This document shows positions 1 through 64,000 of a stretch of DNA of 64,000 nt, in pieces. Origin of the DNA: Loktanella salsilacus. Its GTDB lineage: Bacteria > Pseudomonadota > Alphaproteobacteria > Rhodobacterales > Rhodobacteraceae. Where the stretch lies: NCBI RefSeq assembly GCF_900114485.1, contig NZ_FOTF01000019.1:1-64000 (forward strand). The letters run 5' to 3'. Each line of letters starts with the position of its first letter. Positions within the stretch are counted from its first letter, which is position 1. Under the pieces are notes generated by a model. The model did not search any database and was not told the DNA's origin. It saw only the letters and a program-made list of their open reading frames with translations. Position numbers and translations under genes: made by a program.

Positions 1-1
1 C

Positions 2-50
2 TGTAGAGCGTCAACCACCTTGTCCGCGCGCGACAACCATCTTGGCCGGT
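2..50. repeat. IS21 left terminal repeat array
   Basis: Two direct copies of a CAACCAyCTTG-type unit lie at about 10-26 and 32-50. They match, in inverse orientation, two copies at the right end. In IS21 elements such multiple end repeats are known to bind the IstA transposase. Confidence 0.85.
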
Positions 51-91
51 TTTCAGGCCGCTGAGGTTGGCGTGTCGTTCAATGTTTCTGG

Positions 92-907
92 TTAGGTGTC
101 TCCTTCGTTTTGGTTGTCGGTGATGGTTGTCGGCGGCGTTTCGGCCTGTGCCCTTTTGTTGGAGGCGGCGGCACGCTGACGGAAGCTTTCGGCGTTCATC
201 TCGAGGATGCTCGCGTGATGGACGAGGCGGTCGATGGCCGCTACGGTCATCGCCTTGTCGGGGAAGATCTGATCCCAGCCGCTGAAGGGTTGGTTGGCGG
301 CAATGGCGATGCTGCGGTATTCGTAGCGCCTGGCAATCAGTTCGAAGAGGACGCCGGTTTCAGCCTGATCCTTGTGGGCATATGTGATGTCGTCGAGAAT
401 GATCAGGTCGAACTTATCAAGTTTGGCCAGGGCTGCCTCAAGAACGAGATCGCGTCTTGCAGCCTGAAGCCGTTGCACCAGGTCGCTGGTTCTGGCGTAG
501 AAGACGCGGTGGCCTGCCTCAATCAGAGCATGGCCGATGGCGCAGAGGATGTGCGTCTTACCGGTCCCGGAATTACCGATTGCAATGAGATTGCCGCCAC
601 CATCCAGCCAGTCGCCTGCTGCCAAGGCCGCGACGCGAGCACGTGGCAAGGTGGGCAAGGCCTTGAAGTCGAAGGTTGCCAATGTCTTTCCCGCGGGGAG
701 TTGCGCCTCGTTCAGATGGCGCCGGATGCGGCGCATGTCCCGCTCTGCCAGTTCAAATTCCGCCAGAACGGCAAGGAAGCGAGCGGCTGGCCAGCCTTCG
801 GTATCGGCGCGGGTGGCAATCTCGGCCCAGAGCTTGTGGAAGCTGGGCAGTCGCAGCGCGGTCAGCATGCTGGGCAGCGTGTGGATGTCGATCTCGCGGG
901 CGCTCAT
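92..907 (-). CDS. istB: IstB transposition helper ATPase
   Basis: This 271-aa AAA+ ATPase is the helper of IS21 transposition. Family knowledge: IstB assembles on DNA and recruits and activates the IstA transposase for target capture. The sequence shows a Walker A motif GNSGTGKT (about residues 111-118) and a Walker B-like stretch LIILDDI (about 168-174), as in DnaC/DnaA-related ATPases. The start ATG overlaps the istA stop by 4 bp (ATGA), so translation is probably coupled. Length is normal for IstB and no disruption is seen. Confidence 0.93.
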   Translation of the reverse strand: MSAREIDIHTLPSMLTALRLPSFHKLWAEIATRADTEGWPAARFLAVLAEFELAERDMRRIRRHLNEAQLPAGKTLATFDFKALPTLPRARVAALAAGDWLDGGGNLIAIGNSGTGKTHILCAIGHALIEAGHRVFYARTSDLVQRLQAARRDLVLEAALAKLDKFDLIILDDITYAHKDQAETGVLFELIARRYEYRSIAIAANQPFSGWDQIFPDKAMTVAAIDRLVHHASILEMNAESFRQRAAASNKRAQAETPPTTITDNQNEGDT

Positions 908-2412
908 GCGCTTGCCCCCAGCAGCGCATCGAAGCTGTCCAGAGAGGGATGGGCGACAGCGACATCCTTCGGCAATGCTGTGGCCTTTGGAGCCAACAGC
1001 AACACCAGGGCCTTGGGATCCGGCACGCGACCAGCGTCGAGGTCTGCTGCCAGCAAATGCGCCAACTCCGCTTCACAGGACTGTTCATGGGCGATGGAGA
1101 GCAGATCGACCATTCGGCGGCAGGCGTCGCGGCGCTGAAGGTCCCGCTGCAGCACCTTCCACGCTTCGGCGTATTCGGTGCGGGGAAACAGGCTGTCACG
1201 GTAGATCGAACTCCACAGGGCTTGTGGCTTGCGCCGCAGAGCATGGATGACGTGGTGGTAATTGATGACATGGACGCGATGCCCATCGCCGCGCCCGCGG
1301 GCCCGGGGATGGTTGACGACGAGGGTGCCGCCGAGAAACGCCTCGATGCGATCATCGTACAGATGGACACGCAGGCGCTGACCGATCAGCTGTGACGGTG
1401 CGCTGTAGAAGATGCTTTTGACCAGGAAGCCACCTGTGCGGGTGACAGGCACCACGATCTCGGTGAAGTCAGTGGTGCGCCGCTGCGGCAAAGGCTTCAG
1501 GTGCGTCTGCTCCGCCTGCACAGGCATCGCCCGCTGCTTGTTGCGCCGGGCAACCAGCATGTCGACGAAGCGCCGGTAGTCTTCGATGGATGCGAAGTCG
1601 CGGCTGCCGCGCAGGATCAACGCCTGATCGATAGCTGTCTTGAGATGCCGGTTCTGGGATTCCACCGCCCCGTTCTCGTGGGCCTCACCCCGGTTGTTAC
1701 GGCTGGCATCCATGCCGTAGTGGCCGACAAAGGCATCATAGCGCTTGGTTATATCCTCGCGCTGATCGATGTTCAGATTGCGGAATGCGGCCGAGAGGCT
1801 GTCGGTTCGGTGGTTTTGCGGCACGCCGCCCAGTGACCAGAGGGCTTGCTGGAGGTTCTCGGCCAGCGCCGTGAAGCTTTCCCCGCCGAGAACCACGCCG
1901 ACATGTTCCCACCGGCTGTAGACCATGACGAAGTGGTAGAGCAGGTGCGGGAACGCTTGTCCCGCGATCATTACCCGCAGTTCATCGGCATGGGTGAAGT
2001 CGGACTGAGCCATGTATCCCGGCTCCGGTGTCTGGCGGAAGATGATGTCGCGCTCAGGACCGTTCAGCGCCCGCCACTGCCGCACCCGCCGCTCCAGGGT
2101 CCGCCGGATACGATCGTCTGGAAACGCCACGGGATGCTCGCCCTGAAGATGACGCAACAGGGTGACAGCCTGCAACGCACTGTCGTTCTCCAACAAAGGA
2201 AGAAGTTCGCTCTTCCAGTAGTCTTCAAGGGGGTCCGGCACCGTGCGTGCGTGAACACTCTTGCGGTTGGAAGGCAGGGTCGGGTCAGCATCGAAACGTC
2301 GGGCGGTCCGTTCACTGAACCCGGCGCGGGCAGCCGCGGTGCGCTGACTGTGATTTTGGAGGTCGGTCATGTATACTCTCAATTGCTGGTCGGTGATGAG
2401 TTGATAGGCCAA
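904..2412 (-). CDS. istA: IstA transposase (IS21 family)
   Basis: A DDE-type transposase of about 502 aa, the catalytic protein of the IS21 element. The N-terminus is a helix-turn-helix region (ITDQQLRVYM followed by GFSERTARRF). The rve integrase core follows, with acidic residues in SDFTHADELRV and in the GEAHENGAVES segment. I chose a TTG start at 2412 because GGAGG sits 7 nt upstream and the family N-terminus begins right after it. An ATG at 2370 has only a weak ribosome site, and the frame is open to an ATG at 2487. The gene reads away from the neighbouring IS256 transposase. Confidence 0.92.
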   Translation of the reverse strand: MAYQLITDQQLRVYMTDLQNHSQRTAAARAGFSERTARRFDADPTLPSNRKSVHARTVPDPLEDYWKSELLPLLENDSALQAVTLLRHLQGEHPVAFPDDRIRRTLERRVRQWRALNGPERDIIFRQTPEPGYMAQSDFTHADELRVMIAGQAFPHLLYHFVMVYSRWEHVGVVLGGESFTALAENLQQALWSLGGVPQNHRTDSLSAAFRNLNIDQREDITKRYDAFVGHYGMDASRNNRGEAHENGAVESQNRHLKTAIDQALILRGSRDFASIEDYRRFVDMLVARRNKQRAMPVQAEQTHLKPLPQRRTTDFTEIVVPVTRTGGFLVKSIFYSAPSQLIGQRLRVHLYDDRIEAFLGGTLVVNHPRARGRGDGHRVHVINYHHVIHALRRKPQALWSSIYRDSLFPRTEYAEAWKVLQRDLQRRDACRRMVDLLSIAHEQSCEAELAHLLAADLDAGRVPDPKALVLLLAPKATALPKDVAVAHPSLDSFDALLGASA

Positions 2413-2542
2413 TCCTGATCCTCCGTTTGACGGCAGAGGATCCCAGTTTACCAACCCGCAGCGACCAGCACCTATTCCCAAAATCAATCAGGCCGGTGGG
2501 GCTACCCTCCAGACGGGCAAGCCCGTCTTCCGTCCAGCCCCA

Positions 2543-2590
2543 CCGGCCAAGGTGGTTGTCGGCACCGGCCAAGATGGTTGTCGCTCAACA
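2543..2590. repeat. IS21 right terminal repeat array
   Basis: Two direct copies of CCGGCCAAGrTGGTTGTC lie at 2543-2560 and about 2566-2583. They are inverse copies of the left-end units. The outermost bases (ending CTCAACA at 2590) define the right tip of the element. Confidence 0.85.
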
Positions 2591-3920
2591 CAGAACCTCA
2601 CAAGGAGCGATACGCCATGAAGGAAGATACAACGATCCTGCCATTTCGCCAATCGGAAACGATCGTCGATCCGTTGACAGAGCTTGCTCGGCAAGGTGCT
2701 CGTCGGATGCTGGCGGAAGCGCTGAAGGCCGAGGCTGATGCCTTTGTCGCCAGTTTTGCCGATGAGCAGCTGGAAGACGGGCGTCAGCGGATCGTGCGGC
2801 ATGGATTTGGCCCTGAACGGAAGATTCAGACGGGGATCGGTGCTCTGGATGTCCGGCGGCCCAAGGTGCGCGACCGGATGGCGTCCTCTGATGGGGCAGA
2901 AAAGATCCGCTTTACCTCGAACATTCTGCCGAAATGGGCGCGCCGCTCGATCAGCTTGGACGCGCTGCTGCCTGTTCTTTATCTGAAGGGCATATCGACG
3001 GGCGATTTCCAGGACGCGCTGTCGGCCATCATGGGGCCGGATGCGCCCAACCTCTCGCCAAGCGTCATCTCGCGTCTGACTGCCGGATGGCAGGTTCAAT
3101 ATGATGCCTGGGCACGGCGGGATCTGTCTGCCCGCCACTACGTCTACATCTGGGCGGACGGCGTCTATCTTCAGGCGCGGATGGAGGAAAATGCCGAATG
3201 CATGCTGGTGATCATCGGCGCGACACCGGAGGGCAAGAAAGAGCTGATCGGCTTTCAGGTCGGCCTGCGGGAGAGCGCGCAGAGCTGGCATGAGTTGCTG
3301 ACCGACATCAAAGGCCGCGGGCTGTCCGTCGCACCGGAAATTGCGGTTGGGGATGGAGCCATGGGGTTCTGGAACGCACTGGACAAAACGTTTCCAGGCA
3401 CAAAGCACCAACGGTGTTGGGTGCATAAGGTAAAGAACGTCCAGAACTGTTTTCCCAAGCAGATGGCCCCGGCGGTCAAGTCAGATCTGGACGACATCCA
3501 GCACGCCGGAACGCGCGCAGAAGCCGATGCTGCGTTGGCAGTTTTCTCCGAAAAGTATGGCGTCAAATACCCAAAAGGTGTTGCCTGCCTGACAAAGGAC
3601 GAAGAGGCGATGCTTGCATTCTTCGACTTCCCAGCTGAGCATTGGGGCCATCTGCGCACCTCGAACCCGATTGAAAGCGTGTTCGCCACTGTTCGGCACC
3701 GAACGGTGAGGACCAAAGGGGCGCTGTCACAAAAGACCGCAAAGCTGATGGTCTTCACCCTCATTCAGGCAGCATCGAAAAAATGGCTGCGCCTCAAGGG
3801 CAGAAATCAGTTGCCAAAGGTTCTCGAAGGAATCAAATTCAACGACGGTGTCGAAGTGACCAACGACACCGAAAACCGCGCCGCCTGATGATGCGCGTCA
3901 CCCAAATTCAAGCATAGCTC
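2591..3920 (+). mobile_element. IS256-family element, 5' end interrupted by the IS21 element
   Basis: An intact transposase gene is followed by a short 3' tail whose CGTCACCC...ATAGCTC-like sequence (3896-3920) I infer to be the right end of the IS. Its left end is missing from this side: the IS21 element ends at 2590, only 26 bp before the transposase start codon. The missing left end presumably lies left of the window. The right boundary is approximate. Confidence 0.7.
2617..3888 (+). CDS. IS256-family (Mutator-type) transposase
   Basis: This DDE transposase of about 423 aa would move its own insertion sequence. Candidate catalytic acids are D about 180 (WADGVY), D about 246 (VGDGAMGFW) and E about 353 (SNPIESVFATVR), the IS256/Mutator signature. 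The zinc/helical region HQRCWVHKVKN lies between the second D and the E. The start at 2617 has AAGGAG 9 nt upstream; an in-frame codon further upstream (2578) lies inside the IS21 tip and is unlikely. The reading frame is full length. Its native promoter has probably been replaced or separated by the IS21 insertion. Confidence 0.92.
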   Translation: MKEDTTILPFRQSETIVDPLTELARQGARRMLAEALKAEADAFVASFADEQLEDGRQRIVRHGFGPERKIQTGIGALDVRRPKVRDRMASSDGAEKIRFTSNILPKWARRSISLDALLPVLYLKGISTGDFQDALSAIMGPDAPNLSPSVISRLTAGWQVQYDAWARRDLSARHYVYIWADGVYLQARMEENAECMLVIIGATPEGKKELIGFQVGLRESAQSWHELLTDIKGRGLSVAPEIAVGDGAMGFWNALDKTFPGTKHQRCWVHKVKNVQNCFPKQMAPAVKSDLDDIQHAGTRAEADAALAVFSEKYGVKYPKGVACLTKDEEAMLAFFDFPAEHWGHLRTSNPIESVFATVRHRTVRTKGALSQKTAKLMVFTLIQAASKKWLRLKGRNQLPKVLEGIKFNDGVEVTNDTENRAA

Positions 3921-4238
3921 CACGATGTGCACATTGAAACGAGGGTTGCGACGGATCGCAGAGCTCATGCACAAGGGAGACGAACCATGTCACGTAAAAG
4001 GTAGTTCGGGATCTCCCGGGGCGACCAGACCCGGTGAGCGGCATCGTGCGAGCCGTCCGTATGCTTTCGAAGCCATTTCGCAGAATCGACTTCAAAAAGA
4101 GGAAGCGCCCTGAAATCGCCAATCAACTGGCTCGATGAAAAGTGGTCCAGCCTTGCGCGCCATTTCTCAGTCGACTTCGAGCTCATACGAGGTTCCCCTA
4201 CCCGCTCATATTAACGACCTTTGGAAAAAAACTGGACC
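3921..4238. other. non-coding stretch after the IS256 element
   Basis: No open frame here shows a credible start with a ribosome site or a recognisable product. The short overlapping frames on both strands look random. It may be scar DNA between mobile elements. Confidence 0.5.
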
Positions 4239-4703
4239 CTATCTTTGTGCCGCCCGCATCTCATCAGTCATCATTCTTATCTGATTAAGAGCTTCTTGGT
4301 TAATGTTACCGGGCACAATGAACGTCGCTTTCGAGTATGCAACTTCAAAGTTTCCATAAATCCCATTTACGACTTCCGAGCTAAAAATTTGTATATCAAT
4401 ACTTCCATAGCAGAGTCCGTTTACATATCTTTTTGTATTTACGGATATTGCAACTTCATGGAAATTGACATCATCAGAAACAATATAGCCAAGATTTCGG
4501 AGCCTGTCTTCCGCATAGGTCTTCGCCTCGCCAAGGTTCGTCCAGCAGCCATCATAGGCATCGTCATATACTGCGACCTTCAACGCACCAAAAGTCGTAG
4601 GGTTGAGGTTCCCAGACACCCAAGCCGCGGCCATGCTAGGCAGTATGCCAGCAATCAGTACGAAAGCTCCAACAGCAAGTCTCACAGCTCTAGCAGTCGT
4701 CAT
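4239..4703 (-). CDS. hypothetical secreted protein
   Basis: A 154-aa protein I do not recognise. The N-terminus is a clear Sec signal peptide: Arg-containing n-region, hydrophobic core LAVGAFVLIAGILP and an Ala-rich cleavage region before WVSG. The mature part (about 125 aa) is mixed alpha/beta with two cysteines that could form a disulfide. The start at 4703 is preceded by AAGGA about 10 nt upstream; an ATG at 4772 in frame lacks a comparable site. Codon use is AT-richer than the housekeeping genes to the right, which fits acquired DNA. Confidence 0.6.
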   Translation of the reverse strand: MTTARAVRLAVGAFVLIAGILPSMAAAWVSGNLNPTTFGALKVAVYDDAYDGCWTNLGEAKTYAEDRLRNLGYIVSDDVNFHEVAISVNTKRYVNGLCYGSIDIQIFSSEVVNGIYGNFEVAYSKATFIVPGNINQEALNQIRMMTDEMRAAQR

Positions 4704-5123
4704 TCTTGACAGTCCTTTTAAATATGACAGTGAACCTATACGTCCACCACCGAAAGTAAGGGGTGGCAGCACTCAAAAAAAGTGGCTTTTTCAAAGATTA
4801 TGGCGCTGGGCATCACCTTAGACGTGGCTCAGCTCGCAAAAATGGCACGCCAATTTTCAGCTATAGAGGGTTAGTTTAGGCTGATGTGTTGAATGAATGA
4901 GGCTTGTCGGTTCTGCAAATCGCGTTATCCACCCGTCATTCTTGACTTTTCGCCTGTCAATAAAATCTATTTGTATTTGGCTGGCATACAGACCTTGGCG
5001 GGCGACCACCAGCAGTGGTCATATCGACAGAGCAGTGACTCTGCACAACCAGATCAGCAGCTGCAAACAATAGCTTAAGTTATGCCAAAACTTATCCAGC
5101 AAATGGCGAGCCACTCAACGCCA
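4704..5123. other. AT-rich non-coding region
   Basis: About 420 bp with only short random-looking frames on both strands. It presumably carries the promoter of the leftward secreted-protein gene. No RNA gene, repeat or terminator with a clear stem and U-run was seen. Confidence 0.45.
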
Positions 5124-5375
5124 TCACAATCTTTGCCTTAGTTTTTCCAAGTCTGCGGAAAGTTCTTGAAGAGAACGTGTTGGCCTCGCGTCTGCATCAA
5201 TCATACCAACAACCGCTATTTCATGTTCGAGCACTAAAGGGTTGCTACCCAGCAATGCGTCTCTAATCTCGACAAGAGTCGAAATAATTTTATCTAAAGC
5301 CATCAGCAAAACGCCCGTAATAAACATTGCCAGTGCGTGAACAATAAAGAAAGAGTTATCAACCAACGCTAACAT
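5124..5375 (-). CDS. small membrane protein, start uncertain
   Basis: From the first ATG the product is 83 aa, with a hydrophobic segment (about residues 11-27, HALAMFITGVLLMALDK) and an acidic, helical cytoplasmic tail. The same frame stays open and hydrophobic upstream (AYICFGFSALGL), as if a first membrane helix were missing, back to a TAA near 5475. I see no ATG, GTG or TTG in that extension. The gene may start at a rare codon, be truncated, or carry a frameshift. No family recognised. The 265 bp beyond it (to 5640) shows no gene. Confidence 0.45.
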   Translation of the reverse strand: MLALVDNSFFIVHALAMFITGVLLMALDKIISTLVEIRDALLGSNPLVLEHEIAVVGMIDADARPTRSLQELSADLEKLRQRL

Positions 5376-5640
5376 TAGTCCAAGCGCCGAAAAACCGAAA
5401 CAAATATATGCGAAAATCTTAATTGCCTGCGTTTTTATATCCCCATTTCTGCCAGCCTCAATATACCAGCCTTATTTAATATTATTATGCATATTCAACC
5501 ATAGCAAGCCGCCCATACATCAAGCGCCTTAACTATCTTGAAAATTGAGGCCCAAATGCGAGTCGAGCAGCATCTCAATTGCTGCACTACTGACGGGGAG
5601 AAATCACCGCAACCAGACCAACCGGCCTCAACGAAGCCGA

Positions 5641-6501
5641 TCACGTCGCCTTTCGACCGAAAACCTTTCGCGATGCCCAACCGAATGCCTTTGAAGGCGC
5701 TCCTGCGATTTCGCGGACGTAGCTCGTGACAGAGGCCTCTTGGTCTAAAATCTGTGCAACCTTATCAATGACAAGCTCTTCTTGCTCGCCTATTTTGCCG
5801 TCTGCTTCGGCGATCTCCGTCAACAGCGACACCAATTCGCGTCGAATTGCCTGAAAGTTGCAGTCCGGGTTCGACTTTGCAAAAGCAGCGAATGCTTTGG
5901 TCATCTCGGATATACTATTTTGTGGCGCGTTTTCAATTAATACTTGAATGGCGCTATCGGTGTATTTGGGGTCAAACCCCCACTCCTTCACGAAGTATTC
6001 TTGAACGACAGTAATCTCGCGCGCATCGACCACACCATCGATTGCTGCGACCTTCAAGGCAAAGGCACCCAACATGTCCATGAGCGAAGCACCAAGCAAA
6101 TCTATGGGTGTGTTGATGAATTTCGGTATGACTTCAACACGGCTATCACCATAGTCCCTGAACAACCGCGTTACGCCATAATAGGCACCGCCAGATGCCA
6201 CTGCCGCACCGATGACCCAACCAACAGGGGTCGCGGCGGCTGCACCCAGACCAATTGCCGACATGAAGCCACCAGAAGTAAAGAATGTCGACGCAACAAA
6301 CGTAGATGCTGCAAGGCCTCCTCCGGACGCAGCAACACCGCCGACATCCCAAATCTGTTGAGCACTTTTGGCGATACGAAGCGACGCATAGGCATCCCCT
6401 CCAATCGCCAGTTTTCGCTTGAAACGGAGGGTGTCGGCGACAACCTGTTCCACTTCATTAAAGCTGTGGACCTGCTCTTCATCAGTGTGAATGGTTGTCA
6501 T
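5641..6501 (-). CDS. TerB-domain membrane-associated protein
   Basis: About 286 aa, starting at the ATG that overlaps the stop of the upstream gene (ATGA at 6501), so translational coupling is likely. The N-terminal about 45 residues are acidic/helical. Residues about 55-115 are rich in Gly and Ala with hydrophobic stretches that look membrane-inserting. The C-terminal half is a TerB-like all-helical domain with two paired acidic motifs, AAIDGVVDAREI and AEADGKIGEQEE, the metal-binding pattern of TerB/DjlA-like domains. Family knowledge links TerB modules to tellurite and membrane stress and to phage-defence gene neighbourhoods. The exact role here is unknown. Confidence 0.7.
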   Translation of the reverse strand: MTTIHTDEEQVHSFNEVEQVVADTLRFKRKLAIGGDAYASLRIAKSAQQIWDVGGVAASGGGLAASTFVASTFFTSGGFMSAIGLGAAAATPVGWVIGAAVASGGAYYGVTRLFRDYGDSRVEVIPKFINTPIDLLGASLMDMLGAFALKVAAIDGVVDAREITVVQEYFVKEWGFDPKYTDSAIQVLIENAPQNSISEMTKAFAAFAKSNPDCNFQAIRRELVSLLTEIAEADGKIGEQEELVIDKVAQILDQEASVTSYVREIAGAPSKAFGWASRKVFGRKAT

Positions 6502-7076
6502 TGAACATGTCCTTTCAATGGCGCGAACTGTGCGACAAGGTTCTCTACTTTGCCCCCCAAGTCGCCGGCCCGCATATCTGCGATTGCGCCCTGTGCTATT
6601 CCGAAAATCAACAGGATGGACTTGAGTAATCCGGCAAGGATTGCACCGAAAACCGGTATACCGCCGATCAGTAACGTTATGACCAATGCCAAAGCTACGC
6701 CGAACAGAGTGTTTGGTATCGTTTTGGCAAGTTCCATTGCAAAACTTACGATTTTTCGGCCAATCGCGATGACGTTGCCACCCACTACCGCGGTGCAACG
6801 CGCGACATCTAAAACTACTGACTTGGCATCTGCGGACAAATTAGTTCGGTCTAAAAGCGCTTCAATTTTTCGAAGCGGTAGAGCGTCATCAATGACCTGA
6901 AAGACCTTCGTAAGCTCGACACTGCCTGCGCTTGCTGCTGGTTGCGTCATTTGCTGGACCAACTGGATGAACCCATAAGTATAACCACCTAAAAAGTTGC
7001 GAAATATTATGAGCACATTGATAGCAGCGGAACCGTTGGGATCTATAGCTATTTCTTCATCAGTGCGTTTTTTCAC
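6498..7076 (-). CDS. membrane protein, partner of the TerB protein
   Basis: A 192-aa protein of no family I recognise. The first about 60 residues contain a weakly hydrophobic segment. A long hydrophobic block from about residue 120 to 165 (LFGVALALVITLLIGGIPVF then LLKSILLIFGIAQGAI) predicts two membrane helices. A short charged tail ends in GHVQ, and the stop overlaps the next start by 4 bp. The two genes form a tight operon, so I infer a membrane complex. The DNA is AT-richer than the flanking core genes. Confidence 0.65.
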   Translation of the reverse strand: MKKRTDEEIAIDPNGSAAINVLIIFRNFLGGYTYGFIQLVQQMTQPAASAGSVELTKVFQVIDDALPLRKIEALLDRTNLSADAKSVVLDVARCTAVVGGNVIAIGRKIVSFAMELAKTIPNTLFGVALALVITLLIGGIPVFGAILAGLLKSILLIFGIAQGAIADMRAGDLGGKVENLVAQFAPLKGHVQ

Positions 7077-7287
7077 TCTGGAAAATTACTGATTGATCGA
7101 CACGTAAGAATCGGACGCATTCCATCCTGCTGCATCACAGAAATTTACTATTTCAGGTGACGCGGCACCACAACTCAAGGTAGACATTTTGAGAGCAACT
7201 ATTGGAACAGCCATAGTAGGTCGTTCGGTTGACATTTAATCTGCGCTCAAAGCAATTTTCACGCGACGTCTATTTAAAGGTTCAGTC
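7077..7287. promoter_or_regulatory. divergent intergenic region
   Basis: This region separates the leftward TerB pair from the rightward nuclease-helicase-McrBC cluster, so it should hold promoters for both. A TTGACA lies at 7229-7234, but no good -10 follows at standard spacing. AAAGG at 7276-7280 is the ribosome site of the gene starting at 7288. Confidence 0.4.
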
Positions 7288-9837
7288 ATGTTTTATTCGT
7301 TCGACGTCGCCGATCCCCAGTCCGGGTTGCACTATCGCCTGACCGATACGCGGCTTGCCGACCTATCCCTCGCGCCAAAACCCGAACCCTACTCCCTGGG
7401 CAAGGCCATCGCCGCGACGCCGAACCCCGTCTGGGCTGAGAGTTTTGCCAATGCCCCGGTTGAGACCATCGCCGCCGTTTCAGGCGCGTTGCAGGATGTC
7501 ATTCTTGGGACGTCTGACCTGCGGCCGCCGATCATCTCTGCCATGCCGGACGGGCGGGCAAAGCGTCACCTTACGGCCCTTGTGGCACTGTGGCGCGAGA
7601 TAGGCGACGCCCTACCGGAAGGGCTTGCCACGGCGCGTCATGTGTTGGACCTGCCCCATGGTCAGTTCCTCTCGACGTTGCCTGTCGTCGATGGCTCTCT
7701 CGATCCGCTGGCACCGCCTGCGATCAAGGCGCTGCACGACAGGCTCAAAGCCGAATTCAGATCGGTGCCGGCCAAGCCCGCCCCTCCGCAGCGATCAGAC
7801 CGTTTGATCGACGCGATCCAGACCGGGCTGACGCGGCCCGACATGCCCCAGATGCAGCAGGACGCAACGCTGGCGGTCTGGGGTCTGCGCGACCCTGCCG
7901 CCTGCGCCGATTTCGCCGCCGCCCGTGCCCGTTCGTTGATTGACGATGGCGTGCCGGCCCGCCAGATCGCAGTGCTGATCGCGGGCGATCCGCAGGACCT
8001 TGCCCGCGCGTTTTCCGCGCAGGGTGTGCCCCTGTCCGGCCTGCCCGCCGCCCTGCCCACGCGCGATGTATTGGGCGAGACGTTGTTGCACTTATTGCTG
8101 GCCAAGCGCCCCCCGACACCCGCAATGGTGCTTGCAGGGCTGTGCCTGTCACCGCTGATGCCTTGGGGCTCACAAACTGGGCGCGATCTGGCCGAAGAAG
8201 TGATGGGCGGCCACTTTTCGGGCGGGATCCTTGCGACTGATCCAGAGTTTCACGCGCTCTGGACCGACCTGCGCCAGCCTGCCAGTAGTCTGCCGCAACT
8301 GCGGCTGCTGCTCGATTTCATTTGTAACCGGATGACGAACTCAGATGCGCTGCGCCAGCGCATCCAGTCGCTTCAGGCGGTCTTGGCTGGCGATGGCCCG
8401 CCCGACTGGGACTCGATCCTGCGCGCCGTTCAGGTTGATGGCTGCGTTGCTGGCGATCCGGTTCGCACCCTAGAAGGCGTCAGCCTGTGGTCTGCGCATG
8501 AAAGCCCGTGGCGTCCCTGTCGCCATCTGCTGATCACGGATTTCAGCGAAGGACTTTATCCCATGCGTCCCCGCGCCAATGCGCTGTTTCTGGACAGCGA
8601 GATCGCGCAGATCGCGGCTATGATTGGCTTGCATCTGCGCGGCCGCACCGAGGGCCTTGCTCGCAGCATCGCGCTGTTTGAAGCACAGCTTGGCGCGGTT
8701 ACACAGAGCGTGACCTGCCTCGTCCCCTACCGCGACCTGGCCGGCGGCAGGTTGGCCCCCTCGGCGGGCCTGTCGTTGATCGGACGGACCGTCGCGGGCC
8801 TAAAAGAGGCGTCGGATTTAATCGTAGACCTTTCGCGCGTGCCGCCCGCCGACTGGCCTGTGGCGGCCCACCCCGTCCTGCCCTGCGCCGCCCAGTTGCC
8901 AGTGCCAACGGATCTGTGGCTCGGACGTGATCGGCTACTGGAACTGCGCCGCGACGAGGACGGCGCGGCCCTGCCCCAGTCGCCCAGCCGCTTGGAAAAG
9001 CTGCTCGTCAGCCCCCTCGCCTGGCTACTGGAGGAGATCGGTGCGAGTGACATGGGATGGCAAGCGGAAAGCCTCGACATCATGTTGAAGGGCAATATCG
9101 CCCACTACGTCTTCGAGCATGTCTTCCTGGCCGAGGTCGATATTCCAGATGATGCGACTTTGAACGCCGCTCTACCGGAGGCCTACGATGCCGCCTTGCG
9201 CAGAAACGCCCCGTTCATGCGCGCCGGTGTCTGGGAGATGGAACGTGCGACGCTATTGCGCGAAATCACAGCGGCAGCACATCGCTGGCGCAATGACCTG
9301 ATCGCCTTGAACGCACGCATCCTTGGCAATGAAACATGGCTTTACGGCGACGCCCACGGCATCAGGATCAGGGGGAAGGCGGACACGATCCTCGGACTGC
9401 CGGACGGCACGGTCATCATCGTCGACCACAAGAAAAGCGCCACCGCAGGGCGGCGCAAACGGATGGAAAAGGGATGGGATCTGCAGGTCGGCCTTTATGG
9501 CGCGATTCTCGGCCGCCCATTCAGGCGCGAAGGTGACGGTTTGGACGCCGTCATCGGTCGCCCGCTTGGCATTGCCTACCATCTGATGAACGACGGCGGT
9601 GTGCTCACCAGCGGCGTCGCCCTGACGGCGGCGGCCAAAGGGCGCGACATGGGGGATGCCGTTAACGTGCATGCGGTGACACGCCTGACCGAACGTCTGG
9701 CGCAGGTGGGTGGCGGGCAGATCGTCCTGAACACCACCAGCGACCGTGACTTCTTTATCAAGGAGGCCGGTTTTACGCCTTACGCGCTGCAGAATTCCCC
9801 CTTGATTGCCGCTTTTATGCGTGAGGATGACCAATGA
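7288..9837 (+). CDS. AddB-like PD-(D/E)XK nuclease
   Basis: An 849-aa protein resembling the AddB subunit of helicase-nucleases. The C-terminal nuclease domain (about 660-760) shows RGKADTI and IIVDHKKS, the D...DxK core of the RecB-type PD-(D/E)XK fold, followed by a Q-containing helix (DLQVGLYGAIL). I find no Walker A P-loop in the N-terminal two thirds, so any helicase-like domain is probably structural. No cysteine cluster flanks the nuclease, so the Fe-S staple of Bacillus AddB is not evident. Its end overlaps the next gene by 4 bp (ATGA). It sits beside McrBC, so a defence role is more likely than housekeeping repair. A degenerate chromosomal addB is the alternative. Confidence 0.75.
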   Translation: MFYSFDVADPQSGLHYRLTDTRLADLSLAPKPEPYSLGKAIAATPNPVWAESFANAPVETIAAVSGALQDVILGTSDLRPPIISAMPDGRAKRHLTALVALWREIGDALPEGLATARHVLDLPHGQFLSTLPVVDGSLDPLAPPAIKALHDRLKAEFRSVPAKPAPPQRSDRLIDAIQTGLTRPDMPQMQQDATLAVWGLRDPAACADFAAARARSLIDDGVPARQIAVLIAGDPQDLARAFSAQGVPLSGLPAALPTRDVLGETLLHLLLAKRPPTPAMVLAGLCLSPLMPWGSQTGRDLAEEVMGGHFSGGILATDPEFHALWTDLRQPASSLPQLRLLLDFICNRMTNSDALRQRIQSLQAVLAGDGPPDWDSILRAVQVDGCVAGDPVRTLEGVSLWSAHESPWRPCRHLLITDFSEGLYPMRPRANALFLDSEIAQIAAMIGLHLRGRTEGLARSIALFEAQLGAVTQSVTCLVPYRDLAGGRLAPSAGLSLIGRTVAGLKEASDLIVDLSRVPPADWPVAAHPVLPCAAQLPVPTDLWLGRDRLLELRRDEDGAALPQSPSRLEKLLVSPLAWLLEEIGASDMGWQAESLDIMLKGNIAHYVFEHVFLAEVDIPDDATLNAALPEAYDAALRRNAPFMRAGVWEMERATLLREITAAAHRWRNDLIALNARILGNETWLYGDAHGIRIRGKADTILGLPDGTVIIVDHKKSATAGRRKRMEKGWDLQVGLYGAILGRPFRREGDGLDAVIGRPLGIAYHLMNDGGVLTSGVALTAAAKGRDMGDAVNVHAVTRLTERLAQVGGGQIVLNTTSDRDFFIKEAGFTPYALQNSPLIAAFMREDDQ

Positions 9838-12800
9838 CCGCCCTGCCCCGCACCGCCGATACCGGCCTGACCATCGTCCCCGCCGGGGCCGGCGCGGGCA
9901 AGACCCATAGGATCAAGACGACGCTGGCCGACTGGGTCAAGCGCAAGCTGGTGCGCCCCGATCGCATCCTCGCCGTCACCTTCACCGAAGCCGCCGCCAG
10001 CGAACTGCGCGAGCGGATCAGGGCGGGGCTTCTGGCCGAAGGCTTGGTCTCCGAGGCGCTCGCGGTCGAGCGGGCCTATGTTTCCACCATCCACGGCCTT
10101 GGCCTGCGCCTTCTGACGGAACACGCGCTTGCAGCGGGCGCATCACCGCAGCCGCGTCACTTAGGCGATGCAGAACGTGACCTGTTGATCCGGCAGGCAT
10201 TGGCGCAGGCAAAGGCGCTCGATCCGGTAAAGGCCGACCCGGAGCGGTTCGGCTATGTCAACGACTTCGGGCGTGGCATCACGGCAGAGGATGGACTGCG
10301 CGGACGCGTTCTGGCGATGATCGATCTGCTAAGGGGGCTTGGCGATACCGGGCAAGATCCGGGCTTGATCCAACCTGCGCTGGACCGGTTGGACGACATC
10401 TATGGTGATGTGCTGGCCGATCCTGAAGCGGCCCGACAGACCTTGGTGAAAGCGGTCGCAGACATGCTGGCAAAGTTCCCAGATGGCGTGGCAGAGTCCG
10501 TTACCGCCGCTACGGCACGCACTGAGCTAGAAAAGAACCTGTCATGGTTCCGCAATGTGCAGAATGATCCCGAGTGCCTAAATAGGGACTGGTCCCTTTG
10601 GCAGCGGCTGCGCAGTCTGCGCCAGTCAAAGCGAGGTAGCGCGTTGCCCGACGGCTATGACGATCTGGCCAGCACTATTATGCAGGCCGCCGATGTCCTG
10701 CCGACCCATCCCGGACCTCTTGCGGATGCCAAACTGCACCTGTCATGCCTGATCGCATGCGCGCAGGAGGTCATGACCGCATATGAGGCGAAGAAACGTG
10801 CCCTCGGTCTGATTGACTATGCCGACATGATCGCGGGGGCCGAGCGCCTGCTGCGCACCCAACCCGGTGTCCGCGACGCCGTGCTGGGAGAGATCGACTG
10901 CGTGATCATCGACGAATTCCAGGACACGAACCCAGTGCAGTTCGCTCTGCTGTGGCAGCTTGGTGCCCGTGCAGATCGCACGCTGCTGGTCGGCGACGTC
11001 AAGCAGTCGATCATGGGATTTCAAGGTGCCGACCCGCGCCTGTCGGCGGCCCTGGCGGATGCCCATCCAGAGTCGACGGGCCCATTGGGTCAGAACTGGC
11101 GGTCGACTCCTGCCGTAATGAACTTTGTGAACGCGATGGGGGCTGGTCTGTTCGGAAAGGGCTATAACCCTCTTACACCGACCCGCGGCCATACAAGCGC
11201 TGTGTCGCTGGAGGTTCTGAGCATCACGCAGGGGCGCAGATCGCAGAAATTCTCAAAACCGCCCGAACACGTTGCAGAACGGATCGCCCGCATCCTCAAG
11301 GACAAAGAGGCGATTACCGACCGGCACAGCGGCATCACGCGTCCCGTCCGTCCGTCCGACGTTGCCTTGCTCGTTTGCCGACATACCACAGCTGCCCGCT
11401 ACGCCGAAGAGCTGCGACTTCGCGGTGTGCCCGTCCGTATCAGCGAGGACGGCTGGAGCACAGGTGAGGTCGTGCAGGCCGCCCGCGCCGCTCTATCCTA
11501 TGCAGCGAACCCCTCCGACATCCACGCGGGATTACTGCTGCGGACCCTCGGCCCCGATCCGTTGACCTTGCAGGATGCTTTGACGCAACAGTTGGACGAT
11601 CGCCTGCCGGACGATGCCGTCCTGATGCGCCTTGCCGGGCTGTCAGACCGGTTGGCAAGCCTACCTATTTCCATTGGTCTGGACTTGGTTCTCGATGCTG
11701 CAAAACTGCGGCCCTGGGCCGAAAGCCGAGCAGAGGCCGGTCAGGCCCGCGCGGACCTGCTGCGGCTGGAGGCCGAGGCGCGGGAATTCGACGGTGCCCA
11801 CCGGGACCTGAAGGCAGCCGCCGGTTTTCACGGCGGCACGGTCAAGGTCTTCCTCGGATGGCTTGACAGCCGGACCGGCGAACGCGACGCCGACCGCCAT
11901 CCTGACCCCTCCGGCGACAGCGCCGAGGCGGTCGAGATTATGACGTGGCACGGGTCCAAAGGCCGCGAATGGCCGATCACCGTCGTGGCAGAGTTCGACC
12001 ACGGGATCGAGGAATGGCCCGGCACGACGCAAGCCCGTTTTGCCGCCCTCGACCGGATCGACGACATGAATGCCGTGCTGGCCTCGGCACAACTTGTCCA
12101 TATCCCCAACCTTGCCGCACCCGAAGCGCAGCGCCGCTTCATCGGGGACCGCCGCGCCGACTTCGAGGCCAACGCCCGTAACCTGCTTTACGTCGCACTC
12201 ACCCGAGCCCGCGACCGGCTGATCATCGAATGGCCCGATTTTTTGAAGGACCGATCCGAAGACGCGCCAGAGGCCACCTGCCTGTTCCACGTCTTCGCCG
12301 ATGCCTGCAGTCCGGCCTTTGGGTCCAGCGCTTTGACCCTTGGCAAGACGTCTTGCCCTGCAACTGTCCACCAGATGCCGGAACAGGCAGCGCTGACCGA
12401 ACTTGATACCATTGTCTTCGCGGAACACATGCGCTTCGGTGCGGCAACGCCTCTGGAGCCTGTAGCGACCACACCTTGGCGGCGGCAGCCGTCGAAGACC
12501 AGCACCAGCGCAGCGCCCGACAGCCACACCCACCAGTTGGGAGAATCCTGGCCGGTGACCTTGAATACGGCAGGCCGTGGCACGGCCCTGCATCTTGCCA
12601 TGGCGACCTGCCTGACCCGGCCTGATCTCGTCGACCGCTTGCCGGACGCTACCGGCCTGCCCGCCGATACCATCGCGCCGATCATCGCCCGCGCTGCGGC
12701 GCTGCGGCTGTGGCTGTCCGATCAGGGCTACGATGACCTGATCTGTGAAGTTCCGGTCCTTGGCCACACTCCTGACGGGGCCGAGGTTCCCGGCACGATC

Positions 12801-13025
12801 GACCTGCTGGCGCGGGGTTCAGAAGGCTGTCTACTGGTTGATCACAAGAGTGGCGGCAGCGGTGCGGGCATCGGTCCCTACTGGGGGCAGTTAATGGCCT
12901 ATGCCGACCTCGTCGCGACACATTTCCCGGACCACCCACTACGCGGTGTCGCTATCCACTGGATGGACCACGGTACGGTCGAGGCCGTCGATATGACCGC
13001 AATAGTGTCGCCCGATGAATTGTGA
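9834..13025 (+). CDS. AddA/UvrD-like helicase-nuclease
   Basis: A 1063-aa SF1A helicase fused to a C-terminal PD-(D/E)XK nuclease, the AddA layout. Motif I is PAGAGAGKT (16-24), Ia AVTFTEAAASELRERI, II IIDEFQDTNP (about 356-365), III LLVGDVKQSIMGFQG, IV GQNWRSTPAVM, V MTWHGSKGREWP and VI YVALTRARDRL (about 784-794). The nuclease shows GTIDLLARG and LLVDHKSGG (about 985-1005) followed by YWGQLMAYADL. All catalytic motifs look intact. It would unwind and degrade DNA ends together with the upstream protein. A 366-bp gap separates it from the McrB-like gene. Confidence 0.85.
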   Translation: MTALPRTADTGLTIVPAGAGAGKTHRIKTTLADWVKRKLVRPDRILAVTFTEAAASELRERIRAGLLAEGLVSEALAVERAYVSTIHGLGLRLLTEHALAAGASPQPRHLGDAERDLLIRQALAQAKALDPVKADPERFGYVNDFGRGITAEDGLRGRVLAMIDLLRGLGDTGQDPGLIQPALDRLDDIYGDVLADPEAARQTLVKAVADMLAKFPDGVAESVTAATARTELEKNLSWFRNVQNDPECLNRDWSLWQRLRSLRQSKRGSALPDGYDDLASTIMQAADVLPTHPGPLADAKLHLSCLIACAQEVMTAYEAKKRALGLIDYADMIAGAERLLRTQPGVRDAVLGEIDCVIIDEFQDTNPVQFALLWQLGARADRTLLVGDVKQSIMGFQGADPRLSAALADAHPESTGPLGQNWRSTPAVMNFVNAMGAGLFGKGYNPLTPTRGHTSAVSLEVLSITQGRRSQKFSKPPEHVAERIARILKDKEAITDRHSGITRPVRPSDVALLVCRHTTAARYAEELRLRGVPVRISEDGWSTGEVVQAARAALSYAANPSDIHAGLLLRTLGPDPLTLQDALTQQLDDRLPDDAVLMRLAGLSDRLASLPISIGLDLVLDAAKLRPWAESRAEAGQARADLLRLEAEAREFDGAHRDLKAAAGFHGGTVKVFLGWLDSRTGERDADRHPDPSGDSAEAVEIMTWHGSKGREWPITVVAEFDHGIEEWPGTTQARFAALDRIDDMNAVLASAQLVHIPNLAAPEAQRRFIGDRRADFEANARNLLYVALTRARDRLIIEWPDFLKDRSEDAPEATCLFHVFADACSPAFGSSALTLGKTSCPATVHQMPEQAALTELDTIVFAEHMRFGAATPLEPVATTPWRRQPSKTSTSAAPDSHTHQLGESWPVTLNTAGRGTALHLAMATCLTRPDLVDRLPDATGLPADTIAPIIARAAALRLWLSDQGYDDLICEVPVLGHTPDGAEVPGTIDLLARGSEGCLLVDHKSGGSGAGIGPYWGQLMAYADLVATHFPDHPLRGVAIHWMDHGTVEAVDMTAIVSPDEL

Positions 13026-13058
13026 CACATCGCGCACCACACAAATGGAGGTAGCAGC

Positions 13059-13337
13059 ATGGCTTTGATGGAACAGTGGGGCACGTTGACCCCAGAAGGT
13101 CTTGGATCTTTGCGGCGGCAGCAGGATCTGGGCCTTGGTGCGGCCGTCAGGCGTTACTACGATTTTCCGCAGGGAACGCCATCAACGACTTTGGAGTGGA
13201 TGTCATGTATAGCACTCCAAGCGGCCACGTGCGCGATGCGCACTCTGGCGAAGATGAACTGTGCGGCAAGATCAACAAAGAGTAGCCGTTGCATAGGTTT
13301 GATCAATTCAATCACCAATGGCAAATTCCCGATGTGA
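13059..13337 (+). CDS. small ORF between helicase and mcrB, possibly frameshifted
   Basis: A start codon at 13059 has GGAGG 8 nt upstream, the best initiation signal in this 366-bp gap, and opens a 92-aa frame. After about 45 codons that frame looks random (many Ala, Cys, Arg). The +1-shifted frame then reads more protein-like (VRDAHSGEDELCGKINKE, stop near 13285). The gene may therefore be a frameshifted short protein of about 75 aa, or spurious. No family recognised. Confidence 0.3.
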   Translation: MALMEQWGTLTPEGLGSLRRQQDLGLGAAVRRYYDFPQGTPSTTLEWMSCIALQAATCAMRTLAKMNCAARSTKSSRCIGLINSITNGKFPM

Positions 13338-13391
13338 TTCATTTCGAAACGAAATCAAAAAAAGATTTATTAAGACGGCAAGGGCGATGAG

Positions 13392-15602
13392 ATGACAGAA
13401 ACTAAAGATGCACCGAAATCATATTGGTTCGTCGGAGCAAGCTATGGCAGCGATGGAGACCAAACCCATCGTTTCCTAAGTGAAGGCATCTGGGAGAACG
13501 GCTACGACGACAAGCATCTCGATTTGGTTCGCTCGATGCAGCCCGGCGACCGGATCGCAATCAAGTCAACTTTCACTCGAAAGCACAATTTGCCCTTCGA
13601 CAACCGTGGCAACCACGTGTCGGTTATGGCTATTAAAGCGATAGGCACGATCACCGAGAACCTGAACGACGGGAAGCGCGTGCGGGTATCCTGGCTCAAG
13701 CAAGAGCCTCAGCGCGAATGGTACTTCTATACATATCGTGAAGTGATTTGGCGGCTGGTTCCCGGAACTGGTGATTGGGGTGCAGATGGGCTGATCGCCT
13801 TCACGTTTGACGCCAAGCCGCAAGACATCGACCGCTGGCGCAACGAGCCTTATTGGCGCGAAAGATTTGGCGATGGACCGGTCCGACAGCGATTTCTCTG
13901 GACTGAGTTCTATGAGGCTGTGGCTGAAAAATTGTTGGATTTTCGGTCGGATCGAAAGCCTTTGATCGAGGGGATTCACCAGATCGCCACTAAGGTGACG
14001 GGTCTTTCGTACCTTCAGGACAAATTCGCAGATGGCACGACAGGCCCGCTTAAGGACATTTGCCCCTTTACGGCAATGGGCACATTCAATCGGTCGATGA
14101 CCGACGCGAACAGGAAGGCGATCGCGACTGAAATCGCCGAGCTACTTGGCGTTTCCGTACCTGTTCCTGACACATTCGATGGTATCCCCGTCCTTAACAA
14201 CCAGAGATCATGGTTCTTTTCATATTCCGAAAAGCGTGGCGACGGTGACATCGAAGCACTCTGGCGCGTTTTCGTCGCGGCAGCTGAGTCCGTCGACTCC
14301 GATCTTCCCGAACATCGCATCGAGCTGGCTCACGCCTATGATGCCGCGACGCAAGTGTGGGGGGTTGCATGGAACCTTTCCACTGGCCTCTACTGGGCCC
14401 ATCCGTGGAACTTCCCCACGCTCGACAGTCAGTCTCGCCACTATATTGCAAAGCGCCTCAGCATTCCTGTTCCTACGTCAGGGCAACAAAAGCCCGCTGA
14501 TGCAAATGGCTATCTGAAGCTGATCGACGACCTTAGGGCCAGATTTACCGAGGACAGCTACCCAGTGCACAGCTTTCCTGAGTTGTCGCTGGCATCCTGG
14601 CAGTTCAAAGATCCGGCAGATTCAGGAGAATTAGTGACGGATGACGCCTCGCCAGCCGACCTTGATGATACCGAAGATCTGCAGCAAGATGCTGTACAGC
14701 CAGATCCTATCTTTGAATCCTACTCGGTGGACGACATTCTCAAAGACGGTTGCTTTCTTCCTAGAGCAGAGATCGAGCGGCTTCTGGAACGGCTGCGGAC
14801 AAAGAAGAATCTAATCCTTCAGGGCCCGCCGGGAACGGGTAAAACTTGGATCGCCAAGCGGCTTGCTTACGCCTTGATGGGTGAAAAAGACGGAGGCAAG
14901 ATCCGAGCGGTCCAGTTCCATCCAAACCTTTCGTATGAGGATTTCGTGCGGGGATGGCGGCCAACAGGGGATGGCAAATTGACCCTTGCGGAAGGCGTCT
15001 TCATGGAAGCGATACGCGCAGCGTCAAAGAGCCCGACCTCAAAGTTTGTCGTGGTGATAGAAGAGATAAATCGCGGAAACCCTGCGCAGATATTCGGGGA
15101 ACTATTGACGCTGCTGGAGGCTGGAAAGCGCACTCCAAGTGAGGCCCTTGAACTCTGCTATCCAGATGCGGACGGCAAGCGGCGGCCCGTGCATGTGCCA
15201 GAAAATCTTTATGTCCTCGGTACGATGAACATCGCTGATCGCTCGCTTGCTTTGGTGGATCTGGCATTTCGCCGGCGCTTTGCCTTTGCAACATTGGAAC
15301 CGAAGCTCGGGGAATCTTGGCAAAACTGGGTGATCCAGCATTGTGGGATTGATCCCGAGTTGGCACCGGGAATCGAACAGCGCATTTCTAGCCTCAATCA
15401 GAAGATAGAGCAGGATCTAGGCACCCAGTTCCGGATAGGCCACAGCTACGTAACCCCACCCCGACGCATCGAACTAGGATCAACGCGCGACTGGTTTCTT
15501 CAAGTCGCAGAAACAGAAATTGGCCCGTTGCTGGAAGAATACTGGTTCGATTCTCCCAAGATCGCCAAAGGTGCGCTTGAAAAGCTGATTGCAGGCTGGT
15601 GA
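13392..15602 (+). CDS. mcrB: McrB-like GTPase with PUA/EVE-like N-terminus
   Basis: A 736-aa protein. Residues about 10-130 (YWFVGASYGSDGDQ... GDRIAIKSTF ... FYTYREVIWRLVP) look like a PUA/EVE-type fold, a domain class that reads modified bases. A helical middle region follows. The AAA+ motor is McrB-type: Walker A GPPGTGKTW (about 478-486), Walker B plus signature VVVIEEINRGNPAQIFGEL (about 551-569), and GTMNIADRSLALVDLAFRRR (about 610-629). Family knowledge: McrB hydrolyses GTP and drives the McrC nuclease on modified DNA. Its TGA overlaps the mcrC start. Confidence 0.88.
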   Translation: MTETKDAPKSYWFVGASYGSDGDQTHRFLSEGIWENGYDDKHLDLVRSMQPGDRIAIKSTFTRKHNLPFDNRGNHVSVMAIKAIGTITENLNDGKRVRVSWLKQEPQREWYFYTYREVIWRLVPGTGDWGADGLIAFTFDAKPQDIDRWRNEPYWRERFGDGPVRQRFLWTEFYEAVAEKLLDFRSDRKPLIEGIHQIATKVTGLSYLQDKFADGTTGPLKDICPFTAMGTFNRSMTDANRKAIATEIAELLGVSVPVPDTFDGIPVLNNQRSWFFSYSEKRGDGDIEALWRVFVAAAESVDSDLPEHRIELAHAYDAATQVWGVAWNLSTGLYWAHPWNFPTLDSQSRHYIAKRLSIPVPTSGQQKPADANGYLKLIDDLRARFTEDSYPVHSFPELSLASWQFKDPADSGELVTDDASPADLDDTEDLQQDAVQPDPIFESYSVDDILKDGCFLPRAEIERLLERLRTKKNLILQGPPGTGKTWIAKRLAYALMGEKDGGKIRAVQFHPNLSYEDFVRGWRPTGDGKLTLAEGVFMEAIRAASKSPTSKFVVVIEEINRGNPAQIFGELLTLLEAGKRTPSEALELCYPDADGKRRPVHVPENLYVLGTMNIADRSLALVDLAFRRRFAFATLEPKLGESWQNWVIQHCGIDPELAPGIEQRISSLNQKIEQDLGTQFRIGHSYVTPPRRIELGSTRDWFLQVAETEIGPLLEEYWFDSPKIAKGALEKLIAGW

Positions 15603-16792
15603 TGGAAGCCCCTCTCATCCAGCCGGATGACTATACCGTGCCCGAACACGGTTATATTGGCGCAATCCCGGTCAGGAACATTTGGCTGCTGATGCTCTAC
15701 GCATCCGATCTGTTCCGCATAAAAGGGATGGATGGCAATGGTATTGAGGATATGCCTGATGATCTCCCCGACTTGGTGGGAGAGATATTGGCGCACGCAG
15801 TCGAACAGCGGCAACGCCGAAGATTAAGTCTTGGCTACAGAACACGAACGGCTGCTCTCAACCGGGTGCGCGGCAGAATCGATGTTCTTAAGACAGAGCG
15901 CCACCAATTGTTGTCGCGCGGACTGGTGGCCTGCAGGTTCGACGAACTCACAATTAATACGCCACGAAATCGCTTTGTTCGCGCTGCACTGGAGTTGATA
16001 TCGCGCATTGCAGCGCGACCAGACGTCGTCCGTCGCTGCCGCAGGTTAGCGAACGACATGAAAATGATGGGAGTGTCCGGCACTCCACCGACGTTACGCG
16101 AAATCAGCACGGATCGGTTTGGCAGGCATGACGTCGAAGACCAGGAGATGGTCGCGGCCGCCAAGCTGGCATTCGAGTTAGCCATTCCCACCGAAAACGC
16201 AGGGTCACAGAAAATGCCGCTTTCGGACCGCGATGAGCGCTGGGTGCGGAAACTGTTCGAGCGTGCTGTCGGTGGCTTCTTTAAGGTCGTCCTGCCGCCC
16301 ACAGATTGGCACGTCAGGACCGGCGGTACATTGGCCTGGCCAACGTCAGCCAGTACGGACGGAATTAGTCGTATCCTCCCCGGGATGAGAACCGACATCG
16401 TCCTTGATGACAAAGTCGGCCAACGAAGGATCGTCATCGATACGAAGTTCAATACGATTGTGACAAACGGTTGGTACCGGGAAGAAAGTCTCCGAAGCGG
16501 ATACCTATACCAGATGTACGCCTATCTGCGATCACAGGAAGGCTCCGGCGACGGATATTCAGACGATGCGGAGGGACTGTTGCTGCATCCCGCGGTCGGC
16601 ACCACCTTCGACGAATCTGTTATCATTCAGGGCCACAAAATTAGGTTCATGACCGTCGACTTGACGGCCAACTCATCGGCCATTCGTGCAGAACTGCTAC
16701 GCGTGACACCGCGCAGTGAATGTCACGGATTGTCCGGAAAAGACAAAATTAAAGACGACGCTGGCCAAAATTCAGGAGTAGAGTGGACATAA
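15602..16792 (+). CDS. mcrC: McrC-like nuclease subunit
   Basis: A 396-aa partner of the McrB-like motor. The N-terminal part (IPVRNIWLLMLYASDLF, then LLSRGLVACRFDELTINTP) matches the McrC family pattern of a modification-dependent restriction subunit. Residues about 262-284 carry the PD-(D/E)XK core: MRTDIVLDD then RIVIDTKFN, with D and D-x-K in place. The ATG at 15602 overlaps the mcrB stop (TGATG); a GTG three bases earlier is a weaker choice. Its own stop is followed in the same frame by the next gene. Confidence 0.85.
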   Translation: MEAPLIQPDDYTVPEHGYIGAIPVRNIWLLMLYASDLFRIKGMDGNGIEDMPDDLPDLVGEILAHAVEQRQRRRLSLGYRTRTAALNRVRGRIDVLKTERHQLLSRGLVACRFDELTINTPRNRFVRAALELISRIAARPDVVRRCRRLANDMKMMGVSGTPPTLREISTDRFGRHDVEDQEMVAAAKLAFELAIPTENAGSQKMPLSDRDERWVRKLFERAVGGFFKVVLPPTDWHVRTGGTLAWPTSASTDGISRILPGMRTDIVLDDKVGQRRIVIDTKFNTIVTNGWYREESLRSGYLYQMYAYLRSQEGSGDGYSDDAEGLLLHPAVGTTFDESVIIQGHKIRFMTVDLTANSSAIRAELLRVTPRSECHGLSGKDKIKDDAGQNSGVEWT

Positions 16793-16813
16793 AATCTGGC
16801 CAGACTGACACAT

Positions 16814-17341
16814 GTGATCGGCGATGAGGCATGGCAGACTGCCCCGCTGCGCAGCGCCGAAGACCGCCGCAAGAAGATTATGCATTACGCGCAGGAATGG
16901 GTTGATGCAGCCAATAACAGTGTACCGGAGGACTACGCCGCTTGGCTTGAGACGGTGAAACGAGCATTTGGCACACGCGAGGCCATCGAAGCGGCCAGCA
17001 AGGAAGAACTCACCGACGGCCTGATGTCACTGCACGCCTTCACAGAACAGCTGCGCTTCGTCAAAGGAGGCCTGAAAAACCTTCCCGCTGAATTCTGGAA
17101 GGCGAACAGCGACGATGTCGACCGCGTTAAATCCACACGGACCTACTTGCTGCACGGCCCCGGCGATTTCATCCAGCGCTTCCCCGATGTAATCTATGAC
17201 CGCTCGATTAAACTGAAACGCTTTGCTTATTTCTGCGCCCTCGAACTCTACGGCACTATCAAACCTGACGAATGCCCGCCGATGAACGGACGCATGGCTA
17301 AAGCATTGCGGTTCCTCGGCTTCGATGTGAAAGGAGCCTAA
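16814..17341 (+). CDS. unknown protein in the mcrBC operon
   Basis: A 175-aa soluble, mainly helical protein. The C-terminus has a compact motif PPMNGRMAKALRFLGFDV that reminds me of short segments in restriction-related ATPases; this is an impression, not an assignment. The listed start is a GTG at 16814 with a weak ribosome site. The frame is the same as mcrC and stays open from the mcrC TAA, so a start a few codons earlier is possible. A GTG at 16782 with AGGAG upstream runs in another frame and stops soon, hinting at a frameshift. The stop abuts the next gene directly. Confidence 0.6.
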   Translation: MIGDEAWQTAPLRSAEDRRKKIMHYAQEWVDAANNSVPEDYAAWLETVKRAFGTREAIEAASKEELTDGLMSLHAFTEQLRFVKGGLKNLPAEFWKANSDDVDRVKSTRTYLLHGPGDFIQRFPDVIYDRSIKLKRFAYFCALELYGTIKPDECPPMNGRMAKALRFLGFDVKGA

Positions 17342-18079
17342 ATGGCACAACGCAGCACAATTATCGGCGACATCACACGGCGCACCACCATCTACAGGGT
17401 GTTCCCGCGCAATCGCTTCTTTGAACTCTTTGACGAGAAGAAGAACGCCTTGGTCCAGCCGACCATGTGGGAAGACCCGTTCGAGAATTTCATCCTGAAA
17501 TCGCCTGTCCGCACTGCCGCTGGCGAGACCGGAGCATTCGCCTTCCACGGGCATGTCTACGGCCAGTGCTGGACTCTCAAGAAGAGATCGGATGCGATGT
17601 GGCGCATCTACTCGCCGAAAACGGATGCCGTCCGAGTCAGAACAACGGTTGGCAGACTGATCGACAGCCTTTGCGCTGCCAACAAGGGTGTGACCAACGA
17701 TAGCTGCTTCATCGGCAAGGTCGACTATCCTCCTGATTTCAAGCTCATGAAATTCGCGCGTACGGTCTTCAAGGACGGTCTGACCGCCGAAGCGGTTGCC
17801 AGGTCCCTGCTTAAAAAACGGGATGCCTTCGAACACGAGGCCGAAGTCCGACTGATCTATTTCGAAGGACAAAACAAACAGCACGACGGCGGCGTGTACA
17901 AATACACACTCGACCCGCTTGCCGCGTTTGACCAGTTCATGATCGACCCGCGTTTGTCCTACAAGAAATTCCGCACATTCAAGGACGAGCTCGTCGCGCG
18001 AACAAGCATCGACGAAGCACGCATCAAGCGCTCACTGCTCTACAAACCACCCGAAGGCTTCGTCGTCGAAATACCGTGA
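17342..18079 (+). CDS. DUF2971-like protein
   Basis: A 245-aa protein. The order of motifs fits the DUF2971 family: an N-terminal IYRVFPRNRFFELF element, then PTMWEDPFENFIL, YGQCWTLKKRSDAMWRIYS, and later FEHEAEVRLIYF with IDPRLSYKKF near the end. DUF2971 proteins have no established biochemical activity but recur beside restriction and other defence genes. The ATG follows the preceding stop immediately, so it belongs to the mcrBC transcription unit and is its last gene. A toxin, nuclease or ADP-ribosyl-type effector role would be speculation. Confidence 0.7.
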   Translation: MAQRSTIIGDITRRTTIYRVFPRNRFFELFDEKKNALVQPTMWEDPFENFILKSPVRTAAGETGAFAFHGHVYGQCWTLKKRSDAMWRIYSPKTDAVRVRTTVGRLIDSLCAANKGVTNDSCFIGKVDYPPDFKLMKFARTVFKDGLTAEAVARSLLKKRDAFEHEAEVRLIYFEGQNKQHDGGVYKYTLDPLAAFDQFMIDPRLSYKKFRTFKDELVARTSIDEARIKRSLLYKPPEGFVVEIP

Positions 18080-18168
18080 CGGAGAGGACGAACTTGGGTA
18101 CCGGTTGGGGGCAGGTCAATGACGCCCTCGTGGCGCTGGTCCAGCACCATCGTGTCCAGTCTGAACGT

Positions 18169-18561
18169 TTATAAACGTGGGGTTTGACTGTTCGCTTCCG
18201 TTTGGATGCGTACTTCCAACTCATGGGCTTCTGAGACGCCCAGGCTGACAAGACGACCAAGGATCGCGTCGATGCGGTTGCGTGATGGGTGAGACTGGCC
18301 ATACAGAGACGGATCATCGACCGCCGCCGTCTCAAACCATTCAGCGACCTTTCGACCAATGCCGAGCTCATGCCACATTGAGCGGTCGCCGTTCGTTACA
18401 TCGAGCCAAGTTTCGACCGCGACCAAGAGGAAATCGAGATGCCGTGCAGTCGGCGCATCGTTCAGGGTATTCATCGTGCAGACAGCGATGAAGGCTGTCG
18501 GGCCACCCGGTGTTGAATTGTGCGAGAAATTGACCCAATTTTCCGAAACGTCGTGACCCAC
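18169..18561 (-). pseudogene. C-terminal remnant of an unidentified gene
   Basis: The 130-codon minus-strand frame includes a coherent protein-like stretch from about 18474 onward (HLDFLLVAVETWLDVTNGD, then NRIDAILGRLVSLGVSEA). No ribosome site precedes any ATG, and the frame does not extend upstream. I read it as the tail of a larger gene cut by rearrangement at the island edge. A real 101-aa protein from 18474 is possible. The 236 bp to its right (18562-18797) hold nothing I can identify and are close to the junction with core genes. Confidence 0.4.
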
Positions 18562-18797
18562 AACCTGCCATTAATTCCTTCGATTTTCCATGAGGTTATC
18601 ATAAGCCAGAGGGGTCAACGCGAAATGAAAAAACGGGTCATTTCGATCCGGAAATCAACAATAGGCGGCTATCCGAGCCGACTCGTCGATCCCTACATTT
18701 AGATGCCGCACAGATTTGAACCCAACATGCTGATGCCATGTCGCCATCGCGGGATCTTTACGCCGATTCCGCGACAACTTTGCCCCGATTTACATAA

Positions 18798-19109
18798 TCA
18801 GTGTGTCCAAACACCGCGCCGGAAGGTCGCGAAATTTTCACCGTAGCCGCCAGCGCGCACGTTGGCTTGGCGCGTTTGGGGTTCGGTCACGACAGCGTCG
18901 ATACCGTGGTCGCGGGCGTAATCGACCGCCTCTTGCTTGGTGTCGAACTGCAGGCGCACTTGGCTTTGCGTATCGGTAGAGCTGGTCCAGCCCATCAGCG
19001 GATCGATCTCTCTTGCGCTGTCTTTCACGAAATCCAGAACCCAGACGTGAGTCTTGGCTGTGCCAGATGACATGGCGGTTTTAGCGGGGCGATAGATACG
19101 GGCCTGCAT
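18798..19109 (-). CDS. NDUFS4-like NADH dehydrogenase accessory subunit (ETC complex I subunit)
   Basis: A 103-aa soluble protein matching the alphaproteobacterial homolog of mitochondrial NDUFS4, an accessory subunit of respiratory complex I. Visible hallmarks are [20 protein letters not shown] at the N-terminus, [19 protein letters not shown] in the middle and [16 protein letters not shown] at the end. The start at 19109 (MQARIYRP) fits the family; the longer frame to 19184 is not supported. This is the first clear core gene right of the accessory region. Confidence 0.9.
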
Positions 19110-19226
19110 GGACTGTGCTCCTGTTGAACCGCCGCTGTTATCGGCAAAACCAGTGCCAAGGGCAAGAGGAACCCGCAGACACATCGCCGCGTTGATCCCT
19201 CACAGACATTAACAAAGGCTGAACCC

Positions 19227-19733
19227 ATGAAAATGCTTCCTCTTATTGCTGCGCTGAGCGTCCTGCCCGCCGGCGCATTTGCCGCAGCACATGCTGATAT
19301 GACGCCGATGACCGCCGCCATTTCCGGCCCAGATGGTGCCGCTGGCACCGTCACCGTCACGCCCACAGAATCAGGCGCGGCGCTGGTCCAAATCGATCTG
19401 TCCGGCCTGCCTGCGGGTCAGCATGCGATCCATGTGCATGAAACCGGCGACTGTTCCGCCGCTGATTTCACCAGCGCTGGCGGTCACTTGGCGGACGGGC
19501 ACGACCACGGCGTGATGGCCGCCAATGGTCCGCATCCGGGCGATATCCCCAACATCACCGTGGCAGAAGACGGCACGGCGAAGATGGAATTCTTTAACGC
19601 GATGTTGACGCCAGAGCTGATGAACGACGAAGACGGCTCTGCTTTCATCGTGCACGCCGGGACTGACGATTACGCCAGCCAGCCGTCGGGTGCCGCAGGC
19701 GACCGGATCGCCTGCGGTGTGTTTGGCGAATAA
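19227..19733 (+). CDS. sodC: Cu/Zn superoxide dismutase, periplasmic
   Basis: A 168-aa protein with a signal peptide (MKMLPLIAALSVLPAGAFAA). It shows the Cu/Zn-SOD signatures HAIHVHETGDCSAADF (copper ligands and first disulfide Cys), GGHLADGHDHG (bridging and zinc histidines) and GDRIACGVFGE (active-site Arg and second Cys). It dismutates superoxide in the periplasm. The gene converges with the M29 aminopeptidase gene and their stops are almost adjacent. Confidence 0.93.
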   Translation: MKMLPLIAALSVLPAGAFAAAHADMTPMTAAISGPDGAAGTVTVTPTESGAALVQIDLSGLPAGQHAIHVHETGDCSAADFTSAGGHLADGHDHGVMAANGPHPGDIPNITVAEDGTAKMEFFNAMLTPELMNDEDGSAFIVHAGTDDYASQPSGAAGDRIACGVFGE

Positions 19734-19734
19734 C

Positions 19735-20973
19735 TTAAAACGCCCATTCGCCTTTGCGCATCACCGGGACGATGTCCCCCGTCCGGGTGATGCCATCAAT
19801 ATCGACATCGCCAGACCCGATCATCCAATCGACATGGATCAGCGACTGGTTGGCGCCCTTTTGCTTTAATTCGTCCTCGCCCAGCTCTGACCCGCCAGCG
19901 ACCGTGTCCGCATAGGACTGGCCCAGCGCGATGTGGCAGGAGGCGTTTTCGTCGAACAGCGTGTTGTAAAACAGCGTTCCGGACTGAGAGATCGGCGAGG
20001 AATGCGGCACTAGGGCGACTTCGCCAATACGGCTAGACCCGTCATCAACGCCCAGCAAGTCGCGGAACACCGCCTCGCCTGCTGACGCGGTCGCATCCAC
20101 AATCTTGCCCGCTTCGAACCGGACAGAGATGTCGCGGATCACTGTGCCTTGATAGGCCAGCGGCTTGGTCGCGGACACGGTGCCGTCGACCTTATAGGCG
20201 TGCGGGCAGGTAAAGACCTCCTCTGTCGGAATGTTGGGCTGGCACACGACACCATTAAGCGCAGGCGATGCGCCGCCCTTCCAGATGTGACCTTCGGCAA
20301 GACCAAGGCGCAGGTCGGTACCGGGGCCAGTGTATTGCAGCGCTTCGAAGTTCTGCGCGTTCAGCCACTTCACGTGGGTTTTCAGTTCTGCCGTGTGGTC
20401 AGCCCAGTTCTGCACCGGGTCTGCGCCATCAAGGCGGGATGCGTCATAGATCGCGTCCAGCAATTTGGACTGCGCCTCTTGCACCGGAACATCGGGAAAG
20501 ACGCGCGCGGCCCATGCGGCACCGGGAAAGGCGACGATGTTCCAGTTCACTTCGAACCCGACAATCGGGCCCATCGCGGGTTTGCCAGCGATGGACACAG
20601 CCTTGGACGCGCGGGCGACCTTGCCAGCGTCTTGGTCTGCCAGCAGCATCGGGTCGTCGCCGGTGATCGCCATGCGCGCAGCCCCGCCCTTATAGGCTTT
20701 ACCCAGACCTTCGTAGAACCAGTCGGCGGCCCGGTCAAAGCTGGCGTCATCAGCGTTTTCATACCGCGCCAGCGTGATCGCATCATCGGTAAAGAACGGC
20801 AGCACCAGACCGGCACCGGCCTTATAGGCGTGCACCGCAATCCGCTGCACCAGCGGCAGGGCAGACATGTTTGCGGTGATGATCAAGTCCTGCCCCTTTT
20901 GCAGGTTCACACCGGTGCGCACGGCAACTTCGGCAAGACGGTCTATTTTTTCAGGGTCTAGGTGGGATGACAT
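19735..20973 (-). CDS. M29 family aminopeptidase
   Basis: A 412-aa cytosolic metallo-aminopeptidase of the AmpS/PepS/aminopeptidase T family. It begins with the typical KIDRLAEVAVRTGVNLQKGQ. Conserved metal-site regions are visible: NIPTEEVFTCPHAYKVDG (Glu and His ligands), a later IGEVALVPHSSPIS and the C-terminal NQSLIHVDWMIGSGDVDIDG. It removes N-terminal residues from peptides. Length is normal. Confidence 0.92.
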   Translation of the reverse strand: MSSHLDPEKIDRLAEVAVRTGVNLQKGQDLIITANMSALPLVQRIAVHAYKAGAGLVLPFFTDDAITLARYENADDASFDRAADWFYEGLGKAYKGGAARMAITGDDPMLLADQDAGKVARASKAVSIAGKPAMGPIVGFEVNWNIVAFPGAAWAARVFPDVPVQEAQSKLLDAIYDASRLDGADPVQNWADHTAELKTHVKWLNAQNFEALQYTGPGTDLRLGLAEGHIWKGGASPALNGVVCQPNIPTEEVFTCPHAYKVDGTVSATKPLAYQGTVIRDISVRFEAGKIVDATASAGEAVFRDLLGVDDGSSRIGEVALVPHSSPISQSGTLFYNTLFDENASCHIALGQSYADTVAGGSELGEDELKQKGANQSLIHVDWMIGSGDVDIDGITRTGDIVPVMRKGEWAF

Positions 20974-21119
20974 AATGTGTCCTTTTCAGATGTGCCCCAT
21001 ACCTACGCCCGCTATGCGTATCGTCAAGCAGCGCGCGCCTGCTGACGTATCCTGTCAGCAGTGCCCCTTGAACCGGGGCGCTTCGAGGTCAAATATAACG
21101 CAGCCCCAAAGGATTCCGC

Positions 21120-23330
<2,211 letters not shown>

Positions 23331-23333
23331 TTC

Positions 23334-23636
23334 CTAACGGCGGGGCGTGTCGGCACGTCCCGTCAGCGCCTTGAACAACACGACCAGCAGCACCGCGCCA
23401 ATTATCCCCATCACCAAGATCGCAATCAGGCTTGCGCCGATGGCAGCCGTGACGCCCAGAAGCGCCAGCACAAAGGGCAGCGCAATTGCGCCAAGAATGC
23501 CTGCGATCACATAGGCGGCGCGGTTGCCGCCGGTAACAGCGGATGCAATCAACCCGGCCACAAGGCCGATGATCGCAAGGAATGTCAGCGCACCCCAGCC
23601 GACTACTTCGAAAAACGTCTCCATCACCGTCTCCAT
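23334..23636 (-). CDS. small GlsB/YeaQ-like membrane protein
   Basis: A 100-aa protein with three predicted membrane helices separated by Gly-rich turns (WGALTFLAIIGLVAGLIASA, AYVIAGILGAIALPFVLALL, then SLIAILVMGIIGAVLLVVLF). Size and Gly-rich helices resemble the GlsB/YeaQ/YmgE stress-linked family, but the fit is loose. The stop is 3 bp from the convergent uvrB stop. Confidence 0.6.
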   Translation of the reverse strand: METVMETFFEVVGWGALTFLAIIGLVAGLIASAVTGGNRAAYVIAGILGAIALPFVLALLGVTAAIGASLIAILVMGIIGAVLLVVLFKALTGRADTPRR

Positions 23637-23697
23637 TTGTTAACCTTGATTTAGCATGATGGATGATGCGCAGCGGCGCAATGGGACCTGCCCCGCA

Positions 23698-23783
23698 CCA
23701 CCTTATGTGCAGCGGTGGGAACCTAGCCCCGCCGGGAGGCCGCGTCGTTCGCAACGACAAGCTGGCCGGTCGATCCCGATCGG
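23698..23783. other. cluster of stem-loops upstream of a periplasmic protein gene
   Basis: Three hairpins occur in series: CCACC/GGTGG at 23698-23718, GTCGTT-CGC-AACGAC at 23744-23758, and CCGGTCG-ATCC-CGATCGG at 23766-23783 (one G-U pair). They lie in the 267-bp gap before the gene at 23904. They may form a structured leader or a small RNA. No known RNA family is recognised. Confidence 0.35.
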
Positions 23784-23903
23784 CTCCACCATTTTGCGCC
23801 GTCTATGAATTATATATTTTGCATGCGGGATCGCGCCCTACTTGTGCGCCTCAAAATTCACGCCACTTACAATTTCGTAACACTTTACCCAAGGACACCG
23901 GCC

Positions 23904-24161
23904 ATGCGCCTTTTGTTGATCTCTGCTGCCCTGACCGCCTTTGCGCTGCCCGCGCTTGCGGATGATACCACCGGCACCGTTGTCGCCTATGACCGCGTGT
24001 CCCATGTGATCGTGCTGGACGACCGGTCCATCTGGGAAGTCCCCGCTGACTTCGCCCTGCCGACGGATCTGATCGCCGGTGATCGCATCCTGATCGACTA
24101 CCAAAGCAATGGCGACAACGGCGTCGGCAAATTCCTCAGCATCACCCGCGTCGAAGGCTAA
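23904..24161 (+). CDS. small periplasmic protein, unknown function
   Basis: An 85-aa precursor with a signal peptide (MRLLLISAALTAFALPALA). The mature about 66 aa are beta-rich (GTVVAYDRVSHVIVLDDRS, then IAGDRILIDYQSNGDNG) and resemble small DUF1344-type periplasmic proteins, but I am not certain. The start at 23904 has AAGGA 8 nt upstream and yields a proper signal peptide; the longer frame to 23805 does not. The end overlaps the convergent NYN gene by 4 bp. Confidence 0.7.
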   Translation: MRLLLISAALTAFALPALADDTTGTVVAYDRVSHVIVLDDRSIWEVPADFALPTDLIAGDRILIDYQSNGDNGVGKFLSITRVEG

Positions 24162-24775
24162 AGCTGCACCATTGGGGTGCCCTGCTGCCAGCGCCCCTTG
24201 ACCAAAAAGCCGCGGTTTCCGATTTGCGGGAACTGCGGCCGCCACTCCATAAATCGGTCATTGGTGACAACCCGCAGACCCGCCTTGATCGCATGTTCTA
24301 GCAGCACAGGATCGGCAGGGACGCCGGCGTCGACGACAGTCACGCGCTTTTCAGGCAGGCCCAGCATCGCCGCCATGGCGCGATCGCCCAGATACTGCCC
24401 TTTCAGTTTATACCCAACATTGGCGTCGAAATAGACATGAGGGCGCTCTCCGCTTTGGACCAGCTTGGCGATGACGCGAGTCAGAACCATATGGGACGCC
24501 TCGCCGTTCCAATGCATCACGTTTGATCCGTCCACGATCAAGGTTGCCGGACGGGCCTGTGCGCGTGGCGCTGGCCGCGTCGGCCGCCGCGGCCTGACCC
24601 GCCCCCGCTGCCGGGCAGGCCCGCGCTGCACCAGCAACGACAGCCCGTCCCACAACAGACCCAGCGCCAAAACGATCAACGTCGCCACGCCAAGCGCGCG
24701 CAATGCGGCAGGATCCATCCCCGCCAGCGCGCCCAGCACGAACAGCGCGCCCAGCGCCCCTACGACATTCAACAT
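24158..24775 (-). CDS. membrane-anchored NYN/Zc3h12a-like ribonuclease
   Basis: About 205 aa. The N-terminus has two hydrophobic segments (NVVGALGALFVLGALAG and ALGVATLIVLALGLLW), then a basic Pro/Arg linker (about 65-85), then an NYN/PIN-like nuclease domain. Candidate metal-binding acids are in LIVDGSNVMHW, HVYFDANVGY, VTVVDAG and VVTNDRFMEW. The fold class cleaves RNA in a metal-dependent manner. The ATG at 24775 has AAGG upstream and directly precedes the first helix; a GTG at 24814 would add 13 residues. The target is unknown. Confidence 0.75.
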   Translation of the reverse strand: MLNVVGALGALFVLGALAGMDPAALRALGVATLIVLALGLLWDGLSLLVQRGPARQRGRVRPRRPTRPAPRAQARPATLIVDGSNVMHWNGEASHMVLTRVIAKLVQSGERPHVYFDANVGYKLKGQYLGDRAMAAMLGLPEKRVTVVDAGVPADPVLLEHAIKAGLRVVTNDRFMEWRPQFPQIGNRGFLVKGRWQQGTPMVQL

Positions 24776-25074
24776 GATCTTCGCCTTAGCCCTTTTGCGC
24801 AGCGCCGCCGCCACAAGGGCGGCATCCGGCGATCACGCAAACGTCAAAACCTACGGTTGTGGTATCAGTGCTTTGACATTCCAAAGCAACCGCGATCCTA
24901 CGTATCCCCCGCGCAATGGGGTGAAGCGCGAACCCGCGTGTCGCGGACAGACTGCGAACTGTCGCGGTCCTTGCTGCAATTTTAACCATTTGGTCACATT
25001 CTCTTGCAAATGATCGGGCCTGATCTCAAGATTGGGCTTGCCATCGCATTGCACCAGCTTACCGGAACCCAGCC

Positions 25075-26457
25075 ATGAACCAGCACGCCTTGTCGAACGA
25101 TCCCGCCGCAATCATCTCTGCCGACAAGGCCCATGTCTGGCACCATCTGGTGCAGCACAAACCTTTTGAAACCGTTGATCCGCGCATCATGGTCGAAGGC
25201 AAAGGCCTGCGCGTCTGGGACATCACAGGGCGCGAGCATCTGGACGCGGTGTCCGGCGCGGTCTGGACAGTGAACGTCGGCTACGGGCGCAAGCGGATCG
25301 CTGATGCGATGGCCGCTCAACTGACCAAGCTGAACTTTTATGCTGGCGCCGCTGGCAACATCCCTGCCGCACAGTTTGCCGAAATGCTCACCGCCAAAAT
25401 GCCGGGGCTGGACCGCGTCTACTATGCCAACTCCGGGTCCGAGGCGAACGAGAAAGCCTTTAAGATGGTGCGCCAGATTGCGCACAAGCACCACGGCGGG
25501 CGCAAATACAAGATCCTGTACCGCGAGCGGGATTACCACGGCACCACCATCGCCAACCTGTCCGCTGGCGGCCAGGAAGAGCGGAATGCGCAATACGGCC
25601 CCTTCACGCCCGGTTTTATCATGGTGCCGCATTGCCTTGAATACCGCCGCCAAGACGGGTTGACCGACGCCGACTACGGCCGCCGCGCTGCCGACGCGAT
25701 TGAAGAGGTGATCCTGCGCGAAGGCCCCGACACCGTCGGTGCGCTGTGCCTAGAGCCAATCACCGCAGGTGGCGGCATCATCACCCCGCCGCAGGGTTAT
25801 TGGGACCGCGTGCAGGAAATCTGCAAAAAATACGACATCCTGCTGCATATCGACGAAGTCGTCTGCGGCCTTGGCCGGACCGGCACATGGTTCGGCTATC
25901 AGCACTACGGCGTGCAGCCCGACATCGTGACGATGGCCAAAGGCGTTGCCTCTGGCTATGCGGCGATTTCGTGCTGCGTGACGACGAATGCGGTGTTCGA
26001 ACAGTTCAAGGACGACACGGACCACCTGTCCTATTTCCGCGACATCTCGACCTTCGGCGGCTGCACCGCAGGCCCGACTGCCGCAATCGAAAACATGGCA
26101 ATCATCGAAGAAGAGGGTCTACTGGACAACTCCACCACCATGGGTGCCCACCTGCTGAGCAATCTACATGCGCTAATGGACAAACACGCCGTCATCGGCG
26201 ACGTGCGCGGCCAAGGCTTGTTCGCCGGTGCGGAACTGGTGACAAACCGTGGCACCAAGGATCCGCTGAACGAAAAGCAGGTCGGCGCCATCGTCGCAGA
26301 CTGCATGGGGCAAGGCGTGATCATCGGTGCAACCAACCGCTCTGTCCCCGGCTTTAACAACACCCTGCTGTTCGCCCCCGCCTTGATCGCGACGAAAGAT
26401 GACATCGACGAAATCACCGGTGCCGTCGACAAGGCCCTGACCCGCGTCCTCGGGTAA
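25075..26457 (+). CDS. tpa: taurine:pyruvate aminotransferase
   Basis: A 460-aa class III PLP aminotransferase. It transfers the amino group of taurine to pyruvate, giving sulfoacetaldehyde and alanine. The sequence closely follows what I recall of the Bilophila Tpa: ADKAHVWHHLVQHKP near the start, AVSGAVWTVNVGYGRKRIA, YYANSGSEANEKAFKMVRQ, LLHIDEVVCGLGRTGTWFGY (PLP Asp) and VTMAKGVASGYAAIS (Schiff-base Lys). The neighbours tauE and soeABC support a taurine role. The 260 bp upstream should carry its promoter, but no TauR-type regulator is adjacent. Confidence 0.88.
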   Translation: MNQHALSNDPAAIISADKAHVWHHLVQHKPFETVDPRIMVEGKGLRVWDITGREHLDAVSGAVWTVNVGYGRKRIADAMAAQLTKLNFYAGAAGNIPAAQFAEMLTAKMPGLDRVYYANSGSEANEKAFKMVRQIAHKHHGGRKYKILYRERDYHGTTIANLSAGGQEERNAQYGPFTPGFIMVPHCLEYRRQDGLTDADYGRRAADAIEEVILREGPDTVGALCLEPITAGGGIITPPQGYWDRVQEICKKYDILLHIDEVVCGLGRTGTWFGYQHYGVQPDIVTMAKGVASGYAAISCCVTTNAVFEQFKDDTDHLSYFRDISTFGGCTAGPTAAIENMAIIEEEGLLDNSTTMGAHLLSNLHALMDKHAVIGDVRGQGLFAGAELVTNRGTKDPLNEKQVGAIVADCMGQGVIIGATNRSVPGFNNTLLFAPALIATKDDIDEITGAVDKALTRVLG

Positions 26458-26465
26458 GGGTCCGT

Positions 26466-26535
26466 CCTTCTTCTGGTCAAAAATATCTCGGGTTTTAGGG
26501 CAGAGCCCTAACCCGATTTTTCGCCGAAAAATCGG
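26466..26535 (+). repeat. palindromic intergenic repeat, copy A
   Basis: The copy begins CCTTCTTCTGGTCAAAAAT, then has an inner palindrome TTAGGGC-AGA-GCCCTAA, and ends with a perfect 10-bp inverted repeat CCGATTTTTC-GCC-GAAAAATCGG (26513-26535). Two more copies lie at 30444 and 32189. The final hairpin could also act as a terminator for tpa. Confidence 0.8.
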
Positions 26536-26563
26536 ATCGCCCCCGGATGTTAGGCCGTGAAAT

Positions 26564-27304
26564 ATGCCTTTTGACCTCGCCCCAGCCGCAGCGGCCTTTC
26601 TGGCATGCGCCCTGCTTGGGGCCGCGATCATACGCGGCTACACAGGCTTTGGCTTTTCCGCGATTTTCATTGCCTGCGCGAGCCTTGTCACAAACCCGCT
26701 GCCTTTGATCCCGGTCGTCTTCATGGCAGAAATTGCCATGACATCCCTGCAAGCACGGGGCATGCGGGGGCACATTGACTGGCACCGCGCGGGCGCGTTG
26801 CTGGCGGGGGCGGCACTGGCCCTCCCCGCCGCGATCTGGGTCATGTTGCAACTGCCCGCGCCAACGGTCCAACTGTTGATCAGCGCCATCATCGGGGTTC
26901 TGTCTCTCGTCATGCTCAGCGGCTGGACGCTCCAGCAGCCCTTAGGCCGCATGGGCCATGTCCTCACGGGCATCGTTGCAGGCAGCGCGAATGCAGCAGG
27001 TGTCGGCGGGCTGCCCGTTGCCGCCTGCCTTGGGGCGCAGCCGATCCCCGCCGCAACTTTTCGCGCGACGATGATCGTGTTTCTGACCGGCCTTGATCTG
27101 ATGACCCTGCCCCTGCTGGGGCTTGGCGGCCAGATCACGACGGACACCTTTGCCGCAGCCTTGATCGCGACGCCCTTTCTTGCCGCTGGTATCCTGCTTG
27201 GCAATCGCCGCTTTGCCGCAGCGCCGCCCGCTACCTTTCGCCGCTTTGCCACGTGGTTGCTGCTTTGCCTGTCAGTGCTTGGTGTTCTGCGCAGCCTGAC
27301 CTGA
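26564..27304 (+). CDS. tauE: TauE/SafE family sulfite exporter-type permease
   Basis: A 246-aa integral membrane protein with about eight hydrophobic segments and the TauE/SafE pattern of Gly-rich helices (RGYTGFGFSAIFIACASL near the start, GIVAGSANAAGVGGLPVA in the middle). In taurine-degrading Roseobacters such proteins are proposed to export sulfite released from sulfoacetaldehyde. Its place between tpa and a sulfite-oxidase-type operon supports that substrate. The 273-bp gap to soeA shows no gene. Confidence 0.8.
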   Translation: MPFDLAPAAAAFLACALLGAAIIRGYTGFGFSAIFIACASLVTNPLPLIPVVFMAEIAMTSLQARGMRGHIDWHRAGALLAGAALALPAAIWVMLQLPAPTVQLLISAIIGVLSLVMLSGWTLQQPLGRMGHVLTGIVAGSANAAGVGGLPVAACLGAQPIPAATFRATMIVFLTGLDLMTLPLLGLGGQITTDTFAAALIATPFLAAGILLGNRRFAAAPPATFRRFATWLLLCLSVLGVLRSLT

Positions 27305-27577
27305 TTGATACGGCCCGCTCTGCGCGGTTTTACGTCGGTATTCTTGCCCCTTGCGCCGCAAACCGCTGCAGAGATTACCAAATTGATACACTGGTCATTG
27401 CGCCTGTCATCATGAACAATACCCGCACCATCAGCGCCGCGACCCGCAAGGGGGGCTGGTCCATGACGGACCGGGCCGGGTCACGGCAGCCAATGCGACA
27501 GGAGGGGCCCGTTTGCACATGATCCGCACGTCGACCAAGCCGCAACCTTGCGCCGATCCGGCACGAAAGGCGAACCC

Positions 27578-30418
27578 ATGACCGACCCTGTGCTCGACCT
27601 GTCCAAGCCCATTGGCACCGAAATCCGCAAAACCACCTGCTATATGTGCGCCTGTCGTTGCGGCATCGACGTGCATATGAAGGACGGCCCTGACGGCAAA
27701 AAACGCGCCGCCTATATCGAAGGCAACCGCGACCACCCGCTGAACAAAGGCGTGCTCTGTGCAAAGGGCTCTGCGGGTATCATGCAGCATAATGCGCCGT
27801 CCCGCCTGCGGGCACCGATGAAACGCACTGGCCCGCGCGGGTCGGGGGAATACGAAGAAATCACCTGGGACGAGGCGCTGGACCTTGCGACATCCTGGCT
27901 CAAGCCGCTGCGCGAAACAGCGCCGGAAAAGCTGGCGTTCTTTACCGGGCGCGATCAGTCGCAAAGCTTTACCTCGCTTTGGGCGCAGGGCTTTGGCACG
28001 CCGAACTACGCAGCCCACGGCGGCTTTTGCAGCGTGAACATGGCGGCGGCGGGTATCTATACGATGGGCGGCGCGTTCTGGGAATTTGGCCAGCCGGATT
28101 GGGACCATACCAAGCTGTTTCTGCTGTTCGGCGTGGCCGAAGACCACGACAGCAACCCGATCAAAATGGGGATCGGTAAGCTAAAAGGACGCGGTGCCCG
28201 CATCGTCGGAGTGAACCCGATCCGGACCGGTTACAATGCTGTTGCCGACGATTGGTTCGGCGTGACCCCGGGCAATGACGGGCTGCTGATCCTATCGCTA
28301 ATCCACTGCCTGATGACCTCAGGCCAGATCGACACCGACTATCTGGCGCGCTTCACCAATGCCTCTGTCCTTGTGAACCAAGACCCCAAATCGCCAGACT
28401 ATGGCCTGTTCATCCGCGACGACGAACTGCGCCCGCAAGTGATCGATCGCCGCACCGGCAAGCTGGCCCCGTGGAACGGCATCGGCGTTGAACCCAGCCT
28501 GACTGGCACATGGCGCAACGCGGGTTTCACCCACCGCAGCGTGTTTCACCTGATGGCCGACCGTTATACCGACCCGGTCCATGCGCCCGAAAACGTGGCG
28601 GACCGCGTCGGCATCCCCGCGTCCCGCATCCGCCAGCTGGCCGCCGATATGGCCGACGTCGCCTTCAATCAGCCCGTCATTCTGGACCAGCCTTGGACCG
28701 ATTTCCGCGGCAAAAAGCACGACCAAATGATTGGCCGCCCCGTCAGCGTGCATGCCATGCGCGGCATCAGCGCCCATTCCAACGGCTTTCAGACCTGCCG
28801 CGCCCTGCATACGCTGCAGATCATCCTCGGCGCGGTGGAAACCCCCGGCGGCATGCGCTTTAAACCGCCCTACCCCAAGCCCGCGACGGCCCACCCCAAA
28901 CCGCATTGCAAAGTTGTCCCCGGTCAGCCGCTGGACGGCCCGCACCTTGGCTATCCCCAAGGGCCAGAGGATCTGTGCTTGACCGACGCTGGCGATCCAG
29001 CCCGCATCGACAAGGCCTTCACCTGGGAAAACCCCATGTCCGCCCATGGCCTGATGCATATGGTCATCAGCAATGCCCACGCCGGCGATCCCTATAAAAT
29101 CGACACGCTGTTTGTGTATATGGCGAATATGTCTTGGAATTCGTCGATGAATACGCGCGGCGTGATCGACATGCTGACCGACCAAACCGAGGACGGCGAC
29201 TATGTCATCCCGCGGATCATCTATTCCGACGCCTATGCGTCTGAGATGGTGGCCTACGCCGACCTAATTTTGCCCGATACAACCTATCTGGAGCGTCACG
29301 ACTGCATTTCCCTGCTCGACCGCCCAATCTGCGAGGCGGACGCCGTCGCTGACGCGATCCGCTGGCCCGTGGTCGCACCGGACCGCGACGTGCGCGCCTT
29401 TCAATCCGTGCTCTGCGATCTGGGCGCGCGGCTGGACTTGCCTGGTTTCGTAAACGCCGACGGCAGCGCCAAATACGCCGACTACGCCGATTACATCACC
29501 CACCACCTGCGCCGCCCCGGCATCGGCCCACTTGCGGGCTGGCGCATAGGCGACAACGGATTGCAAGGCGGGCGCGGTGAGCCGAACGGCAACCAGCTGA
29601 ACGAATACATCGCCAACGGCGGCTTCTGGACCAGCCATATCCCGGCAGAGGCAGCATACTACAAACCCTTCAACCGCGCTTATCAGGACTGGGCGGTGAC
29701 CATGGGTCTGTATGACGCGCCGCAGCCCTATATCTTTCAGCTTTACGTCGAACCGATGCGCCGCTTTCAGCTCGCCGCCGAAGGGCACGGTTTGCGCCAG
29801 CCCCCCGACCACCTGCGCGGCCAGATCAAAGTCACCATGGACCCCCTGCCGATCTGGTATCCCCCGTTCGAGGATGGCCATATCGACCCCGCCGAATATG
29901 ACGTGCACGCCCTGACCCAGCGGCCCATGGCGATGTATCACAGCTGGGGCGGCCAGAATGCGTGGCTGCGGCAAATTCACGGGCATAACCCGCTTTATGT
30001 ACCGACGAAAATCTGGACTAAGCACGGCTTCAAGGACGGCGACTGGGCCCGCGTAACCTCTGCCCACGGGTCGATCACCGTGCCTGTCGCGCTGCAGGAA
30101 TCCCTGAACGAAAGCACAGTCTGGACGTGGAACGCCATTGGCAAACGCAAGGGCGCTTGGGCGCTGGACAAGGACGCGCCTGAGGCAACAAAAGGCTTCC
30201 TGCTGAACCACCTGATCCACGAGCTGCTGCCGCCCAAAGGCGACGGCCTGCGCTGGTCCAATTCCGACCCGATTACCGGCCAGGCCGCGTGGTTCGACCT
30301 ACGCGTCAAAATCGAAAAATCCGGCGCGCCGCAAGAATCGCAACCGATCCTGCCGCCCATCGCGTCCCCGCTTCCGCAGGCACCGCGCAGCCTGCGCTGG
30401 AAGGTTGGCAAAGCATGA
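27578..30418 (+). CDS. soeA: SoeA-type molybdopterin oxidoreductase, catalytic subunit
   Basis: A 946-aa DMSO-reductase-family enzyme. The N-terminal [4Fe-4S] site is CYMCACRCGIDVH with a fourth Cys in GVLCAKG. The predicted Mo ligand is the Cys of HGGFCSVNM. There is no Tat signal peptide, so it is cytoplasmic, as known for SoeABC sulfite dehydrogenase. With soeB and soeC it should oxidise sulfite to sulfate and pass electrons to the quinone pool. The alternative is another polysulfide/thiosulfate-reductase-like enzyme; the tpa-tauE context favours sulfite. The start at 27578 has GAAAGG upstream. Confidence 0.82.
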   Translation: MTDPVLDLSKPIGTEIRKTTCYMCACRCGIDVHMKDGPDGKKRAAYIEGNRDHPLNKGVLCAKGSAGIMQHNAPSRLRAPMKRTGPRGSGEYEEITWDEALDLATSWLKPLRETAPEKLAFFTGRDQSQSFTSLWAQGFGTPNYAAHGGFCSVNMAAAGIYTMGGAFWEFGQPDWDHTKLFLLFGVAEDHDSNPIKMGIGKLKGRGARIVGVNPIRTGYNAVADDWFGVTPGNDGLLILSLIHCLMTSGQIDTDYLARFTNASVLVNQDPKSPDYGLFIRDDELRPQVIDRRTGKLAPWNGIGVEPSLTGTWRNAGFTHRSVFHLMADRYTDPVHAPENVADRVGIPASRIRQLAADMADVAFNQPVILDQPWTDFRGKKHDQMIGRPVSVHAMRGISAHSNGFQTCRALHTLQIILGAVETPGGMRFKPPYPKPATAHPKPHCKVVPGQPLDGPHLGYPQGPEDLCLTDAGDPARIDKAFTWENPMSAHGLMHMVISNAHAGDPYKIDTLFVYMANMSWNSSMNTRGVIDMLTDQTEDGDYVIPRIIYSDAYASEMVAYADLILPDTTYLERHDCISLLDRPICEADAVADAIRWPVVAPDRDVRAFQSVLCDLGARLDLPGFVNADGSAKYADYADYITHHLRRPGIGPLAGWRIGDNGLQGGRGEPNGNQLNEYIANGGFWTSHIPAEAAYYKPFNRAYQDWAVTMGLYDAPQPYIFQLYVEPMRRFQLAAEGHGLRQPPDHLRGQIKVTMDPLPIWYPPFEDGHIDPAEYDVHALTQRPMAMYHSWGGQNAWLRQIHGHNPLYVPTKIWTKHGFKDGDWARVTSAHGSITVPVALQESLNESTVWTWNAIGKRKGAWALDKDAPEATKGFLLNHLIHELLPPKGDGLRWSNSDPITGQAAWFDLRVKIEKSGAPQESQPILPPIASPLPQAPRSLRWKVGKA

Positions 30419-30443
30419 TCGCTCTTTCGCACCGCCCCGCCCT

Positions 30444-30521
30444 CCTTCTTCTGGTCAGAAATACCTCGGGGGGAGTCCGCAGGACGGGGGGCTGGCCCCC
30501 CCGATTTTTCACCGAAAAATC
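30444..30521 (+). repeat. palindromic intergenic repeat, copy B (inside the soe operon)
   Basis: Same layout as copy A: CCTTCTTCTGGTCAGAAATA, inner palindrome GGGGGGC-TG-GCCCCCC, terminal CCGATTTTTC-ACC-GAAAAATC. It fills most of the 127 bp between soeA and soeB. A strong hairpin inside an operon may tune relative expression or mRNA decay. Confidence 0.8.
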
Positions 30522-30545
30522 ACCCTTCCGCAAAGGCTGCACCAC

Positions 30546-31307
30546 ATGACAACCTTGCCGCCGCCCTCTGCCGTAAAGCTCGGCCTTGTGATCGACCTTG
30601 ATACCTGCGTTGGCTGTCATGCCTGCGTCGTAGCCTGCAAAGCCTGGAACACGCAAAGCGATCTGGGCGCGCCGCTCTCGGACCAAGACCCTTACGGCGC
30701 GGACCCCAGCGGCACATTCCTGAACCGCGTGCACAGCTACGAGGTGACCCCGCAGGACCGCCCGACGCAGCAAGTCCACTTTCCCAAATCCTGCCTGCAC
30801 TGCGACGACGCGCCCTGCGTCACCGTTTGCCCCACGGGTGCCAGCTATAAGCGGCAGGCCGACGGCATCGTCTTGGTGAACGAGGACGCCTGCATCGGCT
30901 GCGGGCTGTGCGCTTGGGCCTGTCCTTATGGCGCGCGGGAAATGGACCCGGCGGCGGGGGTGATGAAGAAATGCACGCTTTGCGTCGATCGCATCTATAA
31001 CGAGGCCCTGCCAGAGGTCGACCGCACCCCCGCCTGCGTGCGGACCTGCCCCGCAGGCGCGCGGCACTTTGGCGATCTGGGCGATGCGGACTCGGACGTC
31101 AGCAAGCTGGTGGCCGAACGCGGCGGCTTTGATCTGATGCCAGAGATGGGGACCAAGCCCGTGAACAAATATCTGCCGCCGCGGCCCCGCGACGCCGATC
31201 AGATCGATATCCTTGCGCCCTTGCTGGCCCCCGTGGCCAGCGACGGCAAAGGGCTAATTGCGTGGCTGGACAAGGCGTTGTCCAAGCTGCCGGGGGGACA
31301 TGCCTGA
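30546..31307 (+). CDS. soeB: SoeB-type iron-sulfur electron transfer subunit
   Basis: A 253-aa ferredoxin-like subunit of the DmsB/NrfC/PsrB class. Four Cys clusters predict four [4Fe-4S] centres: CVGCHACVVACK, CLHCDDAPCVTVCPTGA, CIGCGLCAWACPYG, and CTLCVDR with CVRTCPAGA. It carries electrons from SoeA to the membrane subunit. The start at 30546 lies after the palindromic repeat; an in-frame ATG inside soeA (30405) is not credible. Its stop overlaps the soeC start (TGATG). Confidence 0.86.
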   Translation: MTTLPPPSAVKLGLVIDLDTCVGCHACVVACKAWNTQSDLGAPLSDQDPYGADPSGTFLNRVHSYEVTPQDRPTQQVHFPKSCLHCDDAPCVTVCPTGASYKRQADGIVLVNEDACIGCGLCAWACPYGAREMDPAAGVMKKCTLCVDRIYNEALPEVDRTPACVRTCPAGARHFGDLGDADSDVSKLVAERGGFDLMPEMGTKPVNKYLPPRPRDADQIDILAPLLAPVASDGKGLIAWLDKALSKLPGGHA

Positions 31308-32176
31308 TGCATCCGGCACCTTCCGTCATTTTATTCACGACGTTTTCCGGGCTCGGGTTCGGCCTGCTGTTCTGGCTTGGCCTTGGCCAACCCGCCCCCA
31401 CCGGCTGGGTCGCCTTTGCGTTTTTTGCGCTGGCCTATGCCATGGCGGTCGGCGGGCTTTTGGCATCGACATTCCACCTTGGCCATCCAGAGCGTGCCTA
31501 TTTGGCAGTCACCCAGTGGCGCACCAGCTGGCTGTCCCGCGAAGCGATCGCGGCGATTGCGACGCTGCTGACAGGCGGGGTGTTCGCCTTGCTGCGGATC
31601 TGGGACATCTCGGCCGCGCCCTTGGGATGGCTGGTATCGCTGGGTTGCCTTGCCACCGTTTTCACCACCGCGATGATCTATACCCAAATGCGCACCGTGC
31701 CGCGCTGGCGCCACTGGACGACGCCCGCGCTGTTTCTAGCGCTGTCGCTGGCGGGCGGGGCCATCTTGGCCAATCGCGGCAGTGCCGCGCTGGTCCTGCT
31801 GGCCTTGGCCGCCGTCTTGCAACTGGTTGCGTGGATCACGGGCGATATGCGCTTGCAGCAGTCTGGCACGACATTGGGCACTGCCACCGGGCTGGGTGAT
31901 ATCGGCCGGGTCCGCGCATTCCTGCCGCCGCACTCGGGGTCAAACTATCTGCTACGGGAATTTGTTTATGTTGTCGGCCGCCGCCATGCGCTGCAGCTGC
32001 GCGCCATCGGGCTGATCCTGGCCTTTGGCGTGCCGATCCCGCTGATTGCGGCCGGGCTTGGTCATATCACAGCGCTGGTCGCCGTACTGGCCCATATCGC
32101 CGGCGTGCTCTGCCTGCGTTGGCTGTTTTTCGCACAGGCCGAACATGTGGTCGGCCTGTATTATGGCAAGCGATAG
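31307..32176 (+). CDS. soeC: SoeC-type membrane anchor subunit (DmsC family)
   Basis: A 289-aa membrane protein with about eight hydrophobic helices and no signal peptide, matching the DmsC-type quinone-reducing anchors. Visible features are SVILFTTFSGLGFGLLFWLG at the start, STFHLGHPERAYLAVTQWR (a conserved His-rich loop typical of the family) and a C-terminal LFFAQAEHVVGLYYGKR. It should hold SoeAB on the cytoplasmic face and pass electrons to quinone. Translation is coupled to soeB. Confidence 0.84.
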   Translation: MHPAPSVILFTTFSGLGFGLLFWLGLGQPAPTGWVAFAFFALAYAMAVGGLLASTFHLGHPERAYLAVTQWRTSWLSREAIAAIATLLTGGVFALLRIWDISAAPLGWLVSLGCLATVFTTAMIYTQMRTVPRWRHWTTPALFLALSLAGGAILANRGSAALVLLALAAVLQLVAWITGDMRLQQSGTTLGTATGLGDIGRVRAFLPPHSGSNYLLREFVYVVGRRHALQLRAIGLILAFGVPIPLIAAGLGHITALVAVLAHIAGVLCLRWLFFAQAEHVVGLYYGKR

Positions 32177-32188
32177 CGGTGGGGCGGT

Positions 32189-32258
32189 CCGATTTTTCGG
32201 CGAAAAATCGGGTTGGGGCGCTGCCCCAAACCCCGAGGTATTTTTGACCAGAAGAAGG
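32189..32258 (-). repeat. palindromic intergenic repeat, copy C (inverted)
   Basis: An inverted copy: CCGATTTTTC-GGC-GAAAAATCGG at 32189-32211, inner palindrome TTGGGGC-GCT-GCCCCAA, then the complement of the CTTCTTCTGGTCAAAAATA arm ending near 32258. It lies between the convergent ends of soeC and the ABC ATPase gene, where it could serve as a bidirectional terminator. Confidence 0.8.
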
Positions 32259-32265
32259 GTGGACC

Positions 32266-33321
32266 TTACGTTCTGATGCGCGCTTCGGTCTTTGCGTCAA
32301 ACAGGTAGACACGGTTTGCGTCGATGGTGATGCCAACGCGGTCGCCTAGACGCGAGCGCTGGTCGCCGCGTTCCTCAATGACGATCCGCTCTCCGGTGTC
32401 GCCCAGAAGATAGACGTAGGACACACCGCCAAGGCTTTCGGTCAAGTCGACCGTATGCGTGTCGCCGTCCGCATCCACGACAAGGTGCTCTGCCCGCATA
32501 CCGACGGTGACAGGGCCACTATGCGATGTGACGCCAAGGTCGAAGTGTGCCTTCATCCCCGGGACTGCGACCGTGCCATTCGCGATTTCGCCAGCCATAA
32601 AGTTCATCGCGGGGCTGCCGATAAAGCCGGCGACGAATTTGTTGTCTGGGTCGCGGTACAGGTCCATCGGTGCGCCGACCTGTTCGATCACGCCTTTGCG
32701 CAGCACGACGATTTTATCAGCCAGCGTCATCGCCTCGACCTGGTCGTGGGTAACATAGATCATCGTCGCGCCGATTTCCTTGTGAAGGCGGGCGATTTCG
32801 ACGCGCATCTCGACGCGCAGTTCAGCGTCAAGGTTCGACAGCGGCTCGTCGAACAAGAACACCTCTGGCCCGCGCACGATGGCGCGGCCGATACTGACAC
32901 GCTGGCGCTGACCGCCGGACAGAGCGGCGGGCTTGCGGCTGAGGTATTCGTCTAGCTTTAGGATCCGCGACGCCTCTGCCACCTTGGCAGCGATTTCCGC
33001 CTTGGGGTGGCCGTTCATTTTAAGGCCGAATCCCATGTTATCCTGCACGGTCATATGCGGGTAAAGCGCGTAGGTTTGGAACACCATGGCCACGCCGCGG
33101 TCGGACGGATCAAGGCGCGTCACGTCCCGCGCGCCGATGTTGATCTGGCCTGCGGTCGTTTCCTCTAGCCCTGCGATCATGCGCAGCAGGGTGGATTTTC
33201 CGCAGCCTGACGGCCCGACAAAGACGCAGAATTCGCCATGTTCAACTTCTAGATCGATGCCGTGAACGACCTGGATGTCGCCATATTTCTTGATCGTATT
33301 CTTAAGCGTTACGCCCGACAT
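32266..33321 (-). CDS. sugar ABC transporter ATPase (MalK/UgpC type)
   Basis: A 351-aa ATPase of the CUT1 importer class. It shows Walker A GPSGCGKST (about 36-44), Q-loop MVFQTYALYPHM, signature LSGGQRQRVSIGRAI, Walker B VFLFDEPLSNLDA and H-loop YVTHDQVEAM. A C-terminal regulatory/TOBE domain follows (VTVGMRAEHLVV). It probably energises the importer encoded divergently at 34283-37353. The 3-bp spacing to the IclR gene upstream makes them one leftward unit. Confidence 0.92.
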   Translation of the reverse strand: MSGVTLKNTIKKYGDIQVVHGIDLEVEHGEFCVFVGPSGCGKSTLLRMIAGLEETTAGQINIGARDVTRLDPSDRGVAMVFQTYALYPHMTVQDNMGFGLKMNGHPKAEIAAKVAEASRILKLDEYLSRKPAALSGGQRQRVSIGRAIVRGPEVFLFDEPLSNLDAELRVEMRVEIARLHKEIGATMIYVTHDQVEAMTLADKIVVLRKGVIEQVGAPMDLYRDPDNKFVAGFIGSPAMNFMAGEIANGTVAVPGMKAHFDLGVTSHSGPVTVGMRAEHLVVDADGDTHTVDLTESLGGVSYVYLLGDTGERIVIEERGDQRSRLGDRVGITIDANRVYLFDAKTEARIRT

Positions 33322-33324
33322 GAA

Positions 33325-34143
33325 TTATTCCCCCGCGAGTTTCAGTGTGTGTGTCCCGTGATCGGGAAAGCTCCATTTCGCCGCGTCCTGCGCGATGGCA
33401 TCGGCCGCGTCGCGCACTTTGGGAGCCAGTGTTTCCAGCCCCTTTAGATCGGTACGCGCTGTTGTGCTGGTGACGGACACCGCGCCCAGCACCCTGCCTG
33501 ACGGCGTCAGAATTGGCATGGCGATGCAGATGATCCCCGGCTCGTGTTCTTCGCGGTCAAAGGCATAGCCGCGTGCCCGGATCGCCTGCAGTTCCTGCCG
33601 CAAGGCGGCGGGCGTTGTCAGGGTGCCGGGCTGAAATCTGTGGAACGACTGCTGCGCGATGATGTCATCCGCCTGCGCGTCATCGGTAAAGGCCAGCATC
33701 GCTTTGCCAACGCCCGTGCAATAGACGGGTCCAACCTTGCCCGCCTGAGAGAACATCTCGACCGGGTGGGCGGCGTTGCGTTTATCTAAATACAGCACCT
33801 GCGCGTGATCCAGCTGCGCCAGATGCACAGTTTCGGTGGTGGCAACGGACAGCCGCAACAAATGCGGGCTGGCGACTTGCACAAGGCTTGATTGCGCCCA
33901 AGCGGCATGGGCCAGCCGCACCAGCCGCGCACCGGGGGCATAGGTTTGCCGGTCCAGATTATAGGACAGCATATTCTGGCTCACGAGGGTTTGCAGAAGG
34001 CGATACAGCGTAGGCTTTGGATAGGCGCTATCCGCCAGTACCTCAGAAAATCGCACCGGGCGGCCAAAGCTGGCCACCTGATCTAACACCTCTAGTGCTT
34101 TGCCGACTGTGCCATCGCCGCTGCCGCTGCCTGCCATATCCAT
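33325..34143 (-). CDS. IclR-family transcriptional regulator
   Basis: A 272-aa regulator. The N-terminal winged HTH spans about residues 12-70 (GKALEVLDQVASFGRPVRFS, then YPKPTLYRLLQTLVSQNML). The C-terminal IclR effector domain shows GPVYCTGVGKAMLAF and FDREEHEPGIICIAMPIL. It is divergent from the galactoside importer gene, and a palindrome in the shared intergenic region is its likely operator. A galactose or galactonate-type metabolite is the probable effector (inference). Confidence 0.9.
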   Translation of the reverse strand: MDMAGSGSGDGTVGKALEVLDQVASFGRPVRFSEVLADSAYPKPTLYRLLQTLVSQNMLSYNLDRQTYAPGARLVRLAHAAWAQSSLVQVASPHLLRLSVATTETVHLAQLDHAQVLYLDKRNAAHPVEMFSQAGKVGPVYCTGVGKAMLAFTDDAQADDIIAQQSFHRFQPGTLTTPAALRQELQAIRARGYAFDREEHEPGIICIAMPILTPSGRVLGAVSVTSTTARTDLKGLETLAPKVRDAADAIAQDAAKWSFPDHGTHTLKLAGE

Positions 34144-34187
34144 CCCTCTCCCTCACCCGAATGCTGCGCTGCCGCGTAACGGGTGTG

Positions 34188-34216
34188 TTGACAAGCCTAG
34201 GGGATTCGCGATTAAG
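34188..34216 (+). promoter_or_regulatory. putative promoter of the galactoside operon
   Basis: TTGACA at 34188-34193 is followed after 17 nt by ATTAAG (34211-34216), a fair sigma-70 type -10. It lies about 70 bp upstream of the binding-protein start. Confidence 0.5.
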
Positions 34217-34235
34217 TATCAATATCCAAAACCAA

Positions 34236-34252
34236 GTTTCAAATAATGAAAC
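34236..34252. promoter_or_regulatory. putative IclR operator
   Basis: A perfect inverted repeat GTTTCA-AATAA-TGAAAC, about 20 nt downstream of the candidate -10. Placement and sequence type suit an IclR-family repressor site. GGAGG for the downstream gene follows at about 34271. Confidence 0.65.
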
Positions 34253-34282
34253 CATTGGACGCAAATTTAGGGAGGAAACCAA

Positions 34283-35530
34283 ATGTTGCGCAAACCACTC
34301 ACCGCCGGTCTGGCACTTTCGATCGCTCTGCTTGCTGGCACATCTGCCATCGCCCAGCAGCGCGTGCTGACGTTCAACACCGACACGTCTGACCCCGCAC
34401 CCAAAGCCGCCTTTGAAGCGCTGATCGCTGATTTCGAGGCCGAGTATCCCGACATCGACGTGCAGGTGAACCTGTTTGACCACGAGGGCTACAAGACTGC
34501 GATCCGTAACTTCCTGACCGCCGACAGCCCGGACCTTGCCAACTGGTACGCCGGCAACCGCATGAAGCCTTTCGTTGACGCAGGCCAGTTCATGGATGTG
34601 TCCGACGTTTGGGCCGACAATGGCCTGAACGAACAGCTGGCCTCTGCCGCGTCGTCCATGACCATCGACGACAAGCAGTGGGGCGTGCCCTATACCTACT
34701 ACCAGTGGGGCATGTATTATAACAAAGCCCTGTACGAGCAGGTCGGCGCAAAGGTTCCTGAAACCTATGACGAATTCGTCGAGAACTGCAAATTGTTCAA
34801 AGACGCAGGCATCGACTGCTTGACCACTGGCACATCCGCGATGTGGCCCGGCGCTGGTATCTTTGACTATTTCAACCTGCGCACCAACGGCTACGACTTC
34901 CACATGCAGCTGACCGGCGGCGAAATCCCGTGGACAGACGAGCGTGTGCGCGAAACCTTTGCGCAGTGGAACCGTCTGGTCGAGCCGGGCTATATCACTG
35001 CCAACGCAGCTGCTATCGACTGGCAGGACGCTGCGGCCCTGATGAGCCAAGGTAAGGCTGCGAACTACGTCATGGGCAACTTTGCCGTGGCCACATTCAA
35101 AGACGGCGGCATGACCGACGATACGCTGGGCTTCTTCCCGTTCCCAACGATCAACCCTGACGTCGCCCGCGCCGAAGACGCGCCGACCGACACGGTCCAC
35201 ATCCCTGCCGGTGCAAAGAACCCAGAAGACGCCAAGACCTTCCTTGCGTTTCTGGCCCGCGCTGATGTGCAGACCAAGCTGAACGCCGCCCTTGGCCAGT
35301 TGCCCGTCAACAACGAGTCCACCGTGGACGAAGCTGACCCCTTCCTGTCCCAAGGCTTCGAGATGCTGTCGACCGCATCTGGTCTGGCGCAGTTCTTTGA
35401 CCGTGACGCGCCTGCCGAAATGGCCGCATCGGGCATGGAAGGCTTCCAAGAGTTCATGGCGTACCCAGACAATCTGGAAGACATCCTGACCCGTCTGGAA
35501 TCCGATCGTCAGCGTATCTACGCAAAGTAA
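34283..35530 (+). CDS. sugar ABC transporter substrate-binding protein
   Basis: A 415-aa periplasmic binding protein of the extracellular solute-binding family 1. It has a Sec signal peptide (LTAGLALSIALLAGTSAIA then QQRV). The ATG has GGAGG upstream. It is the first gene of an operon containing two permeases, alpha- and beta-galactosidase genes and galactose catabolic genes, so the ligand is probably an alpha- or beta-galactoside (inference). Confidence 0.88.
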   Translation: MLRKPLTAGLALSIALLAGTSAIAQQRVLTFNTDTSDPAPKAAFEALIADFEAEYPDIDVQVNLFDHEGYKTAIRNFLTADSPDLANWYAGNRMKPFVDAGQFMDVSDVWADNGLNEQLASAASSMTIDDKQWGVPYTYYQWGMYYNKALYEQVGAKVPETYDEFVENCKLFKDAGIDCLTTGTSAMWPGAGIFDYFNLRTNGYDFHMQLTGGEIPWTDERVRETFAQWNRLVEPGYITANAAAIDWQDAAALMSQGKAANYVMGNFAVATFKDGGMTDDTLGFFPFPTINPDVARAEDAPTDTVHIPAGAKNPEDAKTFLAFLARADVQTKLNAALGQLPVNNESTVDEADPFLSQGFEMLSTASGLAQFFDRDAPAEMAASGMEGFQEFMAYPDNLEDILTRLESDRQRIYAK

Positions 35531-35538
35531 AACTTGAT

Positions 35539-35563
35539 GGCGGCCCCTGTTGCGGGGGCCGCC
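35539..35563 (+). other. intercistronic hairpin after the binding-protein gene
   Basis: A perfect 9-bp stem GGCGGCCCC / GGGGCCGCC with a 7-nt loop, and no U-run. Such stems after binding-protein genes commonly stabilise the upstream message relative to the permease part. Confidence 0.65.
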
Positions 35564-35588
35564 GTTCATCGCAAGGGGGGACTACACC

Positions 35589-36506
35589 ATGACCGCACTA
35601 CCCGACGCCCACGGACCCAAGCGGTCTTGGTGGAAATCCAACCAACAAAAGCTGACGCCTTGGCTATTTCTGGCCCCGGGCATATTCATGTTTGCGGTCT
35701 ACGTCGTCTGGCCCATCTTCGCGTCATTCCAGTTCTCGTTCTATGATTGGGACGGATTGTCGCCCAAAGAATGGGTCGGCTGGGGCAACTACCAAGAGCT
35801 TTGGGGTGATCGCAATTTCATCATCTCGCTGAAAAACAACCTGATCTGGCTGGTGCTTTACATGCTTGCCGTGCCTGCAGGTCTGGGGATCGCGATTTTC
35901 CTGAACCAGACGGTCAGCGGTATCCGCATCTATAAGTCCCTGTTCTTCTTCCCTTTCGTGATTTCCCAAGTCGTCGTCGGCCTGATGTTCGCGTGGTTCT
36001 ATGCGCCCAACTTCGGCCTATTCTTTCAGCTGACCGAATGGCTGTTTGGCACCGGCACTGCCGTGTTGGCGAACCCCGACTACGCGACCTATGGCATCAT
36101 CGTCGCCGGCCTGTGGCCGCAGATTGCCTATTGCATGATCCTTTACCTGACCGGCCTGAACAACGTCGCCCCCGACCAGATCGAGGCGGCCCGTCTGGAC
36201 GGTGCCAAGGGCCTGAAAATGCTGTGGTATGTCGTGCTGCCGCAGCTGCGCCCCGCCACGTTTATCGCCGTCGTCGTCACAGTCATCGGCGCCCTGCGCA
36301 GCTTTGACCTTGTGTCGATCATGACCAACGGCGGCCCCTTTGGCCAAACCCGTGTGCTGTCGTTCTACATGTATGAAAAAGCGCTGTCGGAATACGGCTA
36401 CCGCATGGGTTATGGCGCTGCCATCGCCGTTGTTCTGTTCCTGATCATGATGGTCTTCATCGCCGGCTTTGTCTGGAAGATGGTCCGCGACGAGAGAGGC
36501 CACTAA
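35589..36506 (+). CDS. sugar ABC transporter permease (MalF type)
   Basis: A 305-aa inner-membrane permease with about six helices (LTPWLFLAPGIFMFAVYVVW first). The EAA loop is visible (IEAARLDGAKGLKMLWYVVL), which contacts the ATPase. The start at 35589 has GGGGGG-type purines upstream. It forms the importer with the next gene and the ATPase at 32266. Confidence 0.9.
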   Translation: MTALPDAHGPKRSWWKSNQQKLTPWLFLAPGIFMFAVYVVWPIFASFQFSFYDWDGLSPKEWVGWGNYQELWGDRNFIISLKNNLIWLVLYMLAVPAGLGIAIFLNQTVSGIRIYKSLFFFPFVISQVVVGLMFAWFYAPNFGLFFQLTEWLFGTGTAVLANPDYATYGIIVAGLWPQIAYCMILYLTGLNNVAPDQIEAARLDGAKGLKMLWYVVLPQLRPATFIAVVVTVIGALRSFDLVSIMTNGGPFGQTRVLSFYMYEKALSEYGYRMGYGAAIAVVLFLIMMVFIAGFVWKMVRDERGH

Positions 36507-36507
36507 G

Positions 36508-37353
36508 ATGTTCCCACGCCCCATTGCCCAGCGGTCCCGCGCCGCACAACTGACATATCAGGCCCTGCTACCCGTGGCCCTGATCCTGTGGCTGCTGCCC
36601 TTGCTTGGCATCGCCATGACGTCCATCAAACCGTCCTCCGATCTGGCGGCTGGCAACTATTTTGGCCTGCCCACGCATATCGCGATCGAAAACTACTGGA
36701 CGGTCCTGTTCGATTTCGACCTGTGGAAATACATCCGCAACTCCTTCATCGTCACGATCCCGACCGTGATCGGGTCGGTCGCCCTGTCCTGCCTGACCGG
36801 CTTTGCCCTTGGCATTTACCGCTTCAAAGGCAACCTGCTGATCTTTTTCATGTTCGTGGCGGGTAACTTTGTGCCGTTCCAGATCCTGATGGTCCCGGTC
36901 CGTGACCTGACGCTGAACCTTGGCATGTACAACACACCGCAGGCGCTCATCCTGTTCCACATCGCCTTTCAGACCGGGTTCTGCACCCTGTTCATGCGCA
37001 ATTTCATCGCCGCCCTGCCGCGCGAACTGATCGAGGCCGCCCGCGTCGAAGGCGTGGCCGAATGGCGCATCTTTTGGTTCGTCGTACTGCCCCTGATGAA
37101 GCCCGCGATTGCCGCGCTATCGGTGCTGATCTTTACCTTCATCTGGAACGACTTCTTCTGGGCGACCGTGCTGACCACCAGCGCCGAAACCCGTCCCGTC
37201 ACCGCTGGCCTGTCATCGCTCAACGGCCAATGGGTCGCTGCGTGGCATCTGGTCTCTGCCGGGTCTATCGTCGCCGCCCTGCCCCCTGTCGCGATGTTCT
37301 TTTTGATGCAAAAGCACTTCATCGCTGGCCTCACCCTCGGAGCCGTCAAGTAA
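36508..37353 (+). CDS. sugar ABC transporter permease (MalG type)
   Basis: A 281-aa second permease. The EAA loop is LIEAARVEGVAEWRIFWFVV, and the C-terminus ends with KHFIAGLTLGAVK, typical of MalG-like subunits. The ATG lies 1 bp after the first permease stop, and the gene ends directly against the alpha-galactosidase start. Confidence 0.9.
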   Translation: MFPRPIAQRSRAAQLTYQALLPVALILWLLPLLGIAMTSIKPSSDLAAGNYFGLPTHIAIENYWTVLFDFDLWKYIRNSFIVTIPTVIGSVALSCLTGFALGIYRFKGNLLIFFMFVAGNFVPFQILMVPVRDLTLNLGMYNTPQALILFHIAFQTGFCTLFMRNFIAALPRELIEAARVEGVAEWRIFWFVVLPLMKPAIAALSVLIFTFIWNDFFWATVLTTSAETRPVTAGLSSLNGQWVAAWHLVSAGSIVAALPPVAMFFLMQKHFIAGLTLGAVK

Positions 37354-39432
37354 ATGACCCACTATCGTCTTGATGCCGGTCGCCAGACGATCGTTCTGGC
37401 CGCCCCCGCGAACGGTTTGCCGCACTGCACCTATTGGGGTGCGCGGCTGCCGGACGGGACCGACCTTAGCGCGATTGCCGCTGCCGCCGAAATCGACCTG
37501 ACGGGCGGTATGCTGGATGCGAACCCGCTGGTCACGCTGTGTCCGCAAACCGCGGCTGCCTTTCCGGGGCAGCCGGGGCTAGAGGTGCGCAGCAAGGATG
37601 GCACGCCCCTGCGCCCCGTCTTTGCACAAACCGCGACCAAACGGGCAGAGGCGCTAGCGCTGTCCTATGCTGACGCCGCCCTTGGGCTGACCCTGACCTT
37701 CAAGTTCAGCGCCGATGCCGAGACTGGAATCATCACCGCCCAAACCACGCTGGACGCAACACAGCCTGTCCTGTGCGACTGGCTGTCCGCGCCGACCCTG
37801 CCCGGCCCGCAGTTGGCCGACGAGATGATCGATTTCGCGGGCCGCTGGTGCGATGAATTCCAGCCCGTCCGCACACCTTGGGCCGCTGGCATCCGCGCCC
37901 GCGACAACCGCACGGGCCGCACCGGGCACGAACATTTCCCCGCGCTGATCCTGCCCGCCCGCGGCTGCACCAATACGGGCGGAGAGGCGCACGCCCTGCA
38001 CTATGGCTGGTCCGGCGGCCACCGCATGATCGCAGAGGAGCTTCCCGACGGACGCCGCCAGATCCAGTTCGGCCACGCCAGCGGCAGCGATCCGCTGCCC
38101 GGCACCCATTTCGAAAGCGCCCCGCTTTATGTGGCCTATTCGGACACAGGCTTGAACGGCTGCGCTGTCAGCTTTCAGCGCCATCTGCGCGACCGCATCA
38201 TCACCTGGCCGCAGCCAAACACACCCCGCCCCGTGCATTACAACTGCTGGGAGGCGATCTATTTCGACCACTCTCTGTCTGCCCTGACCGCCATCGCCGA
38301 CCGCGCCGTTGCACTAGGGGCAGAGCGTTTCGTGCTGGACGACGGCTGGTTCAAGGCCCGCAATGACGACACCACCAGCCTTGGCGACTGGACCATCGAC
38401 GCCGCGAAATGGCCAGACGGGCTGACCCCGCTGATCGACCATGTCCACAGCCTTGGCATGACCTTTGGCCTGTGGTTCGAGCCTGAGATGGTCAACGCCG
38501 ACAGCGACATGGCCCGCAATCACCCAGATTGGATCCTTGGCCCAATGGATCAGCCGCTTGGCCGGGGCCAATATGTGCTGGACATGGCGAACGCCGATCT
38601 GCGCGAAAATCTGTTTGATCAAATCAGCAGTATTCTAGCCAGCCACGACATCGAATATATCAAGTGGGACCACAACCGTGTGCTCCCCCATAACGACGCG
38701 GCCCAGACACGCGGCACTTACGCCCTGCTGGACCGCCTGCGCACAGCCCATCCAGAGGTAGAGATTGAATCCTGCGCCTCTGGCGGTGGACGCATCGACT
38801 TTGGCATTTTGAAGCACACCCAGCGCGTCTGGCTGTCCGACAGCAACGACGCCCTGACGCGCCTGCGCATTCAGCACGATGCGGCCCTGTTCTTGCCATC
38901 CTGCGTCACCGGCAGCCACGTTGGCCCGCGCCACTGCCACACGACCGGACGCGTCCATTCCATCAGCTTCCGCGCATGGGTCGCCGCCCAGCGCCACATG
39001 GGGTTCGAGATGGACCCGCGCGAGCTGACACAGGAAGAGGCCGCGACCCTCACGCGGGTCACCGCGTGGTACAAAGCCAACCGCGACTGGATGCGCAGCG
39101 CCGATATCTTGCGGCTGGAAAGCGCGGACCCCGCCATCATCGCCGAACAGCAGCAAGCCGCCGATGGCACGCGGTTTGTCGTCTTCGCGGGCCACGCAGG
39201 CACCAGCACACAGATCGCGCCGCGCCCGCTGCGCCTGACGGGGCTTGATCCGGATGCCACCTATACGGTTGATATCGCGAACAAAGACGACCTATCCACC
39301 CTGTCACGCGGCACGCCTGCGCTGAAATCTGGCCCCTTGACCCTGACGGGCCGTACGTTGATGTCACAGGGCATTGCCCTACCCTATGCCGTCCCCGACA
39401 GCATATGGATCATCGAAGGACATCGCCTATGA
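37354..39432 (+). CDS. alpha-galactosidase (GH36)
   Basis: A 692-aa glycosidase that removes terminal alpha-galactose. GH36 motifs are in place: FVLDDGWFKARNDD, nucleophile Asp in YIKWDHNR (about residue 439), substrate loop CASGGGRIDFG and acid/base Asp in WLSDSND (about 497). There is no signal peptide, so it acts on sugar brought in by the adjacent ABC importer. The stop overlaps the next start (ATGA). Confidence 0.92.
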   Translation: MTHYRLDAGRQTIVLAAPANGLPHCTYWGARLPDGTDLSAIAAAAEIDLTGGMLDANPLVTLCPQTAAAFPGQPGLEVRSKDGTPLRPVFAQTATKRAEALALSYADAALGLTLTFKFSADAETGIITAQTTLDATQPVLCDWLSAPTLPGPQLADEMIDFAGRWCDEFQPVRTPWAAGIRARDNRTGRTGHEHFPALILPARGCTNTGGEAHALHYGWSGGHRMIAEELPDGRRQIQFGHASGSDPLPGTHFESAPLYVAYSDTGLNGCAVSFQRHLRDRIITWPQPNTPRPVHYNCWEAIYFDHSLSALTAIADRAVALGAERFVLDDGWFKARNDDTTSLGDWTIDAAKWPDGLTPLIDHVHSLGMTFGLWFEPEMVNADSDMARNHPDWILGPMDQPLGRGQYVLDMANADLRENLFDQISSILASHDIEYIKWDHNRVLPHNDAAQTRGTYALLDRLRTAHPEVEIESCASGGGRIDFGILKHTQRVWLSDSNDALTRLRIQHDAALFLPSCVTGSHVGPRHCHTTGRVHSISFRAWVAAQRHMGFEMDPRELTQEEAATLTRVTAWYKANRDWMRSADILRLESADPAIIAEQQQAADGTRFVVFAGHAGTSTQIAPRPLRLTGLDPDATYTVDIANKDDLSTLSRGTPALKSGPLTLTGRTLMSQGIALPYAVPDSIWIIEGHRL

Positions 39433-40187
39433 CAGCCCAGTTTCACGACCTTGAAAATGCCCACGTTTTTATCACCGGCGGCGGCGGCGGCATCGGTGCC
39501 GCGCTGACGGAATCTTTTCTGACGCAAAAGGCCAAGGTCAGCTTTGTCGGCCGCTCTGACTACAGCGATTTCGCGGACGACATGGCGGAAAAAACCGGCA
39601 CCAAGCCGTTCTTTCAGCAATGCGACGTCACCGACACCAAGGCGCTGCACGCCGCGATGGATGAAGCCGTCGCCAAGCAAGGCGCACTGAAAGTCCAAAT
39701 CAACAACGCCGCTGCCGACACGCGCATGGACCCCGCCGACATCACGGTCGAAGATTGGGACAACCAAATTGCCGTGAACCTGCGCCACTACTTCTTTGCC
39801 TGCCAAAAGGCGGGTGCGCTGATGACGGATGGCGGTTCAATCATCAATTTTTCGTCCGCCAGCTACCAGATCGCGGGGGAACAGCTTGCGCCCTATGTGT
39901 CGTCAAACGCAGGCATCCTCGGGCTGACACGCTCGCTGGCCCGCGACTGGGGCCCGCGCGCTATTCGCGTGAACGCGATCTCTCCCGGTCTTGTGCTGAC
40001 CAAAAAGCAGATTGAAGAGGTGCACACCGATGAAGACCTTGCTGAATTCCGCAAAAAGCAGTGCATCCCCGAAAACCTTTATCCCGAAGACGTGCCGGGC
40101 ACCGCGCTGTTCCTTGCCTCTGATCTGTCGCGCATGATGACCGGGCAGTGCCTGTTCATTGACGGCGGCTTGGCGTTCACAGGATGA
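39429..40187 (+). CDS. SDR, probable D-galactose 1-dehydrogenase
   Basis: A 252-aa short-chain dehydrogenase. The cofactor loop is GGGGGIGAA, and INNAAAD is a variant of NNAG. Ser and Tyr of the active site are present (NFSSAS, then YVSSN), but the usual Lys of YxxxK is Asn. The C-terminus has the classic [10 protein letters not shown]. From its place before the lactonase, kinase and aldolase genes I infer oxidation of galactose to galactonolactone. Other aldoses are possible. Confidence 0.75.
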   Translation: MTAQFHDLENAHVFITGGGGGIGAALTESFLTQKAKVSFVGRSDYSDFADDMAEKTGTKPFFQQCDVTDTKALHAAMDEAVAKQGALKVQINNAAADTRMDPADITVEDWDNQIAVNLRHYFFACQKAGALMTDGGSIINFSSASYQIAGEQLAPYVSSNAGILGLTRSLARDWGPRAIRVNAISPGLVLTKKQIEEVHTDEDLAEFRKKQCIPENLYPEDVPGTALFLASDLSRMMTGQCLFIDGGLAFTG

Positions 40188-41065
40188 GTGCCGCCGCCGC
40201 CACATGGATCGCCGCCGATTGGGGCACGACGCATCTGCGCGTTTGGGCCATGTCGGACAGTGGCACCGTGCTGGCGGCGGCTGGGTCCGCCGACGGCATG
40301 GGCACGCTGACCCGCGACGGCTTTGCCCCGGCGCTGGACGCCCTGACCGCCGATTGGCCCGCCGTGCCCGTGATTGCCTGCGGCATGGTCGGGTCCCGCC
40401 AAGGCTGGACAGAGGCACCCTATTCCGCCGTCCCCTGCCCCGCGCTGGCCAGCAACCTGACCCTTGCAGGCACCCGTTGCCACATCATTCCGGGGCTGAA
40501 ACAAGCCAGCCCCGCCGATGTCATGCGCGGCGAAGAGACCCAGATCGCAGGCTTTTTGTCGCTGAACCCGCGCTGGGACGGCGTGATCTGCCTGCCGGGT
40601 ACCCACACCAAATGGGTGCACGTCAGCGCGGATGAAGTCGTCAGTTTTCAGACTGTGATGACCGGCGATCTGTTCGCCGCCATCACGGGCCACACCGTGC
40701 TGCGCCATTCGTGCACCGACGGCTGGGACGACGCGGGCTTTTTGCAAGGCGTCGATGACGCCATCGCCCGCCCGGAAAAGCTAGCCGCGCGCCTGTTTTC
40801 CTTGCGCGCCGAAGGGTTACTGAACGATCTGCCCAATGCCACCGCGCGCGCCCGCCTGTCGGGGCTGCTCGTCGGGGCAGAACTTGCCGCGACCAAGCCC
40901 TACTGGCTTGGGCAGCAAATCGCCGTGATCGGCGCTGGCACCTTGGCGGGGCTTTACGTGACGGCCCTTGGGGCGCAGGCTGCCCCGGCGACCCAAGTCA
41001 ACGCGGACCGCGCCACACTGGCCGGGCTAACCGCCGCCTATCGCAGCTGGAAGGACCAGACATGA
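40184..41065 (+). CDS. dgoK: 2-dehydro-3-deoxygalactonokinase
   Basis: A 293-aa sugar acid kinase that phosphorylates KDGal. It starts with the ATP-binding [13 protein letters not shown] and has [39 protein letters not shown] and [12 protein letters not shown], all characteristic of DgoK. It overlaps the preceding stop by 4 bp and the following start by 4 bp, so it is translated as part of a tight operon. Confidence 0.92.
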
Positions 41066-41667
41066 CCCGCCCCATCATCGCCATCCTGCGCGGCGTCACG
41101 CCCGACGATGCCGTCGCCGTCGCCCGCGCCTGCATCGACGCAGGCATCACACGGATAGAGGTGCCGCTGAATTCCCCCGCACCCTTCGACAGCATCCGCC
41201 GTATGGCTGACGCGCACGGGGATATTGCTGAAATTGGCGCAGGTACCGTGCTGACGCCAGACGACGTGAACCGCGTGCGTGATGCTGGCGGAAAGCTGAT
41301 CGTATCCCCCAATGCCGACCCGCGCGTGATCATGGCGACCAAGGCCGCAGGCATGGCCAGCTGGCCCGGCGTGATGACACCAACGGAATGCTTTGCGGCG
41401 CTGAAAGCCGGCGCTGACGGGCTCAAGATTTTCCCCGCCTCGCTGATCGGTCCCGCCGGCATCAAAGCCATGCGCGCCGTGCTGCCTGCGGATTGCCCGG
41501 TCTATGCCGTCGGCGGCGCTGGCCCCGATAACTTTGGCGACTGGATCAAGGCAGGCGCCGACGGCTTCGGCATCGGCACCGCGATTTACACTCCCGGTCT
41601 AAGCGCCGAAGACGTTGCCACCCGCGCCCGCGACATCGTGGCCGCCTTTGACGCAGCCATCCAATGA
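41062..41667 (+). CDS. dgoA: 2-dehydro-3-deoxy-6-phosphogalactonate aldolase
   Basis: A 201-aa class I aldolase that splits KDPGal to pyruvate and glyceraldehyde 3-phosphate. It shows [21 protein letters not shown] (active-site Glu region), [11 protein letters not shown] and the Schiff-base Lys in [14 protein letters not shown]. Length is normal for a stand-alone KDPGal aldolase. It overlaps both neighbours by 4 bp. Confidence 0.93.
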
Positions 41668-42491
41668 TCTTCGACGCTACTCCCTGCACCTTGGGCGAAG
41701 GCCCGCTCTGGCACCCCGAACGCGATCAGCTGTTCTGGTTCGATATCCTGTCGCGCCGCATGCACACCAAAGGGCAGCATTGGGATTTCCCCGGCCATGT
41801 CTCGGCTGCTGGTTGGGTGGATTATGAAACGCTGCTCGTTGCATCTGATATCGCGCTCAGCCGCTTTGACATCGCCTCTGGCGACACCGTCAAGATCATG
41901 GATCTGGAACACGATCTGGCGGGCAACCGGTCCAACGATTGCCGCGCTGACCCACAGGGCGGCTTCTGGATTGGCACGATGGGGTTAGGGGCAGAGGCAG
42001 GCCACGGCAGCATCTGGCGCTATTACCGGGGCGCGCTGCGCAAGATCTACGCCGACCTTGCGATCAGCAACTCGATCTGCTTCGCCCCAGACGGCAAAAC
42101 CGCCTATTTCACCGACACCCCCACCAAACAAATCATGCGCGTCGCGTTGGACGCCGCTGGCTGGCCATCAGGCACACCGCAAGTCCATATTGACCTGACC
42201 GGCACGGACTATAACCCCGACGGCTCTGTCGTGGACGCCGCGGGCAACCTGTTCAATGCGCAATGGGGTGCGGGCCGCGTCGCCGCCTACGACCCACATG
42301 GCCAGTTCATCGAAGCCTTCGCCTTCCCCGCGCACCATACGTCCTGCCCGACTTTTGGCGGCGCGGACCTGTCGACGCTCTACGTCACCTCGGCCCGACA
42401 AGGCATCGATGCCCCTGACGAAGCCCAAGGCGCGACTTACGCGATCAAAACCAGCTACACCGGCCAACGGGAACACCGCGTCATCCTTTAA
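41664..42491 (+). CDS. SMP-30/gluconolactonase-family lactonase
   Basis: A 275-aa six-bladed propeller lactonase. Metal-binding residues are expected in [19 protein letters not shown] (Glu), the Asn of [11 protein letters not shown] and the Asp of [12 protein letters not shown]. By context it opens galactonolactone to galactonate. No dehydratase gene follows, so the next pathway step must be encoded elsewhere. Confidence 0.88.
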
Positions 42492-42542
42492 ACGCGGGCG
42501 TCCCCCATCATCTTGCCAAAAATACTCAAAAAGGTCCCAGAC

Positions 42543-44444
42543 ATGACCCGCACGCTCGGCGTTTGCTACTACCCCGAACACTGGCCCGAATCCCAATGGG
42601 CCGTTGATGCCGCCCAGATGAAGGCCACCGGCCTGACGTGGGTGCGCATTGGCGAATTCGCCTGGAGCCTGATGGAACCCACCCCTGGCACCTACGACTG
42701 GGATTGGCTGGACCGGGCCGTAGAAACCCTTGGCAATGCTGGCCTCAAGGTCGTGATGGGCACACCCACTGCCACCCCGCCGCGCTGGTTGGTGGACAGC
42801 ATGCCCGACATGCTGCCCGTCGACGCGCAGGGGCGCACGCGGGGCTTTGGCTCGCGCCGGCATTATGATTTCAGCCATATGGGCTACCGCGACGCATGTC
42901 GCCGCATCGCAACAGCGATGGGCGAGCGTTATGGCCGCAATCCCCATGTCGCAGCTTGGCAGATCGATAACGAATACGATTGCCACGATACGACGCTGTC
43001 ATATTCGGGTGCTGCAAAACAGGGGTTTCAGGATTGGCTTGCGCAGAAATACCAAAGCACGGACGCGCTGAACCGGGCTTGGGGCAATATCTTTTGGTCA
43101 ATGCAATACGACACCTTCGACCAGATCGAACTGCCGAACCTGACCGTCACCGAACCCAACCCCGCGCATGTGCTGGATTTCCGGCGCTACAGCTCTGACC
43201 AAGTCGCCGCGTTCAACCGCGTACAGGTCGACGCCCTGCGTCCTTTGACCGACACGCCGCTGATCCACAACTACATGGGCCGCACGCTGACGTTTGATCA
43301 TTTCAAAGTCGGTGCCGACCTCGATATCGCGTCGTGGGACAGTTACCCCATCGGCTTTCTGTCCGACAGGATCGAAGGGACGACGAAGGAAAAGCAGACC
43401 TATCTGCGCCAAGGTCACCCGGACAACCAAGCCTTTCACCACGATCTGTACCGCGCTGTCGGCAATGGCCGCCTTTGGGTGATGGAACAGCAACCCGGCC
43501 CGGTAAACTGGGCCCCCTACAACCCCGCCCCCCTGCCCGGCATGGCCCGCCTTTGGGCATGGGAAGCCTTCGCCCACGGGGCAGAGGCCGTCTGCTATTT
43601 CCGCTGGCGTCAGGCCCCCTTTGCGCAGGAACAAATGCATGCAGGCCTGCTGCGCCCCGACAGCGAACCCGCCCCGGCCTTGGGCGAGGCCGCGCAGGTC
43701 GCGGCAGAAATCGCTGCCATGCCAGACCTTGATCACGCCACAGGCTCTGCCGCGCTGATCTTTGATTACGAAAGCGCATGGGCGTGGGACACGCAGCCGC
43801 AGGGTGCGGACTTTGACATGTTCCGCCTTGCCTTTGCCGCCTACCGCGCCTTGCGCCGGGCGGGTCTGTCCGTGGACATCCTGCCGCCCCATACGGGCGA
43901 TCTGTCGGCCTATAAACTGGTCCTTGCCCCCGGTCTGATGACGATTTCGGACAACCTGCGCGCCGCATTGGCAACATACGAAGGCATCGCGCTGATCGGC
44001 CCGCGCAGCGATCTGAAAACCCGCGACATGGCGATCCCCGTGCCCATGGGCCCATCCCTGCCCGACACTGACGTCACCGTCACACTGACCGAAAGCCTGC
44101 CTCCCAGCGACAAGATCAAGCTGCAAGGCGGCGGCCGTTTCCGCCATTGGTTCGAACATCTGGACGGCACAGCGCCGGTGCATCTGTCCACGAAATCAGG
44201 CCAACCAGCGATCATGGGCGGCGATCACCTGCGCTATCTGGCCGGCTGGCCAGATGACGCGACCTTTGACGGCATCATCGGCGGGCTTTGCGACGCAGCG
44301 GGCATTGCGACCCTGCGCCTGCCAGATGGCCTGCGCGTGCGCGACACGGCCACCACGCGATTTTTCTTCAACTACGGTCCCAAGCCTGTCACATGGAAAG
44401 ACACAATCATCCCCGCCGCGGGGGTCCACTGGGAGGCACTTTGA
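42543..44444 (+). CDS. beta-galactosidase (GH42)
   Basis: A 633-aa GH42 enzyme that hydrolyses beta-galactosides. It has [14 protein letters not shown] at the N-terminus, acid/base Glu in [12 protein letters not shown] (about residue 145) and nucleophile Glu in [13 protein letters not shown] (about 316). There is no signal peptide. The start at 42543 follows an AAAAAGG ribosome site. Its stop overlaps the next start (TGATG). Confidence 0.92.
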
Positions 44445-45418
44445 TGATCGCACATTTTGGCACATCCGCCGCTGGTCATGACATCGACAGCGTCACACTG
44501 CATGCAGGCGACTTGTCCGTCACCCTGCTGACATGGGGCTGCGTCGTGCAGGACGTGCGGCTTGCGGGCGTTGACTATTCCCTGACCCGCGGCTCTGACC
44601 TTCTGGCCGATTACGAGGGCGAGATGCGCTATAGCGGATCGCTGATCGGTCCAGTTGTGAACCGGATCAGCACCGGCCGGGTCGAGATTGACGGCATGAT
44701 GTACGAGCTGGAGCGGAACCTGAAGAACCGCATCCACCTGCATTCCGGCAGCCGCGCGACGCACCTGCGGCCATGGAAGCTGCACGAATCCTCGGCCGAC
44801 CGTGCTGTGTTCAAACTGCATCTGCCCGATGGTGACGGCGGTCTGCCCGGCGACCGGCATATTCGCGCTGTGTTCACCGTGATCGCCCCCGCCATCCTGA
44901 CGATGGAAATCACGGGCACCACCGACCAGCCGACGCTGATGAACTTCGCGAACCACTCTTATTGGAACCTGGACGGCACCCCGACATGGGACGGCCACAC
45001 CTTGCAAGTCGCCGCCGACCGCTATCTGCCCACAACCGAGGACTTCTATCCCACCGGAGAGATCGCCGATGTAGACGGCACCCCGCTCGATTTCCGCGCA
45101 CCGCGCGAGATCAGCGTCAAGAACCCCGAGATGGACCACAACATGTGTCTGTCAGATGGACAGGTGCCCCTGCGTGATGTTCTGTGGCTCGCCGGGCAAT
45201 CCGGCGTAAAGCTGACCATCGCGACCGATCAGCCCGGCATGCAGGTCTTTGACGGTCGCCACGCGATCCGCCCCGGCAAGCCGCAATACGAAGCGCTGGC
45301 GTTCGAGGCGCAAGGCTGGCCAGACGCCCCCACCCACGCGAATTTCCCGTCCATCCGCGTGGGCGAGCACACACCTTATCGCCAGTTCACGACTTATACC
45401 TTCGCCAAGCCAGACTAA
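44444..45418 (+). CDS. galM: aldose 1-epimerase
   Basis: A 324-aa mutarotase that interconverts alpha and beta anomers of galactose, feeding the dehydrogenase. Active-site regions are visible: NRISTGRVEIDG, HLHSGSR, NHSYWNLDG (His) and EALAFEAQGWPDAPTH (catalytic Glu region). It is the last gene of the galactoside operon and converges with the hydroxyisourate hydrolase gene 9 bp away. Confidence 0.9.
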   Translation: MIAHFGTSAAGHDIDSVTLHAGDLSVTLLTWGCVVQDVRLAGVDYSLTRGSDLLADYEGEMRYSGSLIGPVVNRISTGRVEIDGMMYELERNLKNRIHLHSGSRATHLRPWKLHESSADRAVFKLHLPDGDGGLPGDRHIRAVFTVIAPAILTMEITGTTDQPTLMNFANHSYWNLDGTPTWDGHTLQVAADRYLPTTEDFYPTGEIADVDGTPLDFRAPREISVKNPEMDHNMCLSDGQVPLRDVLWLAGQSGVKLTIATDQPGMQVFDGRHAIRPGKPQYEALAFEAQGWPDAPTHANFPSIRVGEHTPYRQFTTYTFAKPD

Positions 45419-45427
45419 GCCGCAGGC

Positions 45428-45787
45428 TTAGCTGCCGCGATAGGTCGAATAGCCGTAAGGCGACAGCAGCAGAGGCACGTGATAATGCGCCTCTGCATCG
45501 GTGATGCCAAAGCGGATCGGCACAATATCCAGAAAGAGCGGCTCTGCCCCGTCCTGACCGGTCGCGCGCAGGTAGTCACCCGCGTGGAATGTCAACTCAT
45601 AGGTGCCGACGGCGAACTGCCCTTTGGGCAGGATCGGCGCATCAGTGCGCCCGTCAGCATTCGTCGTCATGCGCGCGATCTCTGCCGGGCCCGCGTCTGT
45701 GATCCGCGACAGCACGATCTGCAACCCGCCCGCAGGCAAACCGCGTGCAGTATCAAGTACATGGGTCGTTAAATATCCCTGCGACAT
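45428..45787 (-). CDS. uraH: 5-hydroxyisourate hydrolase
   Basis: A 119-aa transthyretin-like enzyme of urate breakdown, converting 5-hydroxyisourate to OHCU. It starts with [15 protein letters not shown] (catalytic His) and ends with the diagnostic YRGS. The ATG at 45787 has AAAAGGAG upstream. No other purine catabolic gene is in the window. The 218 bp between it and the tRNA hold a weak relative of the palindromic repeat near 45900-45925 (CGATTATTCATCGAAAAATCG) but no gene. Confidence 0.93.
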
Positions 45788-46005
45788 ACGCGCACTCCTT
45801 TTCATTTCGCCTGTGAACAAGCGGCCTGCTTCCCCGCTTGTCAACCCGGCCAGCACCAAGCCGGAGCCTAAAACTTTTCGCCCAAAAGGTTTAACACCGG
45901 ACGATTATTCATCGAAAAATCGTTGCACCCCGCATCCCGCGCATAAAAGTGGAAAAATGCGTTTGACACCGCCCCCTGGTCCGCTTATCGGATGCGCCGT
46001 GGTGA

Positions 46006-46082
46006 GGCGCGGTAGCTCAGTTGGTTAGAGCGATCGACTCATAATCGATAGGTCGGGAGTTCAAGTCTCCCCCACGCCACCA
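46006..46082 (+). tRNA. tRNA with CAU anticodon (elongator Met or Ile2)
   Basis: A full cloverleaf with encoded CCA. The acceptor is GGCGCGG/CCACGCC with one C-A mismatch. The D arm is GCTC...GAGC, the anticodon arm ATCGA-CTCATAA-TCGAT (anticodon CAT), and the T arm GGGAG-TTCAAGT-CTCCC. CAU can mean elongator Met or lysidine-modified Ile; G1-C72 pairing excludes the initiator. The two cannot be separated by eye. Confidence 0.9.
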
Positions 46083-46200
46083 CCACAGTCTCCCAGCTCA
46101 AATGCACCGCGAAACCGACACCCCGGACCGACCGGCGCATTTGCTGCGCAAGCCACGCTGTGTCGGGAGTTCAAGTCTCCCCCACGCCACCACCACAGTC
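46052..46200. repeat. direct repeat of the tRNA 3' end
   Basis: An identical 39-bp sequence occurs at 46052-46090 and 46162-46200. It covers the last 31 nt of the tRNA (var loop to CCA) plus 8 bp. The DNA after each copy is still partly alike, so it looks like an old tandem duplication of about 110 bp whose second copy lost the tRNA 5' part. The second copy cannot fold as a tRNA. Confidence 0.85.
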
Positions 46201-46343
46201 CACCAGTTCAAAACGAAGCGCGAAGCAGCCACCGCAGATCGCTCACGCGCGTTTGCTGTTTAGCGCGCCTCAATATTTGGCATACCATCTTGCAACGTCC
46301 CCACAGCAGGTTCAGGGTCTGCGCAACAGACCGGGGGACCACG

Positions 46344-47762
46344 ATGACTTTGCTCACGACACTTGCCGATATTCTAGGCCCCCAAGGCCTACTGACCGAC
46401 CCCGCCGATATGGCGCGCTGGACCAACGATTGGACGGGCTATTACCCCTCTGTCCCGCTGGCCGTCGCGCGGCCCACCACGACGCAGCAGGTCAGCGCTG
46501 TGATGGCCGCTTGTCACGCTGCCGGCCAGGCTGTGGTGCCCGTGTCGGGCAATACCGGGCTGAATGGCGGCGCGTCCGCCATGGGGGCTATTGCCCTGTC
46601 GCTGGACCGGATGACGGCCATCCGCAACGTCGATCCAGACTCTCGTACGGCCGAGGTAGAGGCTGGTGTTATCATTTCACGCCTTCACGACGCGGCAGAC
46701 GCCCATGATCTGATCTTTCCACTCACCTTTGGCGCCCGCGGGTCTGCAATGATCGGCGGTGCGCTTTCGACGAACGCGGGCGGGTCGAACGTGCTGCGCT
46801 ATGGCAATACCCGCGATCTGGTGCTGGGCCTGACCGTCGTTCTGGCGGATGGTCGGATCATGGATCTGATGGGGCGGCTTCATAAAGATAACAGCGGCCT
46901 GAACCTGCGGCACCTGATGATCGGCGCAGAGGGGACGCTTGGCATCATCACGGCCGCCACGGTCAAGCTGTTCACCAAGCCGCGCGCCTACGCCACGGCG
47001 ATGGTCGCGGCCGCTTCGCTGGATGCCGCCCTGACCCTGCTACACCGCATCCAAGCTGCCACAGGGGGTGCGGTCGAGGCGTTTGAATACATGCCTGCCA
47101 ATTACATCGACACCCATCTGCGCATCACCCCGGGGACCAAGGCACCCTTTGCCGACCGCCACGACGTCAACATCATGATAGAGGTCGGTGCCACCGCACC
47201 CCGCGATGCTACCCCGCTGGACGACGGCTCTGTGCCCATCGTCACCTTGCTAGAGGAAACGCTGGCCGAGATGATGGAGGACGGTCTGATCCTAGACGCC
47301 GTGACCGCCCAATCCGAACAGCAGCGCAGCGACATGTGGGCCCGGCGCGAGGCAGCATCAGAGGTGATCTTTGACCGCCGCCCCTTTGTGAACACGGATA
47401 TCGCCGTCGCCCTGCCCGACGTGCAAACCTTTCTAACCGAAGCGCGCAAACGCCTTCTGGCGCTGGACCCCGGCGCAGATGATCTGTCTGTCGTTCACTT
47501 GGGCGATGGCAATGTGCACTACACCGCATACCCCAGCAAAGAGGACCCCGACCTAAGCGCCGCGATCCGCGAGATGGTAGATGATGTGGTTCAAGATCTG
47601 GGCGGATCATTCAGCGCCGAACACGGCGTCGGGTTGTCAAAGCTGGATAGCATGGCAAAGCGCAAGGATCCGGTCGCACTGGATGTGATGCGCGCGATCA
47701 AGGACGCGCTGGACCCCAGCGGCATCCTGAACCCCGGCAAGGTGATCCCGCCAAAGCGCTAA
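46344..47762 (+). CDS. FAD-linked D-2-hydroxyacid dehydrogenase (GlcD/D2HGDH type)
   Basis: A 472-aa VAO-family flavoenzyme. The FAD-binding PP loop is PVSGNTGLNGGASAMG, with GGALSTNAGGSNVLRYG and MIGAEGTLGIITAATVKLF in the FAD domain. The C-terminal domain has HLGDGNVHYTAYPS and AEHGVGLSKLDSM. Substrate could be D-lactate, glycolate or D-2-hydroxyglutarate. The start at 46344 follows a GGGGGACC purine stretch. It is a single gene, convergent with hemC. Confidence 0.82.
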   Translation: MTLLTTLADILGPQGLLTDPADMARWTNDWTGYYPSVPLAVARPTTTQQVSAVMAACHAAGQAVVPVSGNTGLNGGASAMGAIALSLDRMTAIRNVDPDSRTAEVEAGVIISRLHDAADAHDLIFPLTFGARGSAMIGGALSTNAGGSNVLRYGNTRDLVLGLTVVLADGRIMDLMGRLHKDNSGLNLRHLMIGAEGTLGIITAATVKLFTKPRAYATAMVAAASLDAALTLLHRIQAATGGAVEAFEYMPANYIDTHLRITPGTKAPFADRHDVNIMIEVGATAPRDATPLDDGSVPIVTLLEETLAEMMEDGLILDAVTAQSEQQRSDMWARREAASEVIFDRRPFVNTDIAVALPDVQTFLTEARKRLLALDPGADDLSVVHLGDGNVHYTAYPSKEDPDLSAAIREMVDDVVQDLGGSFSAEHGVGLSKLDSMAKRKDPVALDVMRAIKDALDPSGILNPGKVIPPKR

Positions 47763-47765
47763 ACT

Positions 47766-48704
47766 TTAGTCAAAGAACCCCGGCCCGGCGCGTTCCAGCA
47801 GCTTGGCCGCCATTTCGCGGCCCATCTGTGCGCCGTCGGCAATGGGGCCTGTCATATCGTCGGACAGCACGCGGGTGCCATCCTCGCGCAGGATCTCGCC
47901 GCGCAGGCGCAGATTGCCGCCCTCAAGCTCTGCCAGACCCGCGATCGGCGTTTCGCACGACCCATCCAGCGCCAGCAGCAAGGATCGTTCTGCAGCAAGG
48001 CGGTAGCCGGTTTCGGCGTCGTGGATCGCTTCCAGCATCTGGGCGGCGCGGCTATCGTCTGTGCGCCGCTCAATCCCGATGGCACCCTGCGCAATCGCGG
48101 GCAGCATGTCGTCGGCGCTGATGCCGTGATGCGGGACGTCGTCCATTTTCAGACGGTTCAGGCCCGCCATGGCCAAAAACGTCGCGGTGGCCACGCCATT
48201 ATCAAGCTTTTTCAAACGTGTCTGCACGTTGCCGCGAAATTCGACCACGTTCAGGTCGGGGCGTCGCGCCTTGACCTGTGCGCGGCGGCGCAAAGATGAT
48301 GATCCGACCGTCGCCCCCTGCGGCAAATCAGCCAGCCCGGCGGCATTGCGGGATACAAAGGCGTCGCGCACGTCTTCACGCGGCAAATAGGTATCCAACA
48401 GCAATCCACCCGGTTGCAGAGTCGGCATGTCCTTCATCGAATGCACCGCGATATCAATCTCGCCTGACAACAGCGCCTCTTCGATCTCGCGGGTAAACAG
48501 GCCCTTGCCGCCGATTTCTTTGAGCGGGCGGTCAATGATCTGATCGCCTGTCACCTTGATGATGACGATGGTAAACGCCTCGAACGGCAGATCAAAAGCC
48601 TGCGCCAGACGCGCACGCGTCTCGTTGGCTTGCGCCATCGCAAGAGGCGATCCTCTGGTTCCGATCTTGAACGCGGCGGCGGGTGTGGGCAAATTCAGCA
48701 TCAT
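47766..48704 (-). CDS. hemC: porphobilinogen deaminase
   Basis: A 312-aa enzyme that links four porphobilinogens into hydroxymethylbilane. It has IGTRGSPLAMAQANETRARL, SMKDMPT, GSSSLRRRAQ and the cofactor-binding Cys in GSCETPIAGLAELEGG. The start is one of two adjacent ATGs (48704/48701). It is divergent from hemE with only 81 bp between starts. Confidence 0.95.
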   Translation of the reverse strand: MMLNLPTPAAAFKIGTRGSPLAMAQANETRARLAQAFDLPFEAFTIVIIKVTGDQIIDRPLKEIGGKGLFTREIEEALLSGEIDIAVHSMKDMPTLQPGGLLLDTYLPREDVRDAFVSRNAAGLADLPQGATVGSSSLRRRAQVKARRPDLNVVEFRGNVQTRLKKLDNGVATATFLAMAGLNRLKMDDVPHHGISADDMLPAIAQGAIGIERRTDDSRAAQMLEAIHDAETGYRLAAERSLLLALDGSCETPIAGLAELEGGNLRLRGEILREDGTRVLSDDMTGPIADGAQMGREMAAKLLERAGPGFFD

Positions 48705-48785
48705 GACACAACTGTTAGCCCTGCCAATCCGGGTTGACAACAGCCCTGCGCGTTGCGACGAAACCCACAACACAAAGGACGTCAC
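48705..48785. promoter_or_regulatory. divergent hemC/hemE promoter region
   Basis: An 81-bp space between divergent heme genes. A TTGACA at 48734-48739 faces hemE, but no convincing -10 follows. AAAGGA at 48774-48779 is the hemE ribosome site. Confidence 0.45.
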
Positions 48786-49820
48786 ATGCCTCAGCAAAAG
48801 ACCATTCTGCGCGCCCTTGCGGGTGAAACACTGCCCACGCCGCCGATCTGGATGATGCGCCAAGCCGGACGCTACTTGCCGGAATACAAGGCGACCCGCG
48901 CGCAGGCCGGTGATTTCCTGTCGCTGTGCTACAACCCCGAACTCGCGGCAGAGGTGACGTTGCAGCCGATCCGCCGCTACGGCTTTGACGCGGCGATCCT
49001 GTTTGCGGACATCTTACTGCTGCCACAAGCGCTGGGTGCGGACCTGTGGTTCGTCACGGGCGAAGGCCCGCGTCTGTCCACGATCACCGATCAGGCCGGT
49101 TTGGATAAACTCGGCCCCGTGGACGAGATCGACGCCGTGCTGTCGCCCGTCTATGAAACCGTCAAGATCCTGTCGCGTGAACTGCCTGCTGATACCACGC
49201 TGATCGGTTTCGCTGGCGCCCCCTGGACCGTCGCGACCTATATGATCGCAGGCCAAGGCACCCCGGACCAAGGCCCGGCGCACGCGCTGAAAAACGAAAA
49301 CCGCCCCGTGTTCGAAGCGCTGCTTGCCAAGATCACCGCAGGCACGATCCACTATCTGTCGCGCCAGATCGACGCCGGGGCAGAAGTCGTCAAGCTTTTC
49401 GACAGCTGGGCTGGATCGCTGCAAGGCGAGGATTTCGCAAAATACGCAGTAGAGCCCGCGCGCGAAATCACGGCGGCGCTCAAGGCTAAGTATCCGCATA
49501 TCCCGGTCATCGCCTTTCCGCGTGGCGCAGGTCACCGGTACGAGGGGCTGCATGCCGCGATCGGGGCCGATTGCATCGCGCTGGATGACGGCGTCACGCC
49601 GAACTGGGCGGCTGGTCATGTCCAGATCGATGGCTGCGTGCAGGGCAATCTGGCGTCACGGCACATGGTCACCGGCGGCAAGGATCTGATCCGCGAGACA
49701 CGCAAAGTCGTGCAAGCCTTTAGCAATGGGCCGCACATCTTTAACCTTGGTCACGGCATCACGCCCGACGCCGATCCGGCCAATGTGCAGCTGATGATCG
49801 ACACGGTGCGCGGCATCTGA
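48786..49820 (+). CDS. hemE: uroporphyrinogen decarboxylase
   Basis: A 344-aa decarboxylase giving coproporphyrinogen III. It carries the signature [16 protein letters not shown], the catalytic Asp region [16 protein letters not shown] and [17 protein letters not shown]. The start at 48786 matches the family; a frame upstream to 48753 overlaps the promoter region. The stop overlaps the next start (TGATG). Confidence 0.96.
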
Positions 49821-50437
49821 TGTACGCCCCCCCGGCCTTTCAAGAGGACCGGACTGACGTCCTGCGCGCCGCCATCGGTGATATCACCTTTGGCGCGCTG
49901 GTCACGCAAACGGATGATGGTCCGGTCGTCACGCATGTGCCGATGATGCTGACCGGGCCGGACGATACCATGGTGCTGGAAACCCATGTCGCCCGCGGCA
50001 ATCCGCATTGGCGCCACGCAGGGCCGACGGTCGCGATCTTTCAAGGGCCGCACGCCTATATCCGGCCGGGGTTTTATCCGTCAAAGGCGGAAACGGGCAA
50101 GGTCGTACCGACTTGGACCTATATCGCGGTGCACGCGCACGGGATGCTGACCGCTGTGCAGGACGGCGACTGGCTGCATGCCCATGTGACCGCGATGACC
50201 AATAAGATGGAAACAGGCCGCCCTGCCCCTTGGGCTGTGGACGACGCACCTGCCGATTATATCGCCAGCCTGCAGCGCGGGATCGTTGGACTGCGCATGC
50301 CTGTCACACGGCTGACAGGGGCGTGGAAGGTGAACCAGCACAAGTCAGAGGCCGACCGCGCGGGCACAGCGCAGGGGCTAGCAGACAGCGGAGAGATGGG
50401 CCGCGCCCTTGCCCAAGTGCTAAAGCCGGAGGCTTAG
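49820..50437 (+). CDS. PaiB-like FMN-binding protein
   Basis: A 205-aa split-barrel protein of the FMN-binding negative transcriptional regulator (PaiB) family. It starts with [11 protein letters not shown] and has THVPMML, THVARGNPHWR, FQGPHAYIRPGFYPSK and VPTWTYIAVHAHG, which fit this family. The C-terminus (GAWKVNQHKSEADRAG) is also typical. It is coupled to hemE, so a heme- or flavin-related job is possible but unproven. Confidence 0.88.
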   Translation: MYAPPAFQEDRTDVLRAAIGDITFGALVTQTDDGPVVTHVPMMLTGPDDTMVLETHVARGNPHWRHAGPTVAIFQGPHAYIRPGFYPSKAETGKVVPTWTYIAVHAHGMLTAVQDGDWLHAHVTAMTNKMETGRPAPWAVDDAPADYIASLQRGIVGLRMPVTRLTGAWKVNQHKSEADRAGTAQGLADSGEMGRALAQVLKPEA

Positions 50438-50979
50438 CGCCCCGTCAGCCCCTCGATTGCTGGCAGCGGCACGGGCTGGGTCACATAGGCGCTTTTGCGC
50501 TTTTCATAAAATGCATTGCCGCCAGCGGTGACGACGTAATTCATGTTGTCGTAGGAAAACCGGTGACCCGCTTGATGAAAAAACTTTGCATCGCCAATCA
50601 TCGGATGCCGCTCGCCCAGCATGACTGAAATCGCCGCCTCTTGGACCGTCGGCAGGCCGCTGGCGGACATCGGGCGCGACATCACGCCGGGGGCAAACTG
50701 GTTCTTTTGCCCCACAACACCGCAGACCGTATCGGGATATGCGTCTGACTGAACACGGTTCATCACAACATTTCCGACGGCAACCAACCCGTCGCGGCTC
50801 GACCGGTTCGATTCAAAAAACATCGCCCGCTCAAGGCATTCTAGGTCATCTGTGTCCACGCGGGCAAAGCTGCGCGCGGCAACGTCATCCTTTTTGCCGC
50901 CGACCATGCCGCATCCCGCAGCCGTCAGCGCCAAAGCGATCAGACCTGCCAGCCGCAGTGCTTTGCCCGATTGGTTCAT
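50434..50979 (-). CDS. SleB/CwlJ-type cell wall hydrolase, lipoprotein
   Basis: A 181-aa precursor with a lipobox (LALTAAGC), so probably lipid-anchored. The hydrolase_2 domain shows LERAMFFESNRSSRDGLVAV (catalytic Glu region), GNVVMNRVQSDAYPDTVCGV, QFAPGVM and FFHQAGHRFSYD. It cleaves peptidoglycan. The start at 50979 gives the proper signal peptide. The end overlaps the convergent PaiB-like gene by 4 bp. Confidence 0.87.
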   Translation of the reverse strand: MNQSGKALRLAGLIALALTAAGCGMVGGKKDDVAARSFARVDTDDLECLERAMFFESNRSSRDGLVAVGNVVMNRVQSDAYPDTVCGVVGQKNQFAPGVMSRPMSASGLPTVQEAAISVMLGERHPMIGDAKFFHQAGHRFSYDNMNYVVTAGGNAFYEKRKSAYVTQPVPLPAIEGLTGR

Positions 50980-51108
50980 TGAATGGCCCCCGCCCCTATT
51001 TTGAAGGCACCTTATGCGGGGCGATACGCTGCGCTCAAGCCCCGCTCTGCCCATGAAGCGGCCCGTGCCCGCCCGCAGGCGGACACTCGCCGATCCGCAT
51101 GGGCCCTG

Positions 51109-51999
51109 TCAGACCCACTTGGCCATCGGCGGCAGGCTCATCAGGACCGCGTTGGCGTCGTGTCCAGTGGTCAGGCCGAATTTGGTGCCGCGGTCGTAGA
51201 CAAGGTTATATTCCGCATAAAGGCCGCGGTGGATCAGCTGCGTGTCCTTGTCGGCGTCGGTCCAGTCTTGGCTGCGGCGCTTTTCCACCAACGGCTGATA
51301 AGCGGGCAGAAAGGCGCGGCCAATGTCTTGGGTCAGGGCAAAGTCAGCATCCCAGTCGCCGGTGCAGTGGTCGTCCATAAAGATGCCGCCGACACCCCGC
51401 GCACGGTTCCGGTGCGGGATATAGAAATATTCATCCGCCCAAGCCTTGAGCCGGGGGTAAAGGTCGGTGCCATGCGGGTCGAGGTGGGTTTGCTGGGCTG
51501 CATGGAAATGGGCCGTGTCCTCTGCGTATTCAATGCAGGGGTTCAGATCGGACCCGCCGCCAAACCACCACGCGTGCGGCGTCCAGAACATGCGGGTGTT
51601 CATGTGCACGGCAGGCGCATGGGGGTTTTGCATATGCGCGACCAGCGAAATGCCAGACGCCCAAAAGCGCGGATCGCTGTCCATGCCCGGCACACCGCGT
51701 GCGGCCATGGCGCGCTGCGCGGCCTCGCCCAATACGCCGTGGACGGTCGAGGTATTTACGCCGACCTTTTCAAACACCCGCCCGCCGCGCATGACAGACA
51801 TCAAACCGCCGCCCGCCTCTGACCCATCATCGGCGGTGCGACGCGTCTGCGTGCGTTCAAACCGGCCTGCGGGCAGCGCTGCCGTGGGGCCTGTGGTCTG
51901 GGTGTCTTCTAATCCTTCGAACGCGGTCACGATCGTGTCGCGCAGGGTTTCGAACCATGCGCTTGCCCGCGCTTTTTCAGTATCCATCGTGTCGGTCAT
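51109..51999 (-). CDS. hemF: oxygen-dependent coproporphyrinogen III oxidase
   Basis: A 296-aa aerobic enzyme that turns coproporphyrinogen III into protoporphyrinogen IX. It has VMRGGRVFEKVGVNTSTVHG, the signature FWASGISLVAHMQNPHAPAV, then WWFGGGSDLNPCIEY and YAEYNLVYDRGTKFGL. With hemC and hemE nearby this forms a partial heme cluster. Length is normal. Confidence 0.95.
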   Translation of the reverse strand: MTDTMDTEKARASAWFETLRDTIVTAFEGLEDTQTTGPTAALPAGRFERTQTRRTADDGSEAGGGLMSVMRGGRVFEKVGVNTSTVHGVLGEAAQRAMAARGVPGMDSDPRFWASGISLVAHMQNPHAPAVHMNTRMFWTPHAWWFGGGSDLNPCIEYAEDTAHFHAAQQTHLDPHGTDLYPRLKAWADEYFYIPHRNRARGVGGIFMDDHCTGDWDADFALTQDIGRAFLPAYQPLVEKRRSQDWTDADKDTQLIHRGLYAEYNLVYDRGTKFGLTTGHDANAVLMSLPPMAKWV

Positions 52000-52098
52000 C
52001 TGGCCCTTGCCCTGCTGTTATTGCATATCATCTTAAAGGGACACTAAGGGTAAAGCCAAGCGCCAGCCCCTTGGCACACCCTCTACCGGAGCCCTGAT

Positions 52099-52485
52099 AT
52101 GCGGTATCTTCTGCCCCTCGCCCCACTTGCCCTGCTGGCCGCTTGCGCCACGCCGCAACAGCAATGCCTGAACAATGTGTCAGAGCCGCTGCGTGTGAAC
52201 GCCTTTTTGATTGCGCAAACGCAGGCTAATCTGGATCGCGGCTTTGCCGTTGACCAGCAGCAGCGCGTCAGCCGGGGCTTTGATATGTGCCGCCAGCGTG
52301 ACCGCGACGGCAACGTGTCGACCACGCTTTGTCCCACAACGCGGGTGAAGACAGTCAATGTGCCGCAGGCGATCAATATGGATGTGGAACGCGGAACGCT
52401 CGATCAACTGCTGGCGCGGCAAGCGATTTTGGAAAAGCAGGCTAGCGCCGCGACAAACCAATGCCGCCTGCTGTATCCTGAATAG
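52099..52485 (+). CDS. small lipoprotein, unknown function
   Basis: A 128-aa precursor with signal and lipobox (LAPLALLAACATP). The mature part has several Cys and a charged helical C-terminal half (NMDVERGTLDQLLARQAILE). I do not recognise a family. It stands between hemF (divergent) and an SDR gene (convergent, 3 bp away). Confidence 0.7.
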   Translation: MRYLLPLAPLALLAACATPQQQCLNNVSEPLRVNAFLIAQTQANLDRGFAVDQQQRVSRGFDMCRQRDRDGNVSTTLCPTTRVKTVNVPQAINMDVERGTLDQLLARQAILEKQASAATNQCRLLYPE

Positions 52486-52488
52486 CGC

Positions 52489-53292
52489 CTAGTGAACAGC
52501 GATGGCGGCGGGATCGACCAACGTGCGACCGCCGTCCAGCGTCACGATCTGACCCGTCACAAAGCTCGACGCATCAGAGGCAAGGTATTGCACCGTGTCC
52601 CCGACCTCTGCCGCGTTGGCAAGGCGGCCCATGGGCGTGGCGTCTAGGATCGCGCTGCGGGCGTGTTCGTGATCGCGCATCCAGCCGAGCAAATTGTTGG
52701 ACAGCACCGATCCGACGGATACGCCGTTCACCCGGATCTGCTGGGGCGCAAGCGCGACCGCCATAGAGCGTGTCATCTGATCCAGCGCCGCATTCGCGAT
52801 GGAAAAGCCCATCAAGTCAGGATGCGCCCGCTGGCCTGCGATGGATGATAGGTTCACGATGGACCCGATGGGGCCGTCTTCGCTAGGTGCCTTTTGTTTG
52901 ACAAAGCGCCGCGCGATGGCCTGCGACAGGCGCAGCGGCATCATCAGGTTCTGCTGCATCAGTTCTTCGACAGAGTTATCTTCGGCGTCCAGCGGCGCAG
53001 TGCCAGTCACAAGACGCGCCGCATTCACCAGAATATCGACCCGGTCAAAGGCATCCACTGTCGCCGAAATCAGGTTCGCCACGCACAGCTTTTGCCGCAG
53101 ATCGCCGGTAAACATCCGCACGCGGTCCTCATCGGCGGACAAATCAGCAATCTCACGCTCTAACGCTTCTTCGTTGATATCAGCGAACATAACGTTGGCA
53201 CCGGCACGAACGAAGTGGCGGGCAATCGCCAAACCAATGCCGTTACCAGCACCGGTCACGATGGCCGTGCGGCCTTTGATGGAAAAAGACAT
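52489..53292 (-). CDS. SDR-family protein with altered catalytic residues
   Basis: A 267-aa Rossmann protein. The cofactor loop GAGNGIGLA is intact and NNAG is replaced by NAARL. The Ser of the tetrad is present (NLSSIAG), but the YxxxK motif reads FSIAN: Tyr is Phe (TTT) and Lys is Asn (AAT). It may bind NAD(P) without standard dehydrogenase activity, or use other residues. The C-terminus (VTGQIVTLDGGRT) is normal. It is 15 bp from the upstream methylase gene, so probably one transcript. Substrate unknown. Confidence 0.8.
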   Translation of the reverse strand: MSFSIKGRTAIVTGAGNGIGLAIARHFVRAGANVMFADINEEALEREIADLSADEDRVRMFTGDLRQKLCVANLISATVDAFDRVDILVNAARLVTGTAPLDAEDNSVEELMQQNLMMPLRLSQAIARRFVKQKAPSEDGPIGSIVNLSSIAGQRAHPDLMGFSIANAALDQMTRSMAVALAPQQIRVNGVSVGSVLSNNLLGWMRDHEHARSAILDATPMGRLANAAEVGDTVQYLASDASSFVTGQIVTLDGGRTLVDPAAIAVH

Positions 53293-53307
53293 GAAGCAGT
53301 CCTTTGA

Positions 53308-54285
53308 TCAGGATTTCAGCGGGCGGGTCGCGTGAAACAGCTTAAAGCCGCCGTCGCCCGGCAGTTCTTCGACATTGCGGAAATGCTCGCGCAGCGCCGC
53401 CTCGTAAGGCAGGTGGCGGTTTGCGACCATCCACAGCTTGCCATGCGCGGCCAGCATCCGGGCAGCACCCGCGATAAAGCCTTGGCCTAGCGATGGTGTG
53501 CCCTTGGACCCGGTATGGAACGGCGGGTTCATCACGATGCCATCGTATTTCGTGGCGGGCTTGAACGTCAGCGCATCGCCCCAGTGGAACGCGGCGCGGG
53601 GGTCGGTCACGTTAAGGCGTGCGCAATCCAGCGACAGCGCCTCTGCTTCGATCAAGTCCAGCGATTTGACGCCATCGCGCCCCAGCACGGCTTGGCTCAG
53701 ATAGCCCCAGCCTGCGCCAAGGTCGGCCATACGGTTGGGCAGTTTCGCAGGCAACGCGCCCGCCAGCAAGGCAGAGCCCTTGTCGATTGCGCCGTCAGAA
53801 AAGACGCCAGCGGTGGTGTAAAAGCCGTGATCGCCAACTTCGGGCGGCGGAGCGGCCCAGTCTGCCAGCTTGTCCGTGGCATTGAACCAGAACAGACGGC
53901 CCTTGGCCTTGGGCAGGGATGGCAGATCGCCCAGCACGGCGCGCACATCCTTGAACAGGCTATCGATGCCGTCGGTACGCTGACCGTCAACAATCACGAC
54001 CTGCCCCAATGCACAGGCCTGCGCGATCATCGACCGCGCCAGCGCCTTGGACCGGGGCACAGTGACGATCATCGTCGGCGATGCGGCGGTGTCTTGGCCG
54101 ACGGCATAGCCTGCTTGCGCAAAGGCGTTGGCGTCGGGGGCAAAGCCATGACTGATGCGAATATCGCGGTCCGCCAGCGGCGACAGGTCATAGTCGGCGG
54201 CGGGGCGCATGACTGTGACAGGGCCTGCAGGCAGGGTCACAAGTTCGTCGTTCAAGACGGTGAAAAGGCGGGATGTTGCGGCCAT
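53308..54285 (-). CDS. rsmC: RsmC-like 16S rRNA methyltransferase
   Basis: A 325-aa class I SAM methyltransferase. The N-terminal half is a degenerate duplicate domain. The C-terminal half has the SAM loop MADLGAGWGYLSQAV and the guanine-N2 methylase motif IVMNPPFHTG (about 236-245). That motif points to RsmC/RlmG (16S G1207 or 23S guanine). Which guanine is inferred from the family only. Confidence 0.82.
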   Translation of the reverse strand: MAATSRLFTVLNDELVTLPAGPVTVMRPAADYDLSPLADRDIRISHGFAPDANAFAQAGYAVGQDTAASPTMIVTVPRSKALARSMIAQACALGQVVIVDGQRTDGIDSLFKDVRAVLGDLPSLPKAKGRLFWFNATDKLADWAAPPPEVGDHGFYTTAGVFSDGAIDKGSALLAGALPAKLPNRMADLGAGWGYLSQAVLGRDGVKSLDLIEAEALSLDCARLNVTDPRAAFHWGDALTFKPATKYDGIVMNPPFHTGSKGTPSLGQGFIAGAARMLAAHGKLWMVANRHLPYEAALREHFRNVEELPGDGGFKLFHATRPLKS

Positions 54286-54309
54286 CAGGGGCGGAACAGC
54301 GCGGCGGCG

Positions 54310-54654
54310 CTATTCCTTCTCCATCGTGCATTGCAGCGGATGCTGGTGACGTTGAGCATAATCCATGACCTGCGCCACCTTTGTTTCTGCGATTTCGTGG
54401 CTATAGACGCCGACAACCGCGACGCCTTTTTTGTGGACGGTCAACATGATGTCGAACGCCTGCGCGTGGGTCATACCAAAAAAGCGTTCCAGCACCATGA
54501 CGACAAATTCCATCGGCGTGAAATCGTCATTCAGGATCAGCACTTTATAAAGCGGAGGCTTGGCCGTCTTTGGCTTTGTCTTCAGCACGACGCCGATGTC
54601 GCTTTCGCCGTCATCGTCGTTATTGGCCGCCATGATGTCGTGTCGCGTCTGCAT
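54310..54654 (-). CDS. clpS: ClpS, ClpA adaptor of the N-end rule
   Basis: A 114-aa adaptor. An acidic N-terminal extension (about 25 aa, NNDDDGESD) precedes the core: [17 protein letters not shown] (N-degron pocket), [19 protein letters not shown] and [15 protein letters not shown]. It presents N-degron proteins to ClpAP. The start at 54654 has GGAG 6 nt upstream. Confidence 0.95.
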
Positions 54655-54711
54655 CGAGACTCCGGTCCTGCATCCATGTGAATAAGGCTGTCTATATAGT
54701 CGGAAATGGCC

Positions 54712-54751
54712 ACAAGAAAACCCCCTGCGATCCGGCAGGACCGCAAGGGGG
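54712..54751 (-). terminator. rho-independent terminator after the SCO gene
   Basis: On the minus strand a long stem CCCCC(T)TGCG/CGCAGGGGG with one bulge is followed by TTTTCTT. It ends the leftward PCuAC-SCO unit. Confidence 0.8.
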
Positions 54752-54769
54752 TCGATATGCCGCCCCTGC

Positions 54770-55372
54770 CTAGCTGGCGATCATCCGTCTGATTTTCGCA
54801 AGCGCGCGATCGGTGCCTTCTTGATAGCCGATCGGTTCATAAAAGCGGCCCTGATCGTCGAACAACAGCACAGAGGCGGAATGGTCCATCGTATAGCCGC
54901 CGCCATCCAGCGGCACTTGGCGGGCATAGATTCGGAACGCCGCCTCTGCCGCCTTTACCTGTTCTGGCGTGCCAGACACACCGGTCACGCCGGGCACCCA
55001 AGAGACATAGTCGCGCAGGGTGTCCACCGTGTCACGTTCGGGATCAACTGTGACGAAATAGACGTTCAGCGCTTGGCCGTCCGTGGCCAGCGCCTCTTGC
55101 CACATCGACACATCGCCTAGGGTTGTCGGGCACACCTCTGGGCAGTGGGTGAAGCCGAAAAACACCGCTGTCGCGCCGCCTTTCAGGTTGTCAGAGGTGA
55201 AGGCCCCGCCGTCGGTTGTCGTCAGCGCGTAATCGCCCTGCCCCAGCGTATCGGTCAAATTCAACGGATCGCTGCCGTCCGGCCCGGCCAGTTGCAGCCA
55301 GACCAAAGCGCCAAGGGCCACCACCACGGCACCCCACAGCGCAAAGCCTGCGCGTTTCATATTGCGTGTCAT
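54770..55372 (-). CDS. SCO1/SenC-family copper chaperone
   Basis: A 200-aa thioredoxin-fold protein anchored by an N-terminal helix ([19 protein letters not shown]). The copper site is [11 protein letters not shown] (CxxxC) plus the His in [12 protein letters not shown]. It delivers copper to the CuA site of cytochrome oxidase. The ATG at 55372 has AGGGG 6 nt upstream. It lies just after the PCuAC gene, which serves the same pathway. Confidence 0.93.
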
Positions 55373-55381
55373 CAAAAGCCC

Positions 55382-55906
55382 CTAGTGCGCCATCTTGGCC
55401 GCGGTCGCGCCAACGGGCAGCACCACGTCAATTTCGCCGGCGGTTTCAAACGTCAGGGTGACGGTGACGACCTCTCCTTCAACCAAAGGCTGGTTCAAAT
55501 CCATGAACATCAGATGAAAGCCGCCGGGTTGCAGGGTCACGGATTCACCCGCTGGGATCGGCAAACCTGCTGGCAGCTCGCGCATTTTCATCACGTCGCC
55601 TTGCATCGCCATTTCGTGGATCTGGGTGTCACCTGCGATGCTGCTGGTGGCCCCAATTAGCGTGTCATCGACAGTGCCCGCGTTGGTCACAGTCAGAAAA
55701 CCGCCCGCGACAGGGGCGTTCGGCAGGGTTGCGCGGGTGAATGTACCTGCGATGGTCAGATCGCCAAGCGTGTAGGTGGCGCCGCCCGCATGATCCATTG
55801 CGCTATGATCCACGTTGCCGTGCATCATCGTGCCGTCTGCAGTTTGAGCCTGTGCTGCGGCGCAAAGGGTCAGGGCGGCTGCAAGTGTTAGTGTTGTCAG
55901 TTTCAT
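55382..55906 (-). CDS. PCu(A)C copper chaperone
   Basis: A 174-aa periplasmic protein with signal peptide (LTLAAALTLCAAAQAQ) and a His/Met-rich stretch (MMHGNVDHSAMDH). The H(M)X10MX21HXM-type copper site is visible: IHEMAMQG..., MKMRELP and LQPGGFHLMFMDL. It hands copper to SCO or cytochrome oxidase. The ATG at 55906 has a GGAG-type site upstream. It is followed by SCO after 9 bp. Confidence 0.92.
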   Translation of the reverse strand: MKLTTLTLAAALTLCAAAQAQTADGTMMHGNVDHSAMDHAGGATYTLGDLTIAGTFTRATLPNAPVAGGFLTVTNAGTVDDTLIGATSSIAGDTQIHEMAMQGDVMKMRELPAGLPIPAGESVTLQPGGFHLMFMDLNQPLVEGEVVTVTLTFETAGEIDVVLPVGATAAKMAH

Positions 55907-55998
55907 AACATATCTCCGGTATCGCTGGACGCGTGCGGACACACCGCAACCCGCGCCTGTGGAATTGACTGAAAAACACGCCTAAGGGGCGCGGTGGA

Positions 55999-56352
55999 TC
56001 AGACCGAAGTGGGGGGCGCGCGGGACCGGACATGGGGATCGCCGCTTTGCGATCCGGCGATCAGGTCGGATTGATCCGCCAGATCGAACACCGTGGACAG
56101 GCGAAATTCGCGCGGACTGGCGTGACAGGATGGCGGATCGGGCAGCAGGTGACAAAACGGGCAATGATTGTGGCCCGAAATCGGACCATCGCCGCACAAA
56201 TCATCTGCCGACGCACCAAGGGCGACGAGCATCTGAACCGCAGCAGCCTGCGCAGGTGTCGGTGCCTTTTGCGCAGCAGACGTGATGCTGGACACCGCAA
56301 CGACAAGAATCGCAGTCAGGGTCAGCAAGGTGTGGCGCAGGTGGCGGATCAT
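55999..56352 (-). CDS. DUF2946-like small protein
   Basis: About 117 aa with an N-terminal hydrophobic segment (HTLLTLTAILVVAVSSITSA) and a HNHCPFCHLLPDPP motif, which fits DUF2946, a family often encoded near copper genes. The Cys/His motif could bind metal. The start is uncertain (ATG 56352 or TTG 56367), as neither has a strong ribosome site. It lies upstream of PCuAC on the same strand. Confidence 0.65.
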   Translation of the reverse strand: MIRHLRHTLLTLTAILVVAVSSITSAAQKAPTPAQAAAVQMLVALGASADDLCGDGPISGHNHCPFCHLLPDPPSCHASPREFRLSTVFDLADQSDLIAGSQSGDPHVRSRAPPTSV

Positions 56353-56605
56353 TGCCAACGCATACAAAACTGGCGTGCGATCTGTAAGAGGCCTTTACGT
56401 CGCAACCACGCCGACCCACCGCATCTAGACGTGCGCACCACAACGCCCCACTACATCTGGAAATTGTGCAGAAAGACCACAGTCAAAGCCTTTGAAAATT
56501 AGCTATTTTCGCCTGTACCGCGCCTGTGTTAGCGTTAATGTAATAACAATGGTCACCGAAAAAATTCGGGGCTTTGAGGCAGATTCGTAAAAAGAGGCAA
56601 GAGAC

Positions 56606-57982
56606 GTGCAAAACCGTCCCCATACCCGCGCTATGCGTGCGATTTCCGTGATGCTATTCCTTGCGTTGACGCCGGTGGTCGCATTCGCTGCCCCCTACGC
56701 CGCCTACGTGATGGATGCCCGCACCGGAGAGCAGCTGTATTCGCAAAACGCCGATACCCGCCTGCACCCCGCGTCCCTGACCAAGATGATGACCCTTTAT
56801 ATCGCCTTCCAAGCGATCCAGCGCGGAGAGATCACGCTTGATTCAATGGTTACCGTCACCAGCAACGCATCGGCAGAGCCGCCCAGCAAACTGGGTCTAA
56901 AGACCGGCCAGCAGATCAAGCTGCGCTATCTTTTGCGCGCTGCGGCTGTGAAATCGGCAAACGACGCTGCCACCGCGATTGGCGAGGCGATTTCGGGATC
57001 TGAAGAGGCATTCGCCGTCCGCATGAACCGTACCGCCGCTGCGATGGGCATGACCAACACGACCTTTAAAAACGCCAACGGCCTGACCCAAGAGGGCCAT
57101 TTGTCCACCGCCCGCGACATGAGCGTGCTAGGCCGCCACGTCATTTATGACTTCCCCCAGTATTATAACCTGTTCTCGCGCCGCACCGCTGATGCAGGCA
57201 TCGCCGAAGTACGCCACACGAATCGCCGGTTTCTGGACAGCTATGAAGGTGCCGACGGCATCAAGACCGGCTTTACCAATGCGGCCGGCTTTAACCTTGT
57301 TGCCTCTGCGCAGCGCGGCCAAGAACGCATTATCGCGACCGTCTTTGGCGGCACATCGACCGCGCAGCGCAACGGCAAGATCAAAGAGCTGATGGACATG
57401 GGCTTTAACCGCGCGCCAGCGAACGCAACGCTGCAGCGGCCCCAGCCGCCTTCGGCTGCACCTGCGACCGATCCCTTGCTCGTATCCTCCAACGTTGGCC
57501 CGGCCACGAATGGCGGCGCGGGCAAGACCGTCCGCGTGTCTGGCCGCGTATCCCGCAGCTTGCGCCCCGCCGCGCGTCCAACACAGGCCGTCAGCGCACC
57601 CGTGCAGCTGGCCGTCGACACGGACCTGATCAACTCGGTTCTGGCAGAGGCCGTTCAGGTCGCCGCCGTCGCCCCTGCAGCCGGAGCCATCGCATCTGCC
57701 CCCGCCGCACCAGAGGTTGTCACGCGGATCTCGACGTCTGGCGGGCGCCATTGGGGCGTTAACGTCGGCCGTTACAATTCCCGCTATGAAGCGGAAAAGG
57801 TGCTTTTGCGCGTAGCTTTGAACGAAATGAGCACGCTAGACGGTGCTGTGCGCCGCGTAACGCAGAATGCCCGTGGCTTTGATGCCAACTTTATGGGTTT
57901 AACGCGAGAAGGTGCCGATTTAGCCTGCCGACGCTTGCAGGCCCGTAGCCAATCGTGCTTCATGATCGGGTCAGAGGGTTAA
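56606..57982 (+). CDS. D-alanyl-D-alanine carboxypeptidase with SPOR domain
   Basis: A 458-aa S11 penicillin-binding protein. A signal peptide (ISVMLFLALTPVVAFA) is followed by the catalytic domain: SLTKMM (SxxK), SANDAA (SxN) and KTGFTN (KTG). An Ala/Pro-rich linker (about 270-370) leads to a C-terminal SPOR domain (HWGVNVGRYNSRYEAEKV), which binds denuded peptidoglycan at the septum. It trims stem peptides. The GTG at 56606 has GAGG upstream; an ATG nine codons later is possible. Confidence 0.92.
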   Translation: MQNRPHTRAMRAISVMLFLALTPVVAFAAPYAAYVMDARTGEQLYSQNADTRLHPASLTKMMTLYIAFQAIQRGEITLDSMVTVTSNASAEPPSKLGLKTGQQIKLRYLLRAAAVKSANDAATAIGEAISGSEEAFAVRMNRTAAAMGMTNTTFKNANGLTQEGHLSTARDMSVLGRHVIYDFPQYYNLFSRRTADAGIAEVRHTNRRFLDSYEGADGIKTGFTNAAGFNLVASAQRGQERIIATVFGGTSTAQRNGKIKELMDMGFNRAPANATLQRPQPPSAAPATDPLLVSSNVGPATNGGAGKTVRVSGRVSRSLRPAARPTQAVSAPVQLAVDTDLINSVLAEAVQVAAVAPAAGAIASAPAAPEVVTRISTSGGRHWGVNVGRYNSRYEAEKVLLRVALNEMSTLDGAVRRVTQNARGFDANFMGLTREGADLACRRLQARSQSCFMIGSEG

Positions 57983-58043
57983 TAGCCCTCGCTAGCGACA
58001 ATCGGATGGCCGATTTGGACGATCGTTCGCCATCTGTGATGCC

Positions 58044-58079
58044 GACGCTGCCGGGAAACCGGCGGCGTCGTTTTCGTTT
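58044..58079 (+). terminator. rho-independent terminator after the carboxypeptidase gene
   Basis: GACGCTGCCGG-GAAA-CCGGCGGCGTC forms a stem with a GAAA loop and one internal mismatch, followed by GTTTTCGTTT. Confidence 0.82.
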
Positions 58080-58121
58080 GGGGGGGGGTGGCAGAGGGCG
58101 CTTTAGCCCCCTGCCCCGCCA

Positions 58122-58640
58122 TCAGGCGGTGCCGCGCACGGGGCGATCGTTGGTGATGTTGAACTTCATGCCGTCCAGCAACTCTTCTAGATCAGGACGT
58201 GCAGCTGGCCCGTTCGAGATATCGACCAGCATCAGCGTGCCATTAGGCCGGATCGCGAAGGCGCCTGGTTCCGCGAACATTTCGGTCGTTTCCGCATCCG
58301 ACAGTGGCTCTGACACGTAAAGCCCCAATGCGCGCATCTGATCGACGCTAAGGCCATAGCACAGATCGAAGTCCCAGCCGAATTCCGCCTTATCCGCAAT
58401 TGCCTTGTCCTGCGTATCAGCCGACACGACCGCGACGTCCATGACGTCCGTCCACTGCGGCAGCACGGCATTCAGCTTGTTCAAAAAGCGTTTGCACCGC
58501 GGGCAGTGGCGACCGCGATAGACGAACAGCATCGTCCAGCGATCCTTTGGCGCGCCAATCGTGACGGTTCCGTCCTGCCCTGCGATGGCAAAGGTCATCT
58601 GTTCGACTTGTGCGCCGACGTTCGGCTTGGCTGTGGTCAT
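58122..58640 (-). CDS. peroxiredoxin-like (AhpC/TSA) protein
   Basis: A 172-aa thioredoxin-fold protein. The active site region is VYRGRHCPRCKRF, a CPRC motif in place of the usual PxxxTxxC; the first Cys is the likely peroxidatic residue. Later parts (AVVSADTQDKA, EPGAFAIRPNGTLML) fit the redoxin fold. It probably reduces peroxides or disulfides. It converges with the carboxypeptidase gene. Confidence 0.82.
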   Translation of the reverse strand: MTTAKPNVGAQVEQMTFAIAGQDGTVTIGAPKDRWTMLFVYRGRHCPRCKRFLNKLNAVLPQWTDVMDVAVVSADTQDKAIADKAEFGWDFDLCYGLSVDQMRALGLYVSEPLSDAETTEMFAEPGAFAIRPNGTLMLVDISNGPAARPDLEELLDGMKFNITNDRPVRGTA

Positions 58641-58734
58641 CTGCTGTCCTACTGATTTGGTTTAAGAAATGGCTTGCGGCACACTGGCCCAAAACTTTCC
58701 CAATCAGCAAGTCACAATCCCCGGATCAAATCCT

Positions 58735-60330
58735 TCAGACGGCCCGCCCTTCAAAAGCGGCAGCCATCAGGGCGCGGGTGTAGTCAGTTTGGGGCGCGTC
58801 AAAGATATCTGCCGCGCTGCCCGCCTCGACCACGTCGCCCTGTTTCATCACCATGACCTTGTGCGACATGGCGCGCACGACCTTCAGGTCGTGGCTGATA
58901 AAGATATAGGCAAGCCCGTACCGCTGCTGCAGATCGCGCAGCAGATCAACGATCTGCACCTGCACAGTCATATCCAAGGCGCTTGTCGGCTCGTCCAGCA
59001 CCACTAGTTTGGGGCGGAGAATCATTGCGCGGGCGATGGCGATGCGCTGGCGCTGCCCGCCAGAGAATTCGTGCGGGTAGCGGTCCATCAGGACGGGATC
59101 AAGGCCGACCTCTGCCATGATCTCTGCCACCATGTCGCGCGGTTTGCGGGCCGGGTCGATGCGATGGATCGTCAGCCCTTCTGCGATAATCTGCTCGACC
59201 GTCATGCGCGGCGACAGGCTGCCAAAGGGGTCCTGAAACACGATCTGCATGGCAGAGCGCAGGGGGCGCATCTGGCGTTGGTTGTGGTCCTGAATGTCCT
59301 GCCCTTGGAAGCGGATCCGCCCTTCTGATGCAATCAGACGCATGATCGCCAGTGCCATGGTCGTCTTGCCGGAACCCGATTCGCCGACGATGCCTATCGT
59401 CTCGCCTGCCCGGACGGACAGGTTCGCGTCGTTCACGGCCTTGATATGCCCGACCGTGCGCTTCATCAGCCCGCGGCGGATCGGGAACCAGATTTTCAGA
59501 TGATCCGTCTGAACGATAACTGGCGCGTCAGTAGCAACCGGGCCGGGCGTGCCGACGGATTCAGCGGCCAACAGCATCTGGGTATAGGGGTGCTGGGGGC
59601 TGGCAAAAATCTCGGCCGTGGGGCCGGTTTCAACGATGACGCCGTCCTTCATCACGCAGACCCGGTCGGCGATCTTGCGCACGATGGTCAGGTCATGGGT
59701 GATGAACAGCATCGACAGCCCTGTGTCGCGCTTTAGCTCTGCCATCAGTTCCAGAATTTGTGCTTGGATCGTGACATCCAGTGCTGTCGTCGGCTCGTCC
59801 GCGATCAACAGATGCGGGCCGTTCGCCAGCGCCATCGCGATCATCACGCGCTGACGTTGGCCGCCGGACAGCTGGTGGGGATAGGCCTCTAGCCGCTCCT
59901 CAGGCTCGCGGATGCCAACTTGCGTCAGCAGTTCGATCACGCGGGCGCGGACGGCGTCGCCGCGCAGGCCCTGGTGCAACTCGATGGATTCGCCCAACTG
60001 CCGCTGGATCGTGTGCAGCGGGTTCAGCGATGTCATCGGCTCTTGAAAGATAAAGCTGATGTCGTTGCCGCGCACCCGCATCAGGTCGCGTTCCGGCGCG
60101 CCGACCATCTGGGTGCCGTCATAGGTGATCGACCCCGTGACCTGCGCCGAATCGCCCAGCAACTGCACCGTGGACAAGGCGGTCACGGATTTGCCCGACC
60201 CGCTTTCGCCGACGATCGCGACGGTTTCACCCTTATGCACCTGAAACGACACCCCGCGCACGGCGTGGGTCGTGTCGCCGTCCTGCCGGAAGGAAACGTT
60301 CAGGTCGCGGACATCAAGCAGGACGGTCAA
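58735..60330 (-). CDS. yejF: peptide ABC transporter, fused dual ATPase (YejF type)
   Basis: A 531-aa protein with two complete ABC modules. Each has Walker A GESGSGKS/T, signature LSGGQRQRVMIAMA or FSGGQRQRIAIARA, and Walker B LLIADEPTTALD or LVVLDEPTSALD. The fusion is characteristic of YejF. It drives uptake by YejABE. Its start overlaps the yejE stop by 4 bp. Confidence 0.93.
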   Translation of the reverse strand: MTVLLDVRDLNVSFRQDGDTTHAVRGVSFQVHKGETVAIVGESGSGKSVTALSTVQLLGDSAQVTGSITYDGTQMVGAPERDLMRVRGNDISFIFQEPMTSLNPLHTIQRQLGESIELHQGLRGDAVRARVIELLTQVGIREPEERLEAYPHQLSGGQRQRVMIAMALANGPHLLIADEPTTALDVTIQAQILELMAELKRDTGLSMLFITHDLTIVRKIADRVCVMKDGVIVETGPTAEIFASPQHPYTQMLLAAESVGTPGPVATDAPVIVQTDHLKIWFPIRRGLMKRTVGHIKAVNDANLSVRAGETIGIVGESGSGKTTMALAIMRLIASEGRIRFQGQDIQDHNQRQMRPLRSAMQIVFQDPFGSLSPRMTVEQIIAEGLTIHRIDPARKPRDMVAEIMAEVGLDPVLMDRYPHEFSGGQRQRIAIARAMILRPKLVVLDEPTSALDMTVQVQIVDLLRDLQQRYGLAYIFISHDLKVVRAMSHKVMVMKQGDVVEAGSAADIFDAPQTDYTRALMAAAFEGRAV

Positions 60331-61493
60331 GAGAAGGTCTTTCTGGGGTCGAACGCATCACGCACCCCTTCGAAAATGAACACCAGCAGCGACAGCATGA
60401 TCGCAAAGGTAAAGAAGGCGGTGAAGCCAAGCCACGGTGCCTGCAGGTTCTGTTTGGCCTGCAACGTAAGCTCGCCTAATGACGGAGCAGAGGATGGCAA
60501 GCCAAAGCCAAGGAAATCCAGCGTCGCGAGCGTGCTGATGCCCCCTGTGATCAGGAAGGGCAGCATTGTGACGGTGGCGACCATGGCGTTGGGCAGGATG
60601 TGCCGCATCATGATCGTCCGGTCGCGCACGCCCAAGGCCCGCGCCGCACGGACGTATTCAAAGTTACGCGCCCGCAGGAATTCCGCGCGCACAAGGCCCA
60701 CAAGTGACGTCCAGCCAAACAGCACGATTAAGAACACCAGCAGCCAGAAACTTCGCCCCAGAATCGCGAACATAATGATGATGACGTAAAGCGACGGGAT
60801 ACCGGTCCAAATCTCGATCACGCGTTGAAAGGTCAGATCGACCCAGCCGCCGAAATAGCCCTGCACCGCACCGGCCACGATGCCAATCAACGATGACGCC
60901 ACGGTCACGATCAGGGTAAAAACGATGGACAGGCGGAAGCCATAGATCACACGCGCAACCACATCGCGCTTGGTGTCATCCGTGCCCAGCCAGTTGTTGG
61001 CGTCAGGGGCGGACGGTGCCACGCCCGGCACGTCAACGATGGTGTTGTAGCTATAGGGGATCAGCGGCCAGACCATCCAACCCTTTTGGTAGTTCGGATC
61101 GTCAATCGTGCCTGCGTTCGACGCCGCAATGGTGGCTTCGGGATCGTCAAAGCACATATCCGCAAGGCCGCCCGTGGCGATCAGGCACTTCACCTCGACG
61201 TCGGTGTAGCCCGCTTCGGTCAGGAAATCGCCGCCAAAGTCCGCCTCTGAATAGAAGCCAAAGATCGGCATCCGCAATTCGCCGCGGTAGTCGACCAGCA
61301 GGGGTTTGTCGTTGGCGATGAATTCGGCCAGCAGCGACAGGCCGAACAGGATCGCGAAAATCCAAAGCGACCAGACGGCCCGGCGGTTGCGTTTAAAGTT
61401 GCGCCAGCGGCGCTGGTTAAGCGGCGACAGGTACGGCGCGCGGGATTTGGCTGCGCCCATCAGCGCCTGTTCATTTGGGTCGATATTGGTCAT
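60327..61493 (-). CDS. yejE: peptide ABC transporter permease (YejE type)
   Basis: A 388-aa permease of the oligopeptide class. An N-terminal helix (AVWSLWIFAILFGLSLLAEF) is followed by a long periplasmic loop (about 65-180), as in YejE, then five helices with the EAA-type loop FEYVRAARALGVRDRTIMMR. It is placed between yejB and yejF in one leftward operon. Confidence 0.92.
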   Translation of the reverse strand: MTNIDPNEQALMGAAKSRAPYLSPLNQRRWRNFKRNRRAVWSLWIFAILFGLSLLAEFIANDKPLLVDYRGELRMPIFGFYSEADFGGDFLTEAGYTDVEVKCLIATGGLADMCFDDPEATIAASNAGTIDDPNYQKGWMVWPLIPYSYNTIVDVPGVAPSAPDANNWLGTDDTKRDVVARVIYGFRLSIVFTLIVTVASSLIGIVAGAVQGYFGGWVDLTFQRVIEIWTGIPSLYVIIIMFAILGRSFWLLVFLIVLFGWTSLVGLVRAEFLRARNFEYVRAARALGVRDRTIMMRHILPNAMVATVTMLPFLITGGISTLATLDFLGFGLPSSAPSLGELTLQAKQNLQAPWLGFTAFFTFAIMLSLLVFIFEGVRDAFDPRKTFS

Positions 61494-61494
61494 G

Positions 61495-62571
61495 TCAGCC
61501 CCTCGCCTCGAAATCGATGCGCGGATCGATGAACATATAGGTCAGATCGGTGATGATCCCGACGACAAGCCCCATCAAGGAAAACGCAAACAGCGTGCCA
61601 AAGACGACAGGATAATCGCGGGCCACAGCGGCCTCGTACCCTAAACGGCCTAAACCATCGAGGCTGAACAGCGTCTCGATAATCAACGAGCCGCCAAAGA
61701 AGACAGAGATAAACAACGCCGGAAAGCCAGAGATCACGATCAGCATGGCGTTGCGGAAGACGTGGCGATACAGGATCGTCCGCTCTCCCAATCCCTTGGC
61801 CTTGGCGGTCAGAACGTACTGCTTTTTAATCTCGTCCAGAAAGCTGTTCTTGGTCAGCAAGGTCAGCGTTGCGAAACTGGCGATGGTCATCGACAGCACT
61901 GGCAAGGCGATGTGCCAGAAGTAGTCGCCGATCTTGCCCAGCATCGACAGGTCGTCAAAGTTCGTCGACGTCAGTCCGCGCAGCGGGAAAATGCGCCAAT
62001 AGCTGCCGCCTGCAAAAAGCACGATAAGTAGGATCGCGAACAAAAAGCCCGGGATCGCATAGCCGACGATAATCGCACCGCTGGTCCAAGTGTCGAACTT
62101 TGACCCGTCGCGCACCGCCTTTTTGATGCCCAGCGGGATCGAGATCGCGTAGGCGATCAACGTCGTCCACAGGCCTAGCGTGATCGACACGGGCATTTTT
62201 TCCATGACCAGATCGAACACCGAAATCGACCGGAAATAGCTTTGGCCAAAGTCGAACCGCACGTAGTTCCACATCATCGACAGGAACCGCTCCAGCGGCG
62301 GCTTATCGAAACCGAACTCTTTTTCCAGCTCTTCAATGAACCCCGGCGGCAAGCCGCGCGATCCAATGTAGTCACTGCCGCCGCCATCAACCAGCTCTCC
62401 GCCGCCGCCGCCAGAGATGCCCTCGAACACGTCACCGCCGCCTTCCATCTGGGCGATGATCTGTTCAATCGGGCCGCCGGGGACGAATTGCGTCAGGGTA
62501 AAGTTCACCACCATGATCCCGATCAGAGTCGGAATCACCAGCAGCAAGCGGCGTAGGATATAGGCGCTCAT
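61495..62571 (-). CDS. yejB: peptide ABC transporter permease (YejB type)
   Basis: A 358-aa DppB-like permease. It begins [20 protein letters not shown] and has an unusually Gly-rich periplasmic segment ([20 protein letters not shown]). The ABC contact loop is [20 protein letters not shown]. It lies 1 bp upstream of yejE and just after the binding-protein gene. Confidence 0.92.
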
Positions 62572-62577
62572 GTCAGG

Positions 62578-64000
62578 TCAGCGCAGCGCGCCGGACGCCT
62601 TCAGCGCCTCGGCTTTATCGGCGTTGAACCACCAGAAATCCGTCTCTCCAAGCGCGTAGGGCGGCAGGTTTTCTGGATGCTCGAACATGTCGTAATAGGC
62701 GACGGTATAGACCGCCTTGAACCATTCCGGCACCCAAAACCCCTTGGCCCGCAGGACGCGGTCCAGCGCGCGGGTTGCGGCATGCATGTCATCGGCCGTC
62801 TGGGCGGCCACGACCGTGTCGATCAGGCTGTCGACAGCCGGATCGGCGAGGCCCATCAGGTTGCGGCTGCTATCCTCGGCGGTCTCGGATCCGAACCACT
62901 GCTTCAGCTCTGTCCCCGGCTCTAGCTGCATCGAGAAGCTATGCGTCACGATATCCCAGTCGCCCGACCGCGTGCGTTCGGTTTCCTGCGCCGGATCAAC
63001 GCGGTCCAGTTTGGCATTCACGCCCAGCCGCTTTAGGTTTTCGACATAGGGATTAATCACGCGGTCAAACGCCGGGCTGCTTTCTAGGAAAGCCACATCC
63101 AACGTCTTGCCATCCTTGCGGCGAATCCCGTCATCACCGGCAATCCAGCCCGCATCGTTCAGCAGGGCAGATGCACTGCGCAGGTTGCCCCGGTCCAGCT
63201 GGTTTGCGTTGGATGTCGGGGCCATCGTGACCTCGTCCGTCAGGATGGCGGCGTCCAACAAACCTTGATCGACCAGCGGCTGCAGCACGGCGAGCTCTTC
63301 TGGCGTGGGCGTGCCCTTCGCCTCCATCTCTGTGTTGGCCCAAAAGGATTCGACTCGGTCGTAAAGGCCGTAAAACAGCGTCTCGTTCGACCATTCGAAA
63401 TTGAACATCAGCCTGATCGCCTCTCGGACCGCCGGGTCCTGAAACTGGCTGCGCTTAAGGTTAAAGATAAATGACTGCGCGCTTGGCAGGCTGCCGTTGG
63501 GCAGTTCTGCCTTGATCACGCTTCCGTTCTGGATGCCGGGAAAATCGTATCCCGTCGCCCAACTCAGGGACGAATTTTCCACGCGGAAGGTATATTCGCC
63601 CGCCTTAAACGCCTCGAACGCGGTATCGCCGTCGGCGAAGTATTCAATGCGGATGGAATCAAAGTTGTTGCGGCCCAGATTGATCGGCAGGTCCGCGCCC
63701 CAGAAGTTTGGATTGCGGCCATAGGTCAGGCTGCGGCCATAGTCGAAATCTGCCAGCATATAGGGACCCGTGCCCATGGGCGGTGTTTTCCATGTCTGGT
63801 CGATCCGGCGGCCATCGCGCTCCCACTCTGCCTTGGAAAACGGCGGGAATGTCGCGGCAAGGCCGATGCGGTCGCGCAGGGGCGCGTCATCGCCAAAGGT
63901 GAATTTGATTCGGTGAGGGTCCAGCACCTCTACCAGTGTGATCTGGCCGTCAAAGGCAGCGCGGAATTCGGGCAGGCCCTGTTCCATAAAGGTGTCGTAG
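62578..64000 (-). CDS. yejA: peptide ABC transporter substrate-binding protein (YejA type), partial
   Basis: The C-terminal about 473 aa of a family 5 solute-binding protein are in the window; the frame runs off the right edge, so the N-terminus and signal peptide are missing. Visible family features are MGTGPYMLADFDYGRSLTYG, VREAIRLMFNFEWSNETLFY and a C-terminal RAKGFWVPEWFKAVYTVAY. By operon position it is the binding protein of the YejABEF importer for oligopeptides. Confidence 0.9.
   Translation of the reverse strand, partial: YDTFMEQGLPEFRAAFDGQITLVEVLDPHRIKFTFGDDAPLRDRIGLAATFPPFSKAEWERDGRRIDQTWKTPPMGTGPYMLADFDYGRSLTYGRNPNFWGADLPINLGRNNFDSIRIEYFADGDTAFEAFKAGEYTFRVENSSLSWATGYDFPGIQNGSVIKAELPNGSLPSAQSFIFNLKRSQFQDPAVREAIRLMFNFEWSNETLFYGLYDRVESFWANTEMEAKGTPTPEELAVLQPLVDQGLLDAAILTDEVTMAPTSNANQLDRGNLRSASALLNDAGWIAGDDGIRRKDGKTLDVAFLESSPAFDRVINPYVENLKRLGVNAKLDRVDPAQETERTRSGDWDIVTHSFSMQLEPGTELKQWFGSETAEDSSRNLMGLADPAVDSLIDTVVAAQTADDMHAATRALDRVLRAKGFWVPEWFKAVYTVAYYDMFEHPENLPPYALGETDFWWFNADKAEALKASGALR

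Follow-up and report, generated by a model that had tools for sequence, protein, structure and literature searches.

A REP-like repeat at gene ends in Rhodobacteraceae, with lineage-specific box spellings that may follow a sequence-reading factor

The genome of Loktanella salsilacus contains a repeat, located at gene ends and resembling elements found across Rhodobacteraceae, which appears to work through two parts, namely a spaced box, asymmetric and about 22 bp long with two free positions, and a body that forms a hairpin. Comparison of orthologous sites in related genomes indicates that the letters of the box have shifted in place, whatever the attached hairpin or the orientation of the copy. 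We tentatively interpret the element, at somewhat less than an even chance, as a REP-like gene-end repeat of this family with a boundary role, the box of which would be read in trans by a sequence-specific factor. If this is true, a marine bacterial family that is very common would possess an abundant element at its gene ends that lacks the usual transposase partner, and the in-place shift of single letters at dozens of sites would offer a rare, naturally preserved trace of how a genome follows its recognizing factor when that factor changes. The search for such a factor would also become direct, as binding to one dialect but not to the other would be expected of it. A literature search for a description of the element, judged on titles and abstract openings, found none.

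The window, i.e. the whole stretch of 64,000 nucleotides that was analysed, contains three copies, which the first-pass annotation had already described as related; all three are confirmed by the sequence and prove to be part of a genome-wide box family (Table 1). As had also been claimed, one of them occupies the gap between a molybdopterin-oxidoreductase (soeA-like) gene and a 4Fe-4S (soeB-like) gene, and the inner stems differ in sequence yet remain paired in every copy. Copy 1 is flanked by a class III aminotransferase gene and a TauE-like gene, and copy 3 by a DmsC-like (soeC-like) gene and a convergent UgpC-like gene. Their layout consists of CTTCTTCTGGTC, two free letters, AAATA, YCY, a G-run and the hairpin, with a T-run directly after the stem in some copies. 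Exact matches to CTTCTTCTGGTC number three in the window, and with up to two mismatches there are 10, as against a mean of 3.2 and a maximum of 9 in shuffles. The fold of copy 1 is better than that of shuffled sequences on both strands (z = -3.32 on + and -4.08 on -), as is that of copy 3 (z = -2.75 on - and -1.48 on +); that of copy 2 is no better than shuffles (z = -0.41 on + and 0.31 on -). A gathering-score scan of the window against Rfam had a tRNA at 46006-46079 as its sole match, and the element itself was unmatched.

Table 1. Parts of the three window copies and of a related box
Feature	Position	Strand	Basis
Copy 1, whole element	26467-26535	+	
Copy 1 box, CTTCTTCTGGTC-AA-AAATATCT	26467..26488	+	sequence; pattern search
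Copy 1 body: G-run GGG, stem TTAGGGC / loop AGA / GCCCTAA, closing CCCGA	26490..26516	+	sequence, fold
Copy 1 accessory AT-rich hairpin, CCGATTTTTC-GCC-GAAAAATCGG, overlapping the body by a few bases	26513..26535	.	sequence, hairpin pattern
Copy 2, whole element	30445-30521	+	
Copy 2 box, CTTCTTCTGGTC-AG-AAATACCT, in the soeA-soeB gap	30445..30466	+	sequence; pattern search
Copy 2 body: GGGGGG, small hairpin GTCC-GCA-GGAC, GGGGGG, loop CTGG, CCCCCC	30468..30501	+	sequence
Copy 2 accessory AT-rich hairpin, CGATTTTTC-ACC-GAAAAATC	30502..30521	.	sequence, hairpin pattern
Copy 3, whole element	32189-32257	-	
Copy 3 box, CTTCTTCTGGTC-AA-AAATACCT, between convergent genes	32236..32257	-	sequence; pattern search
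Copy 3 body: G-run GGGG, TTGGGGC / AGC / GCCCCAA	32213..32234	-	sequence, fold
Copy 3 accessory AT-rich hairpin	32189..32210	.	sequence, hairpin pattern
Second-spelling box, CATCATCTTGCC-AA-AAATACTC, without G/C hairpin, after a stop codon	42506..42527	+	sequence

An AT-rich hairpin had been counted among the parts of the family. While its pattern, CGATTTTTC, has 8 matches in the window as against a shuffle mean of 0.19 (palindromic places being scored once per strand), the CGATTTTTC/GAAAAATCG hairpin is optional and present in just 13 of 99 copies in the genome. Two weaker relatives had been placed near 42510 and 45900: the former is the second-spelling box of Table 1 on the + strand, and the latter, at 45902, is an AT-rich hairpin preceding a tRNA and has no box. 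What stands out most, a box of 22 letters spelled differently from lineage to lineage, had been missed as such.

Across the genome (4.13 Mb) the box pattern CTTCTTCTGGTCNNAAATA, with up to three mismatches, has 58 + 55 = 113 matches, i.e. about one per 36 kb, as against 3 + 1 for a reversed-pattern control; the set analysed here comprises the 99 copies with at most two mismatches in the fetched stretches of this genome. The common part is the spaced box CTTCTTCTGGTC-nn-AAATACCT followed by a G/C hairpin with a doubled 5' G-run. In the simple hairpin type the body is formed by a G-run, three letters, an identical G-run, a loop and a C-run; other copies contain an extra hairpin between both G-runs, or belong to a short CCTCCGCCGGAGG type or to rarer ones. 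The two G-runs match each other in 65 of 92 copies of this genome, in 22/38 and 24/30 copies of two genomes of the same genus (G307 and G200, respectively) and in 20/22 copies from other genera, 60 of the 242 copies having been left out as unparsable; in each of these four sets the agreement exceeds the maximum of 5000 shuffles. As both G-runs are alike, the C-run could pair with either of them, though slippage between repeated G-runs could be another origin of the doubling.

A wider pattern, CWTCWTCTKGYCNNAAATAY with one mismatch allowed, which misses spellings that fall outside it, has at least one match in 292 of 390 genomes sampled from the order, and at least 60 matches in 34 of them (a figure tallied by eye from tables). 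All 390 belong to one GTDB family, which we take as Rhodobacteraceae judging from the named relatives, including Yoonia, of the soeB-like protein. A sample of 289 genomes from the class includes 285 outside that family, each with at most two matches, which is the chance level.

The copies are associated with gene ends. None of the 99 lies inside a predicted gene, genes having been called with a small codon-model script in place of an established caller, and their neighbors are convergent in 45 cases, co-directional in 50 (24 sense and 26 antisense), divergent in 3 and unclear in 1. In control stretches of the same genome, amounting to 464 kb that include the window and were selected in part to avoid known copies, 407 gene pairs comprise 52 convergent, 300 co-directional and 55 divergent arrangements, which gives an odds ratio of 5.8 for convergent neighbors (Fisher p 5e-12) and a deficit of divergent ones (p 0.002). 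Where the neighbors converge, the box lies at a median of 13 nt from the stop codon, and the gap as a whole measures 106 nt. Placement in G307 and G200 leans the same way, more weakly, with 16/45 and 12/46 convergent, 5/45 and 2/46 divergent, and 2/45 and 2/46 called within genes. At the soeA-soeB junction, which is overlapping in 14 of 80 genomes, a relaxed script found a box followed by a hairpin in 24 of the 80; the soeA stop was unplaced in 22 of these 80 loci, and the three-mismatch box lets in some false matches. Of the strict matches in this gap, 11/12 are in sense orientation.

Selection on the pairing of the hairpin, proposed earlier from the window copies, is supported by the copies elsewhere; a loss of inner-stem pairing in these, which had been named in advance as a refutation, did not turn up. 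In the simple hairpin class (80 copies from at least 5 genera) the two flanking pairs are Watson-Crick in 77 and 70 copies, as against shuffle means of 37.6 and 28.5 and maxima of 54 and 43. When 34 copies (of which 22 are distinct) are aligned without gaps, 96.1% of cells are paired as against 88.4% after shuffling, and the covariation score over the 22 distinct rows is 0.250 as against 0.108, a value reached by 0 of 500 shuffles; sliding the stem partner in this alignment reduces all values. Double-change pairs (2 as against 1.6 shuffled) and further pair types (4 as against 5.3) are not above shuffles in these 22 rows, as only the two outer pairs vary freely. Compensating changes are also seen between orthologous sites, namely GC/GC to GT/AC at one locus (L013) and GGAGGC/GCCTCC to GGAGGT/ACCTCC at another (L027). 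Stem mismatches, a noisy class with 20 G-T, 29 A-C and 90 others, show no sign of an RNA-specific G-U signature.

The evidence for a reader of the box comes from its spelling. In the alpha boxes, defined by a CTGGT core, the letters after AAATA in this genome are [CT]C[TG] in 85/85 cases; position 21, which follows AAATAYC, is thus T or G in every one of them, and C in all alpha boxes of G307 (42/42) and G200 (34/34). Mapping of our copies by their flanks onto these two genomes gave 44 rows, of which 38 have a box in the same orientation, 2 an inverted one and 4 none by pattern, an occupancy that is overstated since G307 and G200 were sampled in stretches picked around copies of their own. Two of the boxless rows represent one truly empty orthologous site (L048), and in another (L041) the box is degraded. 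Restriction to rows with exactly one box at a distinct site left 34, and dropping 7 without an alpha box on both sides left 27 one-to-one pairs. In these the core TTCTTCTGGT is 100% identical, an identity partly built in by finding orthologous boxes with a pattern allowing at most two changes, and AAATA agrees at 98.5%, the nn positions at 50% and the upstream flank at 36-39%. Agreement is 100% at position 20, 19% at position 19 and 0% at position 21, the last lying outside the search pattern. In 11/27 pairs, as against 1 expected, no other body matches better than the orthologous one, suggesting that many sites are the same old copy in which the box letters have changed; bodies turn over too, with 16/27 not being the best match of their own orthologue. 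Position 22 has retained a site-specific T beside the changed letter in three pairs, and the shift is complete in co-directional sites of both orientations (19/19 sense and 22/22 antisense). A comparable situation is found in another genus, where the main spellings are TTTCTTCTGGCC in G012 and CTTTTTCTTGTC in G233: among 30 loci fetched, from 41 and 37 matches, long flanks are shared at 4 sites, all of which agree in orientation and differ in spelling; in one pair the bodies are clearly related.

Point changes at two positions in dozens of sites, with site-specific letters unchanged, lead us to prefer selection by a reader of the box. Master copying would bring the nn letters and the body along and so explains the shift less well. 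The reader would most likely be a DNA-binding protein, the specificity of which would drift in a lineage, with the sites following to produce dialects. As antisense sites have shifted as fully as sense ones, reading is probably on double-stranded DNA. We further propose that the box, once bound, would form with the hairpin a gene-end boundary, which might slow or end transcription arriving from either side or take up supercoils. It would not be an absolute terminator since copies also occur inside operons such as soeA-soeB, and a strict terminator is unlikely. A bolder form of this proposal, which we consider possible and hold with somewhat less confidence, is a gene-end DNA address read by a lineage-tuned DNA-binding factor co-evolving with about a hundred sites per genome, with hairpin and bound factor forming a two-way boundary for transcription or supercoiling. 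REP/BIME sites take up supercoils, BIMEs being gyrase-binding REP arrays, and a strand-independent role at gene ends on the DNA level is the analogy that we would propose, though copies here are mostly single.

A miniature mobile element of the REP or MITE kind, inserted by an uncharacterized transposase with a preference for gene ends or old copies and with the spellings as its successive active subfamilies, strikes us as a rather doubtful alternative. It would account for the coexistence of several spellings in one genome (alpha, beta and CTCGT types in ours, two in G012), for the CTCGT copies often standing in tandem with alpha copies, for the empty orthologous site and for the patchy occupation of the soeA-soeB junction. 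Against it, a fresh insertion leaves unexplained why orthologous sites with the same unusual body (e.g. L027 and L053) bear different box letters, and on the dialect and orthologous-pair results fresh insertion was judged less likely. A RAYT-like partner had been suggested; a search for the Y1/RAYT transposase (PF01797) that was positive in 5 of 14 named genomes gave 0 matches in our genome, and there is no Y1_Tnp in G200 or G307 either. Among the 34 genomes with at least 60 boxes, Y1_Tnp was found in 7, again as tallied by eye, one of them below the family cut-off (p 0.09). Spread by phages or plasmids found no support: one spelling is unenriched in IMG/VR contigs (2 exact matches as against 1 for the reversed control), and one copy compared with PLSDB retrieved 4 records (2 from Loktanella salsilacus and 2 from Thiothrix), none covering 80%. 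In four Ruegeria-type soeA-soeB loci (L099, L103, L133 and L139) ATGACCC flanks the element on both sides, but we do not claim a target-site duplication since the C-rich 5' flank of the element could yield the same letters. Homogenization by gene conversion among copies, with no reading factor, would likewise give copies sharing a genome-specific spelling, and the nn positions in our genome are A-rich, as master copying could give; however, the kept letters and bodies beside changed letters would require tracts of about 3 bases at many sites, and the CTCGT type of the same genome is unconverted, keeping TCCC in 7/10 copies, so that we find this account very improbable. By its appearance the CTCGT type is the older one.

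An RNA-only device, i.e. a bidirectional intrinsic terminator or a barrier to 3' exonucleases of which the box is merely a part, is in our estimate unlikely. Like intrinsic (Rho-independent) terminators, the element forms paired G/C stems at gene ends, with T-runs straight after the stem in some copies, including those in the window. Outside the element, few element-bearing ends have a canonical terminator (12/129, as against 10/55 other ends), but the two proportions do not differ significantly (p 0.13) and masking trims the ends of the element, and the idea that it replaces canonical terminators was dropped on that account. The canonical form is present at 43/129 element-bearing ends (about a third), most lacking a canonical T-tract. 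Moreover, a terminator needs no conserved 22-letter spelling shifting in concert, co-directional copies are equally sense and antisense, and copies persist inside an operon between subunit genes of one enzyme. Short asymmetric motifs with lineage-following dialects, often at gene ends, also recall a DNA-uptake-type signal as in Neisseriaceae; the species dialects of the uptake sequence there have thousands of copies per genome according to the available portion of PMC3630211, as against about a hundred here, each with an adjacent hairpin body, making this the most remote of the readings that we weighed.

Among known repeats, the sequence features of the element fit those of a REP in the wide sense that falls outside the GTAG and CGTC super-families by their tags. 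REPs are described in the available part of PMC3733652 as high-copy intergenic palindromes found mostly in convergent or co-directional gaps near gene 3' ends, and the present element is likewise high-copy, extragenic, palindromic and mostly at gene 3' ends. Unlike RAYT-mobilized GTAG REPs, it has no GTAG tetranucleotide at the foot of the stem in 86 alpha copies, where YCYC precedes the stem, and its own genome is devoid of Y1/RAYT matches. CGTC REPs, according to the same part of that source, are mainly alphaproteobacterial, have no dedicated transposase and consist of an unpaired four-letter tag at one end, spelled CGTC, TGTC or CCTC and directly adjoining a stem of 8-9 bp, and a CCA-like tail; a term search of that text for Rhodobacter, Roseobacter, Ruegeria and Paracoccus found none of these names. 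Here CGTC is confined to the minor CTCGT type, in which nnAAATA and four letters lie between it and the G-run, and in place of the tag a 22-letter spaced box stands before a body that varies in architecture and has its G-run doubled.

The two G-runs of the hairpin body are separated by a larger insert of the GGTTGGTGCGCCACTGGTTCAAGAACCAGCC type in five copies of the source genome (fetched loci L032, L033, L072, L083 and L088), and in the copy at locus L219 of the same-genus genome G307 an insert of this type carries a compensating change, from CTGGTT/AACCAG to CTGGTC/GACCAG. In L017, L020, L022, L071, L079 and L090 the body is followed by another module, a long GGATCGG...CGATCC-type hairpin.

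In antisense copies of the source genome (e.g. L024, L049, L051 and L081) the box reads AGAAGAAGG at its antisense end, which lies about 10-20 nt upstream of the next start codon; judging by sequence, this end could act as a ribosome-binding site in such copies.

A small ORF between the soeA-like and soeB-like genes was flagged by script in 17 of the 80 loci surveyed. In some loci the box lies within its 3' end (L098, L105 and, for the same-genus genome G200, L240). We also observed that the small ORF in this gap contains a membrane-like FIWF..ATWD stretch (L092, L108, L120, L126, L135 and others).

Only one listed copy of the element falls on the 272 kb contig C47 of genome G000, against an overall density of about one per 36 kb; this contig may represent a different replicon.

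Across 46006-46212 of the window Rfam recovers a single tRNA only, although the 3' part of that tRNA recurs downstream at 94% identity. The repeated 3' part of this tRNA is possibly a leftover attachment site.

Features of the tRNA region of the window
Feature	Position	Remark
Accessory-type AT-rich hairpin lacking a box	45902-45921	about 85 nt upstream of the tRNA
tRNA	46006-46079	
Recurring 3' part of the tRNA	46162-46212	94% identity
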